DNA from: Cumulibacter manganitolerans
GTDB lineage: Bacteria > Actinomycetota > Actinomycetes > Mycobacteriales > Antricoccaceae
NCBI RefSeq assembly: GCF_009602465.1
Contig: NZ_WBKP01000013.1
Coordinates: forward strand, 1 to 64,000
DNA length: 64,000 nt
Reading direction: 5' to 3'
The translations under genes were made by a program, and so were the position numbers. Under the pieces are notes generated by a model. It was not told the DNA's origin, did not search any database, and worked only from the letters and a program-made list of their open reading frames with translations. Below, one piece after another: positions 1 through 64,000 of this stretch; position 1 is the stretch's first letter; each line of letters opens with the position of its first letter.

Positions 1-100
1 CGGCCTGCCGCTTGAGCTTGTCGGCGCCGCCCATCTGCTGCACCATCCGGGCGCGTTCGGCGATCTGCTCGACCTCGGGGGACCAGTCCTGCTCCGACAC
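1..100 (-). CDS. Acyl-CoA carboxylase carboxyltransferase (beta) subunit, N-terminus only
   Basis: Only the first 33 codons are inside the window; the gene runs off the left edge. It starts with GTG at 100, preceded by AAGGAG seven bases upstream. The residues MVQQMGGADKLKRQ match the opening of the biotin-dependent carboxyltransferase beta family (propionyl/acetyl-CoA or methylmalonyl-CoA type), which goes on with a helix and the carboxyltransferase domain. The enzyme would transfer carboxyl from carboxybiotin to an acyl-CoA in the cytoplasm. The family call rests on a short stretch, so substrate cannot be given. Confidence 0.6.
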   Translation of the reverse strand, partial: MSEQDWSPEVEQIAERARMVQQMGGADKLKRQA

Positions 101-465
101 TTAGCACTCCTTACGAAAGGGATGCCTCGTTCGTACCAGACCGGTCCGCCGGGTGCCTAGTGCGTCTCGCGGCGATGTTCCACGCCGCCCGTAGAGCACG
201 GTGCCTCGTCCTGCATCTGGCAGAACGAGACACCGTGAGCCTGACGGCGCTCACCGGCTTCCTGGTGACGGCGCGCTGCCTTGTTCCCTCGTCGGCGGTC
301 TGGACGTATGACGATCCGGTCCCCAGCAGCGCGCTCCCCAACGGCGTGCGTGAGAAAGAAGTTAGCCCACGATCGCGCATCGGGAAAGATTTCGGGTCGA
401 GTGACTTTGTCGGTCGAAACACACCGCGATCTCCGTCGGATCGGGGGCCGTTGCGAAGACCCTGG
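101..465. other. Non-coding gap between purD and the carboxylase gene
   Basis: A 365-base gap without a convincing gene. It holds one strong hairpin (197-237, listed separately) and the start region of the carboxylase gene. An open frame on the minus strand (111-422) has no family resemblance and no good ribosome site, so it is not called. The promoter of the carboxylase gene must lie here, but I see no clear -35/-10 pair. Confidence 0.5.
197..237 (-). terminator. 18-bp hairpin downstream of purD
   Basis: Arms CACGGTG, CTCGT and CTGC pair with GCAG, ACGAG and CACCGTG around a 5-base loop. The two interruptions are C-A mismatches on the plus strand but U-G wobbles in minus-strand RNA, so the stem is continuous only if read from the minus strand, the direction of purD. 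No U-tract follows, so termination is inferred from position and stem strength; an attenuator of the carboxylase gene is the alternative. Confidence 0.5.
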
Positions 466-1728
466 TTAGAGGCGGATCTCGCCGCGCTCGGCCTTGGCCG
501 CGATGTCGCTGCGGTAGTGGGCGCCCCGGAGATGGATCCTCGCGATCTGCGCGTAGGCCGCGGTCCGGGCCCCGGCGAGATCCGCGCCGACGGCGACCAC
601 GCTGAGCACGCGGCCGCCGGCGGATCGGATCTCCCCGTCGACCTCCGTGGTGCCGGCGTGCAGGATCAACGTCCCCGGGACCGGCGGCTCGTCGACGGTG
701 ATCGGGTCGCCGGTGCGCGGTGCCGCCGGATAGCCGTCGGCGGCGAGGACGACGGTCACGCTCGCGCCGGCGTGCCACTGCAGCGGCGGGTGGGCGGCGA
801 GCTCGCCGTCGGCGGCGGCGCCGAGCAGCGCGCCGAGCGGGGTCTGCAGCATCGCGAGCACCGACTGGGTCTCCGGATCACCGAAACGCGCGTTGAACTC
901 CACGACGCGGGTGCCCCGCGAGGTGAGCGCGAGCCCGACGTACAGCACCCCGGCGAACGGCGTGCCGCGGCGGCGCATCTCGTCGACGGTCGGCTGGGCG
1001 ACGCTGCTCACGACCTCGTCGACGAGCCCGGTCGGCGCCCACGCCAGCGGCGTGTAGGCCCCCATTCCGCCGGTGTTGGGCCCGGCGTCGCCGTCGCCGA
1101 CCCGCTTGAAGTCCTGGGCCGGCTGCAGCGGTACGACGGTGCGACCGTCGGTGATGCAGAACAGCGACACCTCCGGACCGTCGAGGTACTCCTCGACGAC
1201 CACCTTCGAGCCGGCGTCCAGGCAGGCGCGCGCGTGCGCCATCGCCTCGTCGCGGGACCCGGTCACCACGACGCCCTTGCCGGCGGCCAGGCCGTCGTCC
1301 TTCACGACGTGCGGGGCGCCGTACTCCTCCAGCGCCGCCGCCACCTGCTCGGGGGTGGTGCAGGTGCGCGAGCCGGCCGTCGGGACGCCGGCGGCGGCCA
1401 TGACGTCCTTCGCGAACGACTTCGAGCCTTCCAGCCGCGCGGCCTCGGCCGTCGGGCCGAAGCACCGCACCCCAGCGGCGGCCAGCGCGTCGGCGGCGCC
1501 GGCGACCAGGGGCACCTCGGGGCCGATCACGACGAGGTCGGCCGTCTCCGCGACGGCGAGCGCGGTGATCGCCGCCGGATCGCTCACGTCGACCGGCCGG
1601 GTCGCGCAGGCGGCCGCGATCCCGGCGTTCCCCGGAGCGCACACGATCTGGCTCACCGACGGGTCGCTCTGCAGGGCCGTGACGATCGCGTGCTCGCGCG
1701 CGCCGGATCCGATGACGAGAACCTTCAC
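466..1728 (-). CDS. purD: Phosphoribosylamine-glycine ligase (GAR synthetase)
   Basis: Second step of de novo purine synthesis: joins phosphoribosylamine and glycine with ATP to give glycinamide ribonucleotide, in the cytoplasm. The 420-residue protein has the family's normal length. It opens with the nucleotide-binding stretch MKVLVIGSGAREHAI, continues with an ATP-grasp core containing KDDGLAAGKGVVV, and shows the FNARFGDPETQ metal/ATP-binding motif near residue 285. GTG start at 1728 with GGAGTG ten bases upstream. It is divergent from the phosphodiesterase gene and lies on the same strand as purA, about 2.3 kb away, but not in one operon. Confidence 0.96.
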   Translation of the reverse strand: MKVLVIGSGAREHAIVTALQSDPSVSQIVCAPGNAGIAAACATRPVDVSDPAAITALAVAETADLVVIGPEVPLVAGAADALAAAGVRCFGPTAEAARLEGSKSFAKDVMAAAGVPTAGSRTCTTPEQVAAALEEYGAPHVVKDDGLAAGKGVVVTGSRDEAMAHARACLDAGSKVVVEEYLDGPEVSLFCITDGRTVVPLQPAQDFKRVGDGDAGPNTGGMGAYTPLAWAPTGLVDEVVSSVAQPTVDEMRRRGTPFAGVLYVGLALTSRGTRVVEFNARFGDPETQSVLAMLQTPLGALLGAAADGELAAHPPLQWHAGASVTVVLAADGYPAAPRTGDPITVDEPPVPGTLILHAGTTEVDGEIRSAGGRVLSVVAVGADLAGARTAAYAQIARIHLRGAHYRSDIAAKAERGEIRL

Positions 1729-1869
1729 TGCTGATCACTCCATGCGCCGGTTGCCGAGCCTCGTGCGGCCGCGGTCCCTCGGGCACAGCCTCGCCCAGCG
1801 TACTGGGGCGCCCCGCCGGCCCGGACCGGGCGGGGGCGCGCCGGTCGCCCGGTGGGGCACACTGACGGC

Positions 1870-2619
1870 ATGGGCAACCCGCTGCTGAGGGGTCCCGGTG
1901 CCGACCCGACGATCATTGCGCACCGCGGCGCGAGCGCCGACGCTCCGGAGAACACGATGCCGGCCTTCGAGCTGGCCTTCCGCTTCACGTCCTGGCTGGA
2001 GACCGACGTCCAGCCGACCGCAGACGGCGTCCCGGTGCTGCTGCACGACGCCGACCTCGACCGCACCACCGACGGGATGGGCCCGGTGCGCGAGCTGGCG
2101 TACGCCGACCTGCAGGCCCTCGACGCGGGATCGTGGTTCTCCCCGCACTTCGCCCGGACGCCGGTCCCCACGTTGCGGGGGCTGCTCGACGCGCTCCCGC
2201 ACGACGGTCACGTGCTGCTGGAGATCAAGGGCCCGCACACCGACGCCCAGCTGGGCGCCGTGCTCGAGGTCGTCGAGCGCAGCGGCGTCGACGAGCGGGT
2301 TCTGCTGCAGTCCTTCGAGCGCGAGGCGCTCGCCCGGCTGCACGCCCTGCGCCCGGAACGCCCGCTCGGGCTGCTCACCGGGGCCTGGGACGACGACCCG
2401 GTGGCCGAGTGCCGGCGGTACGGCGCCGTCCTCTACAACCCCGACCACCGGTTGCTCGAGGGCCGCGACCTGCAGCGGCTGCACGCGCACGGCATCGCAT
2501 CTGCGCCGTACACCGCCGACGCGCCCGCCGACTGGTCGCGCCTGCACGCCCTGGGCGCCGACGCGATCATCACCGACCGCCCGGGCGCCCTCGAGGACTG
2601 GCTGGCCGAGCGCCCCTGA
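1870..2619 (+). CDS. Glycerophosphodiester phosphodiesterase
   Basis: A 249-residue GDPD-family TIM-barrel enzyme that releases glycerol 3-phosphate from glycerophosphodiesters. Catalytic and metal residues are visible: HRG (H18, R19), EN (E27, N28), E-x-D (E44, D46) and HD (H59, D60). There is no signal peptide, so it is probably cytoplasmic. The ATG at 1870 is chosen over an in-frame GTG at 1852 because the family usually starts just before the HRG motif; neither has a strong ribosome site. It converges on the cold-shock gene, with a hairpin between them. Confidence 0.9.
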   Translation: MGNPLLRGPGADPTIIAHRGASADAPENTMPAFELAFRFTSWLETDVQPTADGVPVLLHDADLDRTTDGMGPVRELAYADLQALDAGSWFSPHFARTPVPTLRGLLDALPHDGHVLLEIKGPHTDAQLGAVLEVVERSGVDERVLLQSFEREALARLHALRPERPLGLLTGAWDDDPVAECRRYGAVLYNPDHRLLEGRDLQRLHAHGIASAPYTADAPADWSRLHALGADAIITDRPGALEDWLAERP

Positions 2620-2624
2620 ACGCA

Positions 2625-2662
2625 CTTCGGGCCGCCACTCCCGAAGGAGTGACGGCCCGAAG
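2625..2662 (-). terminator. UUCG-loop hairpin at the 3' end of csp
   Basis: Stem CTTCGGGCCG-x-CACTCC pairs with GGAGTG-x-CGGCCCGAAG. The single unpaired position is C-A on the plus strand but U-G in minus-strand RNA, and the loop reads UUCG in that RNA, an unusually stable tetraloop. It therefore fits termination of the cold-shock gene best, while also sitting right after the phosphodiesterase stop. No U-tail is present, as is common in actinobacterial terminators. Confidence 0.75.
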
Positions 2663-2673
2663 GGACGCGTGAA

Positions 2674-2880
2674 CTAGTTGATCACGGTGATGTTCGACGC
2701 CTGCAGGCCCTTGGGGCCCTGCTCGACGTCGTACTCGACCTTGTCGTTGTCGTTCAGCGAACGGTAGCCGGCCGAGTTGATCGCGGAGAAGTGCGCGAAC
2801 ACGTCGGCCGAGCCGTCGTCAGGCTGGATAAATCCGAAGCCCTTGTCGGCGTTGAACCACTTGACGGTGCCAGTAGCCAT
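2674..2880 (-). CDS. Cold-shock protein (CspA family)
   Basis: A 68-residue single cold-shock domain that binds single-stranded RNA/DNA and melts RNA structure. RNP1 (KGFGFIQ) and RNP2 (VFAHFS) motifs are intact and the length is exact for the family. ATG start at 2880. A leader of roughly 150-200 bases before the divergent IclR gene could carry the long structured 5' UTR typical of csp genes, but I cannot prove the transcript start. A stable hairpin follows its stop. Confidence 0.95.
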
Positions 2881-3130
2881 GAAAATCCTGTCTTCCTTCG
2901 TACGTCGGAACCCGCCTTTCGGGCTCCTCGTGCAGCTGGTGATGCTTGTGTACGTCTTGCAGGAGAACAGCGCACCCGTCGGGCGTTACCGCTGAAACAA
3001 CAAAACCGAAACCTCAACAACTACCGAGAACGCTACCGGTAGTGGTCAGGTGCGCGCCATGCCGGTGCGATGTTTCACATCGAGGTCGTACGCTGACCAG
3101 AGCGAACACCCTGGCCGGCGAGGAGGTGCA

Positions 3131-3943
3131 ATGGGCGACGAACGCTCCCGCGACTTCGTGCAGTCGCTGGCCAAGGGACTCGACGTGATCGCCTCGTTCA
3201 CCGCGGAGCGCCGCCGCCAGACGCTCAGCGAGGTGGCCCGCAACGCCGGCATGACCCGCGCGTCGGCGCGCCGTTTCCTGCTGACCCTCACCGAGCTCGG
3301 CTACGTGGAGCGCGACGGCGACCGCTTCTCGCTGCGCCCCACGGTGCTGCAGATCGGCCGCGCCTACCTGTCGATGCTGACCATGCCCGACATCGCCGAG
3401 CCGCACATGCGCGCCCTCGCGTCGTCGCTGGGCGAGGACGTCGGTCTGGTGGTGCTCGACGGGCTGGACGGCGTCGTGGTGGTCGAGTGCGAGCCCGGCC
3501 GCGCGGCCGACAACTTCGTGCACGTCGGCGAGCGGGTGCCCGCGCTGGCGTCCGCGTCCGGGCGCGTGCTGCTGGCGCAGCTGCCCGAGGACGAGCTGCG
3601 GGCGCGGACCCGCGGCCAGCTCGTGCCGCAGCTGACGCCGTCCACGCAGCGCGACCTGAGCGCGGTGCTCGAGACGGTCCAGGCCATCCGCCGCACCGGC
3701 TACGCGATCGTCGCCGACGAATACCGCCGCGGCGTCCAGTCGGTCGCGATGCCGGTGTACGCCGGGATCAACCAGCACCCCGCCGCGCTGGTGGTGTCCG
3801 TGCGGTCACGGTCGGTGACCCACGACGAGCTGGTGACGAAGGTGCTGCCGCAGCTGCAGCACACCGCGCACCGGATCGAGGCGGACTACACCCGCACCCT
3901 CGACGATCGGCTCTCCGCGCCGTCCGGCCGCCAGCGCGCCTGA
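3131..3943 (+). CDS. IclR-family transcriptional regulator (PcaR/PobR-like)
   Basis: A 270-residue regulator: winged helix-turn-helix at about residues 10-75 (SLAKGLDVIASF, then SEVARNAGMTRASARRFLLTL) followed by the IclR effector-binding domain to the end. The closest subgroup by pattern is the PcaR/PobR/PcaU set, which controls aromatic acid catabolism, but no catabolic gene is adjacent, so the target is unknown. Start ATG 3131 follows a textbook GAGGAGG. Upstream frames extending to 3050 are rejected for lack of a ribosome site. Confidence 0.9.
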   Translation: MGDERSRDFVQSLAKGLDVIASFTAERRRQTLSEVARNAGMTRASARRFLLTLTELGYVERDGDRFSLRPTVLQIGRAYLSMLTMPDIAEPHMRALASSLGEDVGLVVLDGLDGVVVVECEPGRAADNFVHVGERVPALASASGRVLLAQLPEDELRARTRGQLVPQLTPSTQRDLSAVLETVQAIRRTGYAIVADEYRRGVQSVAMPVYAGINQHPAALVVSVRSRSVTHDELVTKVLPQLQHTAHRIEADYTRTLDDRLSAPSGRQRA

Positions 3944-3980
3944 CGCCGCAGCCGCTCGGACGGCGCCTAGGGGGCCGCGG

Positions 3981-5279
<1,299 letters not shown>

Positions 5280-5387
5280 TCACCATCGACTACGGCGGAT
5301 GCGTGGCGCTCCGCCGCGGTACAGCCTACGGCAGCGCCGCCTGTAGGTTTGCACCGCGAAAGATCTGCGCGAGAAGGGCCGTGCCAC

Positions 5388-6128
5388 ATGCTCACCGTCG
5401 TCGAGGACCCGTTCGCCGCACCGTCGCGCCGGTCCGGGGAGACCCGGGTGATCCGGTGGACCGCGGCGCCCGGCCGCGACGAGGTGCGCGCGGCGGTCAA
5501 GGCCGCCGGTGACGAGGGCCTCGCGGTGAGCGGTTCGCTGGCCTCGTTGAGCCTCCTCGTCGAGGGGCTGCGGCGCGCGGGCGCGCTGCCCGGCACGCCC
5601 GTGGCATTCCTGCCCGGCCCGAGCGCCGACGCCGCGACCCACGACCTCGCCGATCTCCTGGCGCTGCCCCGCACACTCGACGAGGCGCTCGCGAGCGCAC
5701 CCACCGAGCTGCCGCTGGCCCGCAACGACATCGGTGGGGTGCTCCTGCACGAGGCGAGCTTCATACCCGCCGCGGGTCGCACCTTCGGCGTCCAGGCGTA
5801 CCACGACGACGAGCGGATCGCGGACGGCACGGTCCGGCGCATCGACGTCCGGATCGACTATGCGGCGCAGGCCCGCCTGTTGGCGACCGTGACGCCGCCG
5901 AGCGGGCGGCGCCGGACGTCGACCACCGCCGGACGGGCCGTGCAGCTCGCCACCGACCCCGTCGCGATGGTCGTGGACGGGCGCGCGCCCGAGGAGGTGG
6001 ACGGGCGCACCTGGTACGTCGACGACCGTGAGCACTGGCTGCTGCGCGGCGCCGTCCGGCCCGCGCTCCGCGAGCCGGACGGCGCTCGCGCGGCCGGCCC
6101 CCGGTGGAATCCCTTCCGGCGCCGGTAG
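5388..6128 (+). CDS. Diacylglycerol-kinase-catalytic-like protein, motif-poor
   Basis: A 246-residue protein whose central part, RRAGALPGTPVAFLPGPSADAATHDLADLLALP, has the layout of the diacylglycerol/lipid kinase catalytic fold ('TP.g.lP.GS.NDfAR.lglp'). The glycine-rich GGDGT nucleotide loop expected before it is replaced by SGSLAS, and the ND pair is AA/TH. So the fold may be kept while ATP phosphotransfer is doubtful. The C-terminus ends in a basic FRRR tail. ATG 5388 after AAGGG. The assignment is by pattern only. Confidence 0.45.
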   Translation: MLTVVEDPFAAPSRRSGETRVIRWTAAPGRDEVRAAVKAAGDEGLAVSGSLASLSLLVEGLRRAGALPGTPVAFLPGPSADAATHDLADLLALPRTLDEALASAPTELPLARNDIGGVLLHEASFIPAAGRTFGVQAYHDDERIADGTVRRIDVRIDYAAQARLLATVTPPSGRRRTSTTAGRAVQLATDPVAMVVDGRAPEEVDGRTWYVDDREHWLLRGAVRPALREPDGARAAGPRWNPFRRR

Positions 6129-6159
6129 CCGGCGCCGAGGCGGCGCTGGTCGTTGGTCG

Positions 6160-6199
6160 GATTCCCCGAATGCAGCGGGAACGCTGCATCGCGGGAATC
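6160..6199 (+). terminator. GGAA-loop hairpin after the kinase-like gene
   Basis: GATTCCC and ATGCAGCG pair with CGCTGCAT and GGGAATC around a GGAA tetraloop, with a symmetric 3x3 internal loop. It lies 31 bases after the stop at 6128 and about 65 bases before the CYTH-CHAD start. No T-run follows; a terminator is the likeliest role. Confidence 0.55.
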
Positions 6200-6264
6200 T
6201 CACCGAGAGGACGTGGACGCGGCGACGCCATGCGCACCTCGACGGCCTGGGCGAAGATGTACAG

Positions 6265-7782
6265 GTGAGCGTCTCCGAATCCCGCGAGGTCGAGCGCAAG
6301 TACGCCGTCCCGCCCACCGCCCAGGTCCCGGACCTGCACGCCGTCCCCGGCGTGGCGCGGGTGCGCCACCTCGCTCCGGTGACCCTGCGCGCCCAGTACT
6401 TCGACACCGCCGACCTCGCCCTGCTGCGCGAGCGGATCACGCTGCGCAAGCGGAGCGGCGGAGCGGACGAGGGATGGCACCTCAAGCTGCCGGGGAGCGG
6501 CTTCCGGCGGGAGCTGCACGCCCCGTTCAGCGCATCCGACGACGTCCCTCAGGATCTCGCCGTGCGGCTGCACGCCGTGCTGCGCGGCCGTCCGGCCGAG
6601 CCGCTGGTGCGGCTGACGACGGTACGGACGATCCACGAGCTGCTCGACGAGGAAGGCGCGGTGCTCGCCGAGCTCTGCGATGACGAGGTCACCAGCGCGC
6701 CCGACATCGCCGGGCCGGACGCCGCCCGATGGCGTGAATGGGAGGTCGAGCTCGGCAGCGGCCCCGAGGACCTGCTGGATGCCGTCGAGCCGTCGTTGCT
6801 CGCTGCCGGGGCGTCCACCGATGCGGGCCCCTCGAAGCTGGCTCGGGCACTCGGCGAGCGCACTCCCCCGGCCCGGCCCGGCCCGCCCGAGCTCGGCCCG
6901 TCCCCCACGGCCGCCGCGGTCGCCCGCGACTACCTGCGCCAGGAGAGCGACCGGCTGAAGTCCCGCGACCCGGGCGCCCGGCTGCACGAGCACGATGCCG
7001 TCCATCAGATGCGGGTGGCCGCACGGCGGCTGCGCTCGGTGCTGTCGTCGTACCGCGCCATCGTCGGGCGAGAACGCTCGCGCGCGCTGCGCGGCGAGCT
7101 CAAGGCGCTCGCCGACGTGCTCGGCGGAGCCCGGGACAGCGAGGTCATGCTGGCCCGGCTCGACGAGCTGCTCGACGAGCAGCCGACGCGGGGTGTCCGC
7201 GGCCCCGTACGGGCTCGGATCGACGCCGCGTTGCACGAGCGGTACGACCGCGCCCACGACGCGGCCGTCAGGTTCATGAGCTCGGCGCGGTACTACCGGC
7301 TGCTCGACACGCTCGACGCGTTGGTCGATGACTGGCGGCCCGCCGGCGGCGACATCCCGGCCGACGACCTGGCCGAGGTCTTCGCGCGCGACTGGAAGCG
7401 GCTGCGGGCCGCCGTCCGCCTCGCCGACGAGCTCGACGACCCCGACGAGCACCAGGCGGCGCTGCACGACGTCCGCAAGGCGGCCAAGCGGGTGCGCTAC
7501 GGGATGGACTCGGCGGTCGGCGTGCTGGGCAAGGACGCCAAGCGGATCGCGAAGTCGGCCTCGCGGATCACCGAGCTGCTCGGCGACCACAACGACAGCC
7601 TGATCACCGCGCAGCTGATCGGCGACCTCGCCGACGAGGCGTTCGCGCGCGGCGAGGACACCTTCACCTACGGACGGATGCAGGCCGTCGAGGAGTCGAA
7701 CGCGGCACTGTCCCGCGACGCGCTGGCCGACGCCCTCGGCGAGCTCAGCCGGCGCCGGCTGGCGGGCTGGAAGAAGCTGTAG
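6265..7782 (+). CDS. CYTH and CHAD domain protein
   Basis: A 505-residue two-domain protein. The N-terminal CYTH (triphosphate tunnel) domain has the signature E-V-E-R-K (E8, E10, K12), used by enzymes that bind triphosphates such as inorganic tripolyphosphate. The C-terminal CHAD domain (about 215-500) is helical and rich in conserved histidines and arginines (VHQMRVAARRLRSVL, LHDVRKAAKRVRYGM) and is known to bind polyphosphate. This suggests a polyphosphate-associated role. GTG start at 6265 puts the ExExK motif at the usual place. Far upstream in-frame starts are rejected. Confidence 0.9.
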   Translation: MSVSESREVERKYAVPPTAQVPDLHAVPGVARVRHLAPVTLRAQYFDTADLALLRERITLRKRSGGADEGWHLKLPGSGFRRELHAPFSASDDVPQDLAVRLHAVLRGRPAEPLVRLTTVRTIHELLDEEGAVLAELCDDEVTSAPDIAGPDAARWREWEVELGSGPEDLLDAVEPSLLAAGASTDAGPSKLARALGERTPPARPGPPELGPSPTAAAVARDYLRQESDRLKSRDPGARLHEHDAVHQMRVAARRLRSVLSSYRAIVGRERSRALRGELKALADVLGGARDSEVMLARLDELLDEQPTRGVRGPVRARIDAALHERYDRAHDAAVRFMSSARYYRLLDTLDALVDDWRPAGGDIPADDLAEVFARDWKRLRAAVRLADELDDPDEHQAALHDVRKAAKRVRYGMDSAVGVLGKDAKRIAKSASRITELLGDHNDSLITAQLIGDLADEAFARGEDTFTYGRMQAVEESNAALSRDALADALGELSRRRLAGWKKL

Positions 7783-8196
7783 CTAGCCGAGGTGGCTGCG
7801 CGCCTCCGGGTCGCTGTCGTCGAGCAGCGTGCTGAGCCGCTCGACCTCGTCGTGCTCGCCGATCGCGCTGGCCGCCTGCGCGAGGTAGTAGAAGCAGCGC
7901 AGGACGCCGCGGTTCGGCTCGTGCGACCACGGCACGTGCCCCCAGCCCTTCCAGCCGTTGCGCCGCAGCGCGTCCAGGCCGCGGTGGTAGCCGGTGCGCG
8001 CGTACGCGTACGCGGCGATCGGGTCGTCACCGGCGAGCGCCTCGGCGGCCAGGTCGGCCCACGCCGCCGAGTCGGTCGGGTGGGCCGCCGCGATCGCTCG
8101 CGGCTGGGCTCCGGACGCGCGCATCGCCTCCGCGCCGGCGTCCGCCGGCAGGAGCACGGACGGCGGCTGGGCCAGGAGATCTTCACCGATAGGCAT
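7783..8196 (-). CDS. DUF3151 family protein
   Basis: A 137-residue protein of an actinobacterial family without known function. The hallmark stretch around RRNGWKGWGHVPWSHEPNRG and the C-terminal FYYLAQAASAIGE helix are clear. In many actinobacteria the family sits close to fba; here fba is 15 kb away. Transcribed on the minus strand after hup, with the family-A palindrome between them. Converges on the CHAD gene with no gap. Confidence 0.85.
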   Translation of the reverse strand: MPIGEDLLAQPPSVLLPADAGAEAMRASGAQPRAIAAAHPTDSAAWADLAAEALAGDDPIAAYAYARTGYHRGLDALRRNGWKGWGHVPWSHEPNRGVLRCFYYLAQAASAIGEHDEVERLSTLLDDSDPEARSHLG

Positions 8197-8245
8197 GCCC
8201 GCAATCCTTCCACGCCCCCGGTCGGCCGGCGCCGCGGACAGACGA

Positions 8246-8305
8246 AAGCGGGCTTCGTCGCCCAGGGCGGGGAAGTTTCCCCGCCTTGAGCGTCGAAGCC
8301 CGCTT
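8246..8305. repeat. Palindromic element family A, copy 1
   Basis: Outer arms AAGCGGGCTTCG / CGAAGCCCGCTT pair over 12 bp; an inner stem GGCGGGGAA / TTCCCCGCC pairs over 9 bp around a 2-base loop. The pieces 'cgggyttcgtcg' and 'aagtttccccgc' recur at 43891 and 44847. It lies 11 bases after the hup stop, so it may end hup transcripts on the minus strand. Not within any gene. Confidence 0.8.
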
Positions 8306-8316
8306 GTGCGCCTGCG

Positions 8317-8595
8317 CTACTTGCCGGCGACGTCGTTCTTGAACGCGGTCGCGGCCTTGAAGCCGGGAACCGTCGTGGCGGCGATCTGGATCTCGTCACC
8401 GGTCTGCGGGTTGCGGCCGGTGCGAGCCGAACGCTCGCGGGGCTCGAAGGTGCCCAGGCCAGCGATCTGAACCTTGGCACCACCGGCGACAGCGCCACGG
8501 ATGGCGGTCGCGACGGCCTTGATCGCGCGGTCGGCGTCCGCCTGGCTCAGGCCGGTCTCGGTGGCGACTGCGGCGACGAGCTCGTCTTTATTCAT
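8317..8595 (-). CDS. HU-family DNA-binding protein
   Basis: A 92-residue histone-like protein that bends and compacts DNA as a dimer. It has the complete HU body, including the DNA-binding arm segment (GLGTFEPRERSARTGRNPQTGDEIQIAA). It is the short bacterial form: the lysine/alanine-rich C-terminal tail common in mycobacterial and streptomycete HupB/HupS is absent. ATG at 8595. Upstream, the Rpf-like gene ends in its own terminator, so hup has a separate promoter in 8596-8705. Confidence 0.95.
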   Translation of the reverse strand: MNKDELVAAVATETGLSQADADRAIKAVATAIRGAVAGGAKVQIAGLGTFEPRERSARTGRNPQTGDEIQIAATTVPGFKAATAFKNDVAGK

Positions 8596-8705
8596 GTCAA
8601 TTCACCTCAGGGTGCTAGTGGGATACCTCGGCCACGGTAGCCGGTCCACGCGGGGAAACCGCGGATTCGGCGTGTCCGGACGGCCATTTGTGTCCTCGGC
8701 GACAC

Positions 8706-8756
8706 AAAAAACTCCCCAGGGCGCGGCAGCTTCCTCGTCTACCGCGACCTGGGGAG
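8706..8756 (-). terminator. Intrinsic terminator of the Rpf-like gene
   Basis: Stem CTCCCCAGG-x-CGCGG pairs with CCGCG-x-CCTGGGGAG and is followed on the minus strand by six Ts. This is the most canonical factor-independent terminator in the window, 14 bases after the stop at 8770. Confidence 0.9.
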
Positions 8757-8769
8757 GTGCTTCAGAATA

Positions 8770-9705
8770 CTATGCGTGGTAGCTCCCGCTCCAGGCCGCG
8801 GCCCACGTGAGCGGCCCGATGTAGCCGACCTGCTCGAGGCCGTTCTGCGCCTGTACGGCGAGGACGACGGCCGCGGTGTTGGGCCCGAAGTACCCCGTGC
8901 TGCTCAGCGGGGCGCCCTTGGCCACCATCTGCGCCTGCCACTGCCGCAACGCCTCGGAGTAGACGCCCTTGCGCAGCTGGCCCGGGTAGCCGGGCGCGGA
9001 CGACGAGGCCGTCGTGGTCCCGGAGGCGCTCTGGCCGTTGTACGTGCCGGTGAACGCCGCCGCCCAGGTCTGCGGGCCGATGAACCCGACCTGCTCGAGG
9101 CCGTTCTGCCGCTGGACCTCCAGCACCAGCGCCTGGGTCAGCGGTCCGAAGTAGCCGGTCGCGGGGACGCCGGCGCCGCGGGCCGCCATCTGCTGCTGCC
9201 ACACCTTGATCGCGGCGCTCGACTGCCCGTAGCTCAGCTGGCCCTGGTAGCCGGGGTTGTCGGAGGTGGAGGACTGGTTGGAGGCCGCACCGCCGATGCT
9301 GATGTCGCCGGTGACGCCCGACCGCGCGTCTGCGTCGTTGCCGAAGCCGAGGATGCTCGCGCACTCCCACGGCTGCCAGCCACGCATCCGGTAGAGCATC
9401 AGGGCGCGCGCGTCCTGCTCGGACGGCGATGCCTGGTGGGGGTATCCGCTGCCGCCGACCGAGCGCCAGGTCGCGAGGTCGAACTGATAGGCCCCGTAGT
9501 AGCCGTTGCCGGTGTTGATGGAGTAGTTGTTGCTCGACTCGCACTTGCGCAGCGCGAGCCACTGGTCGGAGCTGGGGTCGGCGACCGCGGTGCTGCCCGG
9601 CAGCAGGGCGGGTATCCCGACGACGACGGCCGCGCCGAGCGTGGCGACAGCGAACAGCTTCCTGGATCCGCGGCGAACCGCCGCGGCGGGAGTCCATGAG
9701 GGCAC
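8770..9705 (-). CDS. Secreted Rpf-like transglycosylase with two peptidoglycan-binding repeats
   Basis: A 311-residue exported protein. A signal sequence (RRGSRKLFAVATLGAAVVVG, about 11-30) is followed by the resuscitation-promoting-factor/lysozyme-like domain (about 46-120) with catalytic Glu56 in the motif RKCESSNNY. Two 65-residue peptidoglycan-binding repeats follow, each ending GLEQVG(F/Y)IGP.TWAAA. It should cut glycan strands at the cell surface. GTG 9705 is chosen because AAAGG lies 8 bases before it and it gives a normal signal peptide; an ATG at 9810 would add 35 residues that spoil it. It has a strong terminator and a long leader. Confidence 0.85.
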   Translation of the reverse strand: MPSWTPAAAVRRGSRKLFAVATLGAAVVVGIPALLPGSTAVADPSSDQWLALRKCESSNNYSINTGNGYYGAYQFDLATWRSVGGSGYPHQASPSEQDARALMLYRMRGWQPWECASILGFGNDADARSGVTGDISIGGAASNQSSTSDNPGYQGQLSYGQSSAAIKVWQQQMAARGAGVPATGYFGPLTQALVLEVQRQNGLEQVGFIGPQTWAAAFTGTYNGQSASGTTTASSSAPGYPGQLRKGVYSEALRQWQAQMVAKGAPLSSTGYFGPNTAAVVLAVQAQNGLEQVGYIGPLTWAAAWSGSYHA

Positions 9706-9943
9706 GATCTTTGCCTTTCCCGCGCGTACAGCACGGGCGAGGCGGCGCTCGCCAACGAGCGCCGTCCGGGGCCCCGGACACGGGCAGGCGATGCGACTTC
9801 CCCATCTCACGCCTGATTGCGACCGGTGTGCTGCTTCCGTCCTCGTTCACGTGTGCATATCCGTCGGACGCCGAACGATCCGGGACGGAATGCTGCGTCG
9901 GAGTCGTGCGGCGGGCCCCAGGGGGAGCTGTCGGCCGTATTCC

Positions 9944-9972
9944 ACCGTATTGACGCGCCACAGCGTTCACAA
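9944..9972 (-). promoter_or_regulatory. Candidate promoter of the Rpf-like gene
   Basis: Minus-strand TTGTGA, 17-base spacer, TACGGT. The hexamers keep the key bases of the housekeeping consensus (TTG in the -35, T-A---T in the -10). No other match of this quality was noticed in the gap. Confidence 0.4.
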
Positions 9973-10167
9973 CAGAAACACCAAACCCGCCATTATCAAC
10001 CACCTCATCGCTCCCACCCATGTAACGACACGCCGGTAGGCGCTACGTAATCACACGAATGTCGTTCCGCAGGTCAGAGGCGCGGCCGACGCCACGACCG
10101 CCGCCGTGGACGTCGGCGCGCCGGGCGGCTGTGATCCACGCCACATTCAGCCGGCAACGGGGCTGCT

Positions 10168-10219
10168 GCGGCGTACTTCGGTACGGAATCGCCGCCGGAT
10201 CCGTACCGGAGTGCGCCGC
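10168..10219. repeat. Palindromic element family B, copy 1
   Basis: Arm GCGGCGTACTTCGGTACGGA pairs over 20 positions with TCCGTACCGGAGTGCGCCGC; the two non-Watson-Crick positions are U-G in plus-strand RNA. The arm core GCGGCGTACTTCGGTAC is repeated exactly at 18494-18510. It lies 17 bases beyond the desaturase stop. Confidence 0.8.
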
Positions 10220-10236
10220 GAACGCGAGCCGGCGGG

Positions 10237-11214
10237 CTACCGGCCGGCGACGGTCCGGGTGACCCCGATGCGACCGGGACCGTCGGTCTTCGCCCGGGCC
10301 CGCTCGAACGCGCGCTCGCGCTGCTCCTCGAAGCGGCTCGCCTGCTCGTCCAGGTCCTGCATGAAGGCGGCGAGCGCCTCGCGCGCCCGCTCCCCCTCCG
10401 GGCCGAGGTCCGTGCGCTGGAAGACCCGCCACTTGCGCAGCACGGGGGCCAGCACCTCGTCGCGGTGCTGGCGGAGGTCATAGATGCCCGCCTTGGCGAT
10501 CGCCACCGACTTTCGGGCGAAGCCGGCCATCCCGGCGCCGGGCATCTCGAAGCCGGTCACCTCACGGGCGACCGCCTGCATCGTGGCATCGGGGAAGTGG
10601 TCGAACGCGGCGCTGACGAGATTGCGGTAGAAGACCATGTGCAGGTTCTCGTCGGTGGAGATCCGGGCCAGCAGCTGGTCGCAGATCGGATCCTCGGTCG
10701 CCCGCCCGGTGTTGCGATGCGATACGCGGGTGGCGAGCTCTTGGAAGGAGACGTAGGCGATCGTCTCCAGCGACGTCTTGGCTCCCGAGTCGTAGCCGGC
10801 GGTCATGTGCGCGAGCCGCTCGACCTCGAGCGCGACCGGGTCGACACCGCGGGTCACCACCAGATAGTCGCGCATCGCCGTGCCGTGCCGGGCCTCCTCC
10901 GCCGTCCACCGGCCGACCCACTGCCCCCACGCACCGTCGCGACCGAAGTTGGTGGCGATCTCGAAGTGGTACGACGGCAGGTTGTCCTCGGTCAGCAGGT
11001 TGGTGACCATCGCCGTCTGGGCGATCGGGTCCAGCGTGGACTGCCCCGGCTCGTAGTCCTGGCCGCCGAGGAAGGCGAAGTTACGTCCGTCGTCCCACGG
11101 CACGTAGTCGTGCGGGTTCCAGTCCTGCGCGGCGCGCAGGTGCCGGTTGAGGTTCTCCTCGACGACGGGCTCCAGCGCGTGCAGCAGGTGCTTCGGGTCT
11201 TCGGTGGGTTCCAC
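10237..11214 (-). CDS. Acyl-ACP desaturase (di-iron, FA_desaturase_2 family)
   Basis: A 325-residue soluble di-iron enzyme that puts a double bond into acyl-ACP or acyl-CoA using O2. The iron ligands are all visible: E76, E107 and H110 (TAEEARH), E159, E189 and H192 (DENLH). Length and spacing match the plant/mycobacterial DesA group. GTG start at 11214 behind GGAG. The C-terminus beyond residue 260 is charged and helical. Stands alone; the family-B palindrome follows its stop. Confidence 0.93.
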   Translation of the reverse strand: MEPTEDPKHLLHALEPVVEENLNRHLRAAQDWNPHDYVPWDDGRNFAFLGGQDYEPGQSTLDPIAQTAMVTNLLTEDNLPSYHFEIATNFGRDGAWGQWVGRWTAEEARHGTAMRDYLVVTRGVDPVALEVERLAHMTAGYDSGAKTSLETIAYVSFQELATRVSHRNTGRATEDPICDQLLARISTDENLHMVFYRNLVSAAFDHFPDATMQAVAREVTGFEMPGAGMAGFARKSVAIAKAGIYDLRQHRDEVLAPVLRKWRVFQRTDLGPEGERAREALAAFMQDLDEQASRFEEQRERAFERARAKTDGPGRIGVTRTVAGR

Positions 11215-11297
11215 GGCAGTACTCCTCGCTTCGCCGACAGCGGCAGTCCCACGCTACCGCCGCCGGGCGGCCCTCCGGCGAGGTCGGCGGTATGCCG

Positions 11298-12155
11298 CTA
11301 CCGCTCCTCACGCCGCTCACGCGGCGTGCGCAGCACCCACCGCGCCACGACGTCGATCGCGAGCCCGAGGGCGCCGATCACCACGATGAGGGCGGTGATG
11401 TGGTGATAGGCGAGCTGGTCCTTCGCGTTCAGGATCTGGTAGCCCAGCCCGCTGGTCACGCCCAGCATCTCCGCCGGCACCAGCACCACCCAGCCCAGCG
11501 CCACCGCGCCACGGATGCCGCCGAGCACGTGCGGACGGACCGAGGGGGCGGTGACGGTGCGCAGCAGCTCCCAGCGGGTCGCGCCGAGCGCGCGGGCGAC
11601 GGCCCGGTGACCCGGGTTGACCGCTCGTACGCCGGCGAGGGTCGCCAGCACGATGGGCCACACCGTGGTCAGGGCGACCAGGGTGATCACCGGCAGGTCC
11701 CCGATGCCGACGAGCACGATCACCAGCGGCGCCCAGGACAGCGGCGAGACCATCCGCAGGAAGCTCACGACCGGCCGGGTGGCCCGCTCGAGCCGGCCGA
11801 CCGACCCGATCGCGACCCCGAGCAGCACGCCACCGACGACCGCGACGAGCAGCCCCGCGACCAGCCGCAGCACCGACGCCGCGGCGTCGTCGAGCAGCAC
11901 GCCCGAGCGCCACAGCTCCACCAGGCCCGACCACGTCCGGGTGGGCGAGAACTCGCGCACCAGCGGTCGACCGGCGAGCAGGACGTCGGTGACCAGGAAC
12001 CACAGCCCGATCGCGGCCGCGGTACCCAGCACGGCGTACCACGCCGCCGGACCCGGGCGCCGGGTGGCGCGCGCATCCGCCTCGGGGCCGGGCGCGGACG
12101 CCCGCCGGACGTCGGGACCGCCGGACAGCCCGGGTGCGGTCGTCGCGGTGCTCAC
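11298..12155 (-). CDS. ABC transporter permease (nitrate/sulfonate/taurine type)
   Basis: A 285-residue inner-membrane subunit of the SsuC/TauC type with about six helices and the cytoplasmic coupling loop ARALGATRWELLRTVTAPS. Start GTG 12155 overlaps the previous gene's stop by four bases (GTGA), a sign of translational coupling; AGGAG precedes it. It would form the channel for the solute delivered by the binding protein encoded just upstream. Last gene of the five-gene operon read from 15681. Confidence 0.88.
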   Translation of the reverse strand: MSTATTAPGLSGGPDVRRASAPGPEADARATRRPGPAAWYAVLGTAAAIGLWFLVTDVLLAGRPLVREFSPTRTWSGLVELWRSGVLLDDAAASVLRLVAGLLVAVVGGVLLGVAIGSVGRLERATRPVVSFLRMVSPLSWAPLVIVLVGIGDLPVITLVALTTVWPIVLATLAGVRAVNPGHRAVARALGATRWELLRTVTAPSVRPHVLGGIRGAVALGWVVLVPAEMLGVTSGLGYQILNAKDQLAYHHITALIVVIGALGLAIDVVARWVLRTPRERREER

Positions 12156-13321
12156 GGTTGGATCAGCTCCTGACGGGTCAGCTTGGTGGCGGGGATCGTG
12201 CCGCCCCCGAGGGCCTGCTTGACGAACCGGTCGTCGACCAGCTCCTTGTGCACGGACTCCCCGGTGACGCCCTGCAGGAAGCCGGTGTCGCCGTCGATGG
12301 CCGTCGAGCGCATCGATTCGACGAGGGCCGAGGTGTAGCTGGCCAGGGGCAGCGCCGAGAAGCCGAGCCGCTCGCCGTGCCAGTCGGGGTGCTTGGTGAC
12401 CGAGGTGTACGCCGCCGGGTCGCGGCTGAAGACCTTCTGCACCGGCGCCGCGGGCTGCGGCAGGTACTTGCCGTCGGCCAGCAGGCCGCCCATGTCGCCG
12501 CGGTGGCCGTCGATCCACTGCTGCGCCTGGACGAGCGCCGTCCCGATCGCCTGCGCGGTCTGCGGGTCGGACTCGATCAGGTCCTCGCGCAGCACGATCG
12601 CGCAGCAGGCGTGCTCCTTCCACACGTCACCGAGGAAGCGGTGCACGCGACCGACGTCCTTCGCCTCGGCGACGGCGCTGAACGGGTCGGCCACGACGTA
12701 CCCGCTGACCTGGCCGGACGCGAGCGCCGGAACCATGTCGGACGGCGCCATGACGGCCAGCTGCACCGAGCCCTCGGACGCCGAGGGCGCCTGCCGGACG
12801 ACCGGCTTGAGGCCGGAGGCCAGCAGCATGCGCTGCAGGACGATGTTGTGGATCGACCACCAGTAGGGAATCGCGACCGTGGTGCCCGCGAGCTGCTCGG
12901 TGGCGGTGATCGACTTGCCGACGGTCAGCGCGGACCCGTTCACGTGCCCCCAGCCGATCACCTTGAGCGGGATCTTCTTGGCCAGCCGCAGCTGGACGGC
13001 GAGCGGCATGAGGACGTGCGCGACGTCGACCTCGCCGATGGCGAAGGCCTGCGCGAGCGCCTCCCAGGAGCGGAACATGACGGGGGCGGGCGAGGTGATG
13101 CCTTGCCGCGCGAGGAACCCCTTCTCGTGCGCGAGCAGCAGGGCGGACGCGTCGGTGATCGGCAGGTAGCCGATGCGGACGGTCTTCTTGCCGCCGCTGG
13201 CCAGGGCCGGGGCCGCGGCGTCCCAGCCGCCCTTGAGCGCCAGGCCGCCGACCACGCCGGCCGCGGCCACCCGCCCGGTGAGCCGCAGCGCGCTACGGCG
13301 CGACAGGGTGTGCTCAGGCAT
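12152..13321 (-). CDS. ABC transporter substrate-binding protein, NMT1/SsuA type, Tat-exported
   Basis: A 389-residue binding protein. The N-terminus SRRSALRLTGRVAAAGVVGG has a twin-arginine signal. The mature part begins KTVRIGYLPITDASALLLAHEKGF, the pattern of the NMT1/NrtA/SsuA group that binds sulfonates, nitrate or thiamine precursors. Export as a folded protein by Tat fits the family in actinobacteria. It overlaps the ATPase gene by 8 bases. The ligand cannot be read from sequence; the operon's leader peptide suggests a sulfur compound. Confidence 0.85.
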   Translation of the reverse strand: MPEHTLSRRSALRLTGRVAAAGVVGGLALKGGWDAAAPALASGGKKTVRIGYLPITDASALLLAHEKGFLARQGITSPAPVMFRSWEALAQAFAIGEVDVAHVLMPLAVQLRLAKKIPLKVIGWGHVNGSALTVGKSITATEQLAGTTVAIPYWWSIHNIVLQRMLLASGLKPVVRQAPSASEGSVQLAVMAPSDMVPALASGQVSGYVVADPFSAVAEAKDVGRVHRFLGDVWKEHACCAIVLREDLIESDPQTAQAIGTALVQAQQWIDGHRGDMGGLLADGKYLPQPAAPVQKVFSRDPAAYTSVTKHPDWHGERLGFSALPLASYTSALVESMRSTAIDGDTGFLQGVTGESVHKELVDDRFVKQALGGGTIPATKLTRQELIQP

Positions 13322-14057
13322 CGACCAGCTCTCCTCGCGTCGGCGCGGCCGAAGCCGGCAGGTCGAACGCTGCGCGGATCGTGTCGCGCAGCGTCTCCCG
13401 GGCGGCGGTCTCGTCCGCGACCGTCCACCGGTGCTCGATGCGGCCGCCGTCGATCAGCACGATCTGGTCGGCCAGCAGCACCGCCTCGTCGATGTCGTGC
13501 GTGACGATGACCGAGGTCAGGTTCTCCCGCCGCGACTCCTCCCGCAGCCAGCCCTGCAGCGAGGACCGGGTCGCGGGATCGAGCGCGCTGAACGGCTCGT
13601 CGAGCAGCAGCAGCTCGGGCTCGACGGCGAGCGCCCGCCCGAGGGCCACCCGCTGCGCCTGGCCACCCGAGAGCTGATCGGGGTAGCGCTCGGCCAGCTC
13701 GGCGATCTCGAGCAGCTCCAGCAGCCGCGGGACCCGCTCGGCGTTCGCCGCGCGGTTGCGCCCGTAGCCGAGCCCGAGCGCGATGTTCTCGCGCACCGTC
13801 AGCCAGTCGAACAGCAGCGCCTGCTGGTAGACGACCGCCTGGCGCTGCGGGCGGCCGTCGGCGGCCAGCTCGATCGTGCCGGCGTCCGGCACGATCTGGT
13901 TCTCCAGCACCTTCAGCAGGGTCGACTTGCCGGCGCCGCTGCGTCCGAGGACGGCGACGCAGCTGCCCTGCTGCACGGTCAGGTCGATCCCGGTCAGCAC
14001 CGGCGTACCGCCGAGGGTGACCTCGACGCCTACGAGGTGAGCGACGCTAGTTCCCAT
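13314..14057 (-). CDS. ABC transporter ATPase (SsuB/TauB/NrtD type)
   Basis: A 247-residue ATPase that powers import. Walker A GRSGAGKST (39-46), signature LSGGQ (129-133), Walker B LLLLDEP (149-155) and the switch His in THD are intact. Start ATG 14057 after GGAAGGA, overlapping the end of the flavoprotein gene by 28 bases. With the binding protein and permease it forms a complete importer. Confidence 0.92.
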   Translation of the reverse strand: MGTSVAHLVGVEVTLGGTPVLTGIDLTVQQGSCVAVLGRSGAGKSTLLKVLENQIVPDAGTIELAADGRPQRQAVVYQQALLFDWLTVRENIALGLGYGRNRAANAERVPRLLELLEIAELAERYPDQLSGGQAQRVALGRALAVEPELLLLDEPFSALDPATRSSLQGWLREESRRENLTSVIVTHDIDEAVLLADQIVLIDGGRIEHRWTVADETAARETLRDTIRAAFDLPASAAPTRGELVDA

Positions 14058-15124
14058 CGCAGCTGTCCTTCCGAAGGGGATTGCACGGGCAGGAACGCGG
14101 CCTCGCGGAACCGGCGCGCGGTGCCGCTGGAGGCGACATAGCCGCGGCCGCCGGCCAGCGCGGCCTCGAGGCGGGTCGCCTCACCGGCCGCCAGGCTGGC
14201 GTCGAGGCGCAGGCGGACGAACTCGACCAGCGGCGCGGCGGCGAGGTCGTCGGTCAGCCGGCGCCAGCGCTCGGTGACCTCCTCGACCTCGCGGCGCACC
14301 AGGTCGAACCGGTCGCGCAGGCCCTCGTTGCCGGACCGCTCGACGGTGGCCGCGGACTCCTCGAGGGAGCGGCGGGCGATGCCCACGCAGAACGACGACT
14401 GCAGCGCCAGGAAGGTCGGCCGGAAGGCCCGTGCCGTCTCCGCGAAGTCCCAGCTCAGCACGGCGTCCCGCGGGATCCGCACGCCCTCGAGGACGACGGA
14501 CGCCGACGCGGTGGCGTTCAGGGCGAGCAGGCCGTCGACGTACCCCACCCGCACGCCGGGATCGCCCACCCGGAACCAGGTGATGATCCGACGCTCGTCG
14601 TCCAGCAGGACCGGGATGACGACGACGGCGCCGTCGACGAGGTTGGAGGCCCACCGGATCAGCCCGTCGACGACGAGCTCGTCGCCGTCCAGGCGCCCGG
14701 TGACGCCGAGCGGCTCGATGCCGGCCAGCGCCTTCAGGCCCGAGGCCATCGCCGTGGACCCGATCGCGTCGCCGGTGCGCAGCAGCGCGACGGTCGCCTC
14801 GTTGAGCGGCGTCCGCTCGCCGCGCGCGAAGTAGTCCAGGACCATGCGGTGCGCCCACAGGCTGAACGCGCTGCTCATGCACTCCTCGGCCAGCAGCGCG
14901 ATGAGGCTCGCGCTGCCGCCGATGCGGGCCGATACCGCGACCGGGCTGTCGATGGAGTCCACACCGAGGTCGAGCAGCTCGCGACGGCCGAGGTCCCGCA
15001 GGATCTCTGAGGTCGGCACCGCACCGGCGTCCACGTCGCGGACGCTGGTGGCGACGCGCTCGCGCACCTCGTCGGCCTGCGCCGCGATCTGCTCGAAGCC
15101 GCTCGGCAGGTAGGCGGTGGTCAT
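14030..15124 (-). CDS. Acyl-CoA-dehydrogenase-like flavoprotein (SfnC/DszC-type candidate)
   Basis: A 364-residue protein with the acyl-CoA dehydrogenase fold but a divergent sequence. It keeps the middle-domain pattern and C-terminal helical bundle (SLEESAATVERS), while the usual catalytic and CoA-binding motifs are not recognisable. Members of this branch linked to SsuABC-like importers include flavin-dependent monooxygenases for sulfones and other organosulfur compounds, which is the inferred role. Start ATG 15124 overlaps the DUF4242 stop (ATGA). Substrate is not known. Confidence 0.65.
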   Translation of the reverse strand: MTTAYLPSGFEQIAAQADEVRERVATSVRDVDAGAVPTSEILRDLGRRELLDLGVDSIDSPVAVSARIGGSASLIALLAEECMSSAFSLWAHRMVLDYFARGERTPLNEATVALLRTGDAIGSTAMASGLKALAGIEPLGVTGRLDGDELVVDGLIRWASNLVDGAVVVIPVLLDDERRIITWFRVGDPGVRVGYVDGLLALNATASASVVLEGVRIPRDAVLSWDFAETARAFRPTFLALQSSFCVGIARRSLEESAATVERSGNEGLRDRFDLVRREVEEVTERWRRLTDDLAAAPLVEFVRLRLDASLAAGEATRLEAALAGGRGYVASSGTARRFREAAFLPVQSPSEGQLRWELASLTS

Positions 15125-15681
15125 CGCGAGCCCTCGGCGACGGACGCTGCACCGAGGGCGTGCAGCCGATCGATCGGGGTCTCGACGATCGCGCGGGCGC
15201 GGACGACGGCGTCCTCGTCCGGGGCGTTGTAGAGGCACAGGCACTTCGCGGTGTCCTCGCGCACGTACGTCCGCAGGAACGAGACCTCGGGGATCTCGGC
15301 GTAGCGCGGCGACTTCTCCTTCTTGCGCGCGAGGTAGGTGTCCATGTCGATGTGCGCGGGAATGTCCCACTCGACGAGGTAGCCGGCCTCGGGGCGCACG
15401 GCCTTGATGTCGGCGAGGTCGGCACCGACCAGGCGCACCGGGTCGGGTCCCTCGACCTCGGCCACGTCGTCGACGCCGAGGACGGCGGTGCCGAGCGCCT
15501 GCTGGTCGGCGGTCTCGAAGACCAGGAAGATGCGGTCGGCGCCCGCGGTCACCTCGGCCTCGATCAGCTCGGCGCCAGCGGTTGCCGCGCGCTGCTTCGC
15601 CTGCTCGATCACGGCGGCGGCGGCGTCCTTGGTGGCGGTCGCGGGAACGATCTCGATGAGGGCCAGGATGGGCTCAGACAT
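15121..15681 (-). CDS. DUF4242 domain protein, first gene of the sulfur-type operon
   Basis: A 186-residue protein. The second half (about 98-180) matches DUF4242: DIPAHIDMDTYLARKKEKSP, then FLRTYVREDTAKCLCLYNAPDEDAVVRAR. Streptomyces members of this family bind nickel and have a ferredoxin-like fold. The first half has a similar length and predicted alternation of strands and helices and may be a second, diverged copy. ATG 15681 follows GGAG. It is placed behind a leader peptide and hairpins. Confidence 0.75.
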   Translation of the reverse strand: MSEPILALIEIVPATATKDAAAAVIEQAKQRAATAGAELIEAEVTAGADRIFLVFETADQQALGTAVLGVDDVAEVEGPDPVRLVGADLADIKAVRPEAGYLVEWDIPAHIDMDTYLARKKEKSPRYAEIPEVSFLRTYVREDTAKCLCLYNAPDEDAVVRARAIVETPIDRLHALGAASVAEGSR

Positions 15682-15710
15682 GGGTATCTCCTTGTTTCTG
15701 GGTAGGAAGA

Positions 15711-15735
15711 TGCGCGCACGGGTGTCGTGCGCACA
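15711..15735 (-). promoter_or_regulatory. Second hairpin in the operon leader
   Basis: TGTGCGCACG pairs with CGTGCGCGCA (one U-G in minus-strand RNA) around a 5-base loop. It lies between the attenuator-like hairpin and the DUF4242 ribosome site. It could be part of an alternative fold. Confidence 0.4.
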
Positions 15736-15743
15736 GCAGAAGG

Positions 15744-15789
15744 AGAGCCCCCTGGAAAAGGAGGCGGCGAAGGGCCGGGTGGGGGCTCT
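15744..15789 (-). terminator. Attenuator-like hairpin after the leader peptide
   Basis: AGAGCCCCC pairs with GGGGGCTCT, starting seven bases after the leader peptide's stop codon. Minus-strand RNA continues CCUUCUGCUG, a weak U-tract. The position relative to the leader stop is as expected for a ribosome-controlled attenuator. An anti-terminator partner was not identified with certainty. Confidence 0.55.
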
Positions 15790-15795
15790 GCGGGA

Positions 15796-15870
15796 CTAGC
15801 GACAGAGAGCGCTGTCAGTCATGACGTGATCGACGGTGAAACGGCGTACGGCGTAGAAGCTCGTCGGCAC
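15796..15870 (-). CDS. Leader peptide ending -SALCR (putative cysteine-responsive attenuation)
   Basis: A 24-residue peptide, GTG 15870 behind a strong GGGAGG. Its C-terminal part, VRRFTVDHVMTDSALCR, matches the actinobacterial leader-peptide pattern 'RRhvDl.rvsSALCR' that precedes sulfur-uptake and cysteine-synthesis operons. The cysteine codon lies two codons before the stop, so ribosome stalling there would report low Cys-tRNA. The frame stays open upstream to 16050, but only this start has a ribosome site. Function is inferred from the pattern and position. Confidence 0.7.
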   Translation of the reverse strand: MPTSFYAVRRFTVDHVMTDSALCR

Positions 15871-15935
15871 GTTCCACCTCCCGAGATCCTCGGCCACGCG
15901 ACGCGCGTGGTCCGGTCTGTTCACGTCCGCCCGCA

Positions 15936-15964
15936 ATAGTACAGCGCTCAACCATCCGGTGACA
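15936..15964 (-). promoter_or_regulatory. Candidate promoter of the leader peptide and operon
   Basis: Minus-strand TGTCAC, 17-base spacer, TACTAT. The -10 is close to consensus, the -35 weak. It predicts a start about 60 bases before the leader GTG. Confidence 0.45.
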
Positions 15965-16012
15965 GGGCCGGGAGCGTGCGAGTGGTCACCCAGTGATGTG
16001 TCGGCGGCCCAA

Positions 16013-16029
16013 ACCGAATACGATTCGGT
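16013..16029. promoter_or_regulatory. Palindromic operator candidate before the acyl-CoA dehydrogenase pair
   Basis: ACCGAAT-acg-ATTCGGT is a perfect 7+7 inverted repeat with a 3-base centre, overlapping a possible -10 (TACGAT) and 75 bases before the ATG at 16104. Size and symmetry suit a TetR-type dimer. No regulator is encoded next to it. Confidence 0.5.
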
Positions 16030-16103
16030 CAGGAGCGCGGCGTACGCCACAGGTGCCCGCTAGCCCCGTCACCACGATGACGTCCAGATTCAGGAGCCCA
16101 TCC

Positions 16104-17297
16104 ATGGAGCAGCTGTACACCCCGGAAGAACGCGAGTTCGCCGAGAAGATGCGCGAGTTCTACCGCACGGAGATCCCGAAGGAGATCCGGGAGATGAACG
16201 CGCGCGGCGAGATCGACAGCAAGGAACCGATCGTCACCACCCAGCAGATCCTGAACAAGCACGGCTACGCCGTCCCGAACTGGCCGGTCGAGTGGGGCGG
16301 GCAGGACTGGACCCCCGTGCAGCGGCACATCTGGCTGCAGGAGATGGAGCTGGCGAACGTCCCCTCGCCGCTGGCCTTCAACACCTCGATGGTCGGGCCG
16401 GTCATCGCGAACTTCGGCTCGCAGGAGATCAAGGAGCGGTTCCTGCCCAAGACCGCGAACCTGGACATCTGGTGGTCGCAGGGCTTCTCCGAGCCGGACG
16501 CCGGCTCCGACCTCGCCTCGCTGAAGACCGCCGCCGTCCGCGACGGCGACCACTACATCGTCAACGGGCAGAAGACCTGGACGACGCTCGGCCAGTACGG
16601 CGACTGGATCTTCACGCTCGTGCGCACCAACCCGGACGTCAAGAAGCAGCAGGGCATCTCCTTCCTGCTCATCGACATGAAGTCGCCCGGCGTGACCGTC
16701 CGCCCGATCCAGCTGATCGACGGCGGCCGCGAGGTCAACGAGGTGTTCTTCGACAACGTCGAGGTCCCGGTCGAGAACCTCGTCGGCGAGGAGAACATGG
16801 GCTGGACCTACGCGAAGTTCCTGCTCGGCAACGAGCGCACCGGCATCGCGCGGGTCGGCGTCTCGAAGACGCGCATCGCGCGGCTGAAGGAGCTCGCGCG
16901 CAACACCCGGACCGCGCGGGGCACGCTGCTGGACGATCCGCTGTTCTCGGCCCGCCTGACCAAGGTCGAGGTCGAGCTGCAGGCGCTCGAGATGACGCAG
17001 ATGCGCATCCTGTCCACCCAGGCCAAGGGCTCGGACAAGCCGGACCCGCGTTCCTCGGTGCTGAAGCTCGTCGGCTCGAAGCTGCAGCAGGACGTCACCG
17101 AGCTGCTCGTCGACGTCCTCGGCCCGGACGGCCTGTACTTCCGCGACAGCTACGACGCGCCCGAGGGCTTCTCGCCGGTGCCCGGCGGCGCCGTCGACGC
17201 GCTTCCGACGTACTTCAACTTCCGCAAGGTCACCATCTACGGCGGTTCGTCCGAGGTGCAGCGCGGCATCATCTCCAAGGCCATCCTCGGCCTCTAG
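16104..17297 (+). CDS. Acyl-CoA dehydrogenase, large subunit of a pair
   Basis: A 397-residue FAD enzyme for alpha-beta dehydrogenation of an acyl-CoA. N-terminal helical domain, middle domain with the FAD/substrate segment WWSQGFSEPDAGSDLASLKT and the C-terminal motif IYGGSSEVQRGIISKAILGL. In two-gene FadE systems of actinobacteria (steroid side chain, dicarboxylate and related CoA esters) two unlike subunits form an alpha2beta2 enzyme; the next gene is the partner. ATG 16104 follows AGGAG; an ATG at 16077 is less well placed. Confidence 0.92.
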   Translation: MEQLYTPEEREFAEKMREFYRTEIPKEIREMNARGEIDSKEPIVTTQQILNKHGYAVPNWPVEWGGQDWTPVQRHIWLQEMELANVPSPLAFNTSMVGPVIANFGSQEIKERFLPKTANLDIWWSQGFSEPDAGSDLASLKTAAVRDGDHYIVNGQKTWTTLGQYGDWIFTLVRTNPDVKKQQGISFLLIDMKSPGVTVRPIQLIDGGREVNEVFFDNVEVPVENLVGEENMGWTYAKFLLGNERTGIARVGVSKTRIARLKELARNTRTARGTLLDDPLFSARLTKVEVELQALEMTQMRILSTQAKGSDKPDPRSSVLKLVGSKLQQDVTELLVDVLGPDGLYFRDSYDAPEGFSPVPGGAVDALPTYFNFRKVTIYGGSSEVQRGIISKAILGL

Positions 17298-17336
17298 CCG
17301 ACCGACCCCTTACTTACCTGCATAGGAGCTTTCAAA

Positions 17337-18464
17337 GTGGATCTGGAACTCACTGAAGAACAGCGCGAGCTCGCCTCGACGGTCGGCCGCATGATGAAGC
17401 AGCACTACGACGCCGAGAAGCGCGACGCGATTCTCGCCTCGGAGCAGCGGTACAGCGACGAGATGTGGGGCCGGTACGCCGAGCTCGGCGCGCTCGCCCT
17501 GCCGTTCGCCGAGGAGCACGGCGGCGCCGGCATGGGCTTCGCCGAGGTCGGCGTCGTCCTCGAGGAGTTCGGCAAGGCGCTCGCGCTCGAGCCGTACATC
17601 TCCACGGTGCTGCTCGGCGGCGGCCTGGTCAACGAGGCCGGCACCGACGCGCAGAAGGAGGAGCTGCTCGGCGGTGTCGCCGAGGGCTCGACCAAGCTCG
17701 CGTTCGCGGCGCAGGAGCCCGGCGCCCGCTACGACCTGAGCGCGCCGCAGACCAAGGCGTCCGGCTCGGGCGAGCAGTACACCCTCTCCGGCGAGAAGAC
17801 CGGCGTGCTGGGCGGCGACTCCGCCGACAAGCTGATCGTGTCGGCGTCCGTCGACGGCGAGGTCGGCCTGTTCGTCGTCGACGCCAACGGCCAGGGCGTC
17901 ACCCTGATGCCGCTGAAGCAGGCGGACGGGTTCGGCGCGGCCAACGTGCTGCTCGACAACGCCCCGGCGCAGCGCCTGGGCTCCGGCGACGCGTCGGCGA
18001 CCATCCAGAAGGTCATCGACATCGCGACCGCCGGCCTGTGCGCCGAGGCCGTCGGCGCCATGGACAGCGCGCTGAAGATGACCAGTGAGTACCTGCACAC
18101 CCGTGTGCAGTTCGGCCAGCCGATCGGCGTCAACCAGGCGCTGCAGCACCGCGCTGCCGACATGTACGTCTCGCTGGAGCTGGCCCGCTCGATGGCGCTG
18201 TTCGCCCGCCTGGCGGCCGCGTCGTACGGCGAGAACAGCCACCGCGACATCAACGCCGCGAAGATCGAGATCGACAAGTGCGCCCAGCACATCTCGCAGG
18301 AGTCGATCCAGATGCACGGCGGCATCGGCATGACGATGGAGTACCCGATCGGGCACTTCGCCAAGCGGCTCACCGTGCTGATGCGCACCTTCAGCGACAC
18401 CGATACCCGGGTCGAAGAGCTCGCCGCGGCGGGCGGCCTGATCGCGCCCAACGCCGAGGTCTAG
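17337..18464 (+). CDS. Acyl-CoA dehydrogenase, partner subunit
   Basis: A 375-residue acyl-CoA dehydrogenase homologue encoded 39 bases after the first, GTG 17337 behind TAGGAG. It keeps the C-terminal core (HTRVQFGQPIGVNQALQHRAADMY; QMHGGIGMTMEYPIGH) but its middle-domain segment (QEPGARYDLSAPQT) is degenerate, as in the structural partner of heteromeric enzymes. The two are therefore probably one enzyme. Transcription ends at the family-B palindrome. The natural substrate cannot be told. Confidence 0.9.
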   Translation: MDLELTEEQRELASTVGRMMKQHYDAEKRDAILASEQRYSDEMWGRYAELGALALPFAEEHGGAGMGFAEVGVVLEEFGKALALEPYISTVLLGGGLVNEAGTDAQKEELLGGVAEGSTKLAFAAQEPGARYDLSAPQTKASGSGEQYTLSGEKTGVLGGDSADKLIVSASVDGEVGLFVVDANGQGVTLMPLKQADGFGAANVLLDNAPAQRLGSGDASATIQKVIDIATAGLCAEAVGAMDSALKMTSEYLHTRVQFGQPIGVNQALQHRAADMYVSLELARSMALFARLAAASYGENSHRDINAAKIEIDKCAQHISQESIQMHGGIGMTMEYPIGHFAKRLTVLMRTFSDTDTRVEELAAAGGLIAPNAEV

Positions 18465-18483
18465 CCGAGGCGCACCTCCCGGA

Positions 18484-18556
18484 AACGCCACCTGCGGCGT
18501 ACTTCGGTACCGATCCACCAGCTGTTCGGTACCGAGGTGCGCCGCAGGTCGGCGTT
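18484..18556. repeat. Palindromic element family B, copy 2
   Basis: Arm CCTGCGGCGTACTTCGGTAC extended by CGA pairs with the complement at 18526-18548; the two mismatches are U-G in plus-strand RNA. Outer AACGCC/GGCGTT extends it. It fills the convergent gap between the dehydrogenase and the M20 gene, so it can act as a bidirectional terminator. The arm core is identical to copy 1. Confidence 0.8.
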
Positions 18557-18561
18557 GGGGG

Positions 18562-19896
18562 CTATTCGGCCAGCTTGGCCAGCAGCAGCGCCTCTGCCGT
18601 CGCGGCCTTCGCGAAGTCACCGAGGTCCAGCGATTCGTCGATGCCGTGCGCGCGGCTGTCGGGGTCACCGACGGCGGTGACCAGGACGACCGCGCCCGGG
18701 AACGTCTCCTGGAAGTCCGCCACCATCGGGATCGAGCCGCCCATGCCCATCTGCACGGGCTCGACGCCGAACGCCTCCCGCAGCGCCTCGGCGGCCTTCT
18801 CGCACACCGGCCCCTCGAACGGGATGATGCCGGGCTGCCCCGTCTCGCCGTCGGTGACGGTCACCTGCGCGCCCCACGAGGCGTGCGTCTGCAGGTGGGT
18901 CCGCAATGCCGCGAGCGCGGAGTCGGCGTCGTCCCCCGGCGCGACGCGCAGGCTCACCTTCGCGCGAGCGGACGGCGCGAGGGTGTTCGAGGCGTCCGCG
19001 ACCGGCGTCGAGTCGATGGCCAGCACGCTGACCGACGGCTTGACCCACAGCCGCTCGACGGCCCGGCCGTCGCCGATCCACTGGACGCCGTCCAGCAGGC
19101 CGGACTCCGCCCGCAGCCGCTCCTCCGGGTAGTCCAGGTCCGCCGCCTCGCCGCGGCGCAGCCCCGCGACGGCGACGTTGCCCTTCTCGTCGTGCAGGGT
19201 CGCCAGCAGCCGGCACAGCGTCGTCAGGGCGTCGGGCACGACGCCGCCGAACAGTCCGGAGTGCAGCGCGTGGTCGAGCGTGCGTACCTCGACGATGCAG
19301 TCGGCCAGCCCGCGCAGGCTGGTGGTGACGGCCGGCGTCCCGACCTCCCAGTTGCCCGAGTCGAGGATGACGAACACGTCGGAGCGCAGCGCGTCGGCGT
19401 GCCGCTCGATCAGCGTCCGCAGGGACGGCGAGCCGATCTCCTCCTCGCCCTCGATGAACAGCGTGACCCCGACGGGCGGCTTGCCGTCGAACGCGCGCAG
19501 CGCCGCCAGGTGCGCGGCGATACCGCCCTTGTCGTCGGCCGTCCCCCGGCCGTACAGCCGCCCGTCGCGCTCGGTGGCCTCGAACGGCTTGGAGGTCCAC
19601 AGGTCCGGGTCGCCCGTCGGCTGGACGTCGTGGTGCGCGTACAGGCACACCGTGGGCCTGCCCTGCGGCGCCGGGAAGTGCGCGATGACGGCCGGCTTGC
19701 CGCCCTCCTCGACGATCCGTACGTCGGGGCAGCCCAGCTCGCGCAGCAGCCGGACGACTTCCTGCGCCGACTCCCGCACCCTCTCCTCGTGCGTGGCGAG
19801 CGAGCTCACCGAGTCGATGGCCACGAGGGCCTTGAGGTCTTCGAGGCTGCTCGGGACGGCCCGGGCGACGGCGTCCTTGATCTGCGCGGTATCCAT
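18562..19896 (-). CDS. M20-family dipeptidase
   Basis: A 444-residue metallopeptidase of the ArgE/DapE/carnosinase group. Metal and catalytic residues: H in YAHHDVQPTGDP, D in GRGTADDKGG, the EGEEEIGS glutamates, D in VILDSGNW, and H in SRAHGIDES near the end. The dimerisation domain lies between (about 200-320). ATG 19896 starts a normal N-terminus; longer frames into the neighbouring gene are rejected. Exact peptide substrate unknown. No signal peptide, so cytoplasmic. Confidence 0.9.
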   Translation of the reverse strand: MDTAQIKDAVARAVPSSLEDLKALVAIDSVSSLATHEERVRESAQEVVRLLRELGCPDVRIVEEGGKPAVIAHFPAPQGRPTVCLYAHHDVQPTGDPDLWTSKPFEATERDGRLYGRGTADDKGGIAAHLAALRAFDGKPPVGVTLFIEGEEEIGSPSLRTLIERHADALRSDVFVILDSGNWEVGTPAVTTSLRGLADCIVEVRTLDHALHSGLFGGVVPDALTTLCRLLATLHDEKGNVAVAGLRRGEAADLDYPEERLRAESGLLDGVQWIGDGRAVERLWVKPSVSVLAIDSTPVADASNTLAPSARAKVSLRVAPGDDADSALAALRTHLQTHASWGAQVTVTDGETGQPGIIPFEGPVCEKAAEALREAFGVEPVQMGMGGSIPMVADFQETFPGAVVLVTAVGDPDSRAHGIDESLDLGDFAKAATAEALLLAKLAE

Positions 19897-19949
19897 GCCC
19901 CGAGCGTATCGACCGCGCGCGGCTCCGTTCGGCGCGGCGCGCGGCCGGC

Positions 19950-20720
19950 TCAGCCGCCGGCCAGGCCGCGCAGCAGTGCCGCGCTCGTCGCGTCGGCCGG
20001 GTAGAAGGTCTCGATCGCGAGCTCGGAGACCGTGACGTCCCGCGGCGTCCCGAATACCGCCGTCATGCTGAACATCGCCAGCTCCGAGTCGCCGAGCCGG
20101 ATCCGCAGCGGCACCACGATGGCGTCGGTGTCCGGGTCGGGGTGGTCGCTCGAGCCGGGGTATCCGTCGAGCTCGGCGCGCAACGCGATGAGCCCGGCGT
20201 CGGCGGAGGCGTCGATCTCGCGGTCGAGCCGGTCCAGCAGATGGGCGCGCCACTCGCCGAGGTTCGCGATGGCCGGCGCGAGGCCGTCAGGGTGCAGGCT
20301 CAACCGCAGGACGTTGATCGGCGGCTCGAGCAGGTGCGCCGCCGCACCGGCGACCAGCCGCTCGAGTGCCTCGTTCGCCGCGACGAGGTCCCATTGCTGA
20401 TCGATCACCGCGGCGGGGAACGGATCGTGCGCGTCGAGCACCTTGGTGATCGCGTCGCTCACCAGCGACATCGACGGCTCGCCGAGACGGTGCTCCGGAT
20501 GCGCCGGGGCGAAGCCGCCGGAGACCAGCAGCCGGTTCTGCTCCCGCAGCGGCACCTCGAGGTGGCCGGCCAGCCGCAGGATCATCGCGGACGTCGGCCT
20601 CGCGCGCCCGGTCTCCACGAAGCTCAGGTGCCGCGCGGAGACCTCGGCCCGCGCAGCGAGCTCGAGCTGGCTGAGCCGGCGGCGCTCACGCCATCGGCGC
20701 AGCAGCTCGCCGGCGACTAC
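19950..20720 (-). CDS. XRE-family regulator (MmyB-like), 5' end undefined
   Basis: Helix-turn-helix (ELLRRWRERRRLSQLELAARAEVS, then HLSFVETGRARP) followed by an MmyB-like ligand domain. The protein body is complete at the C-terminus. The start is the problem: between the HTH and a GTG at 20828 the frame has no ATG, GTG or TTG, and that GTG lies deep inside the opposite-strand SnoaL-like gene. Either a CTG (20705 or 20702) or the far GTG is used, or the 5' end was lost. The 20720 boundary is only where similarity begins. Confidence 0.65.
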   Translation of the reverse strand, partial: VVAGELLRRWRERRRLSQLELAARAEVSARHLSFVETGRARPTSAMILRLAGHLEVPLREQNRLLVSGGFAPAHPEHRLGEPSMSLVSDAITKVLDAHDPFPAAVIDQQWDLVAANEALERLVAGAAAHLLEPPINVLRLSLHPDGLAPAIANLGEWRAHLLDRLDREIDASADAGLIALRAELDGYPGSSDHPDPDTDAIVVPLRIRLGDSELAMFSMTAVFGTPRDVTVSELAIETFYPADATSAALLRGLAGG

Positions 20721-21056
20721 ATCGCCATCTGGAACGAGACCGACCCCGAGGCCCGCATGGCGGCGATCGCGCAGGTCTGGGCCGACGACGCCCGGTACGT
20801 CGACCCGCTCGCCGACGTCGCGGGGCACGACGGTATCGCCGCGGTCGTCACCGGCGCCCAGGCGCAGTTCCCCGGCTGGCGGTTCCGGCTGCTCGGCCCG
20901 GTCGACGCGCACCACGACCAGCTCCGGTTCCGCTGGGAGCTCGGCCCCGAGGGCGCCGACGCACCGGTCGTCGGCTCCGACGTCGCGCTGGTCGACGCCG
21001 ACGGGCGGCTGAGCCTGGTCCTGGGTTTCCTCGACAAGGTGCCCGCCCAGGTCTAG
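20628..21056 (+). CDS. SnoaL-like / NTF2-fold protein, 5' end undefined
   Basis: A small cone-barrel protein: DYIAIWNETDPEARMAAIAQ, then DPLADVAGHDGI, then VDAHHDQLRFRWELG. This pattern is typical of uncharacterised actinobacterial SnoaL-like proteins of about 115-125 residues. The only upstream standard start is GTG 20628, which adds some 25 residues antisense to the XRE regulator. So the real start is uncertain and the two genes overlap head to head. Role unknown; many relatives are small-molecule isomerases or binding proteins. Confidence 0.65.
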   Translation: MPRGDLGPRSELELAEPAALTPSAQQLAGDYIAIWNETDPEARMAAIAQVWADDARYVDPLADVAGHDGIAAVVTGAQAQFPGWRFRLLGPVDAHHDQLRFRWELGPEGADAPVVGSDVALVDADGRLSLVLGFLDKVPAQV

Positions 21057-21281
21057 CCGGCGCGCGGCGGTGTGCCGGCATCCCCCACCGTCGCCGTGTC
21101 CGCAAGCGCTGATCGGCTCGTCGCGTCGTCGCGGCGGGCCGATCGGCTTGTATCGAGGATCATCACTATCATCGGCGACGACGACGTCGCCGTTCATGAC
21201 TGGCAGTCATTCGTCCAAGCGTCACCGGGGCTTAACCGAGCGGTCGGACGAACCTTCCACCGGAGCACTCATCCTGGCAGC

Positions 21282-22067
21282 ATGGCAACCACGCTCCGCG
21301 CAGAACCGGCGCTCCAGCCCGACGCCCACGCGACCGCCCCGGATGCCGCGAGCGCGCGTTCGTACTCGCTGCAGATCGTCCCCCCGGGGCCGGAGGCCGA
21401 GCTCGCGCTGCGTCTGCGCTACCGCGTCTTCGCCGAGGAGATGGGCGCGCGCCTCGCCGCCCAGGCCGGCCGGGACGTCGACGAGTGGGACGCGCACTGC
21501 GAGCACCTGATGGTCCGCGACGACCACACCGGTGACGTCGTCGGCACCTACCGGATCTTCCCTCCCCGGGCGGCCGCGCGGCTCGGCCGGTCGTATTCAT
21601 CGACGGAGTTCGATCTCGACGGCCTGCGCGGTATCGGCGACAGCCTGGTCGAGGTGGGGCGCTCGTGCGTCGACCCCGCGCACCGCAACGGGGCGGTGGT
21701 GAGCCTGCTCTGGTCGGGGCTGGCCCGGTACATGCTGCTGTCGGGGCACCGCTACCTGGGTGGCTGCGCGTCGATCTATCTCGACGCCGGCAAGGGCAAC
21801 GCGGCGGCGATCGTGCGCGAGGCGCTCGCGACGCACGCCGGCCCGGAGCACCTCGCCGTCACGCCGCACACCCCCTGGCACTACGACAAGTACCCCGAGC
21901 CGGTGAGGGTGTCCGTTCCCCCGCTGCTTCGGGCCTACCTCAGGCTCGGCGCGAAGGTGCTCGGCGAGCCGTCGTACGACCCCGGCTTCCACACCGCCGA
22001 CCTCTACATCCTGCTCGACATGCAGTCGGTCGATCCCCGCGTCACCAAGCGTTTCACCGGCCGGTAG
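21282..22067 (+). CDS. GNAT-type N-acyltransferase (OlsB-like)
   Basis: A 261-residue protein of the 'hemolysin'/autoinducer-synthase-like GNAT group: LRLRYRVFAEEMGARL, EVGRSCVDPAHRNGAVVSLLWSGLARY, GCASIYL. OlsB of this group transfers a 3-hydroxyacyl chain from ACP to ornithine, making lyso-ornithine lipid. The next gene, 8 bases on, is a PlsC-type acyltransferase, the usual OlsA partner. ATG 21282 is chosen by family N-terminus; the ribosome site is weak. Operon with the PlsC gene. Confidence 0.75.
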   Translation: MATTLRAEPALQPDAHATAPDAASARSYSLQIVPPGPEAELALRLRYRVFAEEMGARLAAQAGRDVDEWDAHCEHLMVRDDHTGDVVGTYRIFPPRAAARLGRSYSSTEFDLDGLRGIGDSLVEVGRSCVDPAHRNGAVVSLLWSGLARYMLLSGHRYLGGCASIYLDAGKGNAAAIVREALATHAGPEHLAVTPHTPWHYDKYPEPVRVSVPPLLRAYLRLGAKVLGEPSYDPGFHTADLYILLDMQSVDPRVTKRFTGR

Positions 22068-22075
22068 GAGCCCCC

Positions 22076-23050
22076 ATGGCACCGTTCGAGTCCTGCCCGC
22101 AGCTGTGCGCGCGCCAAGGGATCACCTGCCGGCACGAGGTCGCGCCGACCGTCGTCGCGCGCCGGGCGCTGGCCGTGCTGCGGGTCGTCGTGCGCGGCGC
22201 CTGCGGCGTGCTCGCGCGCTCGGTGGCCGACCGGCTGCTGCGCCGCAGGCGCACCCCGGCCTATGTCGCGACCGTCTACCGTCGGCTGCTCGCGGCCAGC
22301 GGGATCACCGTGCGGGTCACCGGCGCACGGCGGACGTTCGCCGACCCGGGTGAGCCGGTGCTCGTCGTCGGCAACCACGTGTCGTGGCTCGACGTCATGG
22401 CGTTCGCCGCCGTCCAGCCGCTGACCATGGTCTCGAAGCGGGAGATCGGCGAGTGGCCGGTCGTCGGCTGGGTGGCCCGTAGGGCGGGGACCGTGTTCAT
22501 CGACCGCGAGCGATTCCGCGCCGTCGACGAGACCCGCAAGGAGGTCGGGCGCCGGCTGCGCTCCGGCGAGGTCGTCGCGACGTTTCCTGAGGCCACGACC
22601 ACCTGCGGGCGCGGCTTGGCACCGATGTTCCCGGCGATGTTCCAGGCCGCGATCGACGTCGGCGTGCCCGTGCAGCCCGTGGCGTTCAGCTGGCTGGATC
22701 GCCATGGGCGGCTCACGACGGCCGGCGCGTACGTCGGCGACCAGCCCCTGCTGGACTCCGTGCGCGCCATCCTGGGCCAGCGCGGCCTCGCGCTGCGGAT
22801 CGACGTCCTGCCGCGGATCCTGCCCAAGCACGTGCGGCCGATCGACGACCGCAAGGCGCTGCGCACCGCCGCCGCCGAGTCGATCGCGGCCGCCCTGCAG
22901 GCCCCGGTCGGCGACTGGGCCGCTCACCTGCGGCCCACGACGTGCCAGGCGGCGCAGCTGCGGGTGCCGGTGCTCACCGACCCGCTGGTCGCGCTCGAGG
23001 AGCTGCCGAGCCTGTCCGGTCCCCGGCCGCGCAAGGCCGGCGCGGCCTGA
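22076..23050 (+). CDS. 1-acyl-glycerol-3-phosphate-type acyltransferase (PlsC/OlsA-like)
   Basis: A 324-residue membrane-associated acyltransferase. The catalytic H-x4-D motif is NHVSWLD, and the substrate motif appears as FPEAT (FPEGT in most). A membrane-leaning helix precedes the motif. Immediately downstream of the OlsB-like gene, it most likely adds the second acyl chain to lyso-ornithine lipid; a role in phosphatidic acid synthesis is the alternative. Start ATG 22076 after GTAGGAG. Confidence 0.85.
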   Translation: MAPFESCPQLCARQGITCRHEVAPTVVARRALAVLRVVVRGACGVLARSVADRLLRRRRTPAYVATVYRRLLAASGITVRVTGARRTFADPGEPVLVVGNHVSWLDVMAFAAVQPLTMVSKREIGEWPVVGWVARRAGTVFIDRERFRAVDETRKEVGRRLRSGEVVATFPEATTTCGRGLAPMFPAMFQAAIDVGVPVQPVAFSWLDRHGRLTTAGAYVGDQPLLDSVRAILGQRGLALRIDVLPRILPKHVRPIDDRKALRTAAAESIAAALQAPVGDWAAHLRPTTCQAAQLRVPVLTDPLVALEELPSLSGPRPRKAGAA

Positions 23051-23161
23051 GGCGTCACCGGTCACGAGCGCGGACCGGCACGGTACCGGTGTCCGGGGAG
23101 GGCCCGGCCGAATAGGGTGGAGCGCAACGGACCACACGTCGCCTACCGCCAAGGAGAAGCC

Positions 23162-24193
23162 ATGCCCATCGCCACGCCCGAGGTCTACGCGCAGATGCTC
23201 GATCGCGCGAAGAAGGAAGGGTTCGCCTACCCCGCCATCAACTGCACGTCGTCCGAGACGATCAACGCGGCGATCAAGGGCTTCGCGGACGCCGGATCCG
23301 ACGGAATCGTGCAGTTCTCCACCGGCGGCGCCGAGTTCGGCTCCGGTCTCGGGGTGAAGGACATGGTCACCGGGGCGGTCGCGCTGGCCGAGTTCGCGCA
23401 CGTGGTGGCGGCGAAGTACGACGTCAACATCGCGCTGCACACCGACCACTGCCCGAAGGACAAGCTGGACGGCTACGTCCGGCCGCTGCTGAAGATCAGC
23501 CAGGAGCGGGTCGCGAACGGCCAGCAGCCGCTGTTCCAGTCGCACATGTGGGACGGCAGCGCCGTACCGCTCGAGGAGAACCTGGAGATCGCCAAGGAGC
23601 TGCTGGCCGAGTGCAAGAAGGCCAACATCATCCTCGAGGTCGAGGTGGGCGTCGTCGGTGGCGAGGAGGACGGCGTCGCCAACGAGATCAACGACAAGCT
23701 GTACACCACCGACGAGGACTTCCTGAAGACCTTGGAGGCGCTCGGCTCCGGCGAGAACGGCCGGTACCTGCTGGCCGCGACGTTCGGCAACGTGCACGGC
23801 GTCTACAAGCCGGGCAACGTCAAGCTGCGCCCGGAGGTGCTGCGCGACGGCCAGCGTGCGGCGGCGGACAAGCTCGGCGGCGGCAACGACAAGCCGTTCG
23901 ACCTGGTCTTCCACGGCGGCTCGGGCTCCGATCCGCAGGAGATCAAGGACGCGGTGTCGTACGGCGTCGTGAAGATGAACGTCGACACCGACACCCAGTA
24001 CGCGTTCACCCGCCCGATCGCGGGCCACATGTTCAGCAACTACGACGGCGTGCTGAAGGTCGACGGCGAGGTCGGGAACAAGAAGGTGTACGACCCGCGC
24101 TCCTACCTCAAGGGCGCCGAGGGCGCGATGGCGGAGCGCGTGGTGCAGGCCTGCGCGGACCTGGGCTCGACCAACACCTCGGTCTCGAAGTAG
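23162..24193 (+). CDS. fba: Fructose-bisphosphate aldolase, class II
   Basis: A 343-residue zinc aldolase splitting or forming fructose 1,6-bisphosphate in glycolysis and gluconeogenesis. Zinc-site and catalytic region HTDHCPKD (D95, H96), SHMWDGS, EVEVGVVGGEEDG and the substrate loop FHGGSGS are intact. ATG 23162 follows AAGGAG. The reductase gene begins seven bases after the stop. Confidence 0.96.
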   Translation: MPIATPEVYAQMLDRAKKEGFAYPAINCTSSETINAAIKGFADAGSDGIVQFSTGGAEFGSGLGVKDMVTGAVALAEFAHVVAAKYDVNIALHTDHCPKDKLDGYVRPLLKISQERVANGQQPLFQSHMWDGSAVPLEENLEIAKELLAECKKANIILEVEVGVVGGEEDGVANEINDKLYTTDEDFLKTLEALGSGENGRYLLAATFGNVHGVYKPGNVKLRPEVLRDGQRAAADKLGGGNDKPFDLVFHGGSGSDPQEIKDAVSYGVVKMNVDTDTQYAFTRPIAGHMFSNYDGVLKVDGEVGNKKVYDPRSYLKGAEGAMAERVVQACADLGSTNTSVSK

Positions 24194-24199
24194 GCCGCC

Positions 24200-24937
24200 G
24201 TGAGCAACCTGAAGTTCGACTTCACCGGCCGGTCGGTCGTCGTCACCGGCGCCGCGCGCGGAATCGGGCTCGAGCTCGCGCGGTTCTTCCAGGACGCCGG
24301 CGCGCGCCTGTACATGTGCGACTTCGACGCCGACGAGCTGAAGAAGGCCGCTGACGAGATCGGCGCCACCGGGTTCCCGGTCGACGTCAGCAGCACCGAG
24401 CAGGTCGAGGCGCTCGTCGCGCAGGTGGTCGAGGAGACGGGCAGCCTCGACGTCGTGGTCAACAACGCCGGCATCCTGCGCGACACCGTGCTGTGGAAGA
24501 TGACCGACGAGATGTGGGACCAGGTGCTGGCGGTGCACGCCGGCGGCACGTTCCGGCTCACCCGCGCGGCCGTGCCGCACATGCGCAAGCAGGAGTACGG
24601 CCGCATCGTCAACGTCACGTCGTACACCGGTCTGCACGGCAACACCGGCCAGGCCAACTACGCGACCGCGAAGGCGGGCATCATCGGCTTCACCAAGACG
24701 GCCGCCAAGGAGCTCGCCCGGTTCGGCATCACGGTCAACGCGATCTCTCCGAACGCCAAGACCCGGATGGTCGCCTCGATCCCGGACGACAAGCTCGCCG
24801 AGATCGCCTCGGGCATCCCCCTGGGCCGGTTCGCCGAGCCGTCGGAGATCGCCGCGGCGATCGGCTTCCTCGCCTCCGAGGAGGCCGGGTACATCACCGG
24901 CACGGTGCTGCCGGTCGACGGCGGCCTCGCGATGTAG
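24200..24937 (+). CDS. SDR-family 3-oxoacyl reductase (FabG-like)
   Basis: A 245-residue short-chain dehydrogenase: NAD(P) loop TGAARGIG, NNAG, catalytic Ser in VTSYTGL and Tyr/Lys in YATAKAG. It looks like FabG, ketoacyl-ACP/CoA reductase, or a related alcohol dehydrogenase. GTG start, 6 bases after fba, so co-transcribed with it. The family-D palindrome follows its stop. Confidence 0.88.
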   Translation: MSNLKFDFTGRSVVVTGAARGIGLELARFFQDAGARLYMCDFDADELKKAADEIGATGFPVDVSSTEQVEALVAQVVEETGSLDVVVNNAGILRDTVLWKMTDEMWDQVLAVHAGGTFRLTRAAVPHMRKQEYGRIVNVTSYTGLHGNTGQANYATAKAGIIGFTKTAAKELARFGITVNAISPNAKTRMVASIPDDKLAEIASGIPLGRFAEPSEIAAAIGFLASEEAGYITGTVLPVDGGLAM

Positions 24938-24982
24938 CCACGCGCCACCTCGGCCCGCGTTCCGCGGCCCCTTGCACCGCGT

Positions 24983-25039
24983 TCTGCGGGGCAGCCAGAG
25001 ACGATAACCACCTGGGATCGTGTCCGGCTGCCCCGCAGA
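24983..25039. repeat. Palindromic element family D, copy 1
   Basis: Arms TCTGCGGGGCAGCC / GGCTGCCCCGCAGA (14 bp) with an inner ACGAT/ATCGT step. Sits between convergent genes (SDR and glycolate-oxidase-like). Related copies at 26489, 29281 and 49226. Confidence 0.85.
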
Positions 25040-25051
25040 TGCGTTGCGCGA

Positions 25052-26437
25052 CTAGAACACCTTGCCGGGATTGAGGATCCCCTGCGGGTCCAGGGCCTGC
25101 TTGATCTGGCGGTGCACCCGCAGGCCGAGCTCGCCGATCTCCTTGGCGAGGAAGTCCTGCTTGATCGACCCGACGCCGTGCTCGCCGGTGATCGTGCCGC
25201 CCATCGACAGGCCGAGGTCGAGGATCTGGCCGAAGGCGACCTTCGCGCGCTCGTACTCGGCGTCGTCGCCCGGCGTGAAGCAGATCGTCGGATGCATGTT
25301 GCCGTCGCCGGCGTGCCCGCAGGTGCCGATCACCGTGTCGGTGTCGACGCCGATCTGCTCGCAGCCGGACAGGAATTCCGCCATCCGCGAGCGCGGTACG
25401 GCGACGTCGTCCACCAGCGAGCCACCTTTGAGCGCCTCGAGCGCCGGCAGGGCCTGGCGGCGCGCGAACAGCAGCATCGAGCCCTCTTCCGCGTCGTCGG
25501 TGCGGTGCAGCTCGCTCGCACCGGCGTCCTGACACGCCCGCTCGATCCCGGCCATCTCCCGCTCGGCGCGGTCGCCGCCGCTGTCGGACTGCGCCAGCAG
25601 CAGGGCCTTCGTACCGAGGTCGAGGCCCATGTGGTGCTTGGCCTCCACCGCGGCGATCGCCGTGCCGTCCATGATCTCCAGCAGCGAGGGCACCAGCCCG
25701 GCGTCGATGATCGCCTGCACCGCGGCGCCGGCATGGTAGAGGTCGGTGAACGATGCGACGAGGGTCGCCGGCGGCTCCGGCAGCGGGCGCAGCATGAGCG
25801 TCGCCTCGGTGATGACGCCGAGGGTGCCCTCGGCGCCGACGAACACACGGGCCAAGTCGTACCCAGCGACGCCCTTGACGGTGCGCCGGCCGGTGCGCAG
25901 CACCTCGCCGTCCGCCAGCACTACCTCCAGGCCCATCACGAAGTCCGTCGTCACGCCGTACTTCACGCAGCACAGGCCACCGGCGTTGGTCGACAGGTTG
26001 CCGCCCAGGGTGCACCAGTCGTACGACGAGGGATCGGGCGGGTAGAACAGCCCGTGCGGCTCGAGCGCCTTGCGGAAGTCGAGGTTGACCACGCCGGGCT
26101 GCACCCGCGCGTACCGGTTGGCGGTGTTGATCTCCAGGATCTCGTTCATCCGCGCGAGCGAGAGGACGATCGAGTCGCGGGTCGCGTTCGACGACCCGGC
26201 GAGACCGCTGCCGGCCCCGCGCGGATGCACAGGGACGCCGTGCTGGGCGGCCGTCTTGATCACCGCGACGACGTCCTCGGTGCTGCGGGCGTGGACGACG
26301 GCGGCCGGCTGCTCGCTGGGTGCGAGCATGGCCATGTCGCGCGAGTACGCCACCGTCACGTCAGGATCGGTGACGACCACTTCCGGTGGAAGCAGATCCT
26401 TCAGGTCGGCCAGCGCCGCGGCGATATCGAAGCTCAT
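25052..26437 (-). CDS. FAD-linked oxidase (glycolate oxidase GlcD / D-lactate dehydrogenase type)
   Basis: A 461-residue flavoprotein that oxidises a 2-hydroxyacid. The FAD_binding_4 domain spans about 40-180 (VHPRGAGSGLAGSSN; PDPSSYDWCTLGGNLSTNAGG), followed by the C-terminal oxidase domain with HAGDGNMHP and GEHGVGSIKQ. No GlcE/GlcF partners lie nearby, so glycolate versus D-lactate cannot be decided. ATG 26437. Confidence 0.9.
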   Translation of the reverse strand: MSFDIAAALADLKDLLPPEVVVTDPDVTVAYSRDMAMLAPSEQPAAVVHARSTEDVVAVIKTAAQHGVPVHPRGAGSGLAGSSNATRDSIVLSLARMNEILEINTANRYARVQPGVVNLDFRKALEPHGLFYPPDPSSYDWCTLGGNLSTNAGGLCCVKYGVTTDFVMGLEVVLADGEVLRTGRRTVKGVAGYDLARVFVGAEGTLGVITEATLMLRPLPEPPATLVASFTDLYHAGAAVQAIIDAGLVPSLLEIMDGTAIAAVEAKHHMGLDLGTKALLLAQSDSGGDRAEREMAGIERACQDAGASELHRTDDAEEGSMLLFARRQALPALEALKGGSLVDDVAVPRSRMAEFLSGCEQIGVDTDTVIGTCGHAGDGNMHPTICFTPGDDAEYERAKVAFGQILDLGLSMGGTITGEHGVGSIKQDFLAKEIGELGLRVHRQIKQALDPQGILNPGKVF

Positions 26438-26488
26438 TCTTCGACTGTAGTTGCGTCGTCAGCCCGCGGCGCATCCTCGCCCCTCGAC

Positions 26489-26543
26489 CTGCGGTGGATG
26501 AGGGCACGCTATCCGGGTTGCAGCGTGCACTACTCCACCGCAG
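26489..26543. repeat. Palindromic element family D, copy 3 (compensated variant)
   Basis: Arms CTGCGGTGGA / TCCACCGCAG with inner GCACGCT/AGCGTGC. Compared with copies at 24983 and 29281, both sides of the G-C pair are changed together to T-A, which keeps the stem. Placed between the glycolate-oxidase-like start and the stop of the small membrane protein. Confidence 0.8.
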
Positions 26544-26553
26544 AACGCGGACG

Positions 26554-26808
26554 TCACGTGCACTGCTTCGAGACCGCGTCGGGCAAGGTGACCTGCTGTC
26601 CGAAGAAGGTGCACCGGCAGTTCTCGAAGCAGCTCGAGAGCTGATCTCGCTGCCAGTAGACGACACCGGCCAGGCCGATCAGGAGCACCACCAGCAGGAT
26701 CTTCCCGACGACCGCGCGCACGATCGCCGCCATCAGGACGGCGAGCAGCACCAGGACGCCGATGGCGATGACCGAGACCGTCTTGACGGTGTTCAGATCG
26801 AGCGTCAT
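26554..26808 (-). CDS. Small two-helix membrane protein with Cys-rich tail
   Basis: An 84-residue protein with two hydrophobic segments (about 10-30 and 34-51) and a tail containing four cysteines (C60, C64, C66, C83). Starts 2 bases after the lemA stop, so it is made with LemA. No known family recognised. The cysteines could form disulfides if the tail faces outward. Confidence 0.7.
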   Translation of the reverse strand: MTLDLNTVKTVSVIAIGVLVLLAVLMAAIVRAVVGKILLVVLLIGLAGVVYWQRDQLSSCFENCRCTFFGQQVTLPDAVSKQCT

Positions 26809-26810
26809 GG

Positions 26811-27608
26811 CTACGGCGCGGTCGGCGGGTTCTGCGGCGGCTGCCCGGCGCCGCCGAGCCGGTCGTGAGGAGCCTCGACGTACTGCCCCGGAGCGGACGT
26901 GCCGAACTGCGGCGGCAGCTGCGGCTGGGCCTCTATCTGCGGCTGCGCCTCGGCCTGCGGCGGGACGCCGGTGCCGCTGGGCTGGCGGTACTGCTCACGG
27001 TCGGAGGGCCCGCGGCCGGTGAGCGAGGAGAAGTCGGCGCGGACGGAATCCCGCGCGCCGATGTCGTCGAGCTCGAAGTACTGCTCCTTCTTGAAGCCGA
27101 ACATGTTCGCGATGATGTTCGCCGGGAACGACTCGACCCGGGTGTTCAGCGCCCGCACGTTGCCGTTGTAGAACCGCCGTCCGGCAGCGATCCGATCCTC
27201 GGTGTCGGTCATCTCGTTCTGCAGGTTCAGGAAGTTCTGGTTGGACTGCAGCGTCGGGTAGCTCTCCGCGAGCGCGAACAGCCGACCGAGGGAACCGCTG
27301 AGCTGCTGCTCCGCGTGCGCCTGGGCCTCCGGCGTCCGCCCGGGGGCGTCGTGCACGTTGACCGCGTTGGACCGCGCCGCGATCACCGACTCGAAGACCT
27401 GCCGCTCGTGGGAGGCGAACGCCTTCACGGTCTCGATCAGGTTAGGGATCAGGTCGTAGCGGCGTTTGAGCTCGACGTCGATCTGGCGCCACGACTCGGC
27501 AACGAGGTTGCGCTGCGAGACGAACCGGTTGTACATGGAGATGCTCGCGACGCCCGCGATCAGGAGGATCGCCACGACGATGATCAGGATGATGACGCCA
27601 GTGCTCAC
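26811..27608 (-). CDS. lemA: LemA family protein
   Basis: A 265-residue protein with one N-terminal membrane helix (5-24) and the LemA helical domain: QIDVELKRRYDLIPNLIETVKAFASHE, then LFALAESYPTLQSNQNFLNLQNEM, then NIIANMFGFKKEQYFE. Beyond residue 195 is a Pro/Gln-rich extension not part of the domain (PPQAEAQPQIEAQPQ). Function of the family is not settled. GTG 27608. Operon with the small membrane protein. Confidence 0.9.
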   Translation of the reverse strand: MSTGVIILIIVVAILLIAGVASISMYNRFVSQRNLVAESWRQIDVELKRRYDLIPNLIETVKAFASHERQVFESVIAARSNAVNVHDAPGRTPEAQAHAEQQLSGSLGRLFALAESYPTLQSNQNFLNLQNEMTDTEDRIAAGRRFYNGNVRALNTRVESFPANIIANMFGFKKEQYFELDDIGARDSVRADFSSLTGRGPSDREQYRQPSGTGVPPQAEAQPQIEAQPQLPPQFGTSAPGQYVEAPHDRLGGAGQPPQNPPTAP

Positions 27609-27777
27609 GGCGGAGCCTCCTCGCTCGGGTCAGTTGCCTTCACGGTAGCCGAGTAGGCGGGGCGGCGCGCCTCCACCGCGCGGCGCAGCTGTCGTGACGT
27701 CCGCGTAAGTTCGTCTCCGAGCCGCAGGCCGACCGGCGCAGCCCGCAGCAAGACACCGGCGACGAGGGAAGGGCGGG

Positions 27778-28620
27778 ATGCGCGCACTCTTCAGGGACGG
27801 CGACGGGACCGGGCCGCGTCGACGCTCGCGCGGTGCACTCCTGGCCGTGCTGTTGGTGATCGGGCTGATATGCCTGCTCAGCCGACCGGGTCCCGACGAC
27901 CCGGCGGCCAGTCCGGCCGGCCTCTCGCCCGCGCCGCGCTCGACGGGCCGGGCCGCGCCCTCGCCCGCCGGCACGGCCGGGGCGGGGCCGACAGCATCGG
28001 GCGAGCAGCCTCCCGGCGGCCCGGCCGGCGCGCAGGCCGTTGCACTGCTCGCGACACTGCCCACGAAGGGGCGCGCCCCCAAGACCGGGTACAGCAGGGA
28101 CCAGTTCGGTGCTGCCTGGAGCGACGACGTGAGCGTCGACGGCGGCCACAACGGCTGCGACACCCGCAACGACATCCTGCGCCGCGACCTGGTCGAGATC
28201 GTCCTCAAGCCCGGCTCCCACGGGTGCGCCGTCCAGTCCGGCACGCTCCACGACCCCTACAGCGCGGCGACGATCGCGTTCGTGCGGGGCGCGACCACCT
28301 CGGCCGACGTCCAGATCGACCATGTCGTCGCGTTGTCCGACGCATGGCAGAAGGGAGCGCAGCAGCTCACCGCGCAGCAGCGGGCCGACTTTGCGAACGA
28401 CCCCGTCAATCTGCAAGCGGTCGCCGGACCGGTCAACCAGGCCAAGGGCGCCGGCGACGCCGCGACCTGGCTGCCGCCGAACAAGGCCTACCGGTGCAGC
28501 TACGTCAGCCGCCAGGTCGCCGTCAAGGCGAAGTACGCGCTCTGGGTCACCCCGGCGGAACGCGAGGCGATCGCGACCGTGCTCGCCGGCTGCGATGCAG
28601 CGAGCGCCCCGGCCACGTAA
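27778..28620 (+). CDS. Membrane-anchored HNH-type nuclease (DUF1524-like)
   Basis: A 280-residue protein: a membrane helix at 19-35, a Pro/Ala/Ser-rich spacer to about 88, then a nuclease-type domain. The likely active site is DHVVALSDAW (D181, H182), with N211 in NDPVNLQAV and N220/K223 in NQAKGAGDAATWLPPNKAY, the order of DUF1524/HNH His-Me finger proteins. It probably acts outside the membrane on DNA or RNA. Divergent from lemA. Confidence 0.85.
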   Translation: MRALFRDGDGTGPRRRSRGALLAVLLVIGLICLLSRPGPDDPAASPAGLSPAPRSTGRAAPSPAGTAGAGPTASGEQPPGGPAGAQAVALLATLPTKGRAPKTGYSRDQFGAAWSDDVSVDGGHNGCDTRNDILRRDLVEIVLKPGSHGCAVQSGTLHDPYSAATIAFVRGATTSADVQIDHVVALSDAWQKGAQQLTAQQRADFANDPVNLQAVAGPVNQAKGAGDAATWLPPNKAYRCSYVSRQVAVKAKYALWVTPAEREAIATVLAGCDAASAPAT

Positions 28621-28649
28621 CCGCGGCGGGTTCCCGAGGCCGTACCGCG

Positions 28650-29183
28650 TCAGACCGCCAGGTCGTCGGTCGTGTACGCCGTCCGCAGCTCGAGACCGGC
28701 GTCCGTCACGGCCTGGCGCGCACCCCGCTCGACGATGAGCGCGACACCCACCACCTCGGCTCCCGCCTCGCGCAGCGCGTCGACGGCCTGCAGCACCGAG
28801 CCTCCGGTGGTGGACGTGTCGTCGACGGCCAGCACCCGGCGGCCCTCGACGCCCGGCCCCTCCACGCGTCGCTGCATGCCGTGCTTCTTCTGCTCCTTGC
28901 GGACGACGCACGCATCGAGCGCCCGGCCCTGCGCGGCCGCCGCGTGCAGCATCGAGGTCGCCACGGGGTCGGCGCCGAGGGTGAGGCCGCCGACGACGTC
29001 GTACTCGAGGTCGGACGTCGCCTCGAGCAGCACCCGGCCGATCAGCGGGGCGGCCTCGTGATGCAGCGAGACGCGCCGCAGGTCGACGTACCAGTCGGCT
29101 TCCTTGCCACTGGAGAGGATCACCTTCCCGCGGACGACGGCGATCTGGTTGATCAGCTCCAGCAGGCGGTCACGGTCAGACAT
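28650..29183 (-). CDS. pyrE: Orotate phosphoribosyltransferase
   Basis: A 177-residue enzyme making OMP from orotate and PRPP in pyrimidine synthesis. The PRPP-binding motif is VLAVDDTSTTGGS, and the flexible-loop lysines lie in VVRKEQKKHG. Normal length. ATG 29183. Other pyr genes are not in the window. Confidence 0.95.
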   Translation of the reverse strand: MSDRDRLLELINQIAVVRGKVILSSGKEADWYVDLRRVSLHHEAAPLIGRVLLEATSDLEYDVVGGLTLGADPVATSMLHAAAAQGRALDACVVRKEQKKHGMQRRVEGPGVEGRRVLAVDDTSTTGGSVLQAVDALREAGAEVVGVALIVERGARQAVTDAGLELRTAYTTDDLAV

Positions 29184-29280
29184 GCGGCAGATCCCTTCGG
29201 TGGCGAGCGCCCCAAACCTATCCGGCGTCCGTCGGACGTCGCACGCCGGACGCCGCTACGCCGAGACCGGCGTAGCGGTG

Positions 29281-29339
29281 ATCTGCGGGGCTGCGAGGCA
29301 CGCTATGGCCTCGATAGCGTGCGCCACTGCCCCGCAGAT
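29281..29339. repeat. Palindromic element family D, copy 2
   Basis: Arms ATCTGCGGGG / CCCCGCAGAT with inner GCACGCTAT / ATAGCGTGC. Lies between mug (stop 29383) and pyrE (start 29183), both minus strand, so downstream of mug. Confidence 0.85.
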
Positions 29340-29382
29340 CGGACGTTCGCGAGGGGTACGCCGGGTCGGGGGAAGCCCGTCG

Positions 29383-30003
29383 TCACCGGACCGCCGCGAA
29401 CCGGGCCATGCCCGCCGCGTCGGCGGCCTCCCGGTAGGCGGCCGCGAGGGAGTCCACGGTGGCGTGCGCGTTCAGCCCGCTCGGGTTGGGGACGACGAAC
29501 AGCGGGGTGGCGTCGAGGACGGCCTGCGTGTCCTCCGGATACGTCCCCGGCCAGCGCGCCTGGCGACCTTGCCGTGCGCGGCGCTCCCCGAACGCCGTCC
29601 GGTAGGCGGTGATCCCGGCGACGGCCACGGCGCCGGGCCGGTGCCGCAGTACCGTGCTCACCAGGCGGCCGGCGCCGGCGCGCAGCTCGGCGTCGGTCAG
29701 CTCGTCCGCGCGCGCCGTGGTGCGCGGTGCCAGGTTGGTGACACCCAGCCCGATGTCGCGCAGGTGGCGCAGGTCCGACGCGCGGTACCCGGCGGACGGG
29801 TCGACGAGCCGGTCGGTGATGCCGGCTCGCGCCAACGCCGGGTAGAACCGGTTCCCGGGACGGGCGAAGTGCGCGCCGGTGGCGCCGGTCCACAGCCCGG
29901 GGTTGATGCCGACGACGAGCAGCCGCAGCGGGTCCGGCAGCAGGTCGTCGATCACCGCGTCACGGGCGGCTTCCAGGTCGGCGCGGGTGGGGCGGGTCGT
30001 CAT
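29383..30003 (-). CDS. mug: G/U mismatch-specific DNA glycosylase
   Basis: A 206-residue uracil-DNA-glycosylase superfamily enzyme that removes U or T (and ethenocytosine) opposite G. Motif 1 is GINPGLWTGATGAHFARPGN, with the catalytic Asn, and motif 2 is NPSGLNAH. ATG 30003 was chosen as the nearest start before the conserved core; an extension to 30069 would read through the family-C palindrome. Confidence 0.9.
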   Translation of the reverse strand: MTTRPTRADLEAARDAVIDDLLPDPLRLLVVGINPGLWTGATGAHFARPGNRFYPALARAGITDRLVDPSAGYRASDLRHLRDIGLGVTNLAPRTTARADELTDAELRAGAGRLVSTVLRHRPGAVAVAGITAYRTAFGERRARQGRQARWPGTYPEDTQAVLDATPLFVVPNPSGLNAHATVDSLAAAYREAADAAGMARFAAVR

Positions 30004-30026
30004 CTCTCCAGTGTGCCCGGGCCGAT

Positions 30027-30077
30027 GCGGTGGGTTGTGCCCCGCTCTCGCCCCGATACCGGGGCACAACCCACCGC
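30027..30077. repeat. Palindromic element family C, copy 1
   Basis: Perfect 17-bp arms: GCGGTGGGTTGTGCCCC and its complement, 17-base loop. A further half-arm (ACCCACCGCGGG) follows to 30098. Lies downstream of the TAXI receptor gene and upstream of mug. Copies at 33600 and 42599. Confidence 0.85.
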
Positions 30078-30103
30078 CAGAGCCCGACCCACCGCGGGAG
30101 CCG

Positions 30104-31117
30104 CTAGCCGAGATCCTCCAGCGCCTTCTTCGCGCCGTCGTTCAGCGGCACCGGATCGGTCTCGACCGCCTTCTTCGGGTCGAACTCGTTGGCCGACGGG
30201 TGCACCTTGGCGAGGTCGGCCTTGTTCTCGAAGATGGTCTTGGTGATCGCGCAGGCGTTGCTGTCGGGGAAGTCCGCCGACACGACGAGCAGGTTGGGCA
30301 CCACGATCGTCTTGACGTCGGCCGGCAGGTTGTACGTCGCCTTCGGGATGGTGCCCTCGGCGTACACCTCGTTGATCTCCTGCATCTTCTTCAGCGCCGG
30401 CATGATGTCCAGGAACTCCACCGCGTCGCCCTTCGACGTGAACAGATCGGTGAGCGCCGGCGTGGGCAGGCCGCCGGACCACACGAAGCCGTCGAGCGAG
30501 CCGTCCTTCATGCCGTCGATGGTCTTGGTGAGATCCAGCCGCTGCGCGGTGAGGTCGCTGTCGATGTTGATGCCCGCGGTCTGCAGCAGGCGGGTGGCGA
30601 TGACCTCGGTGCCGGACTTCGGCGAGCCGGTCGAGATCTTCTTGCCCTTCATGTCGGCGATCGACTTGATGCCGGCGTCCTTGCGCACGACCACCTGGGT
30701 GTAGTTCGCGTACGTCGAGGCCAGGGCCTTGATGTCGGCCTTCTTGCCCTCGAACGCGCCCTTGCCGTTGACCGCGTCGGCCGCGGTGTCGGCGAGGGAG
30801 AACGCGATGTCGTAGTCGCCGGTCACGATCTGCTGGATGTTCTGCACCGACGCGCCGGTCTCGGCCGCGGTGACCTTGAGCTTGCCGCCGGACTTCTCGG
30901 TCAGCAGGTTGGCGATACCGCCGCCGAGGAGGTAGTAGACGCCGGTCGAGTTGCCGGTCGCCATCGACAGCTGGCCGTCGGAGAACTCGCACGAGATCGA
31001 CCCGTCGGATGCGGCCTTCGACTCGGTCTTCTGCTTGCCGCCGCCGCAACCGGTGACGACGAGGGCGACGGAGCTGGCCAGCGCGACGGCTGACAGGCGG
31101 GTTCGGGTGAGCATCAT
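30104..31117 (-). CDS. TRAP transporter TAXI-family solute receptor (lipoprotein)
   Basis: A 337-residue lipoprotein: signal sequence with lipobox VVTGC (Cys24), then the TAXI receptor fold (MATGNSTGVYYLLGGGIANLLTE; DIAFSLADTAADA). It binds the solute outside the membrane for the TRAP permease. Start ATG 31117 overlaps the permease stop by 4 bases (ATGA) and follows AGGAGG. Ligand unknown; characterised relatives bind glutamate or other carboxylates. Confidence 0.92.
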   Translation of the reverse strand: MMLTRTRLSAVALASSVALVVTGCGGGKQKTESKAASDGSISCEFSDGQLSMATGNSTGVYYLLGGGIANLLTEKSGGKLKVTAAETGASVQNIQQIVTGDYDIAFSLADTAADAVNGKGAFEGKKADIKALASTYANYTQVVVRKDAGIKSIADMKGKKISTGSPKSGTEVIATRLLQTAGINIDSDLTAQRLDLTKTIDGMKDGSLDGFVWSGGLPTPALTDLFTSKGDAVEFLDIMPALKKMQEINEVYAEGTIPKATYNLPADVKTIVVPNLLVVSADFPDSNACAITKTIFENKADLAKVHPSANEFDPKKAVETDPVPLNDGAKKALEDLG

Positions 31118-33468
31118 GCGGTTGCCTCCTGCGTGGTGGTGCGGGCGTGGATGGGGGTACTGCCGGGATCGGTCGGGGTGTTCCGCTTGGTGCGGAAGAA
31201 GTTGAGGGCGAAGGCGGCCGCGAGGAACGCCAGGCCGATGCCGATGGACAACGGCTGCAGGTACAGCAGCAGCAGCGCCGCCGGGACGCAGAGGCTTCGC
31301 TCCAGCCAGGTGGCGTCGCCGTACAGCCAGCCACCGGTCACCGCGGCGAGCGCCGCGACCGCCAGCATCGACACGGCCGTGGTCCACACGACCCCGATGA
31401 AGCTGCCCTGCATCAGCAGGTGCGAGCCGTTGTCGGTGATCACGAACGCGATCGGGGCGAGGAAGGCCGGCAGCGTGTACTTCCAGGTCTGCCACATCGT
31501 CTTGATGGCGTGGCCGCCGGTGATCGCGGAGGCCGCGACCGCGGCGAGGGCGGTCGGCGGCGAGACCTCCGACAGGACGGCGTAGTAGAAGATGAACATC
31601 GCCGCCTCGGCTGCGCTGATGTCCAGCCCCTGCAGCGTCGCGCCGAAGATGACCCAGCTGATGATGAACGACGCCGTCACCGGAACCGCCAGGCCGAGCA
31701 CCGTGACACCGATGGCCGCGAAGACGACGGTGATGACGAGGACGCCGGTGGGGTTGCTGGTGATCGCCTGGGCCGCGTCGACGAGCATTCGCCCGAGGGT
31801 GAGCCCGAGGCCGGTCTTCTGGATCACGGACGTGATGATTCCGGCGGCGGCGCAGACGGCGGCGACCGGCAGCACCGAGCGGATTCCGGCCGCGAGCGCG
31901 TGGTACATGTCGTACAGGTAGCCGCGCAATCCGTCGATCGGCGTGGGCCGCTCGGCGGCCGGCACCGACGCTGGGTCGACGTAGTCGGGGTCGAGCGGGT
32001 CGCCCTTGGAGACCAGCCGTTCGATGAGCCCGAACACCGCGGCCACCGCGGTGGCGTAGACGACGGCCTTGAACGGCGGGATGTCGAGCGCCAGGAAGAT
32101 GACGATGACGAACAGCGAGAAGAAGTGGTAGCCGAACCGCTTCACCAGCTGCCACGCCGAGCGCTTGGGCAGCGCGACGGACTTCGCGCCGAACCGCCGG
32201 CTGTCGATCTCGACCGCCAGGACGATGCCGAGGTAGTACAGGATCGTCGGGATGGTCGCCCACAGCAGCACCGTGAGGTAGTTGACCTGCAGGATCTCCG
32301 CGATGATGAACGCCGCGGCGCCGAGGGTGGGCGGTGACAGGATCGCGCCGATGCCGGCGGCGGCCAGCAGGCCGCCGGCGTTCTCCTTCGGGTAGCCGGC
32401 GCGCTTGAGGATCGGCCACGCGACCGCGCCGAGCGAGACGGCGGTCGCGGTGCCGGAGCCGGAGACCGTGCCGAGGAGGAAGCCCGAGAGCGTGACGGTG
32501 CGGCCCGGCGCGCTGCGCGACTTGCGGAACGCCGCGAAGCTCACGTCGATGAAGAACCGCCCGGCGCCCGTGCGGTCCAGGACCGCTCCGTAGATGGTGA
32601 ACAGCACGATGTACGTCGCGCAGACGTCGAGCGGGGTGCCGAAGAAGCCCGAGGCGTCGTTGTAGAAGGCGTTGATGATCTGCGGCCAGTCCTGCCCCGA
32701 GTGGCTGATCGCCCACGTCTGCGGCAGCAGGCCGCCGTAGTACGCGTACAGGATGAACAGCAGGCAGACCAGGGGCATCACGATCCCCGACGTACGCCGG
32801 GTCGCCTCCAGGATGAGGATCGTCAGCGCGAAGCCCATCACGACGTCGACGGAGCCGAGGATCCCCTGCCGGTTGAGGAACTCGTCGAATCCGCCGCCCC
32901 CGTCGCCGATCGTGAACGGCAGGAGCGGGTAGACGCACACGAGCAGGGTGAGTCCCGCGAGCACCCAGTCGACGATGCCGGGGTTGTCGCTGCGCCGTCT
33001 GCGCCGCCAGAGGCCGCGCGGCTCGGCGGTGACCGCGAGCGCGGCACCGGGTTCGGTAGCGGCCTCGGCGGTGGCGCCCTCGGCGGTATCGGCGCCCGGG
33101 GCCGGCGCGGTCTCGGTGCCGTCGCTGGTCCGGTCGGTGGTGCGACGCTTGCCGAAGCGGTACAGCACGAAGACCAGCGGCAGCACGCACGCCAGGAAGA
33201 TGATCAGGTAGTACTGGTTGCCCTTGCTCTGGGGGAAGAACACCTGCCACAGCACGAACGCGGACACGCAGAACGTCACGAAGGTGACGACCTGGTCGAG
33301 GCGCTTGGAGAGGTGCCGCTGGGGCTTCTCCTCGTCGTACTCGGCGATCAGCGCGTCGACCGAGGGCGTCGAACCGTCGCGGTGCGCCAGCGCGTCGGTG
33401 GCCAGGTCCCCGGTCGCCCCCTCGTCGCGACGGGCACCCACCGGCGTAGTGGGGCGTTCAGCAGTCAT
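31114..33468 (-). CDS. TRAP transporter fused permease (4TM + 12TM)
   Basis: A 784-residue membrane protein. The first ~65 residues are cytoplasmic; a small DctQ-like helical part follows and then the large DctM-type part with repeats of G/P-rich helices (SGSGTATAVSLGAVAWPILKRAGY; SEVSPPTALAAVAA). DctQ/DctM fusion is typical of TAXI systems. Start ATG 33468 is chosen; TTG 33489 is less likely. Its stop is coupled to the receptor gene. Drives ion-coupled uptake of the receptor's ligand. Confidence 0.93.
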   Translation of the reverse strand: MTAERPTTPVGARRDEGATGDLATDALAHRDGSTPSVDALIAEYDEEKPQRHLSKRLDQVVTFVTFCVSAFVLWQVFFPQSKGNQYYLIIFLACVLPLVFVLYRFGKRRTTDRTSDGTETAPAPGADTAEGATAEAATEPGAALAVTAEPRGLWRRRRRSDNPGIVDWVLAGLTLLVCVYPLLPFTIGDGGGGFDEFLNRQGILGSVDVVMGFALTILILEATRRTSGIVMPLVCLLFILYAYYGGLLPQTWAISHSGQDWPQIINAFYNDASGFFGTPLDVCATYIVLFTIYGAVLDRTGAGRFFIDVSFAAFRKSRSAPGRTVTLSGFLLGTVSGSGTATAVSLGAVAWPILKRAGYPKENAGGLLAAAGIGAILSPPTLGAAAFIIAEILQVNYLTVLLWATIPTILYYLGIVLAVEIDSRRFGAKSVALPKRSAWQLVKRFGYHFFSLFVIVIFLALDIPPFKAVVYATAVAAVFGLIERLVSKGDPLDPDYVDPASVPAAERPTPIDGLRGYLYDMYHALAAGIRSVLPVAAVCAAAGIITSVIQKTGLGLTLGRMLVDAAQAITSNPTGVLVITVVFAAIGVTVLGLAVPVTASFIISWVIFGATLQGLDISAAEAAMFIFYYAVLSEVSPPTALAAVAASAITGGHAIKTMWQTWKYTLPAFLAPIAFVITDNGSHLLMQGSFIGVVWTTAVSMLAVAALAAVTGGWLYGDATWLERSLCVPAALLLLYLQPLSIGIGLAFLAAAFALNFFRTKRNTPTDPGSTPIHARTTTQEATA

Positions 33469-33599
33469 TTGCCGAACCCTATGGGGCAACCCGGGCCGCT
33501 ACGGGTGTCGTCCACAAGACAGTTAAGCGATCGTTACTTTCTTCCGCTGGTTCTGCGGATTTCCATTGGCTGCGCGGCGGACGGCACGGCCGCGCCGAT

Positions 33600-33669
33600 G
33601 CGGTGGGTGGTACCCCGCTCTGGGCGCGACAGCGCGGTGCATCCCGCCGCGAGCGCAGGAGCCCACCGC
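33600..33669. repeat. Palindromic element family C, copy 2 (degenerate)
   Basis: GCGGTGGG pairs with CCCACCGC at the outer ends; the interior GGTACCCCGCT and AGCGCGGTGCA pair imperfectly. Shares CCGATGCGGTGGGT with copy 1. Lies downstream of the glutathione peroxidase stop. Confidence 0.65.
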
Positions 33670-33682
33670 GGCAGCGGCCGGC

Positions 33683-34171
33683 TCAGGCGAGCAGCGCCTC
33701 GATGGCGCCGGTCACCTGGGGGTCGTCGGGCGTCACCCGCGGCCCGAAGCGCCCGACGACGCGCCCGTCGGCGTCGATCAGGAACTTCTCGAAGTTCCAC
33801 TGGATGTCGCCGTCGCGCCCCTCGGCGTCCGCGGCCTCGACCAGCTCGGCGTAGACCGGGTGGCGGCCCGGGCCGTTGACCTCGACCTTCTCGCTCATCG
33901 GGAAGGTGACGCCGTACGTCGCGCTGCAGAACTCCGCGATCTCCTCGGCGCTGCCCGGCTCCTGGCCGCCGAACTGGTTGCACGGGAGCCCGACGACGGT
34001 GAAGCCGTCGCTCGCGTACTGCTCCTGCAGCTGCTCGAGCTGCGTGTACTGCGGAGTGAGGCCGCACTTGCTGGCCACGTTGACCAGCAGCGCCGGCCGG
34101 CCGCCGGTCAGGTCGCGAAGGGTGCCCGGCGTGCCGTCGAGCCGGGCGAGGTCTGCGTCGAGGATGCTCAT
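33683..34171 (-). CDS. Glutathione-peroxidase-family protein (probably thioredoxin-dependent)
   Basis: A 162-residue thiol peroxidase that reduces hydroperoxides. Peroxidatic Cys36 (ASKCGLTPQY), PCNQFG with C64, and WNFEKFL (W125, N126) are present. Cys82 in EFCSATYGVTFP sits where the resolving Cys of thioredoxin-linked members is found, so thioredoxin rather than glutathione is the probable donor, consistent with an actinobacterium. ATG 34171. Confidence 0.92.
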   Translation of the reverse strand: MSILDADLARLDGTPGTLRDLTGGRPALLVNVASKCGLTPQYTQLEQLQEQYASDGFTVVGLPCNQFGGQEPGSAEEIAEFCSATYGVTFPMSEKVEVNGPGRHPVYAELVEAADAEGRDGDIQWNFEKFLIDADGRVVGRFGPRVTPDDPQVTGAIEALLA

Positions 34172-34193
34172 GAGCACCGACGATATGCGCTGC

Positions 34194-34796
34194 TCAGGAG
34201 CTCGGCAGCAGGACCCGGTCGGTGAGGTACAGCAGCCCGCCGCCGAAGGCCACCGGTCCGCAGATCACGGTGGCCACGCCGTTGAGCACGATGCTGTCCC
34301 CGTTCCGCCCGCCCGCCAGGGTGGCCCCGACCGCGCGGTACGTCGGCATGGCGCCGGTCTTGCCGGCGGCGACGTCCTCCGGCAGGACGGTCTGCGGCAC
34401 GAGCGCGTACTCGACCGCGGCGCCCTGCCACGCCGGGTCGGCGAGCTGCTGGGCCTGGGTCGCGTCGACGGCGCTCCACGCGCTGTCGACCGGGACGAAC
34501 GCCGTGACGCCCTGGAGCGCGTTCAGCTTCTTGGCCCGCGTCGGATCGAGCGCGGCGTACGTCGCGAAGGTGGACGTCGTCGGGATCTTCTTGAGGGCGT
34601 CCACGAATCCCTTGTCGGCGAGGTCGCCCAGCTCCCCCGCCTCCGCGCAACCGGCACCCGATGCCGGCGGGGCCGACCGCGTCGGCGTGCCGGACGTGGT
34701 CGCGGCGGACGACACCGCTCCTCCGGGGCCGCCGCAGGCGGAGAGCACACCGAGCAGCATGAGGCAGCCGACCACTCGGCGTACGAGGTAGGTCAC
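34194..34796 (-). CDS. Fasciclin-domain lipoprotein
   Basis: A 200-residue exported lipoprotein: lipobox LSAC (Cys21), a Ser/Thr/Pro spacer, then one fasciclin (FAS1) domain (TFATYAALDPTRAKKLNALQGVTAFVPVDSAWSAV; the YH motif is weak; ending DRVLLPSS). MPT70/MPT83 of mycobacteria are relatives. Likely surface adhesion or cell-wall association. GTG start at 34796. Its stop is 22 bases before the peroxidase gene on the same strand. Confidence 0.85.
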   Translation of the reverse strand: MTYLVRRVVGCLMLLGVLSACGGPGGAVSSAATTSGTPTRSAPPASGAGCAEAGELGDLADKGFVDALKKIPTTSTFATYAALDPTRAKKLNALQGVTAFVPVDSAWSAVDATQAQQLADPAWQGAAVEYALVPQTVLPEDVAAGKTGAMPTYRAVGATLAGGRNGDSIVLNGVATVICGPVAFGGGLLYLTDRVLLPSS

Positions 34797-34864
34797 GGTT
34801 GCTCCGTTCGCGCGGGGACGCTGGACTTCACGATAAGGGTGTGCGGGCGGGTGAGCGGGTAGGC

Positions 34865-35539
34865 TCAGCCCTCCACCAGGTAGCGCGGGAGGCGCGAGAC
34901 GATCGCGTCCAGGTAGGCGATCTCCCCGTCGACGTACCGCAGGTCGATCCGCCCGTCCACGGTGACCGCGATGTGCGGCCCGTTGATGCAGAAGCCCCCG
35001 GCGGCGTTGTCGAGCATCCATTGCATGAACGGCGGATTGAGCACGTCGTACGCGAAGCGCCGGTCGCCGCTGATCCGGTACTCGTCGTTGAAGCTCTCCG
35101 ACTCCAGCTCGATGTCGCGGACGCCCAGCCGCCGCGCCGCGCGGCTGAGCAGGCCCTCGGTGCGCACCTCGACCCGGGGGAATGCGCGCGGAAGGCCCAT
35201 CACGGTCACCCGAGCGCTGTGCGAGCTCCGTTGCTTGCCGCTGCCGGTGCTCCACTGATGCTCGAAGACCGCGATGGGGCGGCCGTGGTGCACGCCGGTC
35301 AGGACGTGCCGCGCCTTGTGCGAGTCGCCGATGCCGTGCGGGTAGCCGAGATCCAGCCGCGCCCAGCCGTCATTGCGGCTGGTGTAGCCCATCCCGCGCG
35401 ACGCGGCGAAGGCCTGGATGCGCCTGGCCCGCCGGTGCTCGAGCCACAGGACGAGGCCGAACGCCGAGAGGATCACCACCAGCCCGAGGAGCGGGGCCCA
35501 GGACAGCAGGTGGGAGCCGCTGTCGCTGCTCGCGAGCAT
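34865..35539 (-). CDS. Uncharacterised membrane-anchored protein
   Basis: A 224-residue protein with one membrane helix (about 14-34) followed by a charged cytoplasmic domain (AFAASRGMGYTSRNDGWARL; VEVRTEG; SFNDEYRISGDRRFAYDVLNPPFMQWML). The pattern is common in actinobacterial genomes without a known role. ATG 35539. A hairpin in the gap upstream ends the NlpC/P60 transcript. Confidence 0.7.
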   Translation of the reverse strand: MLASSDSGSHLLSWAPLLGLVVILSAFGLVLWLEHRRARRIQAFAASRGMGYTSRNDGWARLDLGYPHGIGDSHKARHVLTGVHHGRPIAVFEHQWSTGSGKQRSSHSARVTVMGLPRAFPRVEVRTEGLLSRAARRLGVRDIELESESFNDEYRISGDRRFAYDVLNPPFMQWMLDNAAGGFCINGPHIAVTVDGRIDLRYVDGEIAYLDAIVSRLPRYLVEG

Positions 35540-35575
35540 CCGGCGTTCGACTCCTTCGGGCAGGGAATGTGCTCA

Positions 35576-35606
35576 AGGGGCCCGCCGCGCTCGGCGGCGA
35601 GCCCCT
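35576..35606 (-). terminator. Hairpin after the NlpC/P60 gene
   Basis: AGGGGC and CCGCCG pair with CGGCGG and GCCCCT, 4-base loop, 20 bases beyond the stop. Minus-strand RNA continues UGAGCAC, so it lacks a U-run. Confidence 0.6.
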
Positions 35607-35626
35607 CGGCGGCTCTGGGTGCGCGC

Positions 35627-36670
35627 CTAGACCAGGCGGCGCGCGGAGGTGAAGTCCATGTAGCTCATCGGCATGGTGCGGACCGGCGAGCCGAACGTCG
35701 GCGCGTGGACGACGGTGCCGTTGCCGATGTAGATCGCCACGTGGCCCGGCGCGAAGACCAGGTCGCCCGGCTGCAGGGCGCTCAGCGAGACCGAGGTGCC
35801 GAAGCCCTGCTGACCCGAGGACGAGTGCGGCAGGCTGATGCCGATCTGCTTGTACGCCATCATGGTCAGGCCCGAGCAGTCGTAGCCGTTGGGTCCGGCG
35901 CCGCCCCACACGTAGGGCTTGCCGCGCTGCGACATCGCCCACGAGACGACGGTCGCGGCCGAACCGGACGCGGCGGCCGGCGTCGCGGCGGCCTCGGTCG
36001 CGGCGGCGGCCTGCGGGTTGGCGGCAGCCTGCTGCGCGGCGGGGGTGGTGCCGCCCTGCGCGGCGTCGAGCGACGCCCGCTCCTGGTCGGTCAGCGATGC
36101 GAGCTTCTCCTGCAGCTTGGGCAGCTCGGCCTCGATGACCGCCTTCTTGTCGCTGATGGTCTGCGCGGCCTGGGCGGCGGCCGACTGGGCGGCGTCCGCC
36201 GCGGCCTTCGCCGACTCGGTCGCGGACTCGGCGTTGGCCAGCGCCGCGATCTTGTCGTCGTTGTAGGTGTCGACGTTCTGCTTCGCGTTGGCCTTGTCGA
36301 TGAAGTCCGCGGGCGACTCGCCGACCAGCAGCAGCACGCTGGTCGGGAGGGTGCCCGACTTGTACTGCTCGGCACCGAGGTGGGCCACGGCCGCCTTGGC
36401 CGTCTGCAAGTCGCTCTGCGCGGAGGAGAGCTTCGCGTCGGCGTCGGCCTTCGCGGCGTTCTGCTTGTCGAGCTCCAGCTTGGCGTCGAGGTACTCCTCG
36501 TTGACCGTGCTGAGCTCTTCCTGCTTGGCCGCGACCTGCTGCTGGACGTCGGCGGCGGACTCCGTGGACTGGCCGGTCGCCGGGTCGGCGTACGAGGGGG
36601 CGGCGAGCCCGGCCAGCGAGATCAAGATGGTGGCCGAGGCGGCCACCAGGTGCTTTTTCGAGGGCGCCAT
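35627..36670 (-). CDS. Secreted NlpC/P60 peptidoglycan endopeptidase
   Basis: A 347-residue exported hydrolase: signal peptide (MAPSKKHLVAASATILISLAG), a long coiled-coil region (about 40-210, rich in Ala/Glu/Lys/Gln), then the NlpC/P60 domain with catalytic Cys265 (GYDCSGL), His310 (GHVAIYIG) and His322. It should cut peptide stems, as RipA-like enzymes do at division. Start ATG 36670 behind GAAGGAGAG; the earlier ATG at 36697 lies in the riboswitch end. Expression is under a c-di-AMP riboswitch. Confidence 0.92.
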   Translation of the reverse strand: MAPSKKHLVAASATILISLAGLAAPSYADPATGQSTESAADVQQQVAAKQEELSTVNEEYLDAKLELDKQNAAKADADAKLSSAQSDLQTAKAAVAHLGAEQYKSGTLPTSVLLLVGESPADFIDKANAKQNVDTYNDDKIAALANAESATESAKAAADAAQSAAAQAAQTISDKKAVIEAELPKLQEKLASLTDQERASLDAAQGGTTPAAQQAAANPQAAAATEAAATPAAASGSAATVVSWAMSQRGKPYVWGGAGPNGYDCSGLTMMAYKQIGISLPHSSSGQQGFGTSVSLSALQPGDLVFAPGHVAIYIGNGTVVHAPTFGSPVRTMPMSYMDFTSARRLV

Positions 36671-36701
36671 GTTCGGGGGCCGCTCTCCTTCTTCCATCTC
36701 A

Positions 36702-36850
36702 CCCGCCTACCGAGTTAGCTGACGGGTTCGGGCTAGGAAGGTTGCCCTACGCGCGGCCGAGGCCGTTCGATTCACCCCAAGGAATACCAAGTTGGTTCCC
36801 CGGCACCTCGCGCGCCCGGCAGGGTCTGCGATGAGTTTCGGCGGTGCCCT
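36702..36850 (-). promoter_or_regulatory. c-di-AMP riboswitch (ydaO/yuaA type)
   Basis: Minus-strand RNA carries the conserved blocks in order: GCCGGGGAACC (about 36797), GGGGUGAAUC (about 36777), GGGCAACC (about 36747) and the 3' signature GCCCGAACCCGUCAGCUAAC-UCGGUAGGC (36702-36730). This is the class that binds cyclic di-AMP and controls cell-wall hydrolase genes in actinobacteria, normally shutting them off when c-di-AMP is high. It ends 32 bases before the NlpC/P60 start. Boundaries at the 5' side are approximate. Confidence 0.92.
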
Positions 36851-36892
36851 ACCCGTCGCTCTGGTCGACCGACTCGGTGGCAGGACGGTGCC

Positions 36893-36921
36893 ACATTACC
36901 GTCGTGACCCTTTCGTGACAA
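36893..36921 (-). promoter_or_regulatory. Promoter of the riboswitch-NlpC/P60 unit
   Basis: Minus-strand TTGTCA, 17-base spacer, TAATGT. This predicts a start near 36886, about 35 bases before the first conserved riboswitch element. Confidence 0.7.
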
Positions 36922-37123
36922 TGCTCGCCGCGCCGGTTGTGCACAACTGGCGGGCGGGGTTTGTCACACCGGTGTCATCGGCCACACCGGCGCCGGCGAC
37001 GGCCGCTCACGCGCTGCCTTCTCCGGAAAACGACGCCCTGACGGCCCGCTGTCCGTTCGGGATGGACACAGGCCTTCTGGTGCGACGTTCTGGGGAAGTG
37101 CCGGCGGCGGTTCGGTGCGCGCG
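36922..37123. other. Gap upstream of the NlpC/P60 promoter
   Basis: About 200 bases between the promoter and the SDR stop at 37124. Plus-strand TTGTGCACAA and repeats of CACACCGG-like sequence are visible; regulator sites such as these cannot be assigned. No gene or strong hairpin found. Confidence 0.4.
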
Positions 37124-37897
37124 TCAGGCGCGATCGATGTGCGGGGTGGACGTCGCGAGCACTCGGCGCAGCAGTGGCCGCGGGACCGCCCGGGCCAGCG
37201 CCATCGCGACCTTGTACCGGGCGGACGGGACGCTGCGCGTTCGGCCGGCCCGCAGGTCCTGCAGCGACGCCCGCACGACGTCCTCGGGCCGCAGCCAGGC
37301 CCATCGCGGGATCCACGAGGTGTCCATGCCGAGCCGAGGATGGAAGGCCGTGCGCACGAATCCCGGGAAGACCGCGAGCACGCGGACGCGCGTCCCGTGC
37401 GCCTTGAGCGCCAGCGACTCGGTGAACATCGCGACGTACGCCTTGCTGGCGCTGTAGCCGGGGCCGCCGTCGCTCGGGGTGAAGGCCGCGACCGACGCGA
37501 TGTTGACGATCGCGCCGCGATCGCGCCGCAGCATTCCGGGGAACGCCGCGTGGCACAGCCGCATCACCGCGGTCACGTTCAGATCGAGCATCGCCTGCTC
37601 GGTGTCGGCGTCCGAGGCGACGAACTCGCCCGGTGTCCCGACTCCCGCGTTGTTGACCAGCACCGAGATGTCGTCACCGGCCGCGCGGGCGCAGACCCGC
37701 TGCAGGTCGGCCGGCACCGTCAGGTCGGCGGCGAGCACCTCGGCGCTCCGCCCGCTCTCGCCGACCCGGGCCGCGACCACCTCGAGCGCGGCGCGGTCGC
37801 GTCCCACGAGCACGACGTCGTAGCCGAGGGCGGCGAGCTGGACGGCGTACTGCGCACCGATGCCCGACGACGCCCCGGTGACCAGCGCCGTGCTCAT
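37124..37897 (-). CDS. Short-chain dehydrogenase/reductase
   Basis: A 257-residue SDR: TGASSGIG cofactor loop, NNAGVG, catalytic Ser in VNIASVAAF and YSASKAY. The C-terminal extension (ARYKVAMALARAVPRPLLRRV) is basic and helical, as in membrane-associated lipid-type SDRs. It starts six bases after the preceding membrane-protein gene's stop, so it is the last gene of a three-gene operon. Substrate unknown. Confidence 0.85.
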   Translation of the reverse strand: MSTALVTGASSGIGAQYAVQLAALGYDVVLVGRDRAALEVVAARVGESGRSAEVLAADLTVPADLQRVCARAAGDDISVLVNNAGVGTPGEFVASDADTEQAMLDLNVTAVMRLCHAAFPGMLRRDRGAIVNIASVAAFTPSDGGPGYSASKAYVAMFTESLALKAHGTRVRVLAVFPGFVRTAFHPRLGMDTSWIPRWAWLRPEDVVRASLQDLRAGRTRSVPSARYKVAMALARAVPRPLLRRVLATSTPHIDRA

Positions 37898-37903
37898 CAG
37901 CGG

Positions 37904-38788
37904 TTACTCCGCCGGCCGGTTGCGGGGTCCGCGCGGTGCGAACAGGCTGCCGAAGCCGCCGAAGCCACCGCCTCCCGGACGCGGCGCGGGCGGGTCCTCG
38001 AGGCGGCCCTTCATGAAGAAGTAGAAGGCGGCGATCGCGGCCAGCGTGATGACGATGCCAGGGATGTTCAGCGCGCCCTGCACCACCTGCATGACGTACA
38101 TGACGGCGATGAACCCGCTCACGAACATCCCGATGTAGCGCGCCCAGGCCTTGCCGCGCTGGTAGAACAGCGTGCCCGCGGCCATCAGCAGCCCGGTGAG
38201 GGTGAACAGGATGATCTGGCTGCGCAGCCCGCTCTGCAGGGCCTCGACGGTCTGGAACTGGGCCTTCTTCTCGGCCAGCACGTCCTTGATCTGACCCGCC
38301 GTGACGGAGTCGGGCTTGCCGGCGTTCAGGGCGGCGGCCGCCGACTCGTTCGTCATGTCGCGGGTGGCGCCCTCGTCGGCGAAGGACTGCTGGGCGGTCT
38401 TGATCTCGGCCGAGGTGTAGTCGGCGACCTTCTCGTCCTTCAGGACCTGCGCGACGCCCGCGATCTGCTGCTTGTTGATCTCGCTCATGTACGACTTCGG
38501 GTCCTGGAACGCGGCGAGGATCGCCAGCGCGAGCAGCACCGCGGCCAGGATCGCGCCGGCGATGACGGCCGGGCGGGACGGCGGGTACTTGGTGGCCGAG
38601 GCCGCCACCGGCGCGTCGTCCGCGCCGGCGGGCCACGCCAGGTCGTCGTGGCGAGCCTCAGGCGCGCCCACCGGGTCGAGCGGCGACTCGACGCCGCTGG
38701 CGCGGCCGGCGTCCAGCTCTTGCTTGGACGGCTCGCGCGGTACGTCGTCCGGATCGGGCGTGCTCGCGGCGGTGTCGCGATCGGTCAC
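37904..38788 (-). CDS. Four-helix membrane protein, paralogue of its neighbour
   Basis: A 294-residue protein: charged N-terminal 70 residues, helix 73-94, an extracytoplasmic-looking stretch 95-188, then helices at about 190-209, 218-236 and 241-259 and a Gly/Pro-rich tail. The segment KAWARYIGMFVSG between helices 2 and 3 matches PWARPVGFTFSG in the protein encoded just upstream, so the two arose by duplication. No function known. ATG 38788. Confidence 0.7.
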   Translation of the reverse strand: MTDRDTAASTPDPDDVPREPSKQELDAGRASGVESPLDPVGAPEARHDDLAWPAGADDAPVAASATKYPPSRPAVIAGAILAAVLLALAILAAFQDPKSYMSEINKQQIAGVAQVLKDEKVADYTSAEIKTAQQSFADEGATRDMTNESAAAALNAGKPDSVTAGQIKDVLAEKKAQFQTVEALQSGLRSQIILFTLTGLLMAAGTLFYQRGKAWARYIGMFVSGFIAVMYVMQVVQGALNIPGIVITLAAIAAFYFFMKGRLEDPPAPRPGGGGFGGFGSLFAPRGPRNRPAE

Positions 38789-38833
38789 TTGGGTGTGCTC
38801 CTTGTGCGGTGGTGATGCTCCGGCGAGCGCCGG

Positions 38834-39640
38834 TCAGCTGGAGGGGTCTTCGGGGCGGCGGTCGGCGCCGTCCACCGGCGGGAACTGCGACGTGTCCCGG
38901 GGCCGCTCCGGCCGCTCGCCGTGCGGGGGCTGCGCGGTGTACGGCGGCCAGGTGCTGCTCGGCGGCTGCTCGCCGTGCGGGGGCCAGGGCGCGTTCGAAG
39001 GCTGCTGGTCGTGCGGTGCCCAGGGACCGTTGGGCGGCTGCTGGGCATTCGGGGGCCAGGGGCCACCGGGCGGCTGCGGCCCGTTCGGCGGCCCGGGCGG
39101 GAACGGACCCGGCACGTAGGGCCGCGCCTTCGGGAACGGCCGCAGGTAGTCGCGCACCTGCGGCTTGGCCAGCGCGAGGATGCCCGACAGCCCGGCGACC
39201 AGGTAGAACAGCGTCTGGATGTTGACCGCTCCGCCGATCGTGCCGAGCACGGCGACGCCGGCGAGGATGCCGGAGAAGGTGAACCCGACCGGACGCGCCC
39301 AGGGCCGGCGGTCGCGCAGTGCCTGCGCGGTCAGCCCGTGCCCGATCGCGACGACGAGGACGGCGCACGCGAGGAAGATCAGCAGGCTGCGGATCACGCC
39401 GGGCTCCGCGAGCGCGGCCGAGGCCGGCTCGCCCGGCAGATCGGTGAGCTGCTTGCGCAGCTCGCGCTCGGTGTCGCTGAGCATGAACAGGCTGGTGACG
39501 CCGATGAACACCAGGAACGCCGCGGTCGCGGTGTACAGCGTCGTCGCGCGCTTCACCTCGAGGGGACGCTCGGCCTGGGGCGGATCGGAGCGCTCCGGCG
39601 GTGCTGGAGCGGGCACGCCAGGCGGTGTCGGCTCGCTCAC
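38834..39640 (-). CDS. Four-helix membrane protein with Pro-rich repeat tail
   Basis: A 268-residue protein with helices at about 35-54, 82-101, 117-136 and 141-157. The tail from about residue 178 is Pro-rich and includes four 12-residue units of the form (G/A/S)-x-W-x-P-(N/H/Y)-x-x-Q-P-x-x. It is a relative of the next gene's product (shared PWAR..GF..SG core). GTG start at 39640 behind AAGG. Role unknown. Confidence 0.7.
   Translation of the reverse strand: MSEPTPPGVPAPAPPERSDPPQAERPLEVKRATTLYTATAAFLVFIGVTSLFMLSDTERELRKQLTDLPGEPASAALAEPGVIRSLLIFLACAVLVVAIGHGLTAQALRDRRPWARPVGFTFSGILAGVAVLGTIGGAVNIQTLFYLVAGLSGILALAKPQVRDYLRPFPKARPYVPGPFPPGPPNGPQPPGGPWPPNAQQPPNGPWAPHDQQPSNAPWPPHGEQPPSSTWPPYTAQPPHGERPERPRDTSQFPPVDGADRRPEDPSS
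38921..39064 (-). repeat. Coding tandem repeat, 4 x 36 bp
   Basis: Four in-frame 36-base units encode the Trp/Pro/Gln-rich repeats (GPWPPNAQQPPN, GPWAPHDQQPSN and two variants). Unit number may vary among strains by slippage. The repeats lie within the membrane protein's tail. Confidence 0.75.
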
Positions 39641-39796
39641 GCGCTGGACCTTTCGAGTTCTCGGATGCGGGACCGCCGGCTCAACGGCGGCGATGCCGCA
39701 CCAGCCTACGTGACCACGCTCGGGACTGCGGGGGACGTGGAGAACAACGTCCGGCGTCGCGACTTGGTGCCCGGCGGCCCGGTGCCGACGGCAGAA

Positions 39797-39834
39797 GGGT
39801 GTGCCCGGGCTCCCTCGAGAGCCCGGGCACACCC
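39797..39834 (-). terminator. 16-bp perfect hairpin after clpB
   Basis: GGGTGTGCCCGGGCTC pairs with its exact complement over 16 bp around a 6-base loop, 20 bases past the clpB stop. No other copy is seen in the window. It separates clpB from the membrane-protein operon. Confidence 0.85.
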
Positions 39835-39853
39835 GCACCGGCCGGCGACGCGG

Positions 39854-42442
<2,589 letters not shown>

Positions 42443-42517
42443 AGTGGTCCCTTCTCCGAGAGTCGCTAGCTGGTTGACCGGCCGCGTGCTGCGGCCACGA
42501 AGATGCAACGCCGAACA

Positions 42518-42542
42518 AAGTTGAGCGTATTCCGCTCAACTT
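42518..42542. promoter_or_regulatory. HAIR operator (HspR site) upstream of clpB
   Basis: AAGTTGAGC-N7-GCTCAACTT, a perfect 9+9 inverted repeat in the HAIR layout (CTTGAGT-N7-ACTCAAG). It overlaps a TTGAGC that can serve as -35 for clpB. HspR encoded at 53.5 kb is the expected repressor, with DnaK as co-repressor in known systems. Confidence 0.88.
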
Positions 42543-42568
42543 CAGGTTTCGGTGAGGGCCTGCCGCTC

Positions 42569-42649
42569 GCGGTGGCTTCTGCCCCGGTGTCGCGGCCCGC
42601 GGTGGGTTCTGCCCCGCTATCACGCCGGGAGCGGGGTGGAACCCACCGC
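42569..42649. repeat. Palindromic element family C, copy 3, with an extra half-arm
   Basis: GCGGTGGGTTCTGCCCCGCT pairs with AGCGGGGTGGAACCCACCGC over 20 positions; the two exceptions are U-G pairs. A direct repeat of the left arm (GCGGTGGCTTCTGCCCCGGT) lies just before it at 42569-42588. It is in the divergent gap between clpB and the DUF72 gene, so here it is not at a gene's 3' end. Confidence 0.85.
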
Positions 42650-42740
42650 CAGAGTCAGAGGTCAGGGGCGGGAGGAGCGGCCGCAGACGGCGGGCGGCGG
42701 GCGAGGCGCCGGGGGCCGCCGCCGGTCTAGGGTGGGTCGC

Positions 42741-43592
42741 ATGGCCCGAGCACTTGTCGGCGTGTCCGGTTGGCGCTACCCGTCGTGGCGCGGCGACTTC
42801 TACCCGAAGGGGCTCCCCCAGCGGCTCGAGCTGACGTACGCCGCCGAGCGGATGACCTCCATCGAGGTCAACGGCTCGTTCTACTCGCTGCAGCGTCCCA
42901 GTTCGTACGCCGCGTGGCGGGACGCCGTCCCCGAGGACGTGGTGCTCGCGATCAAGGGCGGTCGCTACATCACCCACCTCAAGTCGTTGCGCGACGTCCG
43001 CACGCCGCTCGCCAACTTCCTCGCCAGCGGCGTCCTCGCGCTCGGTGAGCAGCTCGGTCCGCTGCTGTGGCAGCTGCCCGCGCGGTTGCACTTCGATCGC
43101 GACCGGCTGGCCTCGTTCTTCGAGCTGCTGCCCAGGACCACCGCGGAGGCTGCGCTGCTCGCCGCCGCGCACGACGAGAAGCTGCCCGACGAGCGCAGCC
43201 TCACGACCTGCGCGGTCGATGTGCCCGTGCGGCACGCTCTCGAGCCGCGGCACGCCAGCTTCGACACCGACGAGGCACGGGCGCTGTGCGCGGAGTACGG
43301 CGTGGCCGTCGTCATCGCCGACAGCGCCGGGAAGTGGCCGGTCATGCACGATGCGACCAGCGACTTCCGATACGTCCGCCTGCACGGCGAGACCGAGCTG
43401 TACGCGAGCGGATACACCGACGAGTCGCTCGACAGGTGGGCCGACATCTGCCGGGGATGGCTCGGCGAGGGCCACGACGTGCACGTGTACTTCGACAACG
43501 ACATCCGCGGGCACGCGCCGCACGATGCGGTTCGGCTGCTCGACCGGCTCGGCATCCGGAGGGGTGAGCAGGCATGCGGCGCGTCCGGCTGA
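42741..43592 (+). CDS. DUF72 family protein
   Basis: A 283-residue TIM-barrel-like protein of the YecE/DUF72 family: GVSGWRYPSWRGDFYP at the start, SIEVNGSFYSLQRPSSYAAWRDAVPEDV, then YVRLHGETELYASGY and HVYFDNDIRGHAPHDA. The biochemical role is unknown. ATG 42741. It overlaps the acylphosphatase gene by 19 bases. Confidence 0.9.
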   Translation: MARALVGVSGWRYPSWRGDFYPKGLPQRLELTYAAERMTSIEVNGSFYSLQRPSSYAAWRDAVPEDVVLAIKGGRYITHLKSLRDVRTPLANFLASGVLALGEQLGPLLWQLPARLHFDRDRLASFFELLPRTTAEAALLAAAHDEKLPDERSLTTCAVDVPVRHALEPRHASFDTDEARALCAEYGVAVVIADSAGKWPVMHDATSDFRYVRLHGETELYASGYTDESLDRWADICRGWLGEGHDVHVYFDNDIRGHAPHDAVRLLDRLGIRRGEQACGASG

Positions 43593-43840
43593 CCGTCACC
43601 GGCCGCGTGCAGGGCGTCTACTTCCGCGCCAGCACGGAGCAGCGGGCTCGCCGGCTCGGGCTGACCGGTTGGGTGCGCAACCTGCCCGACGGGTCGGTGG
43701 AGGTCGAGGCCCAGGGCGCCGAGCAGGACGTCGCGGCCCTGATCGACTGGTGCCACGAGGGGCCGGCGTACGCCCGGGTCGACGACGTCGACGCGTGCGA
43801 CATCGACGTCACCGACGACCGGCGCTTCGAGGTGCGGTAG
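43574..43840 (+). CDS. acyP: Acylphosphatase
   Basis: An 88-residue enzyme hydrolysing acyl phosphates. The motif GRVQGVYFR with catalytic Arg and the Asn in GWVRNLPDGSVE are intact. Overlaps the DUF72 gene, so translationally coupled. Confidence 0.95.
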   Translation: MRRVRLTVTGRVQGVYFRASTEQRARRLGLTGWVRNLPDGSVEVEAQGAEQDVAALIDWCHEGPAYARVDDVDACDIDVTDDRRFEVR

Positions 43841-43890
43841 CCGGCGTCCGTCCTGGAGCGCGGCCCGCACGCCGAGCCCGGCTCGGGACC

Positions 43891-43954
43891 CGAAGCGGGT
43901 TTCGTCGGGGAAAGCGGGCAAGTTTCCCCGCCTTGGACGACGAAACCCGGTTCG
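43891..43954. repeat. Palindromic element family A, copy 2
   Basis: Arms CGGGTTTCGTCG / CGACGAAACCCG (12 bp) extended by CGAA/TTCG; inner GGGGAAA/TTTCCCC. Between acylphosphatase (+) and the PIG-L deacetylase (-), both ending here. Confidence 0.85.
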
Positions 43955-44040
43955 TCCGCGAGGGCCAGGTCAGCGCGGGGGACGGCGCGGCGGGTCAGCG
44001 GCGGCAGGCCAGCGCGGCAGGCCCGCGCCGGGGCCCCGCG

Positions 44041-44805
44041 TCAGTCTCCGGACAGGCCGCCGAGGTCGTAGACGCGGAAGCCGACCGCGTACTCGGTGCC
44101 CAGCGCCGCACCGTCGCCGCGCAGGATCGTCGGGATGAAGTCGCGCGGCGCGGGGTGACCGGGCAGGTCGGCGAGGTACGCGGTATGCGCCTCCAGCGAG
44201 GCGACGGCGGCGTCGACGTCGGCCTGGGACACCTCGACGGCGTGCGTCTGCCGGTCGTGTCCGCTCACGAGGAGCGCCTTGGTGTGCCACTTGTCCAGCC
44301 CCTCGTCGCGGGCCAGCTCGGGAAAGACCCACGTGTTGTCGGCGTCGCGTACGGCGTCCAGGGTCGCGAGCCCGGCGGCGCGATGGTCGGCCTGGTTCAG
44401 CCCGCCGAACGCCTCGACGTCCCAGACCGCGGTGACGACGGCGTCCGGACGGCGCTGGCGGACGACGCGCGCGATGTCGCGGCGCAGCTCCAGCGAGTAG
44501 ACCAGGTGCCCGTCGGGGTGGTCGAGAATCGTCAGATCGCGGACGCCGACGGTCTCGCACGCGGTCCGCTGCTCGGCGGCCCGCAGCGGACCGACCTCCT
44601 GCGGCGGTCGCTGCATACCCGCTTCGCCGCTGGTGAGCAGCAGGTACGAGACCTCGATGCCGCGGCGGGTCCAGCCCGCGACCGCGGCCGAGGTGCCGTA
44701 CTCGAGATCGTCGGGGTGCGCGACGACGCACAGCACGCGCTGCCACGCCGCGTCGTCGAGCCGCTGCAGGATGGGAGTCTGGTCCGGCGCCGGGGAAGTC
44801 GTCAT
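44041..44805 (-). CDS. PIG-L family deacetylase
   Basis: A 254-residue zinc-dependent deacetylase of the LmbE/PIG-L group, which in actinobacteria includes mycothiol enzymes MshB and Mca. The zinc motif AHPDDLEYG and His in NQADHRAAG are present. Sequence alone does not identify the sugar or conjugate substrate. ATG 44805. It follows the acyl-CoA synthetase gene on the minus strand, with the family-A palindrome in the gap. Confidence 0.88.
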   Translation of the reverse strand: MTTSPAPDQTPILQRLDDAAWQRVLCVVAHPDDLEYGTSAAVAGWTRRGIEVSYLLLTSGEAGMQRPPQEVGPLRAAEQRTACETVGVRDLTILDHPDGHLVYSLELRRDIARVVRQRRPDAVVTAVWDVEAFGGLNQADHRAAGLATLDAVRDADNTWVFPELARDEGLDKWHTKALLVSGHDRQTHAVEVSQADVDAAVASLEAHTAYLADLPGHPAPRDFIPTILRGDGAALGTEYAVGFRVYDLGGLSGD

Positions 44806-44846
44806 CCGCTCATCGTCCCCGACCGCGGCGCCGGACTCACCAACGA

Positions 44847-44904
44847 AGCGGGTTTCGTCGGCGAAAGAGGGCAAGTTTCCCCGCTTTCGGCGACAAAGCC
44901 CGCT
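44847..44904. repeat. Palindromic element family A, copy 3
   Basis: Arms AGCGGGTTTCGTCG / CGACAAAGCCCGCT, with the two exceptions being T-G and C-A; inner CGAAAG/CTTTCG. Shares GGCAAGTTTCCCCGC exactly in part with copy 2, less than 1 kb away. Lies 3' to the acyl-CoA synthetase gene. Confidence 0.85.
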
Positions 44905-44966
44905 CTCGGTCCGCGGCGGTGGTGCCGCTCCGCAGTGCTCGCCTCCCCCGTCGGCGGCGGCTGCGG

Positions 44967-46499
44967 CTACTGCTTGCGCAGCAGGTAGCGCTGCACCTTC
45001 CCGCTGGGCGTCTTGGGCAGCTCGTCCACGAAGTTCACCTTCCGCGGGTACGCGTGCTTGGAGTACTGGTCGCGGACCAGCTTCTGCAGCTCCGCGGCGA
45101 GCGCCGGCCCCGGCTCCGCACCCGGCATCAGGACGACGAACGCCTCCACCATCTCGCCGCGTACGCCGTCCGGATCGGGACGGCCGACGACGGCGACCTC
45201 CGACACGGCCGGGTGGGTCACCAGGACGCTCTCGACGTCGAACGGGCCGATCCGGTAGCCGGCCGCGAGGATCACGTCGTCGTCGCGCGCGTTGAAGAAG
45301 TAGTACCCGTCGTCGTCCACGCGCCCGGTGTCGGCGGTGAGGTACCAGGCCCGGTCCTCGGTGAACCGCTCGGCGGACTTCGCCGGATCGTCGACGTAGC
45401 CGGTGAACCACAACGCGGGGCTGCCCGCGACCTCGATGGCGATCTGGCCGTCGACGAGACCCGCCGTGATCCCGGGCAGCGGCACGCCCATCGATCCCTC
45501 CTTGAGCGGCCGGGCGACGTCCGGGTGCCAGAGATTGCAGATCACCATGCCGAGCTCGGTCTGCCCGTAGTGGTCGCGCACCTCGATGCCGAAGCTCTTC
45601 CGGCTCCACGTCACGACGTCCGGCGTCAGCGGCTCCCCGGCGGACGACGCCCGCCGCAGCGGGTGGGTCGCATCGGCGGCGGTGGCGCGCATCGCCCGGT
45701 ACATCGTCGGCGCGCCGCAGAAGTTCGTCACGCCGAAGCGGCGCATGATCTGCAGGCACTGCGCCGGCTCGAACGCCGCGCGGACGAGCAGGCCCGGACG
45801 CCCGGCCAGCAGGGGCGTCACGAGGGCGTAGAAGAGGCCGTACGCCCAGCCGGGGTCGGCCGCGTTCCAGAACACGTCGTCCTCGCTGACGTCGAGCGCA
45901 TAGTGCAGGTAGGAGTGGAAGGAGGCCAGCGCCCGGACCGGCACCGGGACGCCCTTCGGCTTGCCCGTGGTGCCGCTGGTGTAGATCTGGATGAACACGC
46001 CGTCGCCGCCGACCGCGACGTTGTCGGCCAGCGGCTCGGCGTCCGCCGCCCGGGCCATCAGGTCGTCGATGTCGAGCACCCGGACGTCGAGCGGGTCGAC
46101 CTTCTCCCGCTGCCCGGCGTCGGTGATCACGTGCTCGGCGTGGGAGCCCTCGACCCGCAGCGCGATCGCCCCCGTCGCGAACGCCGTGAACAGCGGGACG
46201 TGCACCGCGCCCAGCCGCCACAGCGCCAGCAGCGCCACGACCAGCTCGGGTCGCTTGCCGAGCAGCACCGGGACGCGGCTCCCCTCGCCGATGCCCTCGC
46301 CGGCCAGCACCGTCGCCAGCCGGCGCGACCGGTCCGCGAGCTCGCCGTAGGTCAGGGTGTACGAGGAGAGGTCGGGCTCGACCACGGTGAACGCGGGGCC
46401 GCCGGAGGGGTGCCGGTCGCACAGCAGGTACGCGACGTCCGCGTCCGGAGCACCGTAGGTGTCGATCCACTCCTGCAGCTGCTGGTCGGCGCCGGGCAT
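44967..46499 (-). CDS. AMP-dependent acyl-CoA synthetase
   Basis: A 510-residue ANL-superfamily ligase that activates a carboxylic acid via acyl-AMP to the CoA ester. Phosphate loop YTSGTTGKPKG, adenine motif DHYGQTE, hinge YFFNARDDD and the catalytic Lys in PKTPSGKVQRYLLRKQ. Layout and length resemble acetyl-/medium-chain acyl-CoA synthetases. ATG 46499 behind GAGGAG. Divergent from the helicase gene. Acid specificity unknown. Confidence 0.9.
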   Translation of the reverse strand: MPGADQQLQEWIDTYGAPDADVAYLLCDRHPSGGPAFTVVEPDLSSYTLTYGELADRSRRLATVLAGEGIGEGSRVPVLLGKRPELVVALLALWRLGAVHVPLFTAFATGAIALRVEGSHAEHVITDAGQREKVDPLDVRVLDIDDLMARAADAEPLADNVAVGGDGVFIQIYTSGTTGKPKGVPVPVRALASFHSYLHYALDVSEDDVFWNAADPGWAYGLFYALVTPLLAGRPGLLVRAAFEPAQCLQIMRRFGVTNFCGAPTMYRAMRATAADATHPLRRASSAGEPLTPDVVTWSRKSFGIEVRDHYGQTELGMVICNLWHPDVARPLKEGSMGVPLPGITAGLVDGQIAIEVAGSPALWFTGYVDDPAKSAERFTEDRAWYLTADTGRVDDDGYYFFNARDDDVILAAGYRIGPFDVESVLVTHPAVSEVAVVGRPDPDGVRGEMVEAFVVLMPGAEPGPALAAELQKLVRDQYSKHAYPRKVNFVDELPKTPSGKVQRYLLRKQ

Positions 46500-46631
46500 C
46501 GTTGTCTCCTCGCATCGTCGGGTAGTCAGCCAATTCTGCGTCATACCCGCCGGTATCGGCAGCCATCGGACCCTCCCCGCCGCGCGAGACCTGCGCGGCG
46601 ACGGCCGAGCCTGCGTGGTTGGATGGATCAG

Positions 46632-49220
46632 ATGAGCAGGCTCGACCAGCACCTGGGAACCGGCACGTCGCCCGACGAGGTGTACGCCGCATTCGTCGCC
46701 TGGGCGAGCGAGAACGGCATCGAGCCGTATCCCCATCAGGACGAGGCGATCCTCGAGCTGCTCGGCGGCGCGAACGTCGTCCTCGCCACACCTACCGGCT
46801 CGGGAAAGTCGCTCGTGGCGGCCGCCGCGATCCTCAACGCGCTGGCCGCGGACCGGGTGAGCTTCTACACCGCGCCGATCAAGGCCCTGGTCAACGAGAA
46901 GTTCTTCGACCTGTGCGCGCTGTTCGGCCCGCAGAACGTCGGGCTGCTGACCGGCGACTCGTCGGTGAACGCCGACGCCCCGATCATCTGCTGCACCGCC
47001 GAGGTCCTCGCCAACATCGCGTTGCGCGAGGGCCGCGCCGCGGACGTCGGGCTGGTGGTGGCCGACGAGTTCCACTACTACGGCGACCACGAGCGGGGGT
47101 GGGCGTGGCAGGTGCCGCTGCTGGAGCTCACCGGCGCGCAGTTCCTGCTGATGTCGGCGACGCTCGGGGACACCCACGAGATCCGCGCCGACCTCACCCG
47201 GCGCACCGGGCGCGAGAGCGCGCTCGTGGACGACGCCGAGCGGCCTGTCCCGCTCACGTTCACCTGGGCGATGACGCCGCTCGCCGAGACGGTCGAGGAG
47301 CTGGTGAGCACCCACCAGACGCCGGTGTACATCGTGCACACCACCCAGGCCGCGGCGATCGAGCACGCGCGCTCACTGCTCACCCTCCCGATCGCGACCC
47401 GCGCCGAGAAGGACGCGATCGCGGAGCGGATCGGCGACTTCCGGTTCGCCGCCGGATTCGGCAAGGTGCTCTCCCGCCTCCTGCGCAGCGGGATCGGCGT
47501 CCACCACGCCGGCATGCTGCCGAAGTACCGCCGCCTCGTCGAGCAGCTCGCGCAGGCCGGCCTGCTGAAGGTCATCTGCGGCACGGACACTCTCGGCGTC
47601 GGCATCAACGTGCCGATCCGCACGGTGCTGTTCACCGGGCTCGCCAAGTTCGACGGCACCCGGGACCGGGTCCTGCGGGCGCGCGAGTTCCAGCAGATCG
47701 CCGGCCGCGCGGGCCGGGCCGGCTACGACACCATCGGGTACGTCGTCGTCCAGGCCCCCGAGCACGTCATCGAGAACGAGCGCGCCAAGGCCAAGGCGGA
47801 CGCCAAGAACGCGGCCAACCCGAAGAAGAAGAGCAAGGCGCAGCTGAAGAAGCCGGCGCCGGGCACGGTCGTCTGGAGCGAGGCCACCTTCGAGAAGCTG
47901 GTCGGTGGCGAGCCCGAGCAGCTGCGGTCGCGGATGAAGGTCGACAACTCGATGCTGGTCAACGTCATCTCCCGGGACGAGGACGCGTTCCCCGTCATGC
48001 GCCGGCTGCTCACCGACAACCATGAGCCGCGCGCCACCCAGCTGCGGCTCGCGCGCCGCGCGTTGCGGCTCACCCGCAGCCTGGTGCGCAGCGGCGTCGT
48101 ACGCCGCCTCGACGAGCCCGACGCGCACGGCCGGCGCTATGTGCTGCCCGAGGACCTGCCGCACGACTTCGCCTTGAACCAGCCGCTGTCGCACTTCGCC
48201 CTGGCGGCGCTGGAGATCCTGCCGCCGGACTCCCCCACCCACGCGCTCGACGTCGTCTCGGTGATCGAGTCCGTGCTCGAGGCGCCGCGCGCGATCCTGT
48301 TCGCGCAGCAGAACGCCGCGCGTCGCGAGGCGGTCGCCGAGCTGAAGGCGGACGGCGTCGACTACGACGAACGGGTGCGGCTGCTGGACGACATCACCTG
48401 GCCCAAGCCGCTCGCCGAGCAGCTGGGTGCGGCGTACGAGATCTACCGGCAGGGCCACCCGTGGCTGCGTGAGGACGCCGTCGACCCGAAGTCGATCGTG
48501 CGCGAGATGTACGAGCAGGCGATGGGCTTCAACGACTTCATCAGCCGCTACCAGCTCGCCCGGTCCGAAGGGCTGCTGCTGCGCTACCTGACCGACGCGT
48601 ACCGCACGCTGCGGCAGACCGTGCCGGCCGACGCCCGCACCGGCGAGCTGGACGACATCGAGCACTGGCTCGGCGAGGTGATCCGGCAGATCGACTCCAG
48701 CCTGCTCGACGAGTGGACGGCGCTGACCGACCCGGACGCCGTCCGGCGACGCATCGAGGCGCAGGAGTCCGCGGGCCCGCCGCCGCTGTCGACCCAGGAG
48801 CGCGCGCTGAAGGTGATGGTGCGCCGCGCGATGCTCGCGCGGGTGCAGCACATCGCGCTGGAGCGGGTCGACGCGCTCGTTGCGCTGGACGCCGCGGCCG
48901 GCGCCAAGTGCGATCCGGCACGCGAGCCGATCCTGGGCCACGACGCGTGGGACGACGCCCTCGATCGCTACTTCGCCGATCACGACGAGGTGCTGACCTC
49001 CGGCGACGCCCTCGGGCTGAGCAACCTCTCGATCGAGAGCGCCTCCGGGCCGCCGCCCGGCGGCGACCCGGAGGCCACCGCGCGGCTCTGGCTGGTCACC
49101 CAGACCCTGCAGGACCCGGCGGCCGACCGCGACTGGGTCGTCGAGGCGACGGTCGATCTCGACGCCACCGACGAGGCCGGCGAGCTGGTGCTGCTCGCGA
49201 CGGCGATGCGCCGCCTCTGA
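46632..49220 (+). CDS. Ski2-like DEAD/DEAH-box helicase with DUF3516 C-terminus
   Basis: An 862-residue helicase. Walker A TPTGSGKS (53-60), DEFH box (145-148), SAT motif (LMSATLGD) and QIAGRAGRAGYD of domain 2 are clear. A Lys/Ala-rich insert (KADAKNAANPKKKSKAQLKK) lies around residue 390. The C-terminal 450 residues match the DUF3516 region found in actinobacterial members. Probably acts on structured RNA. Two in-frame ATGs (46623, 46632) are possible; the second follows GGATGG. Confidence 0.92.
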   Translation: MSRLDQHLGTGTSPDEVYAAFVAWASENGIEPYPHQDEAILELLGGANVVLATPTGSGKSLVAAAAILNALAADRVSFYTAPIKALVNEKFFDLCALFGPQNVGLLTGDSSVNADAPIICCTAEVLANIALREGRAADVGLVVADEFHYYGDHERGWAWQVPLLELTGAQFLLMSATLGDTHEIRADLTRRTGRESALVDDAERPVPLTFTWAMTPLAETVEELVSTHQTPVYIVHTTQAAAIEHARSLLTLPIATRAEKDAIAERIGDFRFAAGFGKVLSRLLRSGIGVHHAGMLPKYRRLVEQLAQAGLLKVICGTDTLGVGINVPIRTVLFTGLAKFDGTRDRVLRAREFQQIAGRAGRAGYDTIGYVVVQAPEHVIENERAKAKADAKNAANPKKKSKAQLKKPAPGTVVWSEATFEKLVGGEPEQLRSRMKVDNSMLVNVISRDEDAFPVMRRLLTDNHEPRATQLRLARRALRLTRSLVRSGVVRRLDEPDAHGRRYVLPEDLPHDFALNQPLSHFALAALEILPPDSPTHALDVVSVIESVLEAPRAILFAQQNAARREAVAELKADGVDYDERVRLLDDITWPKPLAEQLGAAYEIYRQGHPWLREDAVDPKSIVREMYEQAMGFNDFISRYQLARSEGLLLRYLTDAYRTLRQTVPADARTGELDDIEHWLGEVIRQIDSSLLDEWTALTDPDAVRRRIEAQESAGPPPLSTQERALKVMVRRAMLARVQHIALERVDALVALDAAAGAKCDPAREPILGHDAWDDALDRYFADHDEVLTSGDALGLSNLSIESASGPPPGGDPEATARLWLVTQTLQDPAADRDWVVEATVDLDATDEAGELVLLATAMRRL

Positions 49221-49225
49221 CCGGT

Positions 49226-49285
49226 TCGGCGGTGCAGTAGCGCACGCTGATCGCGCGATAGCGTGGCCTACTCCCCCGCAGAATG
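49226..49285. repeat. Palindromic element family D, copy 4
   Basis: Core GCAGTAG-x2-CACGCT pairs with AGCGTG-x2-CTACT; the right outer arm (CCCCCGCAGA) is conserved while the left outer arm has eroded. Fills the convergent gap between the helicase and the quinone oxidoreductase. Confidence 0.75.
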
Positions 49286-49286
49286 C

Positions 49287-50282
49287 CTAGGCGGTCGGTT
49301 CTTCGGGCGCCCGGACGACGACGCGGCCGAGAACCTTGCGCTCGCCGATCAGCCGCAGCGCCTCGGGCAGGTCGTCGAAGGCGTACGTCGTGACCAGGGG
49401 ACGGATCGCGCCGTCCTGGTACATGCCGACCAGGGTGTCGTGCACGTGGCGCCGGTAGGCGGCGTCCTCCCGGAACGGGCGCATCCGCACGCCGACGACG
49501 TCGTAGTTCTTCAGCAGCACGTGGTTCGCCGGGGCCGACGGGATGGTGCCGCCGGCGAAGCCGATGATCAGCAGCCGGCCCTCGACGGCCATGATGCGGC
49601 GCGACCGGTCGAACACGTCCCCGCCGACCGGGTCGTAGACGACGTCGACTCCCCGGCCACCAGTCAGCTCCTTGATCACCGCGACGAAGTCCTCCGCGTG
49701 GTGGTCGATGACGACGTCCGCGCCGAGCTCATGGGCGACCGCCGCCTTCTGCGGGCCGCCGACGACCGCGATCACCCGGGCACCGAGGGCCTTCGCGATC
49801 TGGACCGCGGCCATCCCGACCCCGCCGGTCGCGCCGTGCACGACGACCGTCTCGCCGGCCCGCAGCCGACCGCGACGCACCAGGCCGACGTACGACGTCT
49901 GGTAGGCGGCGAACAGCACGGCGACGTGCTCGGCGGGCATGTCGCCGGGGACCGGCAGCAGCCGGTCGAGCGTGGCCGCGACGCGGGCGGTGAGCATCGT
50001 CCCGCCCTTGCGACCCGCGAGCGCCAGCACCCGCTGCCCCTCGCGCAGGCCGCTGCCGGACGGCGCCCGTAGCACCCGCGCCGACGTCTCGCCGCCGATC
50101 GCGAACGGCAGCTCGGGCTTGTCGTGGTACAACCCCTGCGCCATCAGGTAGTCGGGGAACCCGAAGCCGGTCGCCTCGACCTCCAGCAGCGCCTCGTCCT
50201 CGGCCGGCACCGGCTCGGGTATCTCCACCTGACGGATGACCGAGGGAGGATCGCCGAGCTCTGTGACGTGCCATGTCCGCAT
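49287..50282 (-). CDS. NADPH:quinone oxidoreductase-like (MDR superfamily)
   Basis: A 331-residue zinc-free medium-chain reductase: GroES-like N-domain, the NADPH motif GATGGVGMAAVQIAKALG and DPVGGDVFDRS. Typically reduces quinones or alpha-beta unsaturated carbonyls. ATG 50282. Divergent from the DUF456 gene. Confidence 0.9.
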   Translation of the reverse strand: MRTWHVTELGDPPSVIRQVEIPEPVPAEDEALLEVEATGFGFPDYLMAQGLYHDKPELPFAIGGETSARVLRAPSGSGLREGQRVLALAGRKGGTMLTARVAATLDRLLPVPGDMPAEHVAVLFAAYQTSYVGLVRRGRLRAGETVVVHGATGGVGMAAVQIAKALGARVIAVVGGPQKAAVAHELGADVVIDHHAEDFVAVIKELTGGRGVDVVYDPVGGDVFDRSRRIMAVEGRLLIIGFAGGTIPSAPANHVLLKNYDVVGVRMRPFREDAAYRRHVHDTLVGMYQDGAIRPLVTTYAFDDLPEALRLIGERKVLGRVVVRAPEEPTA

Positions 50283-50364
50283 CGGGCCACCGTAGCGGGC
50301 GGACCCACCGAGGACGCACGCAGCGTCGGCTCGCGGCGCCGGGGCCCGGGCCGGACCCGGCATC

Positions 50365-50862
50365 ATGATCACCATGACGACATTCGGCATCGTGGTGGTC
50401 GGGCTGCTCATGCTGATCGGCCTGTGCGGGGTCGTGGTGCCGGTGCTGCCCGGCGTGCTGCTGATCGCCGGGGCCGCGCTGTGGTGGGCGATCGGGGACG
50501 GCGCGAGCGCCGTGCACTGGACGGTCTTCGCCGTGCTCACGGTGATCGGCGTCGTGGGCACGTGGCTGAAGTACGCCGTGCCGGCCAGGCGCACCTCACG
50601 CGCCGGTGCGAGCGGCGTCTCGATGCTGTCGGCGTTGGTGCTCGGCGTCGTGGGCCTCTTTGTCATCCCGGTCGTCGGCGGCCCGATCGGCTTCGTCGTC
50701 GGGATCTACGCCGCCGAACGGGCACGGCTGAGATCGCACGCGCCGGCATGGGCCGCGACGAAGGCCGCGCTCGGGGGCTTCGCGCTGTCGATGCTGATCG
50801 AGTTCACCACCGCCGTGCTGATGGTCGGGACGTGGGCCGTCGGCGTCGTGCTCACCCGCTGA
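50365..50862 (+). CDS. DUF456 membrane protein
   Basis: A 165-residue integral membrane protein with about five hydrophobic segments and the family's glycine-rich pattern (LCGVVVPVLPGVLLI; GLFVIPVVGGPIGFVVGIY). Function unknown. A second ATG at 50374 is equally possible. Confidence 0.85.
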   Translation: MITMTTFGIVVVGLLMLIGLCGVVVPVLPGVLLIAGAALWWAIGDGASAVHWTVFAVLTVIGVVGTWLKYAVPARRTSRAGASGVSMLSALVLGVVGLFVIPVVGGPIGFVVGIYAAERARLRSHAPAWAATKAALGGFALSMLIEFTTAVLMVGTWAVGVVLTR

Positions 50863-50919
50863 GCGCGGCGGACCTTCGACCCTGGCGCCCACCGCCGATC
50901 CGGCGCATCGTTTCCAGCC

Positions 50920-51366
50920 ATGACAGGCATACGCACGCTGCTGCCGAAGCGGCGCCTCTCGCCCGAGGGCACCGGCCACCGGTCCTGGCGGACGACGTCG
51001 CTCGGCGGGTTCTTCATGGTGACGGGCGGGATCCACGTCGGTCTGGCCGCGGCCGACCCGAGCATCTACCGGACGTTCGCGTCCGGCTCGTACCTCGGCT
51101 TCGTCCGCGAGAAGTGGGCGACCGTCTTCATGGCCCGGCCCCGCACCTGGGCGCTGCTGCTGGCCGGCGGCGAGATGGCCATCGGCGCCGGGCTGCTCGG
51201 CGGCGGGCGGGCGGCCGAGCTGGGCTGGCTCGCGGCCATCGGCTTCCACCTCCTGCTGATGCTGTTCGGCTTCGGCTTCTGGCTGTACGCCGTGCCGGCC
51301 CTCGCGGTGATCGTCCGGGCCGCGCGGCACGACTGGCCGCACCTGCGCGGGCCGGCCGGGGCGTGA
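50920..51366 (+). CDS. Small integral membrane protein
   Basis: A 148-residue protein with a basic start and about four hydrophobic segments (GGFFMVTGGIHVGLAAA; TWALLLAGGEMAIGAGLL; LGWLAAIGFHLLLMLFGFGFWLYAVP). No family recognised with confidence. It follows DUF456 by 57 bases and may share its transcript. Confidence 0.7.
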   Translation: MTGIRTLLPKRRLSPEGTGHRSWRTTSLGGFFMVTGGIHVGLAAADPSIYRTFASGSYLGFVREKWATVFMARPRTWALLLAGGEMAIGAGLLGGGRAAELGWLAAIGFHLLLMLFGFGFWLYAVPALAVIVRAARHDWPHLRGPAGA

Positions 51367-51403
51367 TCGGCCGCCGCCCGCCCCGGCGCCTAGGATCGGC
51401 CAC

Positions 51404-51880
51404 GTGACCAGTCTCGACGAGGACCTCGCCGCCGCCCTGCTCGCCCACGACGCCACCGTCGCGACCGCGGAATCCTGCACCGCGGGACTCGTCGCCGGCC
51501 GGATCGCCGACCGGCCCGGCTCGTCGGCGTACCTGATCGGCGGGTTCGTCACCTACGCGAATCGCGCCAAGACCGAGGAGGTCGGGGTGGCCGCCGACGT
51601 GCTCGACCGCGTCGGAGCGGTGAGCGAGGAGGTCGCTGTCGCGATGGCGCAGGGCGCCCGCGCCCGGCTCGGGACGACGTACGGCTTGTCGACGACGGGG
51701 GTGGCCGGTCCCGACGGCGGGACGCCGCAGAAGCCCGTGGGCCGCGTGCACATCGCCGTCGTGTCCGCCGACCGCACATGGCATCGCCGGCTGCAGCTCG
51801 ACGGCGACCGGGCGCAGGTGCGCGCCGACACCGTCACCGAGGTCCTTCGGCTGCTCCTCGAGGCGGTCGCCACCGGCTGA
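51404..51880 (+). CDS. CinA C-terminal-type amidohydrolase (nicotinamide mononucleotide deamidase)
   Basis: A 158-residue stand-alone CinA C-domain: TAESCTAGLVAGRIADRPGSS, then FVTYANRAKTEEVGV, then TTGVAGPDGGTPQKPVG. Family members (PncC) deamidate NMN in pyridine nucleotide recycling. GTG start. In many actinobacteria it follows pgsA; that gene is not here. Confidence 0.92.
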   Translation: MTSLDEDLAAALLAHDATVATAESCTAGLVAGRIADRPGSSAYLIGGFVTYANRAKTEEVGVAADVLDRVGAVSEEVAVAMAQGARARLGTTYGLSTTGVAGPDGGTPQKPVGRVHIAVVSADRTWHRRLQLDGDRAQVRADTVTEVLRLLLEAVATG

Positions 51881-51898
51881 CGCACGGCGGACGCCGGG

Positions 51899-52168
51899 TC
51901 AGCGGGCGAACCGCGCCTCGCTGCGGGCGCGCGCCTTCGCCGCCTCCACGTCGCGGTTCTTCGGCGCGGCGGACGTCGTCAGCCCGTCGAGAAGCCGCTG
52001 GGTGGCGGCTGCCACCTCGGCGACGGCCTGGTCGAACACCGCCTGGTTCGCGGCGGACGGCGCCGTCGCGCCGCTGATCTTGCGCACGTACTGCAGCGCC
52101 GCGGCAGCGACCTCGTCGTGCGTGGCCGGCGGGGCGAAGTTGTGCAGGACCTTGATGTTTCGGCACAT
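51899..52168 (-). CDS. DUF2277 family protein
   Basis: An 89-residue protein. The opening MCRNIKVLHNFAPPATHDEVAAAALQYVRKISG is characteristic of the family, which has no known function. It converges on the amidohydrolase gene. ATG 52168 as in relatives. Confidence 0.9.
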   Translation of the reverse strand: MCRNIKVLHNFAPPATHDEVAAAALQYVRKISGATAPSAANQAVFDQAVAEVAAATQRLLDGLTTSAAPKNRDVEAAKARARSEARFAR

Positions 52169-52286
52169 GCCAGCAACCGTACGACGGGTCGCGCGGGAGG
52201 GCCATGCCGCGACCGGCCCGCCTCGGCGATGGGACGTCTCGGGGCGGAAGCGCTGGGCTGTCGGCGCGATGGGGGACGATGGGGTC

Positions 52287-53501
52287 ATGGGTGAGCCAAC
52301 CTCCACCGCCGACGTGCACGCGGTGGTGTCCGCCTACCGGCTCGCGGCCGACCGCGGCAACACCGGTGATCAGCTGCGGGCGGCGCGCGCGGCCCAGGAG
52401 ATCGGCCCGCACGACGCGCGGCTCCTCGAGCCACCGCTGGCCGCATCGCTGGTGGAGGCGCGCGCCGTCGTGGCGATGATCGAGATGCGATTCTCGGCCG
52501 CGGCGCGGCTGGCGGCCGCCGCGGCCGACGCCTGGCGGGACGCCGGCGAGCACGCCCGCGAGATCGGCCTGCGGATGGCCCGGCTCACCGCGCAGATCGC
52601 GGAGGAACACGATGCTTTCGCGGTGCTGCCGATGGCGGAGAAGACCGAGCACTTTCTCACCGCGTTGCGGGCCGCGGAGCCCGGCCGCCGGCGCCTGGTC
52701 GACGGACTGCTGACGACGGGGTTCGCCGTCCTGCGCATCGAACGGTTCGATCAGGCGCGCCGGTACTTCGCCGAGGCGCTGTCGCTGGCCTCCGACGACG
52801 GTGAACGTGCCCGGGCGCTCGGGGCGCGGGCGATCGCCGAGCTGCAGGCCGGGAACGAGCGGCGCGGGGTCCGGCTCGCAGAGCAGGCCGCGGCGCTGGC
52901 TCGCTCGGTGCGCGATGAGCTGCAGCTCGCGACGATGCTGCGGGTGCTCACGGCCGTCCGCGGCGCCGACGGCGATCGGCTCACCGAAGCGCTGGAGCTG
53001 GCGGAGGAGGCCGCCGACCTGGCGGAGCCACTCAGCGACGTCCTCCTGGCCTCGATCCTCGAGGTGCGCGGCCGGCTGCGCGTCGCCGCCGGCCGGGTGG
53101 ACTCCGGCATCACCGACCTGCAACGAGCGATCCGGCTGCAAGGCGACAGTGCCTGGCAGCAGTCGCTCGCGGCCGAGGCCGGCGCGCTGGCCAGGGTGCT
53201 GCTCGACGTCGGCAGGGTGCACGACGCGCAGCAGGTGCTCGACCGGTATCGGGCAGCCCTGGACGACACCGTCGACGACGCGCGCATCGAGATCGACCAG
53301 CTGCGCTACGCCGTCGCGCTGCGCGGCGGCGACCACCGGCGCGCCGCGGCGTACGCCGAGTCGGTCGCGACGCGCATGGCGGCCGCACACCACAAGGACG
53401 CCGCCGCCGGTTACGAGGCGGCGGCCGACTCATGGAGCGTCGCCGGCGACGAGCCGCGGGCGCGGCTGATGCGCGACGAGGCCGCCCGCCACCGCCGGTG
53501 A
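52287..53501 (+). CDS. Tetratricopeptide-like repeat protein
   Basis: A 404-residue, almost entirely helical protein with TPR-like helix pairs (RFDQARRYFAEALSLASDDGERARALG; RVDSGITDLQRAIRLQGD; HDAQQVLDRYRAAL). Suggests a scaffold or sensor role; no catalytic motif. Start could be ATG 52287 or 52269. It ends 10 bases before the hspR stop on the opposite strand. Confidence 0.75.
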   Translation: MGEPTSTADVHAVVSAYRLAADRGNTGDQLRAARAAQEIGPHDARLLEPPLAASLVEARAVVAMIEMRFSAAARLAAAAADAWRDAGEHAREIGLRMARLTAQIAEEHDAFAVLPMAEKTEHFLTALRAAEPGRRRLVDGLLTTGFAVLRIERFDQARRYFAEALSLASDDGERARALGARAIAELQAGNERRGVRLAEQAAALARSVRDELQLATMLRVLTAVRGADGDRLTEALELAEEAADLAEPLSDVLLASILEVRGRLRVAAGRVDSGITDLQRAIRLQGDSAWQQSLAAEAGALARVLLDVGRVHDAQQVLDRYRAALDDTVDDARIEIDQLRYAVALRGGDHRRAAAYAESVATRMAAAHHKDAAAGYEAAADSWSVAGDEPRARLMRDEAARHRR

Positions 53502-53511
53502 CGGACGGCGC

Positions 53512-53958
53512 CTATCGGAAGAAGCCGTGCGGCACGATCGACATCGACTTGAACGGCACGAGGTCGCGGCGGTAGGAGGCGTGCACCGCCGCCTCCGCCG
53601 CCTGTGCGCGGACGTTGGTCTCGGCGACCTCCACCAGCAGCTCCTCGACCCGCTCCTGCAGCGCGCTGACCTGGTTCTCCAGGTCGATGATGCGCTTGAT
53701 CCCGGCGAGGTTGATCCCCTCGTCCTGGCTCAGGCGCTGCACCATCCGCAGCACCGCGACGTCCCGCGGCGAATAGCGGCGGCCGCCGCCGGAGGTGCGG
53801 CCGGGACGCACGAGCCCGACCCTGTCGTACTGGCGCAAGGTCTGCGGATGCATCCCGGCGAGCTCGGCGGCCACCGAGATGACGAATACCGGCGCATCCT
53901 CCGCCAGATGGTCGACCGGGACGCCGGCGAATCCGCCGCGGTTATCCCGCCCAGCCAT
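53512..53958 (-). CDS. hspR: Heat-shock repressor HspR (MerR family)
   Basis: A 148-residue MerR-type repressor: VFVISVAAELAGMHPQTLRQYDRVGLVRPGRTSGGGRRYSPRDVAVL is the winged-helix DNA-binding part, followed by a coiled coil. HspR binds HAIR sites and, with DnaK, represses its own operon and clpB. ATG 53958 has GGAAGGAG five bases before it; GTG 53964 is too close to that site. Last gene of the dnaK operon. Confidence 0.94.
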   Translation of the reverse strand: MAGRDNRGGFAGVPVDHLAEDAPVFVISVAAELAGMHPQTLRQYDRVGLVRPGRTSGGGRRYSPRDVAVLRMVQRLSQDEGINLAGIKRIIDLENQVSALQERVEELLVEVAETNVRAQAAEAAVHASYRRDLVPFKSMSIVPHGFFR

Positions 53959-53994
53959 GTCCACTCCTTCCGATCACTGCCATCGGTCCGTCCG

Positions 53995-55002
53995 CTACAC
54001 GCCGAGGTGCGCGCGCGGATCCCCGCTCTGCAGCGCGGCGTATTTCTCGAGCGCCTCCTCGGCCTCGGCGGAGAGGTTCTGCGGGACGACGACCTCGAGG
54101 GTGACGATGAGATCACCGGCGCCCTTCTTGGTCTGGATGCCCCGGCCCTTGGCGCGCAGCTTGGCGCCGTTCTGGGTTCCGGCGGGGACCCGGAGGGTGA
54201 CCGGCGCGCCGAGCGTCGGCACCTTGACCTTGGCGCCGAGGACCGCCTCGGCGTACGTGATCGGCACGGTGAGCGTCAGGTCCCGGCCGGCCAGCCCGAA
54301 CAGCGGGTGCTTGGCCACGCGGGCCTTGACCAGCAGGTCGCCGGGCGGACCGCCGCCGACCCCGGGCTGGCCCTTGCCCTTCACGCGGAACTTCTGGCCG
54401 TCGTTGATCCCGGCCGGGACGTTGACGGTGACGGTGCGAGTCCCGGATGGACCGGTCATCCGCAGCGGCAGGCTGACGCCGTTGATCGCGTCGTCGAAGC
54501 TCAGGTCGACGCTTGCCTCGGTGTCGGCGCCCTTCTGCGGGCGGGGCTGGCCGTAGCCGTCGCTGAACCCACCGCGGCCGCCGGCGCCGCCGAACATGCC
54601 GCCTAGGAGGTCCGACAGGTCCGGGCCGCTGTCGTAGCCGCCCCGCCGCGCGCCCGCGCGGCCGAACAGGTCCGACAGGTCCTCAGCGTTGAAGGTCTGC
54701 GAGTACCCACCGGGGTGGCCCCCGCCGAAGCCGCCGGGGAACCCGCCGGCGCCGGAGAAGCCGCTGGCGGCCAGCCGCTGCGCCTCGTCGTACTCGGCGC
54801 GCTTCGTCGCGTCACCGAGCACGCCGTACGCCTCGGAGACCTCCTTGAACCGTTTCTCCGCGGCAGCGTCCCCAGGGTTCTTGTCGGGGTGCAGCTCGCT
54901 GGCGAGGCGGCGGTAGGTCTTCTTGATCTCCGCGGCACTGGCGTCCTTGGCGACGCCGAGCGCGCCGTAGTAGTCCTTCTCGAAGTAGTCCTTCTGGCTC
55001 AT
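53995..55002 (-). CDS. dnaJ: DnaJ-type co-chaperone lacking the zinc-finger domain
   Basis: A 335-residue J-protein: J-domain with HPD ([11 protein letters not shown]), a long Gly/Phe-rich linker (about 80-165), then the two substrate-binding beta domains ([17 protein letters not shown] and after). The four CxxCxGxG zinc repeats, normally inserted after 'LPL' in the dnaK-operon DnaJ of actinobacteria, are absent. So by structure it is a class B (CbpA-like) protein at the dnaJ locus. ATG 55002, 182 bases after grpE. Confidence 0.92.
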
Positions 55003-55057
55003 CGATCCTCCTGTCGTTCCAACGTGACGCGAGGCGAGGATGAGCGACGCCTACGTG

Positions 55058-55083
55058 GCCGCCGGCCGAGACCGGCCGGCGGC
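55058..55083 (-). promoter_or_regulatory. Perfect hairpin between grpE and dnaJ
   Basis: GCCGCCGGCC pairs with GGCCGGCGGC around a 6-base loop, within the operon. Could be a partial terminator, RNA-processing site or mRNA stabiliser. Confidence 0.45.
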
Positions 55084-55184
55084 GCGATCGAGTGGGCAGG
55101 GGCGCCGGGCGCGGCGCGCACATCGAGCCACGCACGTTCGTGCTCACGCATGCCGTTCACCCGGACGCTCCTTCTGCTTCTCGT

Positions 55185-55835
55185 TCACTCAGGTACGACG
55201 ACCGCAACCATCGCCTCGCGCAGCACGCGGTCGCCCTGCCGGTAGCCCTTGCGCATCACCGCGCCGATCTGCTCGGCGTCGACCTCGGCCGACGAGTGCT
55301 GCGCGACGGCCTGGTGGATCTGCGGGTCGAACGGCTCGCCCTCGGCGCCGAACGCCTCGAGGCCGGCCTCGCCGAGCACCTTGCGCAGGGCGTCGGCGAC
55401 GGTCTTGAACCCACCGGTCAGGTCACCGTGCTGGTCGGCCCGGTCGATGTCGTCGAGCACCGGCACCAGCTTCGAGATCAGCGCCGCCTGCGCCACCGGC
55501 ACCATCGTCTCGCGCTCGCGATCGGCGCGCCTGCGGTAGTTGGCGTACTCCGCGCTGACTCGCTGCAGGTCGCTGGTGCGCTCGGCGAGCTCCTTGGTCA
55601 GCCGGTCGATCTCGGTCAGCTGCTGCTCCGTGGGGACGTCGGCCGGCCCGCTGTCCCGGCCCTTCTCGGGGCTCGCGTCCGCGGCGGCGTCGGCGGACGG
55701 CGCGTCGGTGCCCTCCCGCGCTCCGCCGCCCTGCTGGGACGGCGTACGGGGGGCGCCGCTCTCGTCGTTCACGCGGCGGTTGTCGCGGATCACGATCGGC
55801 TCCTGCTCGTCACGATTCTGCTCACTCATTGACAA
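55185..55835 (-). CDS. grpE: Nucleotide exchange factor GrpE
   Basis: A 216-residue protein that releases ADP from DnaK. N-terminal acidic disordered region, long coiled coil (EQQLTEIDRLTKELAERTSDLQR), and beta-wing domain ending EAMVAVVVPE. 94 bases after dnaK. Confidence 0.95.
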   Translation of the reverse strand: MSMSEQNRDEQEPIVIRDNRRVNDESGAPRTPSQQGGGAREGTDAPSADAAADASPEKGRDSGPADVPTEQQLTEIDRLTKELAERTSDLQRVSAEYANYRRRADRERETMVPVAQAALISKLVPVLDDIDRADQHGDLTGGFKTVADALRKVLGEAGLEAFGAEGEPFDPQIHQAVAQHSSAEVDAEQIGAVMRKGYRQGDRVLREAMVAVVVPE

Positions 55836-55877
55836 TCCTCAATGCAGTCGGGGATCGGGTCGGTCGGGACCCGGCGG

Positions 55878-55907
55878 CCCGGGGCGAACCGTTCGGTCCG
55901 CCCCGGG
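55878..55907 (-). promoter_or_regulatory. Hairpin between dnaK and grpE
   Basis: CCCGGGGCG and ACC pair with GGT and CGCCCCGGG around GTTC, in the 94-base gap. A likely place for partial termination or RNA cleavage, giving more dnaK than grpE-dnaJ-hspR message. Confidence 0.5.
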
Positions 55908-55929
55908 TACGCCGGCGTCGCGCCGGCCG

Positions 55930-57786
55930 CTACTTCTTCTCGTCCTCGTCGTCCACGATCTCGGCGTCGACGACGTCGTCGTCGCCGGCCTGCTGACCGG
56001 AGCCGGGAGTCGCCCCGGGCTCGCCGGCACCGCCGGCCGCCCCGGACTGGGCCTGCTCGTAGATCGCGGCGCCCACCTGCTGCGTGAGGTTCTGGACCTT
56101 CTCGTGCGCGGTCTTGATCGCCTCGACGTCCGAGCCGCCCAGGGCACCGCGCAGCTCGCCGATCGCGTCGTTCAGCTCTTCCTTCTTGTCCGCGGGGACC
56201 TTGTCACCGTTCTCGGCCAGGAACTTCTCGGTCTGGAACAGCAGCGCGTCGCCGTTGTTGCGGACCTCCGCCTCCTCGCGGCGCTTCTTGTCCTCCTCGG
56301 CGTGCGCCTCGGCGTCCTTCATCATCCGGTCGATCTCGTCCTTGCTGAGCGCCGAGCCACCGGTGATCTGCATGGACTGCTCCTTGTTGGTGGCGAGGTC
56401 CTTCGCGGTGACGTGCACGATGCCGTTGGCGTCGATGTCGAAGGTCACCTCGATCTGCGGGACACCACGCGGCGCCGGCGGCAGACCGGTCAGCTCGAAC
56501 ATCCCCAGCCGCTTGTTGAACTGCGTCATCTCACGCTCGCCCTGGAAGACCTGGATCTGCACCGACGGCTGGTTGTCGTCGGCCGTCGTGAAGATCTCCG
56601 AGCGCTTGGTCGGGATCGTGGTGTTGCGCTCGATGAGCTTGGTCATCACGCCACCCTTGGTCTCGATGCCCAGCGACAGCGGCGTCACGTCGAGCAGCAG
56701 GACGTCCTTGACCTCGCCCTTCATGACACCGGCCTGCAGGGCGGCGCCGACGGCGACGACCTCGTCCGGGTTGACGCCCTTGTTGGGCTCGCGGCCGCCG
56801 GTGAGCTCCTTGACGAGGTCGGTCACGGCGGGCATGCGGGTCGAGCCGCCGACCAGGACGACGTGGTCGATGTCGCTGACCGAGATGCCGGCGTCCTTGA
56901 CCGCCTGGTTGAACGGCGCCTTGGTGCGCTCGATCAGGTCCTGGGTCATCCGCTGGAACTCGGCGCGGGTGATCGTCACGTCGAGGTGCATCGGCCCGTC
57001 GGGACCCGCGGTGATGTACGGCTGGTTGATGGTCGTCGACTGCGAGCCGGAGAGCTCGATCTTCGCCTTCTCGGCCGCCTCACGCAGGCGCTGCATGGCG
57101 AGCTTGTCCTTCGACAGGTCGACGCCGTGCTCGTTCTTGAACGTCTTCACCAGGTGGTCGACGATCCGCTGATCCCAGTCGTCACCGCCGAGCTGGGTGT
57201 CTCCGGAGGTCGACTTGACCTCGACCACGCCGTCGCCGATCTCCAGCAGGGAGACGTCGAAGGTGCCGCCACCGAGGTCGAAGACCAGGATGGTCTGCTC
57301 CTTCTCGCCCTTGTCCAGGCCGTACGCGAGCGCGGCCGCGGTCGGCTCGTTGACGATGCGCAGCACGTTCAGGCCGGCGATGTCGCCGGCCTCCTTGGTG
57401 GCCTGGCGCTGGGCGTCGGAGAAGTACGCGGGCACGGTGATGACCGCGTCGGTCACGGTGTCGCCGAGGTAGGTCTCGGCGTCGCGCTTGAGCTTCTGCA
57501 GCACGCGGGCGGAGATCTCCTGCGGCGTGTACTTCTTGTCGTCGATCTGCACCGTCCAGTCGGTGCCCATGTGGCGCTTGACCGAGCGGATGGTGCGGTC
57601 GACGTTCGTCACGGCCTGGTTCTTGGCGGCCTGGCCGACGAGGACCTCGCCGTTCTTGGCGAACGCGACGATCGAGGGGGTGGTGCGAGAGCCCTCGGCA
57701 TTGGCGATGACCTTCGGCTCGCCACCTTCGAGGACGGAGACGACGGAGTTGGTCGTTCCGAGGTCGATACCAACAGCACGTGCCAT
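55930..57786 (-). CDS. dnaK: Chaperone DnaK (Hsp70)
   Basis: A 618-residue Hsp70: nucleotide-binding domain starting [11 protein letters not shown], with [12 protein letters not shown] and the linker [13 protein letters not shown], then substrate-binding and helical lid domains and a disordered Gly/Ala-rich acidic tail. First gene of dnaK-grpE-dnaJ-hspR. A HAIR site lies 70 bases upstream, so HspR repression is expected. ATG 57786 after GGAGAAAC. Confidence 0.98.
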
Positions 57787-57855
57787 GGGGTGTTTCTCCT
57801 TCTTGGGTATCGGTTGTGCCTGCCTCGCGGGGATCCGGCGGGGCGTAGGTGAAGA

Positions 57856-57876
57856 CTTGAGTCGATCTTGCTCAAC
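57856..57876. promoter_or_regulatory. HAIR operator upstream of dnaK
   Basis: CTTGAGT-N7-GCTCAAC. The left half is exact consensus, the right differs at its two ends. It matches the clpB site's right half (GCTCAAC). Together they define an HspR regulon within the window. Confidence 0.85.
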
Positions 57877-57991
57877 TTTACATCTTCTCCAACGCGCACC
57901 TTCGCTGAGTCATTCCCGGATCCGGAACCGAAATCCGGGCCGCACCCGTCAGAGCGGCACCACCGTCCTGACCCGCTGGAAGGCGACGCAG

Positions 57992-58831
57992 ATGACCGAC
58001 CCGCGCACCCCGTACGACGCGCACGATCCGTTCGCGCTTCCCGCGGAGCCGCCCACGGCGCGGGCACCGCAGCCCACCGCACCGCCGCCGTACGGGGCGC
58101 CCGACGAGGAGTACGTGATCACGTCGGGCCTGCCGGCCGAGCCGGCCACGTACCGCAACGCCCCCGACCCGTTCGGTGGGACGCCGAGCACGGGGGCGTA
58201 CGGCACGGGGTCCCGACGTCCGGGCAGCAGCCGGTGGGTGCTCGCGGCCGCCGCCGTCCTCGCGCTGGCCCTCGTCGCGGCGGCCGCCTACTTCCTGCTG
58301 ATCAAGAAGGACGACGGCTCCTCCGCTCCCGCGGACGGGTCGCGCGCGTCGGCCCAGGGCAGGTCGTCCGCCCCGGGCTCCGAGCCGTCCGGAGACGCCT
58401 CCGGGTCGGCGACCGGCACACCGTCCGCTCCCGGCGCAGGCGCGTCCCTCGCGGGCAGCTACGACGTCAACGGGACGATCGCCGGCTACACCGGGCCGCA
58501 GACCGGCCAGCTCGGAAGCTCGGCGAAGAAGGCCGGCGATCCCGCCTTCAAGACCCCACAGACGTGGACGCTCTCCGGTGGCTGCGTGGCGGGCGAGCCC
58601 TGCGAGCTGGCGATCAGCCCGGGAGGCGCACAGCTCACCCTCACTCTCGACGGCGGCACGTGGAAGGGCACCGGGAGCGAGTCGATCCAGTGCTCCCCCG
58701 CCGGCCAGCCGACGGAGGCCACCGTCACCGTCGAGATCCCGCAGTCCGGCGGCACCGCCACGCGGACGCTCACCGCGACCTGCGGCCAACCGCTCACCGA
58801 GGTGGACACCCTCACGCTGACCAGGCGATGA
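57992..58831 (+). CDS. Pro-rich membrane-anchored protein of unknown function
   Basis: A 279-residue protein: Pro/Ala-rich cytoplasmic N-terminus (1-80), one membrane helix (about 83-104, LAAAAVLALALVAAAAYFLLI), a Ser/Gly/Pro linker, and an outer domain with four cysteines, probably in two disulfides (GGCVAGEPCEL; IQCSPAG; TATCGQP). Resembles many actinobacterial surface proteins but no family is recognised. ATG 57992 after GGAAGG. Confidence 0.75.
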   Translation: MTDPRTPYDAHDPFALPAEPPTARAPQPTAPPPYGAPDEEYVITSGLPAEPATYRNAPDPFGGTPSTGAYGTGSRRPGSSRWVLAAAAVLALALVAAAAYFLLIKKDDGSSAPADGSRASAQGRSSAPGSEPSGDASGSATGTPSAPGAGASLAGSYDVNGTIAGYTGPQTGQLGSSAKKAGDPAFKTPQTWTLSGGCVAGEPCELAISPGGAQLTLTLDGGTWKGTGSESIQCSPAGQPTEATVTVEIPQSGGTATRTLTATCGQPLTEVDTLTLTRR

Positions 58832-58952
58832 CGGCCGCCGCTGTGGCCCGGGCCCGTGGGCCCACGCTCGCCCCACGAGCGGGTCGCCCGGACGATGGTA
58901 CGTTCGGAACCGTCAAACCACGGCGCCCTCATTCGCACCGAAAGGTGAGCTC

Positions 58953-60275
58953 ATGCGGATCGCTGTGGTGGGTTGTGGCTACCTCGGAGCCACGCATTCG
59001 GCCGCACTGGCCGTCCTCGGGCATCAGGTCGTCGGCTACGACGTCGACGAGGCCCGGATCGAGGCACTGCGGCGCCGCCAGGCCCCGATGTACGAGCCGG
59101 GGCTGCAGAAGCTGCTGGCCGAGCTGCCCACCGAGTCGTTGTCGTTCACCACGGCACCGCGCGATCTCGACGGATGCGACGTCTTCTTCCTGTGCGCCGG
59201 CACCCCGGAGCAGGGCGACGCGGGAGCCACCAACCTCGACTACCTGCTGGCCGCCTTCGAGGCGGTGCTCCCGTCGCTTCGTCCGGGCTCCCTCGTCGTC
59301 GGCAAGTCGACGGTGCCGCTAGGTACCGCCGGCGGTCTGCACGAGCGGCTCACCGAGCGGTGCCCCGGCGCGCTGCTGGCGTGGAACCCGGAGTTCCTGC
59401 GCGAGGGGCACGCCGTGGAGGACAGCCTGCATCCCGATCGGCTGGTGTACGGCGTGGTGGACGGCGACCCCGCGGCGCTGGCCGTGCTGCACGAGGTGTA
59501 CGCCGGCATCGAGGCCGAGGGCTGCCCCGTAGTGGTGACCGACCTGCCCAGTGCCGAGGTTGCCAAGCTCGCCGCCAACTGCTTCCTCGCCCTCAAGCTG
59601 TCCTACATCAACGCCGTCGCCGAGCTGTGCGAGAACGGCGGTGCGGAGGTTGCGGACGTCGCCGAGGTCATCGGCCGCGACCCGCGCATCGGCCCTGCCT
59701 TCCTCGGCTCCGGCATCGGATTCGGCGGCGGCTGCCTGCCGAAGGACCTCCGCGCGCTGGCTCATCGCGCCGACGAGCTCGCCGCCACCGGCCTCTCCGG
59801 TCTGCTCCGCGCGGCCGAGGCGGTCAACGACAGCAGCCGGGCACGCCTCGTCGACCTGGTCGTCCGGGAGGTCGAGCCCGGCGCTCGCATCGCCGTGCTG
59901 GGCGCCGCCTTCAAACCGGACAGCGACGACGTGCGCAGCTCGCCCGCGCTCGCGGTGGCCGCCGAGCTGGACCGGCGTGGCTACGAGGTGGTCGTCACCG
60001 ACCCGATCGCCCTCGCCAACGCGGCGCAGTACTGCCCGGGCCCCGTCTACGAACCCGACCTGGGGACCGCCCTCAGCGGCAGCTCCGCGGTCCTGCTGCT
60101 CACCGAGTGGCCGCAGTACGCCGAGCTGGATCCGCACTATGCGGCCGGTTTGGTCGCCAGCCAGCGAATGTACGACGGGCGCAAGGCCCTGCCGACGGAG
60201 CGCTGGCGCTCAGCCGGGTGGCGGATGCACTCCACGGGCTCGCCGCGCGAGGTCGGGGAGACCAGCTATGTCTGA
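58953..60275 (+). CDS. UDP-glucose/UDP-sugar 6-dehydrogenase
   Basis: A 440-residue NAD-dependent enzyme oxidising a nucleotide sugar's C6 alcohol to the uronic acid. Rossmann GCGYLG (8-13), KSTVPLGT, ANCFLALKLSYINAVAEL and catalytic Cys261 in GFGGGCLPKDL. The substrate could be UDP-glucose or a UDP-HexNAc; not resolvable here. ATG 58953 after GAAAGG. It overlaps the glycosyltransferase gene by 8 bases and starts the sugar gene cluster. Confidence 0.92.
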   Translation: MRIAVVGCGYLGATHSAALAVLGHQVVGYDVDEARIEALRRRQAPMYEPGLQKLLAELPTESLSFTTAPRDLDGCDVFFLCAGTPEQGDAGATNLDYLLAAFEAVLPSLRPGSLVVGKSTVPLGTAGGLHERLTERCPGALLAWNPEFLREGHAVEDSLHPDRLVYGVVDGDPAALAVLHEVYAGIEAEGCPVVVTDLPSAEVAKLAANCFLALKLSYINAVAELCENGGAEVADVAEVIGRDPRIGPAFLGSGIGFGGGCLPKDLRALAHRADELAATGLSGLLRAAEAVNDSSRARLVDLVVREVEPGARIAVLGAAFKPDSDDVRSSPALAVAAELDRRGYEVVVTDPIALANAAQYCPGPVYEPDLGTALSGSSAVLLLTEWPQYAELDPHYAAGLVASQRMYDGRKALPTERWRSAGWRMHSTGSPREVGETSYV

Positions 60276-61200
60276 CGCGCGCGCCATCGAGCCGCGCATG
60301 ACGGTCGTGGTGGCGACCCGGAACCGGCGTGCCGAGCTGCTGCAGTCCCTCGCCCGGCACGAAGCCGCCGTGATCGTCGTCGACAACGCCTCCACGGACG
60401 GCTCGCCCGAGGCCGTGCGGGCCGAGTTTCCCCACGTCGACGTCGTGGCGCTCGATCGCAACCTCGGTGCGGTCGCCCGCAACCTCGGCGTGCTCCGGGC
60501 AGCCACCCCGTATGTCGCGTTCGCCGACGACGACTCGTGGTGGGCGCCCGGGTCGCTGAGCGCGGCCGCCGACGTTCTCGATCGGCACGCCGACCTGGCC
60601 GTGGCACAGGCGCGCATCCTGGTCGGCCCCAGCGAGCGGCTGGATCCGGTGTGCGCGGAGATGGCCGCCTCCGGCCTGCCCGACGGGGACCATCCGGGGC
60701 GGGCGCTGATCGGCTTCGTGGCCTGCGGTGCTGCGGTCCGCGTGTCGGCCTTCCTTGCCTGCGGGGGATTCGATCGAGTCGTTCGCTTCCCGGGGGAGGA
60801 GGAGCGGCTTGCCCTGGATCTGTGCGATGCAGGATGGGCGATGAGCTACCTGCCCCACCTCACCGTGCACCACCACCCCTCACCCAAGCGCGACGCCTCG
60901 CACACCCGCGTCCGGGACATCCTCCGCGGCCGGCTGCTGACCGCGGTCATGCGCCGCAGCTGGCTGACGGTGGCCGGCGAGGTGGTCGGCTGCCTGCGCG
61001 CCGGTCGGCCGGGGCTGCGGGCGATCGGCACGGCGATCCCGCGACTGCCGGCTGCCGTGCGCAACCGGCGTCCGGTCGGCCATCGCGCGCTGGCGGCGCT
61101 CCGAGACGCGAGCACGCCGCGCGATCACCCGCGCGACGTGCTCACCGGACCGGCGACGCCGGCGTCTACGGCCAGGAGCCCTCGAGCGGGTGCGCGATGA
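60268..61200 (+). CDS. Family 2 glycosyltransferase
   Basis: A 310-residue GT-A fold enzyme: VVVATRNRRAELLQSL, VVDNASTDGSPE, DRNLGAVARNLGV and the metal motif ADDDSWW; catalytic base region EEERLALDLCDAGW. It would transfer a sugar from an activated donor. Translation is coupled to the dehydrogenase. Its last ~35 bases overlap the convergent SDR gene. Confidence 0.9.
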   Translation: MSDARAIEPRMTVVVATRNRRAELLQSLARHEAAVIVVDNASTDGSPEAVRAEFPHVDVVALDRNLGAVARNLGVLRAATPYVAFADDDSWWAPGSLSAAADVLDRHADLAVAQARILVGPSERLDPVCAEMAASGLPDGDHPGRALIGFVACGAAVRVSAFLACGGFDRVVRFPGEEERLALDLCDAGWAMSYLPHLTVHHHPSPKRDASHTRVRDILRGRLLTAVMRRSWLTVAGEVVGCLRAGRPGLRAIGTAIPRLPAAVRNRRPVGHRALAALRDASTPRDHPRDVLTGPATPASTARSPRAGAR

Positions 61201-61873
61201 AGAGCTCGCGCACCTCGCTTCCCTCCGGCTGCTCCAGCGCGAAGCACACTGCTCGCGCGACGTTCGCGGGGTCGTTCAGCCGGGAGTCGTCGGCGGGACG
61301 GTACTGCTCGGTCCGGTCGTCGAAGAACCGCGTGTTCATGCCACCCGGGATCAGCTGGGTGACGCCGACCTCGCCCGCGAGCTCGGCCGCCAGCGCCTGG
61401 GTGAAGCCCAGCACACCGAACTTCGAGGCGCAGTACGCGGTCGCGTCGGACACTCCCTTGAGCGCGAGGGTGGAGGCCACGGTGACGATCCTGCCGCGGG
61501 ATTCCCGCAAGAACGGCAATGCAGCCCGCACCGCCGATACCGTGCCGAGGAGGTTCACGCCGATGACACGCGTCCATTCCTCCACCGATACGTCCTCCAG
61601 GCGCCCGCACCGGTCGATGCCTGCGGCCGTCACGACTGCGTCGATGCCGCCCTGTGCGCCGATTCGGCCGATCACCTCGGAGACAGCGGCGTCATCCGAC
61701 ACATCGACCCGGTGGCTTTCGATACCGTCGGACTCATGCGGCCGCACGTCGAGCACCACCGCCTCGCCGCCCGCATCGACGACCGCGGAGGCGACCGCGG
61801 CTCCGAGGCCGCTGGCACCTCCCGTCACGACGACGCGTCCGATCTGGCGCTTTGCGGGGGCGTGCGATTCCAT
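61166..61873 (-). CDS. Short-chain dehydrogenase/reductase
   Basis: A 235-residue SDR: TGGASGLG, VTAAGIDRCG in place of NNAG, catalytic Ser in VTVASTLAL and YCASKFG. ATG 61873 behind GGGAGAG. It runs against the cluster, with its 3' end inside the glycosyltransferase gene and its 5' end divergent from the aldehyde dehydrogenase. Substrate unknown. Confidence 0.87.
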   Translation of the reverse strand: MESHAPAKRQIGRVVVTGGASGLGAAVASAVVDAGGEAVVLDVRPHESDGIESHRVDVSDDAAVSEVIGRIGAQGGIDAVVTAAGIDRCGRLEDVSVEEWTRVIGVNLLGTVSAVRAALPFLRESRGRIVTVASTLALKGVSDATAYCASKFGVLGFTQALAAELAGEVGVTQLIPGGMNTRFFDDRTEQYRPADDSRLNDPANVARAVCFALEQPEGSEVRELFIAHPLEGSWP

Positions 61874-61974
61874 AGTGATTCTCTCCCGAGGTCGAGGATT
61901 GCAGCCATAGCGAGAAACCAGGCACTCCCGCAAAGGCCGTTCGGTTCGGCACTCTAGTCCTGAAAGGAGCCCCA

Positions 61975-63390
61975 GTGCATACGTCCGCGACTTCGCACGA
62001 CATCGACGAGGTGCGCCGCCTCTCCATCACCGACCCCCGCGACGGCACGCCGGTCGGCGATCTCCAGGTGAGCGACGCCGCCGACATTGACCGCGCGATC
62101 GCCCGGGCGCGCGAGCAGCAGGCCCGATGGGCCGCGCAGACGCCCGCCGATCGCGGTGCCGCCCTGCGCGACATGGCTGATCGTCTCGAGGCCCACACGG
62201 ACGAGCTGGCCGCCTGGAACGAGCGGGAGACCGGCAAGCTGCTCGACGACGCCAAGGGCGGGATCGCCGCGGCGGTCGGCACACTGCGCCAGTACGCCGA
62301 GCTCGGGCCGCTGCATCGGGGCCACAGCCTTCGCGGCCCCGCGACGGCGACCGACTACAGCGTGCGCGAGCCGCGCGGGGTGATCGCGGCGATCACCCCC
62401 TGGAACGACCCCGTGGCGGTGGCCGTCGGCCTCATCGCCGCGGCGCTGGTCACCGGCAACACGGTCGTGCACAAGCCGAGCGAACGCTGCCCGCACACCG
62501 GCCGGCTGCTGGGTGACGTTCTGGCGAGCGCGCTTCCCGACGACGTCCTGCTGACCGTCACCGGCGACGCGTCCACCGGTGAGGCACTGGTCCGCGACGA
62601 GCGAATCGACATGATCGCGCACGTCGGCTCCAGCGATGCCGGCGCGCGGATCGCCGCCATCGCTGCCGAGCGCGGCGCGCATGTCATCCGGGAGAACGGT
62701 GGCAACGACCCGCTGATCGTGGACCAAGGCATCGATCCGGTCTGGGCGGCCGAGCAGGCCGCGCTCGGGTCGTTCGCCAACGCGGGCCAGATCTGCGTCT
62801 CCGTCGAGCGGATCTACGTGCATCGCGAGATCGCCGATGCGTTCCTCGATGCGCTGGTGGGTCTGGCGAACGACCACCGATGGGCGGCCGGACAGCCGCT
62901 GGTCGATGAGCGGATGCGCACATCGGTCCATGACCAGGTCTCGGAGGCGGTGTCCGCCGGTGCGCGCGTGCTCGCCGGCGGATCGGTGCCGGCCGGGCCG
63001 GGAGCGCACTACCCGGCGACCGTGCTCTCCGGCTGCACCCCCGCGATGCGGGTCATGACCGAGGAGACCTTCGGACCGATCGCCCCGGTGCAGGTGGTCG
63101 ACTCGTTCCACGAGGCGCTGCGGCTGGCCGCGGAAGGGCCCTACGGGCTGTCCGCTGCCGTGCTCACGGGCCGCATCGATCACGCGCAGGACGCCATAGC
63201 GCGCCTGCCGGTGGGTACGGTCAAGGTGAACGGCGTCTTCGGCGGCGCGCCCGGCGGATCCGCGGAGCCGCGCGGGGTGAGCGGCGCGGGCTTCGGCTAC
63301 GGCCCGGAGCTCCTCGACGAGATGACCCGGGTGAAGGTGGTCCACATCGAACGCCCGCGGTACGCGGGAGACGACGGAGGCGCGCAGTGA
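61975..63390 (+). CDS. Aldehyde dehydrogenase family protein
   Basis: A 471-residue NAD(P)-dependent aldehyde dehydrogenase. TPWND (Asn144), Glu240 in ENGGNDP and Cys274 in NAGQICVSVERIYV form the active site. ENGG replaces the usual ELGG, and HVGSS the FTGS loop, so the cofactor pocket departs somewhat from the main family. GTG 61975 after AAAGGAG. Its stop overlaps the carbamoyltransferase start (GTGA). Confidence 0.9.
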   Translation: MHTSATSHDIDEVRRLSITDPRDGTPVGDLQVSDAADIDRAIARAREQQARWAAQTPADRGAALRDMADRLEAHTDELAAWNERETGKLLDDAKGGIAAAVGTLRQYAELGPLHRGHSLRGPATATDYSVREPRGVIAAITPWNDPVAVAVGLIAAALVTGNTVVHKPSERCPHTGRLLGDVLASALPDDVLLTVTGDASTGEALVRDERIDMIAHVGSSDAGARIAAIAAERGAHVIRENGGNDPLIVDQGIDPVWAAEQAALGSFANAGQICVSVERIYVHREIADAFLDALVGLANDHRWAAGQPLVDERMRTSVHDQVSEAVSAGARVLAGGSVPAGPGAHYPATVLSGCTPAMRVMTEETFGPIAPVQVVDSFHEALRLAAEGPYGLSAAVLTGRIDHAQDAIARLPVGTVKVNGVFGGAPGGSAEPRGVSGAGFGYGPELLDEMTRVKVVHIERPRYAGDDGGAQ

Positions 63391-64000
63391 ACATCCTCGG
63401 CATCAACGCCATCTTCCACGACTCGGCGGCGGCGATCGTCGTCGACGGCGAGGTCGTCGCGGCCGCCGAGGAGGAGCGCTTCTCGAGGCGAAAGCACGCC
63501 AAGCGACCGGTGCCGTTCTCGGCGTGGGAGCTGCCCGAGCTGTCGATGCGGTGGTGCCTGCGGGCGGCGGGATTGAGCCCCGAGGACATCGACCTGGTCG
63601 GGTACTCCTTCGATCCGGCGATCGCCGCCGACATCCCCGACGACCCGTACGACCCAATGCGCCTGGACTACGCACGCCGCGCCCCGCGATTCATCGCCGA
63701 CGCCCTTCCCGGCCTCGATCCGCAGAAGGTCCGGTTCGTCCAGCACCACATCGCGCACGCGGGGTCCGCCGGTCTGGCGGCGCCCGAGCGGACCAGCAGC
63801 GTACTCGTCGTCGACGGCCGCGGGGAGGCCCACTCGCACCTCGCCGGGACGTACCGCGACGGCGCTCTGGAGATCCTGCATCGGCAGCGGCTGCCGCACT
63901 CGCTCGGCCTGGTCTACGAGTCGCTCACCGACCACCTCGGCTTCCTGCGGTCCAGCGACGAGTTCAAGGTGATGGCCCTGGCGTCGTACGGAGAGCCGCG
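63387..64000 (+). CDS. Carbamoyltransferase (NodU/CmcH/TobZ family), partial
   Basis: The first 204 codons; the gene runs off the right edge. Starts GTG 63387, coupled to the aldehyde dehydrogenase (4-base overlap). The ASKHA-fold opening ILGINAIFHDSAAAIVVDG, then EEERFSRRKHAKRP, HHIAHAGSAGLAA and LVVDGRGE, FKVMALASYGEP are typical. Such enzymes move a carbamoyl group from carbamoyl phosphate (via carbamoyl-AMP) to a sugar or antibiotic hydroxyl. Product unknown. Confidence 0.92.
   Translation, partial: MNILGINAIFHDSAAAIVVDGEVVAAAEEERFSRRKHAKRPVPFSAWELPELSMRWCLRAAGLSPEDIDLVGYSFDPAIAADIPDDPYDPMRLDYARRAPRFIADALPGLDPQKVRFVQHHIAHAGSAGLAAPERTSSVLVVDGRGEAHSHLAGTYRDGALEILHRQRLPHSLGLVYESLTDHLGFLRSSDEFKVMALASYGEP

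Follow-up and report, generated by a model that had tools for sequence, protein, structure and literature searches.

A putative cysteine-responsive leader-peptide attenuator ahead of a DUF4242-flavoprotein-ABC operon in Cumulibacter manganitolerans, and a UGU codon pattern in its leader family

Here we describe a short open reading frame with a strong Shine-Dalgarno (SD) sequence, lying directly upstream of a five-gene operon on the same (minus) strand of the window, by which we mean the whole 64,000-nucleotide stretch of DNA analysed. The frame is predicted to be translated and, with a probability that we put at roughly two in three, acts as a leader-peptide attenuator that responds to cysteine, belongs to the actinobacterial Cys-leader superfamily, has a translational output and controls a DUF4242-flavoprotein-ABC operon. 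Judged by its sequence, the locus is a real Cys-leader attenuator, and Cys-tRNA sensing appears supported by the family relation and by the position of the Cys codon. It brings a new gene set under Cys-leader control and represents an SD-led, single-Cys version of such leaders that current models overlook. Of greater importance than the single locus is a family-wide pattern in which one Cys codon, at a fixed distance from an invariant Asp, is nearly always UGU.

The leader peptide and its relatives

The leader peptide, VPTSFYAVRRFTVDHVMTDSALCR, is encoded at 15796..15870 (-), from a GTG start at 15870-15868 to a TAG stop at 15798-15796, and reads V-P-T-S-F-Y-A-V-R-R-F-T-V-D-H-V-M-T-D-S-A-L-C-R over 24 codons; its strong SD, GGGAGGTGG, occupies 15874..15882 (-). 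The putative regulatory Cys codon, TGT at 15802..15804 (-), lies 9 residues past the conserved Asp and two codons ahead of the stop; it is the only Cys codon of the leader, which has no run of them. The original prediction, namely a 24-codon frame with a good ribosome site, an ending in SALCR-stop and one Cys codon two codons before the stop, describes this minus-strand frame correctly throughout. A candidate -10 element, TACTAT (15936..15941, -), was picked by eye about 66 nt ahead of the leader start; a consensus scan gave no match for it, and a comparable TACACTAT precedes the leader of one sister species (locus L003). Further upstream, between the leader and a divergent acyl-CoA dehydrogenase gene, a 17-bp inverted repeat, ACCGAATCGTATTCGGT (7-3-7; window 16013-16029), has an identical copy upstream in L003 and may serve the divergent genes as a repressor operator.

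A leader precedes the orthologous gene in both of two sister species, as MKSFVAVRRFTVDLLLTASDLCR in L003 and VATTFYAVRRFTIDYGRLRTTCS in L002, and the differences are partly synonymous (CGT/CGC/CGA, GAT/GAC), the pattern expected for a translated peptide. A profile of the two sister leaders alone matches the window leader at E 6e-10. When all six-frame stretches of the 64 kb were searched with an HMM built from 26 leaders of other genera, the window frame ranked top at E 0.056, improving to E 1.7e-7 once the two sister leaders were added. The window leader, RRFTVDHVMTDSALCR, carries the R-x-x-[VI]-D-x8-Cys core near its stop with a spacing of 9. In Nocardia, Rhodococcus/Prescottella and Tomitella, leaders of the RRLH[VL]DLVRVAGAAC type (MTRSNLTRRLHVDLVRVAGAACRHRR) stand ahead of the same five-gene operon. 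The leader, including the Cys near its stop, is shared by the genus and 12 Nocardia/Rhodococcus/Tomitella operons, which bears out the conserved Cys codon that had been proposed as a check among relatives.

The Nocardia leader of the same operon scores 38.1 bits against NCBIfam NF042934 (cut-off 27); among related leaders there are also matches to the models of Cys-rich leaders Ms5788A and Ms4527A. Against NCBIfam and Pfam the window leader itself gave no match, the 27-bit cut-off of NF042934 not being reached, and the L003 leader likewise has no NF042934 match. Having no NCBIfam score, the window leader is called here a divergent relative and is kept out of those models; by sequence it is such a relative of the Cys leader peptides already known from actinobacteria (NF042934, Ms5788A). 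A class-wide scan found such leaders in 117 of 297 genomes, and, at E 0.001, Ms5788A-type matches occur in 176 of 200 genomes of the order, with 52 of these above the curated cut-off. The genes 3' of related leaders, as read from their translations, are PAPS-reductase-like, nitrite/sulfite-reductase-like, or encode ABC binding proteins (sulfonate-type) and permeases; one related leader elsewhere precedes a flavoprotein of the kind found as second gene in the window operon. A search of the window's own genome with a profile including the window leader, a DNA pattern and NF042934 found no further family leader. The sister genome G001 carries a second Cys leader, RRCIDLCRVSACRCRAI (Cys codons TGC TGC TGC TGT), at about 899-952 of locus L183 (G001:C1:738000-742500), preceding an ABC substrate-binding protein gene at L183 1021-2277.

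The operon and its occurrence

The first structural gene (15121..15681, -; start ATG 15681) encodes a two-domain protein with a DUF3303/GYD-like N half (PF11746, 30.3 bits) and an SCO4226-like (DUF4242) C half; the latter matches PF14026 at 74.3 bits, in agreement with the original assignment of a DUF4242 gene to this place. It is followed by genes for an acyl-CoA-dehydrogenase-like, weakly SfnB-like flavoprotein (14030..15112, -; TIGR04022 at 3e-6, below cut-off, and PDB acyl-CoA dehydrogenases), an ABC transporter ATPase (13314..14057, -; PF00005), an ABC substrate-binding protein of the NMT1/SsuA type (12152..13321, -; PF13379, 151 bits; TIGR01728 SsuA, 87 bits, below cut-off) and an ABC permease (11298..12101, -; PF00528; NF040733, 133 bits, below cut-off). 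The operon probably fetches sulfur compounds; the 'organosulfur' role given to it would follow solely from the family resemblance of the binding protein and the flavoprotein. In the literature on DUF4242, nickel binding by SCO4226 was the only relevant report found. No PAPS reductase was found in the genome of the window (G000) or in four relatives of its family, the PF01077 matches of G000 and G001 read by eye as NirB-type nitrite reductase, and G002 has no PF01077 match. The group therefore seems unable to reduce sulfate and may be without a dedicated sulfite reductase, which would fit a need for other sulfur sources; the Cys-controlled operon is nevertheless kept.

Relatives that have the operon but lack the small frame, which the original prediction had named as evidence against itself, do exist, in lineages other than those of the leader-bearing loci above. 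The DUF4242 gene occurs, in most cases together with all of the operon, in Kocuria, Rothia, Brachybacterium, Streptosporangium, Propionibacteriaceae and others with no leader found by a motif scan of 600 bases, a scan that unlike leaders could escape. In Kocuria, Rothia and Brachybacterium, such leaderless copies of the operon or of its first genes are widespread (L006, L008, L009, L011, L014, L020, L024 and others). The presence of the operon without a leader in many lineages marks the leader as a lineage-specific control device and not as part of the function of the operon. That many relatives' operons have no detectable leader, and that the window leader itself lies under the NCBIfam detection limit, counts against the attenuator reading. 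No Rfam family was found in the window 5'UTR or in 11 related loci, so the leaderless operons are not explained by a known riboswitch. Elsewhere in the window there are a c-di-AMP riboswitch (RF00379, 82 bits; 36689-36853, -) and, opposite a fatty-acid desaturase gene, a match to the M. tuberculosis sRNA ASdes (RF01781; 10829-10896, +), which may only reflect coding conservation.

Folding of the 5'UTR and the regulatory output

Both structures of the original prediction, a GC-rich stem 7 bases past the leader stop and a second hairpin, are present. The first is a perfect 9-bp stem of AGAGCCCCC (15789-15781) with GGGGGCTCT (15752-15744), and the second, at 15711..15735 (-), pairs TGTGCGCACG (15735-15726) with CGTGCGCGCA (15720-15711) over 10 positions, 90% of them Watson-Crick. 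The 5' arm of the first stem (15781..15789, -), here strand 2, would be within reach of a ribosome at the leader stop and not of one at the Cys codon, given the footprint assumed. Strand 3, CAGGGGGCTCTCCTT (15740..15754, -), contains the arm GGGGGCTCT, and its sequence CTCTCCTT is complementary both to strand 2 and to strand 4 (15679..15693, -), which comprises the SD AAGGAGA and the ATG of the first gene and is predicted to be sequestered by strand 3.

The window 5'UTR folds better than 200 of 200 shuffles (z -3.8). In the fold of the full 5'UTR, UCUCCUUCUG hides the SD of the first gene, and in an RNA that starts right past the leader stop, the AGAGCCCCC stem forms and the gene SD is mostly open. 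With the ribosome edge set 12-13 nt beyond the A site, and in a test picked after the fold had been seen, the predicted openness of the SD was 0.37 for a ribosome paused at Cys and 0.13 for one at the stop codon, a difference matched by 0.7% of UTR shuffles. A mutually exclusive, SD-hiding fold set by the position of the ribosome was found in silico, in the window only.

The proposed mechanism would run as follows. A ribosome translates the 24-codon leader and, when charged tRNA-Cys is scarce, would pause at the lone UGU, Asp+9, two codons ahead of the stop; strand 2 would then remain free to pair with strand 3, which would leave the SD and AUG of the first gene open and allow the operon to be translated. 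With plentiful cysteine, the ribosome would proceed to the stop codon and cover part of strand 2, whereupon strand 3 would pair with the SD and start codon and shut the operon. The modelled direction is consistent, cysteine shortage opening the operon, and in this model the more fitting role for the GC-rich stem is that of an anti-sequestor, releasing the gene SD. Cys-tRNA sensing, the ribosome footprints and a translational in preference to a transcriptional output are what we infer; translational attenuation is the most likely output and Rho its main rival.

Counting against the model, the switch fold is seen in the window only and is not conserved in relatives. By the same SD-openness measure the switch of strands 2, 3 and 4 is absent in the sisters L002 and L003, and in most Nocardia leaders the difference is small or nil; the AGAGCCCCC stem is absent from both sister species. 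The arrangement in L003 is different, with leader codons pairing with the SD (openness 0.13 free and 0.40 paused), and its SD hiding is equalled by 2 of 100 synonymous leaders. The length of the 5'UTR also varies across the window and its sisters (114, 202 and 317 nt), which suggests that the peptide is conserved and the RNA wiring is not. A general pairing of the Cys region with the gene SD in all operons was considered and rejected for want of a common geometry: such pairing is strong in several Nocardia leaders, yet SD openness hardly shifts there. In an alignment of Nocardia 5'UTRs inspected for covariation, the pairing stretches looked near-invariant.

Varying 5'UTR length without a conserved hairpin would also suit a Rho-dependent output, in which the same Cys-sensing leader is followed by termination in the C-rich stretch past its stop, and a Cys-paused ribosome hinders Rho or the release of RNA polymerase. 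The 5'UTRs past the leader are indeed C-rich and G-poor (window C 0.44, G 0.22; L003 0.39/0.23), but an excess of C may be widespread among actinobacterial 5'UTRs. Seliverstov 2005 (PMC1262725) suggested Rho for the cys leaders of mycobacteria; these leaders are now, however, described as translation attenuation, and cited so in a 2026 paper (PMC13236596). As the window, in addition, offers a strong structured alternative that hides the SD, we regard the Rho output as unlikely, if still the most serious competitor of translational attenuation.

The original prediction recognised the layout of attenuation by Cys-tRNA, of which the Cys leader peptide and its sensing, as judged by family and position, hold up and the terminator and anti-terminator arms do not. 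Classical transcription attenuation would take either the AGAGCCCCC/GGGGGCTCT stem or the second hairpin as an intrinsic terminator, and a perfect GC-rich stem 7 bases past the leader stop, with a second hairpin behind it, invites that view. A scan, however, found no U-tract and no terminator-like site, neither hairpin is followed by a U-run, and the stem is missing from both sisters, whose 5'UTR lengths differ as well; moreover, a pause at Cys would let the first stem form, the wrong direction for a terminator. We hold an intrinsic terminator to be very improbable.

The UGU codon at Asp+9

The related leaders (L049-L202) were gathered only by protein-level searches, leaving the set free of codon bias, and were aligned on the invariant Asp. 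Among 114 distinct leaders, the Cys codon 9 residues past this Asp is TGT in 112 and TGC in 1; the remaining leader, that of sister L002, has its TGT at Asp+8, and the single TGC exception has a TGT at Asp+2 instead. Elsewhere in these leaders, Cys is encoded by TGC in 79 cases and by TGT in 30 (Fisher p 1.8e-33, a nominal value because related sequences are not independent). The control within leaders is the stronger argument: where further Cys codons are present, the Asp+9 codon is TGT in 50 of 51 leaders. After collapsing to 78 distinct 12-residue cores, 77 have TGT. Ms5788A-type leaders obey the rule too, RRAVDLCRVATCLC being almost always encoded as TGC, TGC, TGT. TGT is rare in genes, accounting for 1 of 23 Cys codons in the window genes, 2 of 74 in the first genes of the class loci and 20 of 141 in Mycobacteriales operons. 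The third positions next to the Asp+9 codon vary, favouring C/G, so the rule concerns the codon itself rather than an extended RNA motif. Not all Cys attenuators follow it: in Rhodobacterales, the cysS motif uses mostly UGC (PMC8632094). No description of the rule was found in the literature searched, a search that Canestrari et al. 2020 lay outside.

The simplest reason for the rule would be slow wobble decoding of UGU by the single tRNA-Cys, and a part played by the nascent chain is suggested by the constant distance from Asp. A single Cys codon would be a weak sensor if only tRNA charging mattered, which counts against the attenuator model in its plain form. We tentatively propose, as possible rather than probable, that the whole Cys-leader superfamily uses one rare UGU at a fixed distance (9 residues) from the invariant Asp instead of mere counting of Cys codons, which would suggest codon-specific, possibly nascent-chain-assisted pausing; UGU might, for example, be decoded slowly by tRNA-Cys in a manner perhaps sensitive both to the charging of the tRNA and to its sulfur-containing modification. 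Should the pattern prove causal, changing one base (UGU to UGC) would show whether the speed of a codon and the nascent chain are read by these attenuators, and not the supply of charged tRNA alone. That the Cys codon is conserved across genera, in position and in its UGU form as well, with wobble bases otherwise free, and that sulfur genes follow leaders of the family, makes it most improbable of all that the small frame senses no cysteine and is a translational enhancer or a remnant without regulatory use, even though many relatives have the operon without it and leader genes can raise translation through reinitiation (PMC4833913).

Comparison with known systems

The uORFC-8-2 motif upstream of cysS in Rhodobacterales (PMC8632094) is likewise a ribosome-mediated attenuator with Cys codons, but has an intrinsic terminator with a U-run and tandem, mostly UGC, Cys codons that do not follow the UGU rule. 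The actinobacterial Cys leaders described in 2005 (PMC1262725) resemble the window leader in being without a conserved terminator, and differ in the operon that follows and in their runs of Cys codons in place of a single one. Closer still is NF042934, a cis_reg_atten entry named 'putative leader peptide', whose cut-off the Nocardia leader of the same operon passes; the window leader differs from it in having FT in place of LH before VD and no Arg at Asp+3.

With the mycobacterial polycysteine leaders (NF042933 leader_Ms5788A, NF042936 leader_Ms4527A) the window leader has in common the R-x-x-V-D-x8-Cys core near the stop, a place upstream of sulfur/cysteine operons and the UGU at Asp+9. Canestrari et al. 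2020 reportedly described a paused ribosome that blocks mRNA structures hiding the ribosome site of the next gene. The Ms5788A type is leaderless and has a Cys run, whereas the window leader has one Cys codon and falls below the NCBIfam models; its strong SD and the candidate promoter element about 66 nt upstream argue against a leaderless start. Unlike the mycobacterial polycysteine leaders, it precedes a DUF4242-flavoprotein-ABC operon.
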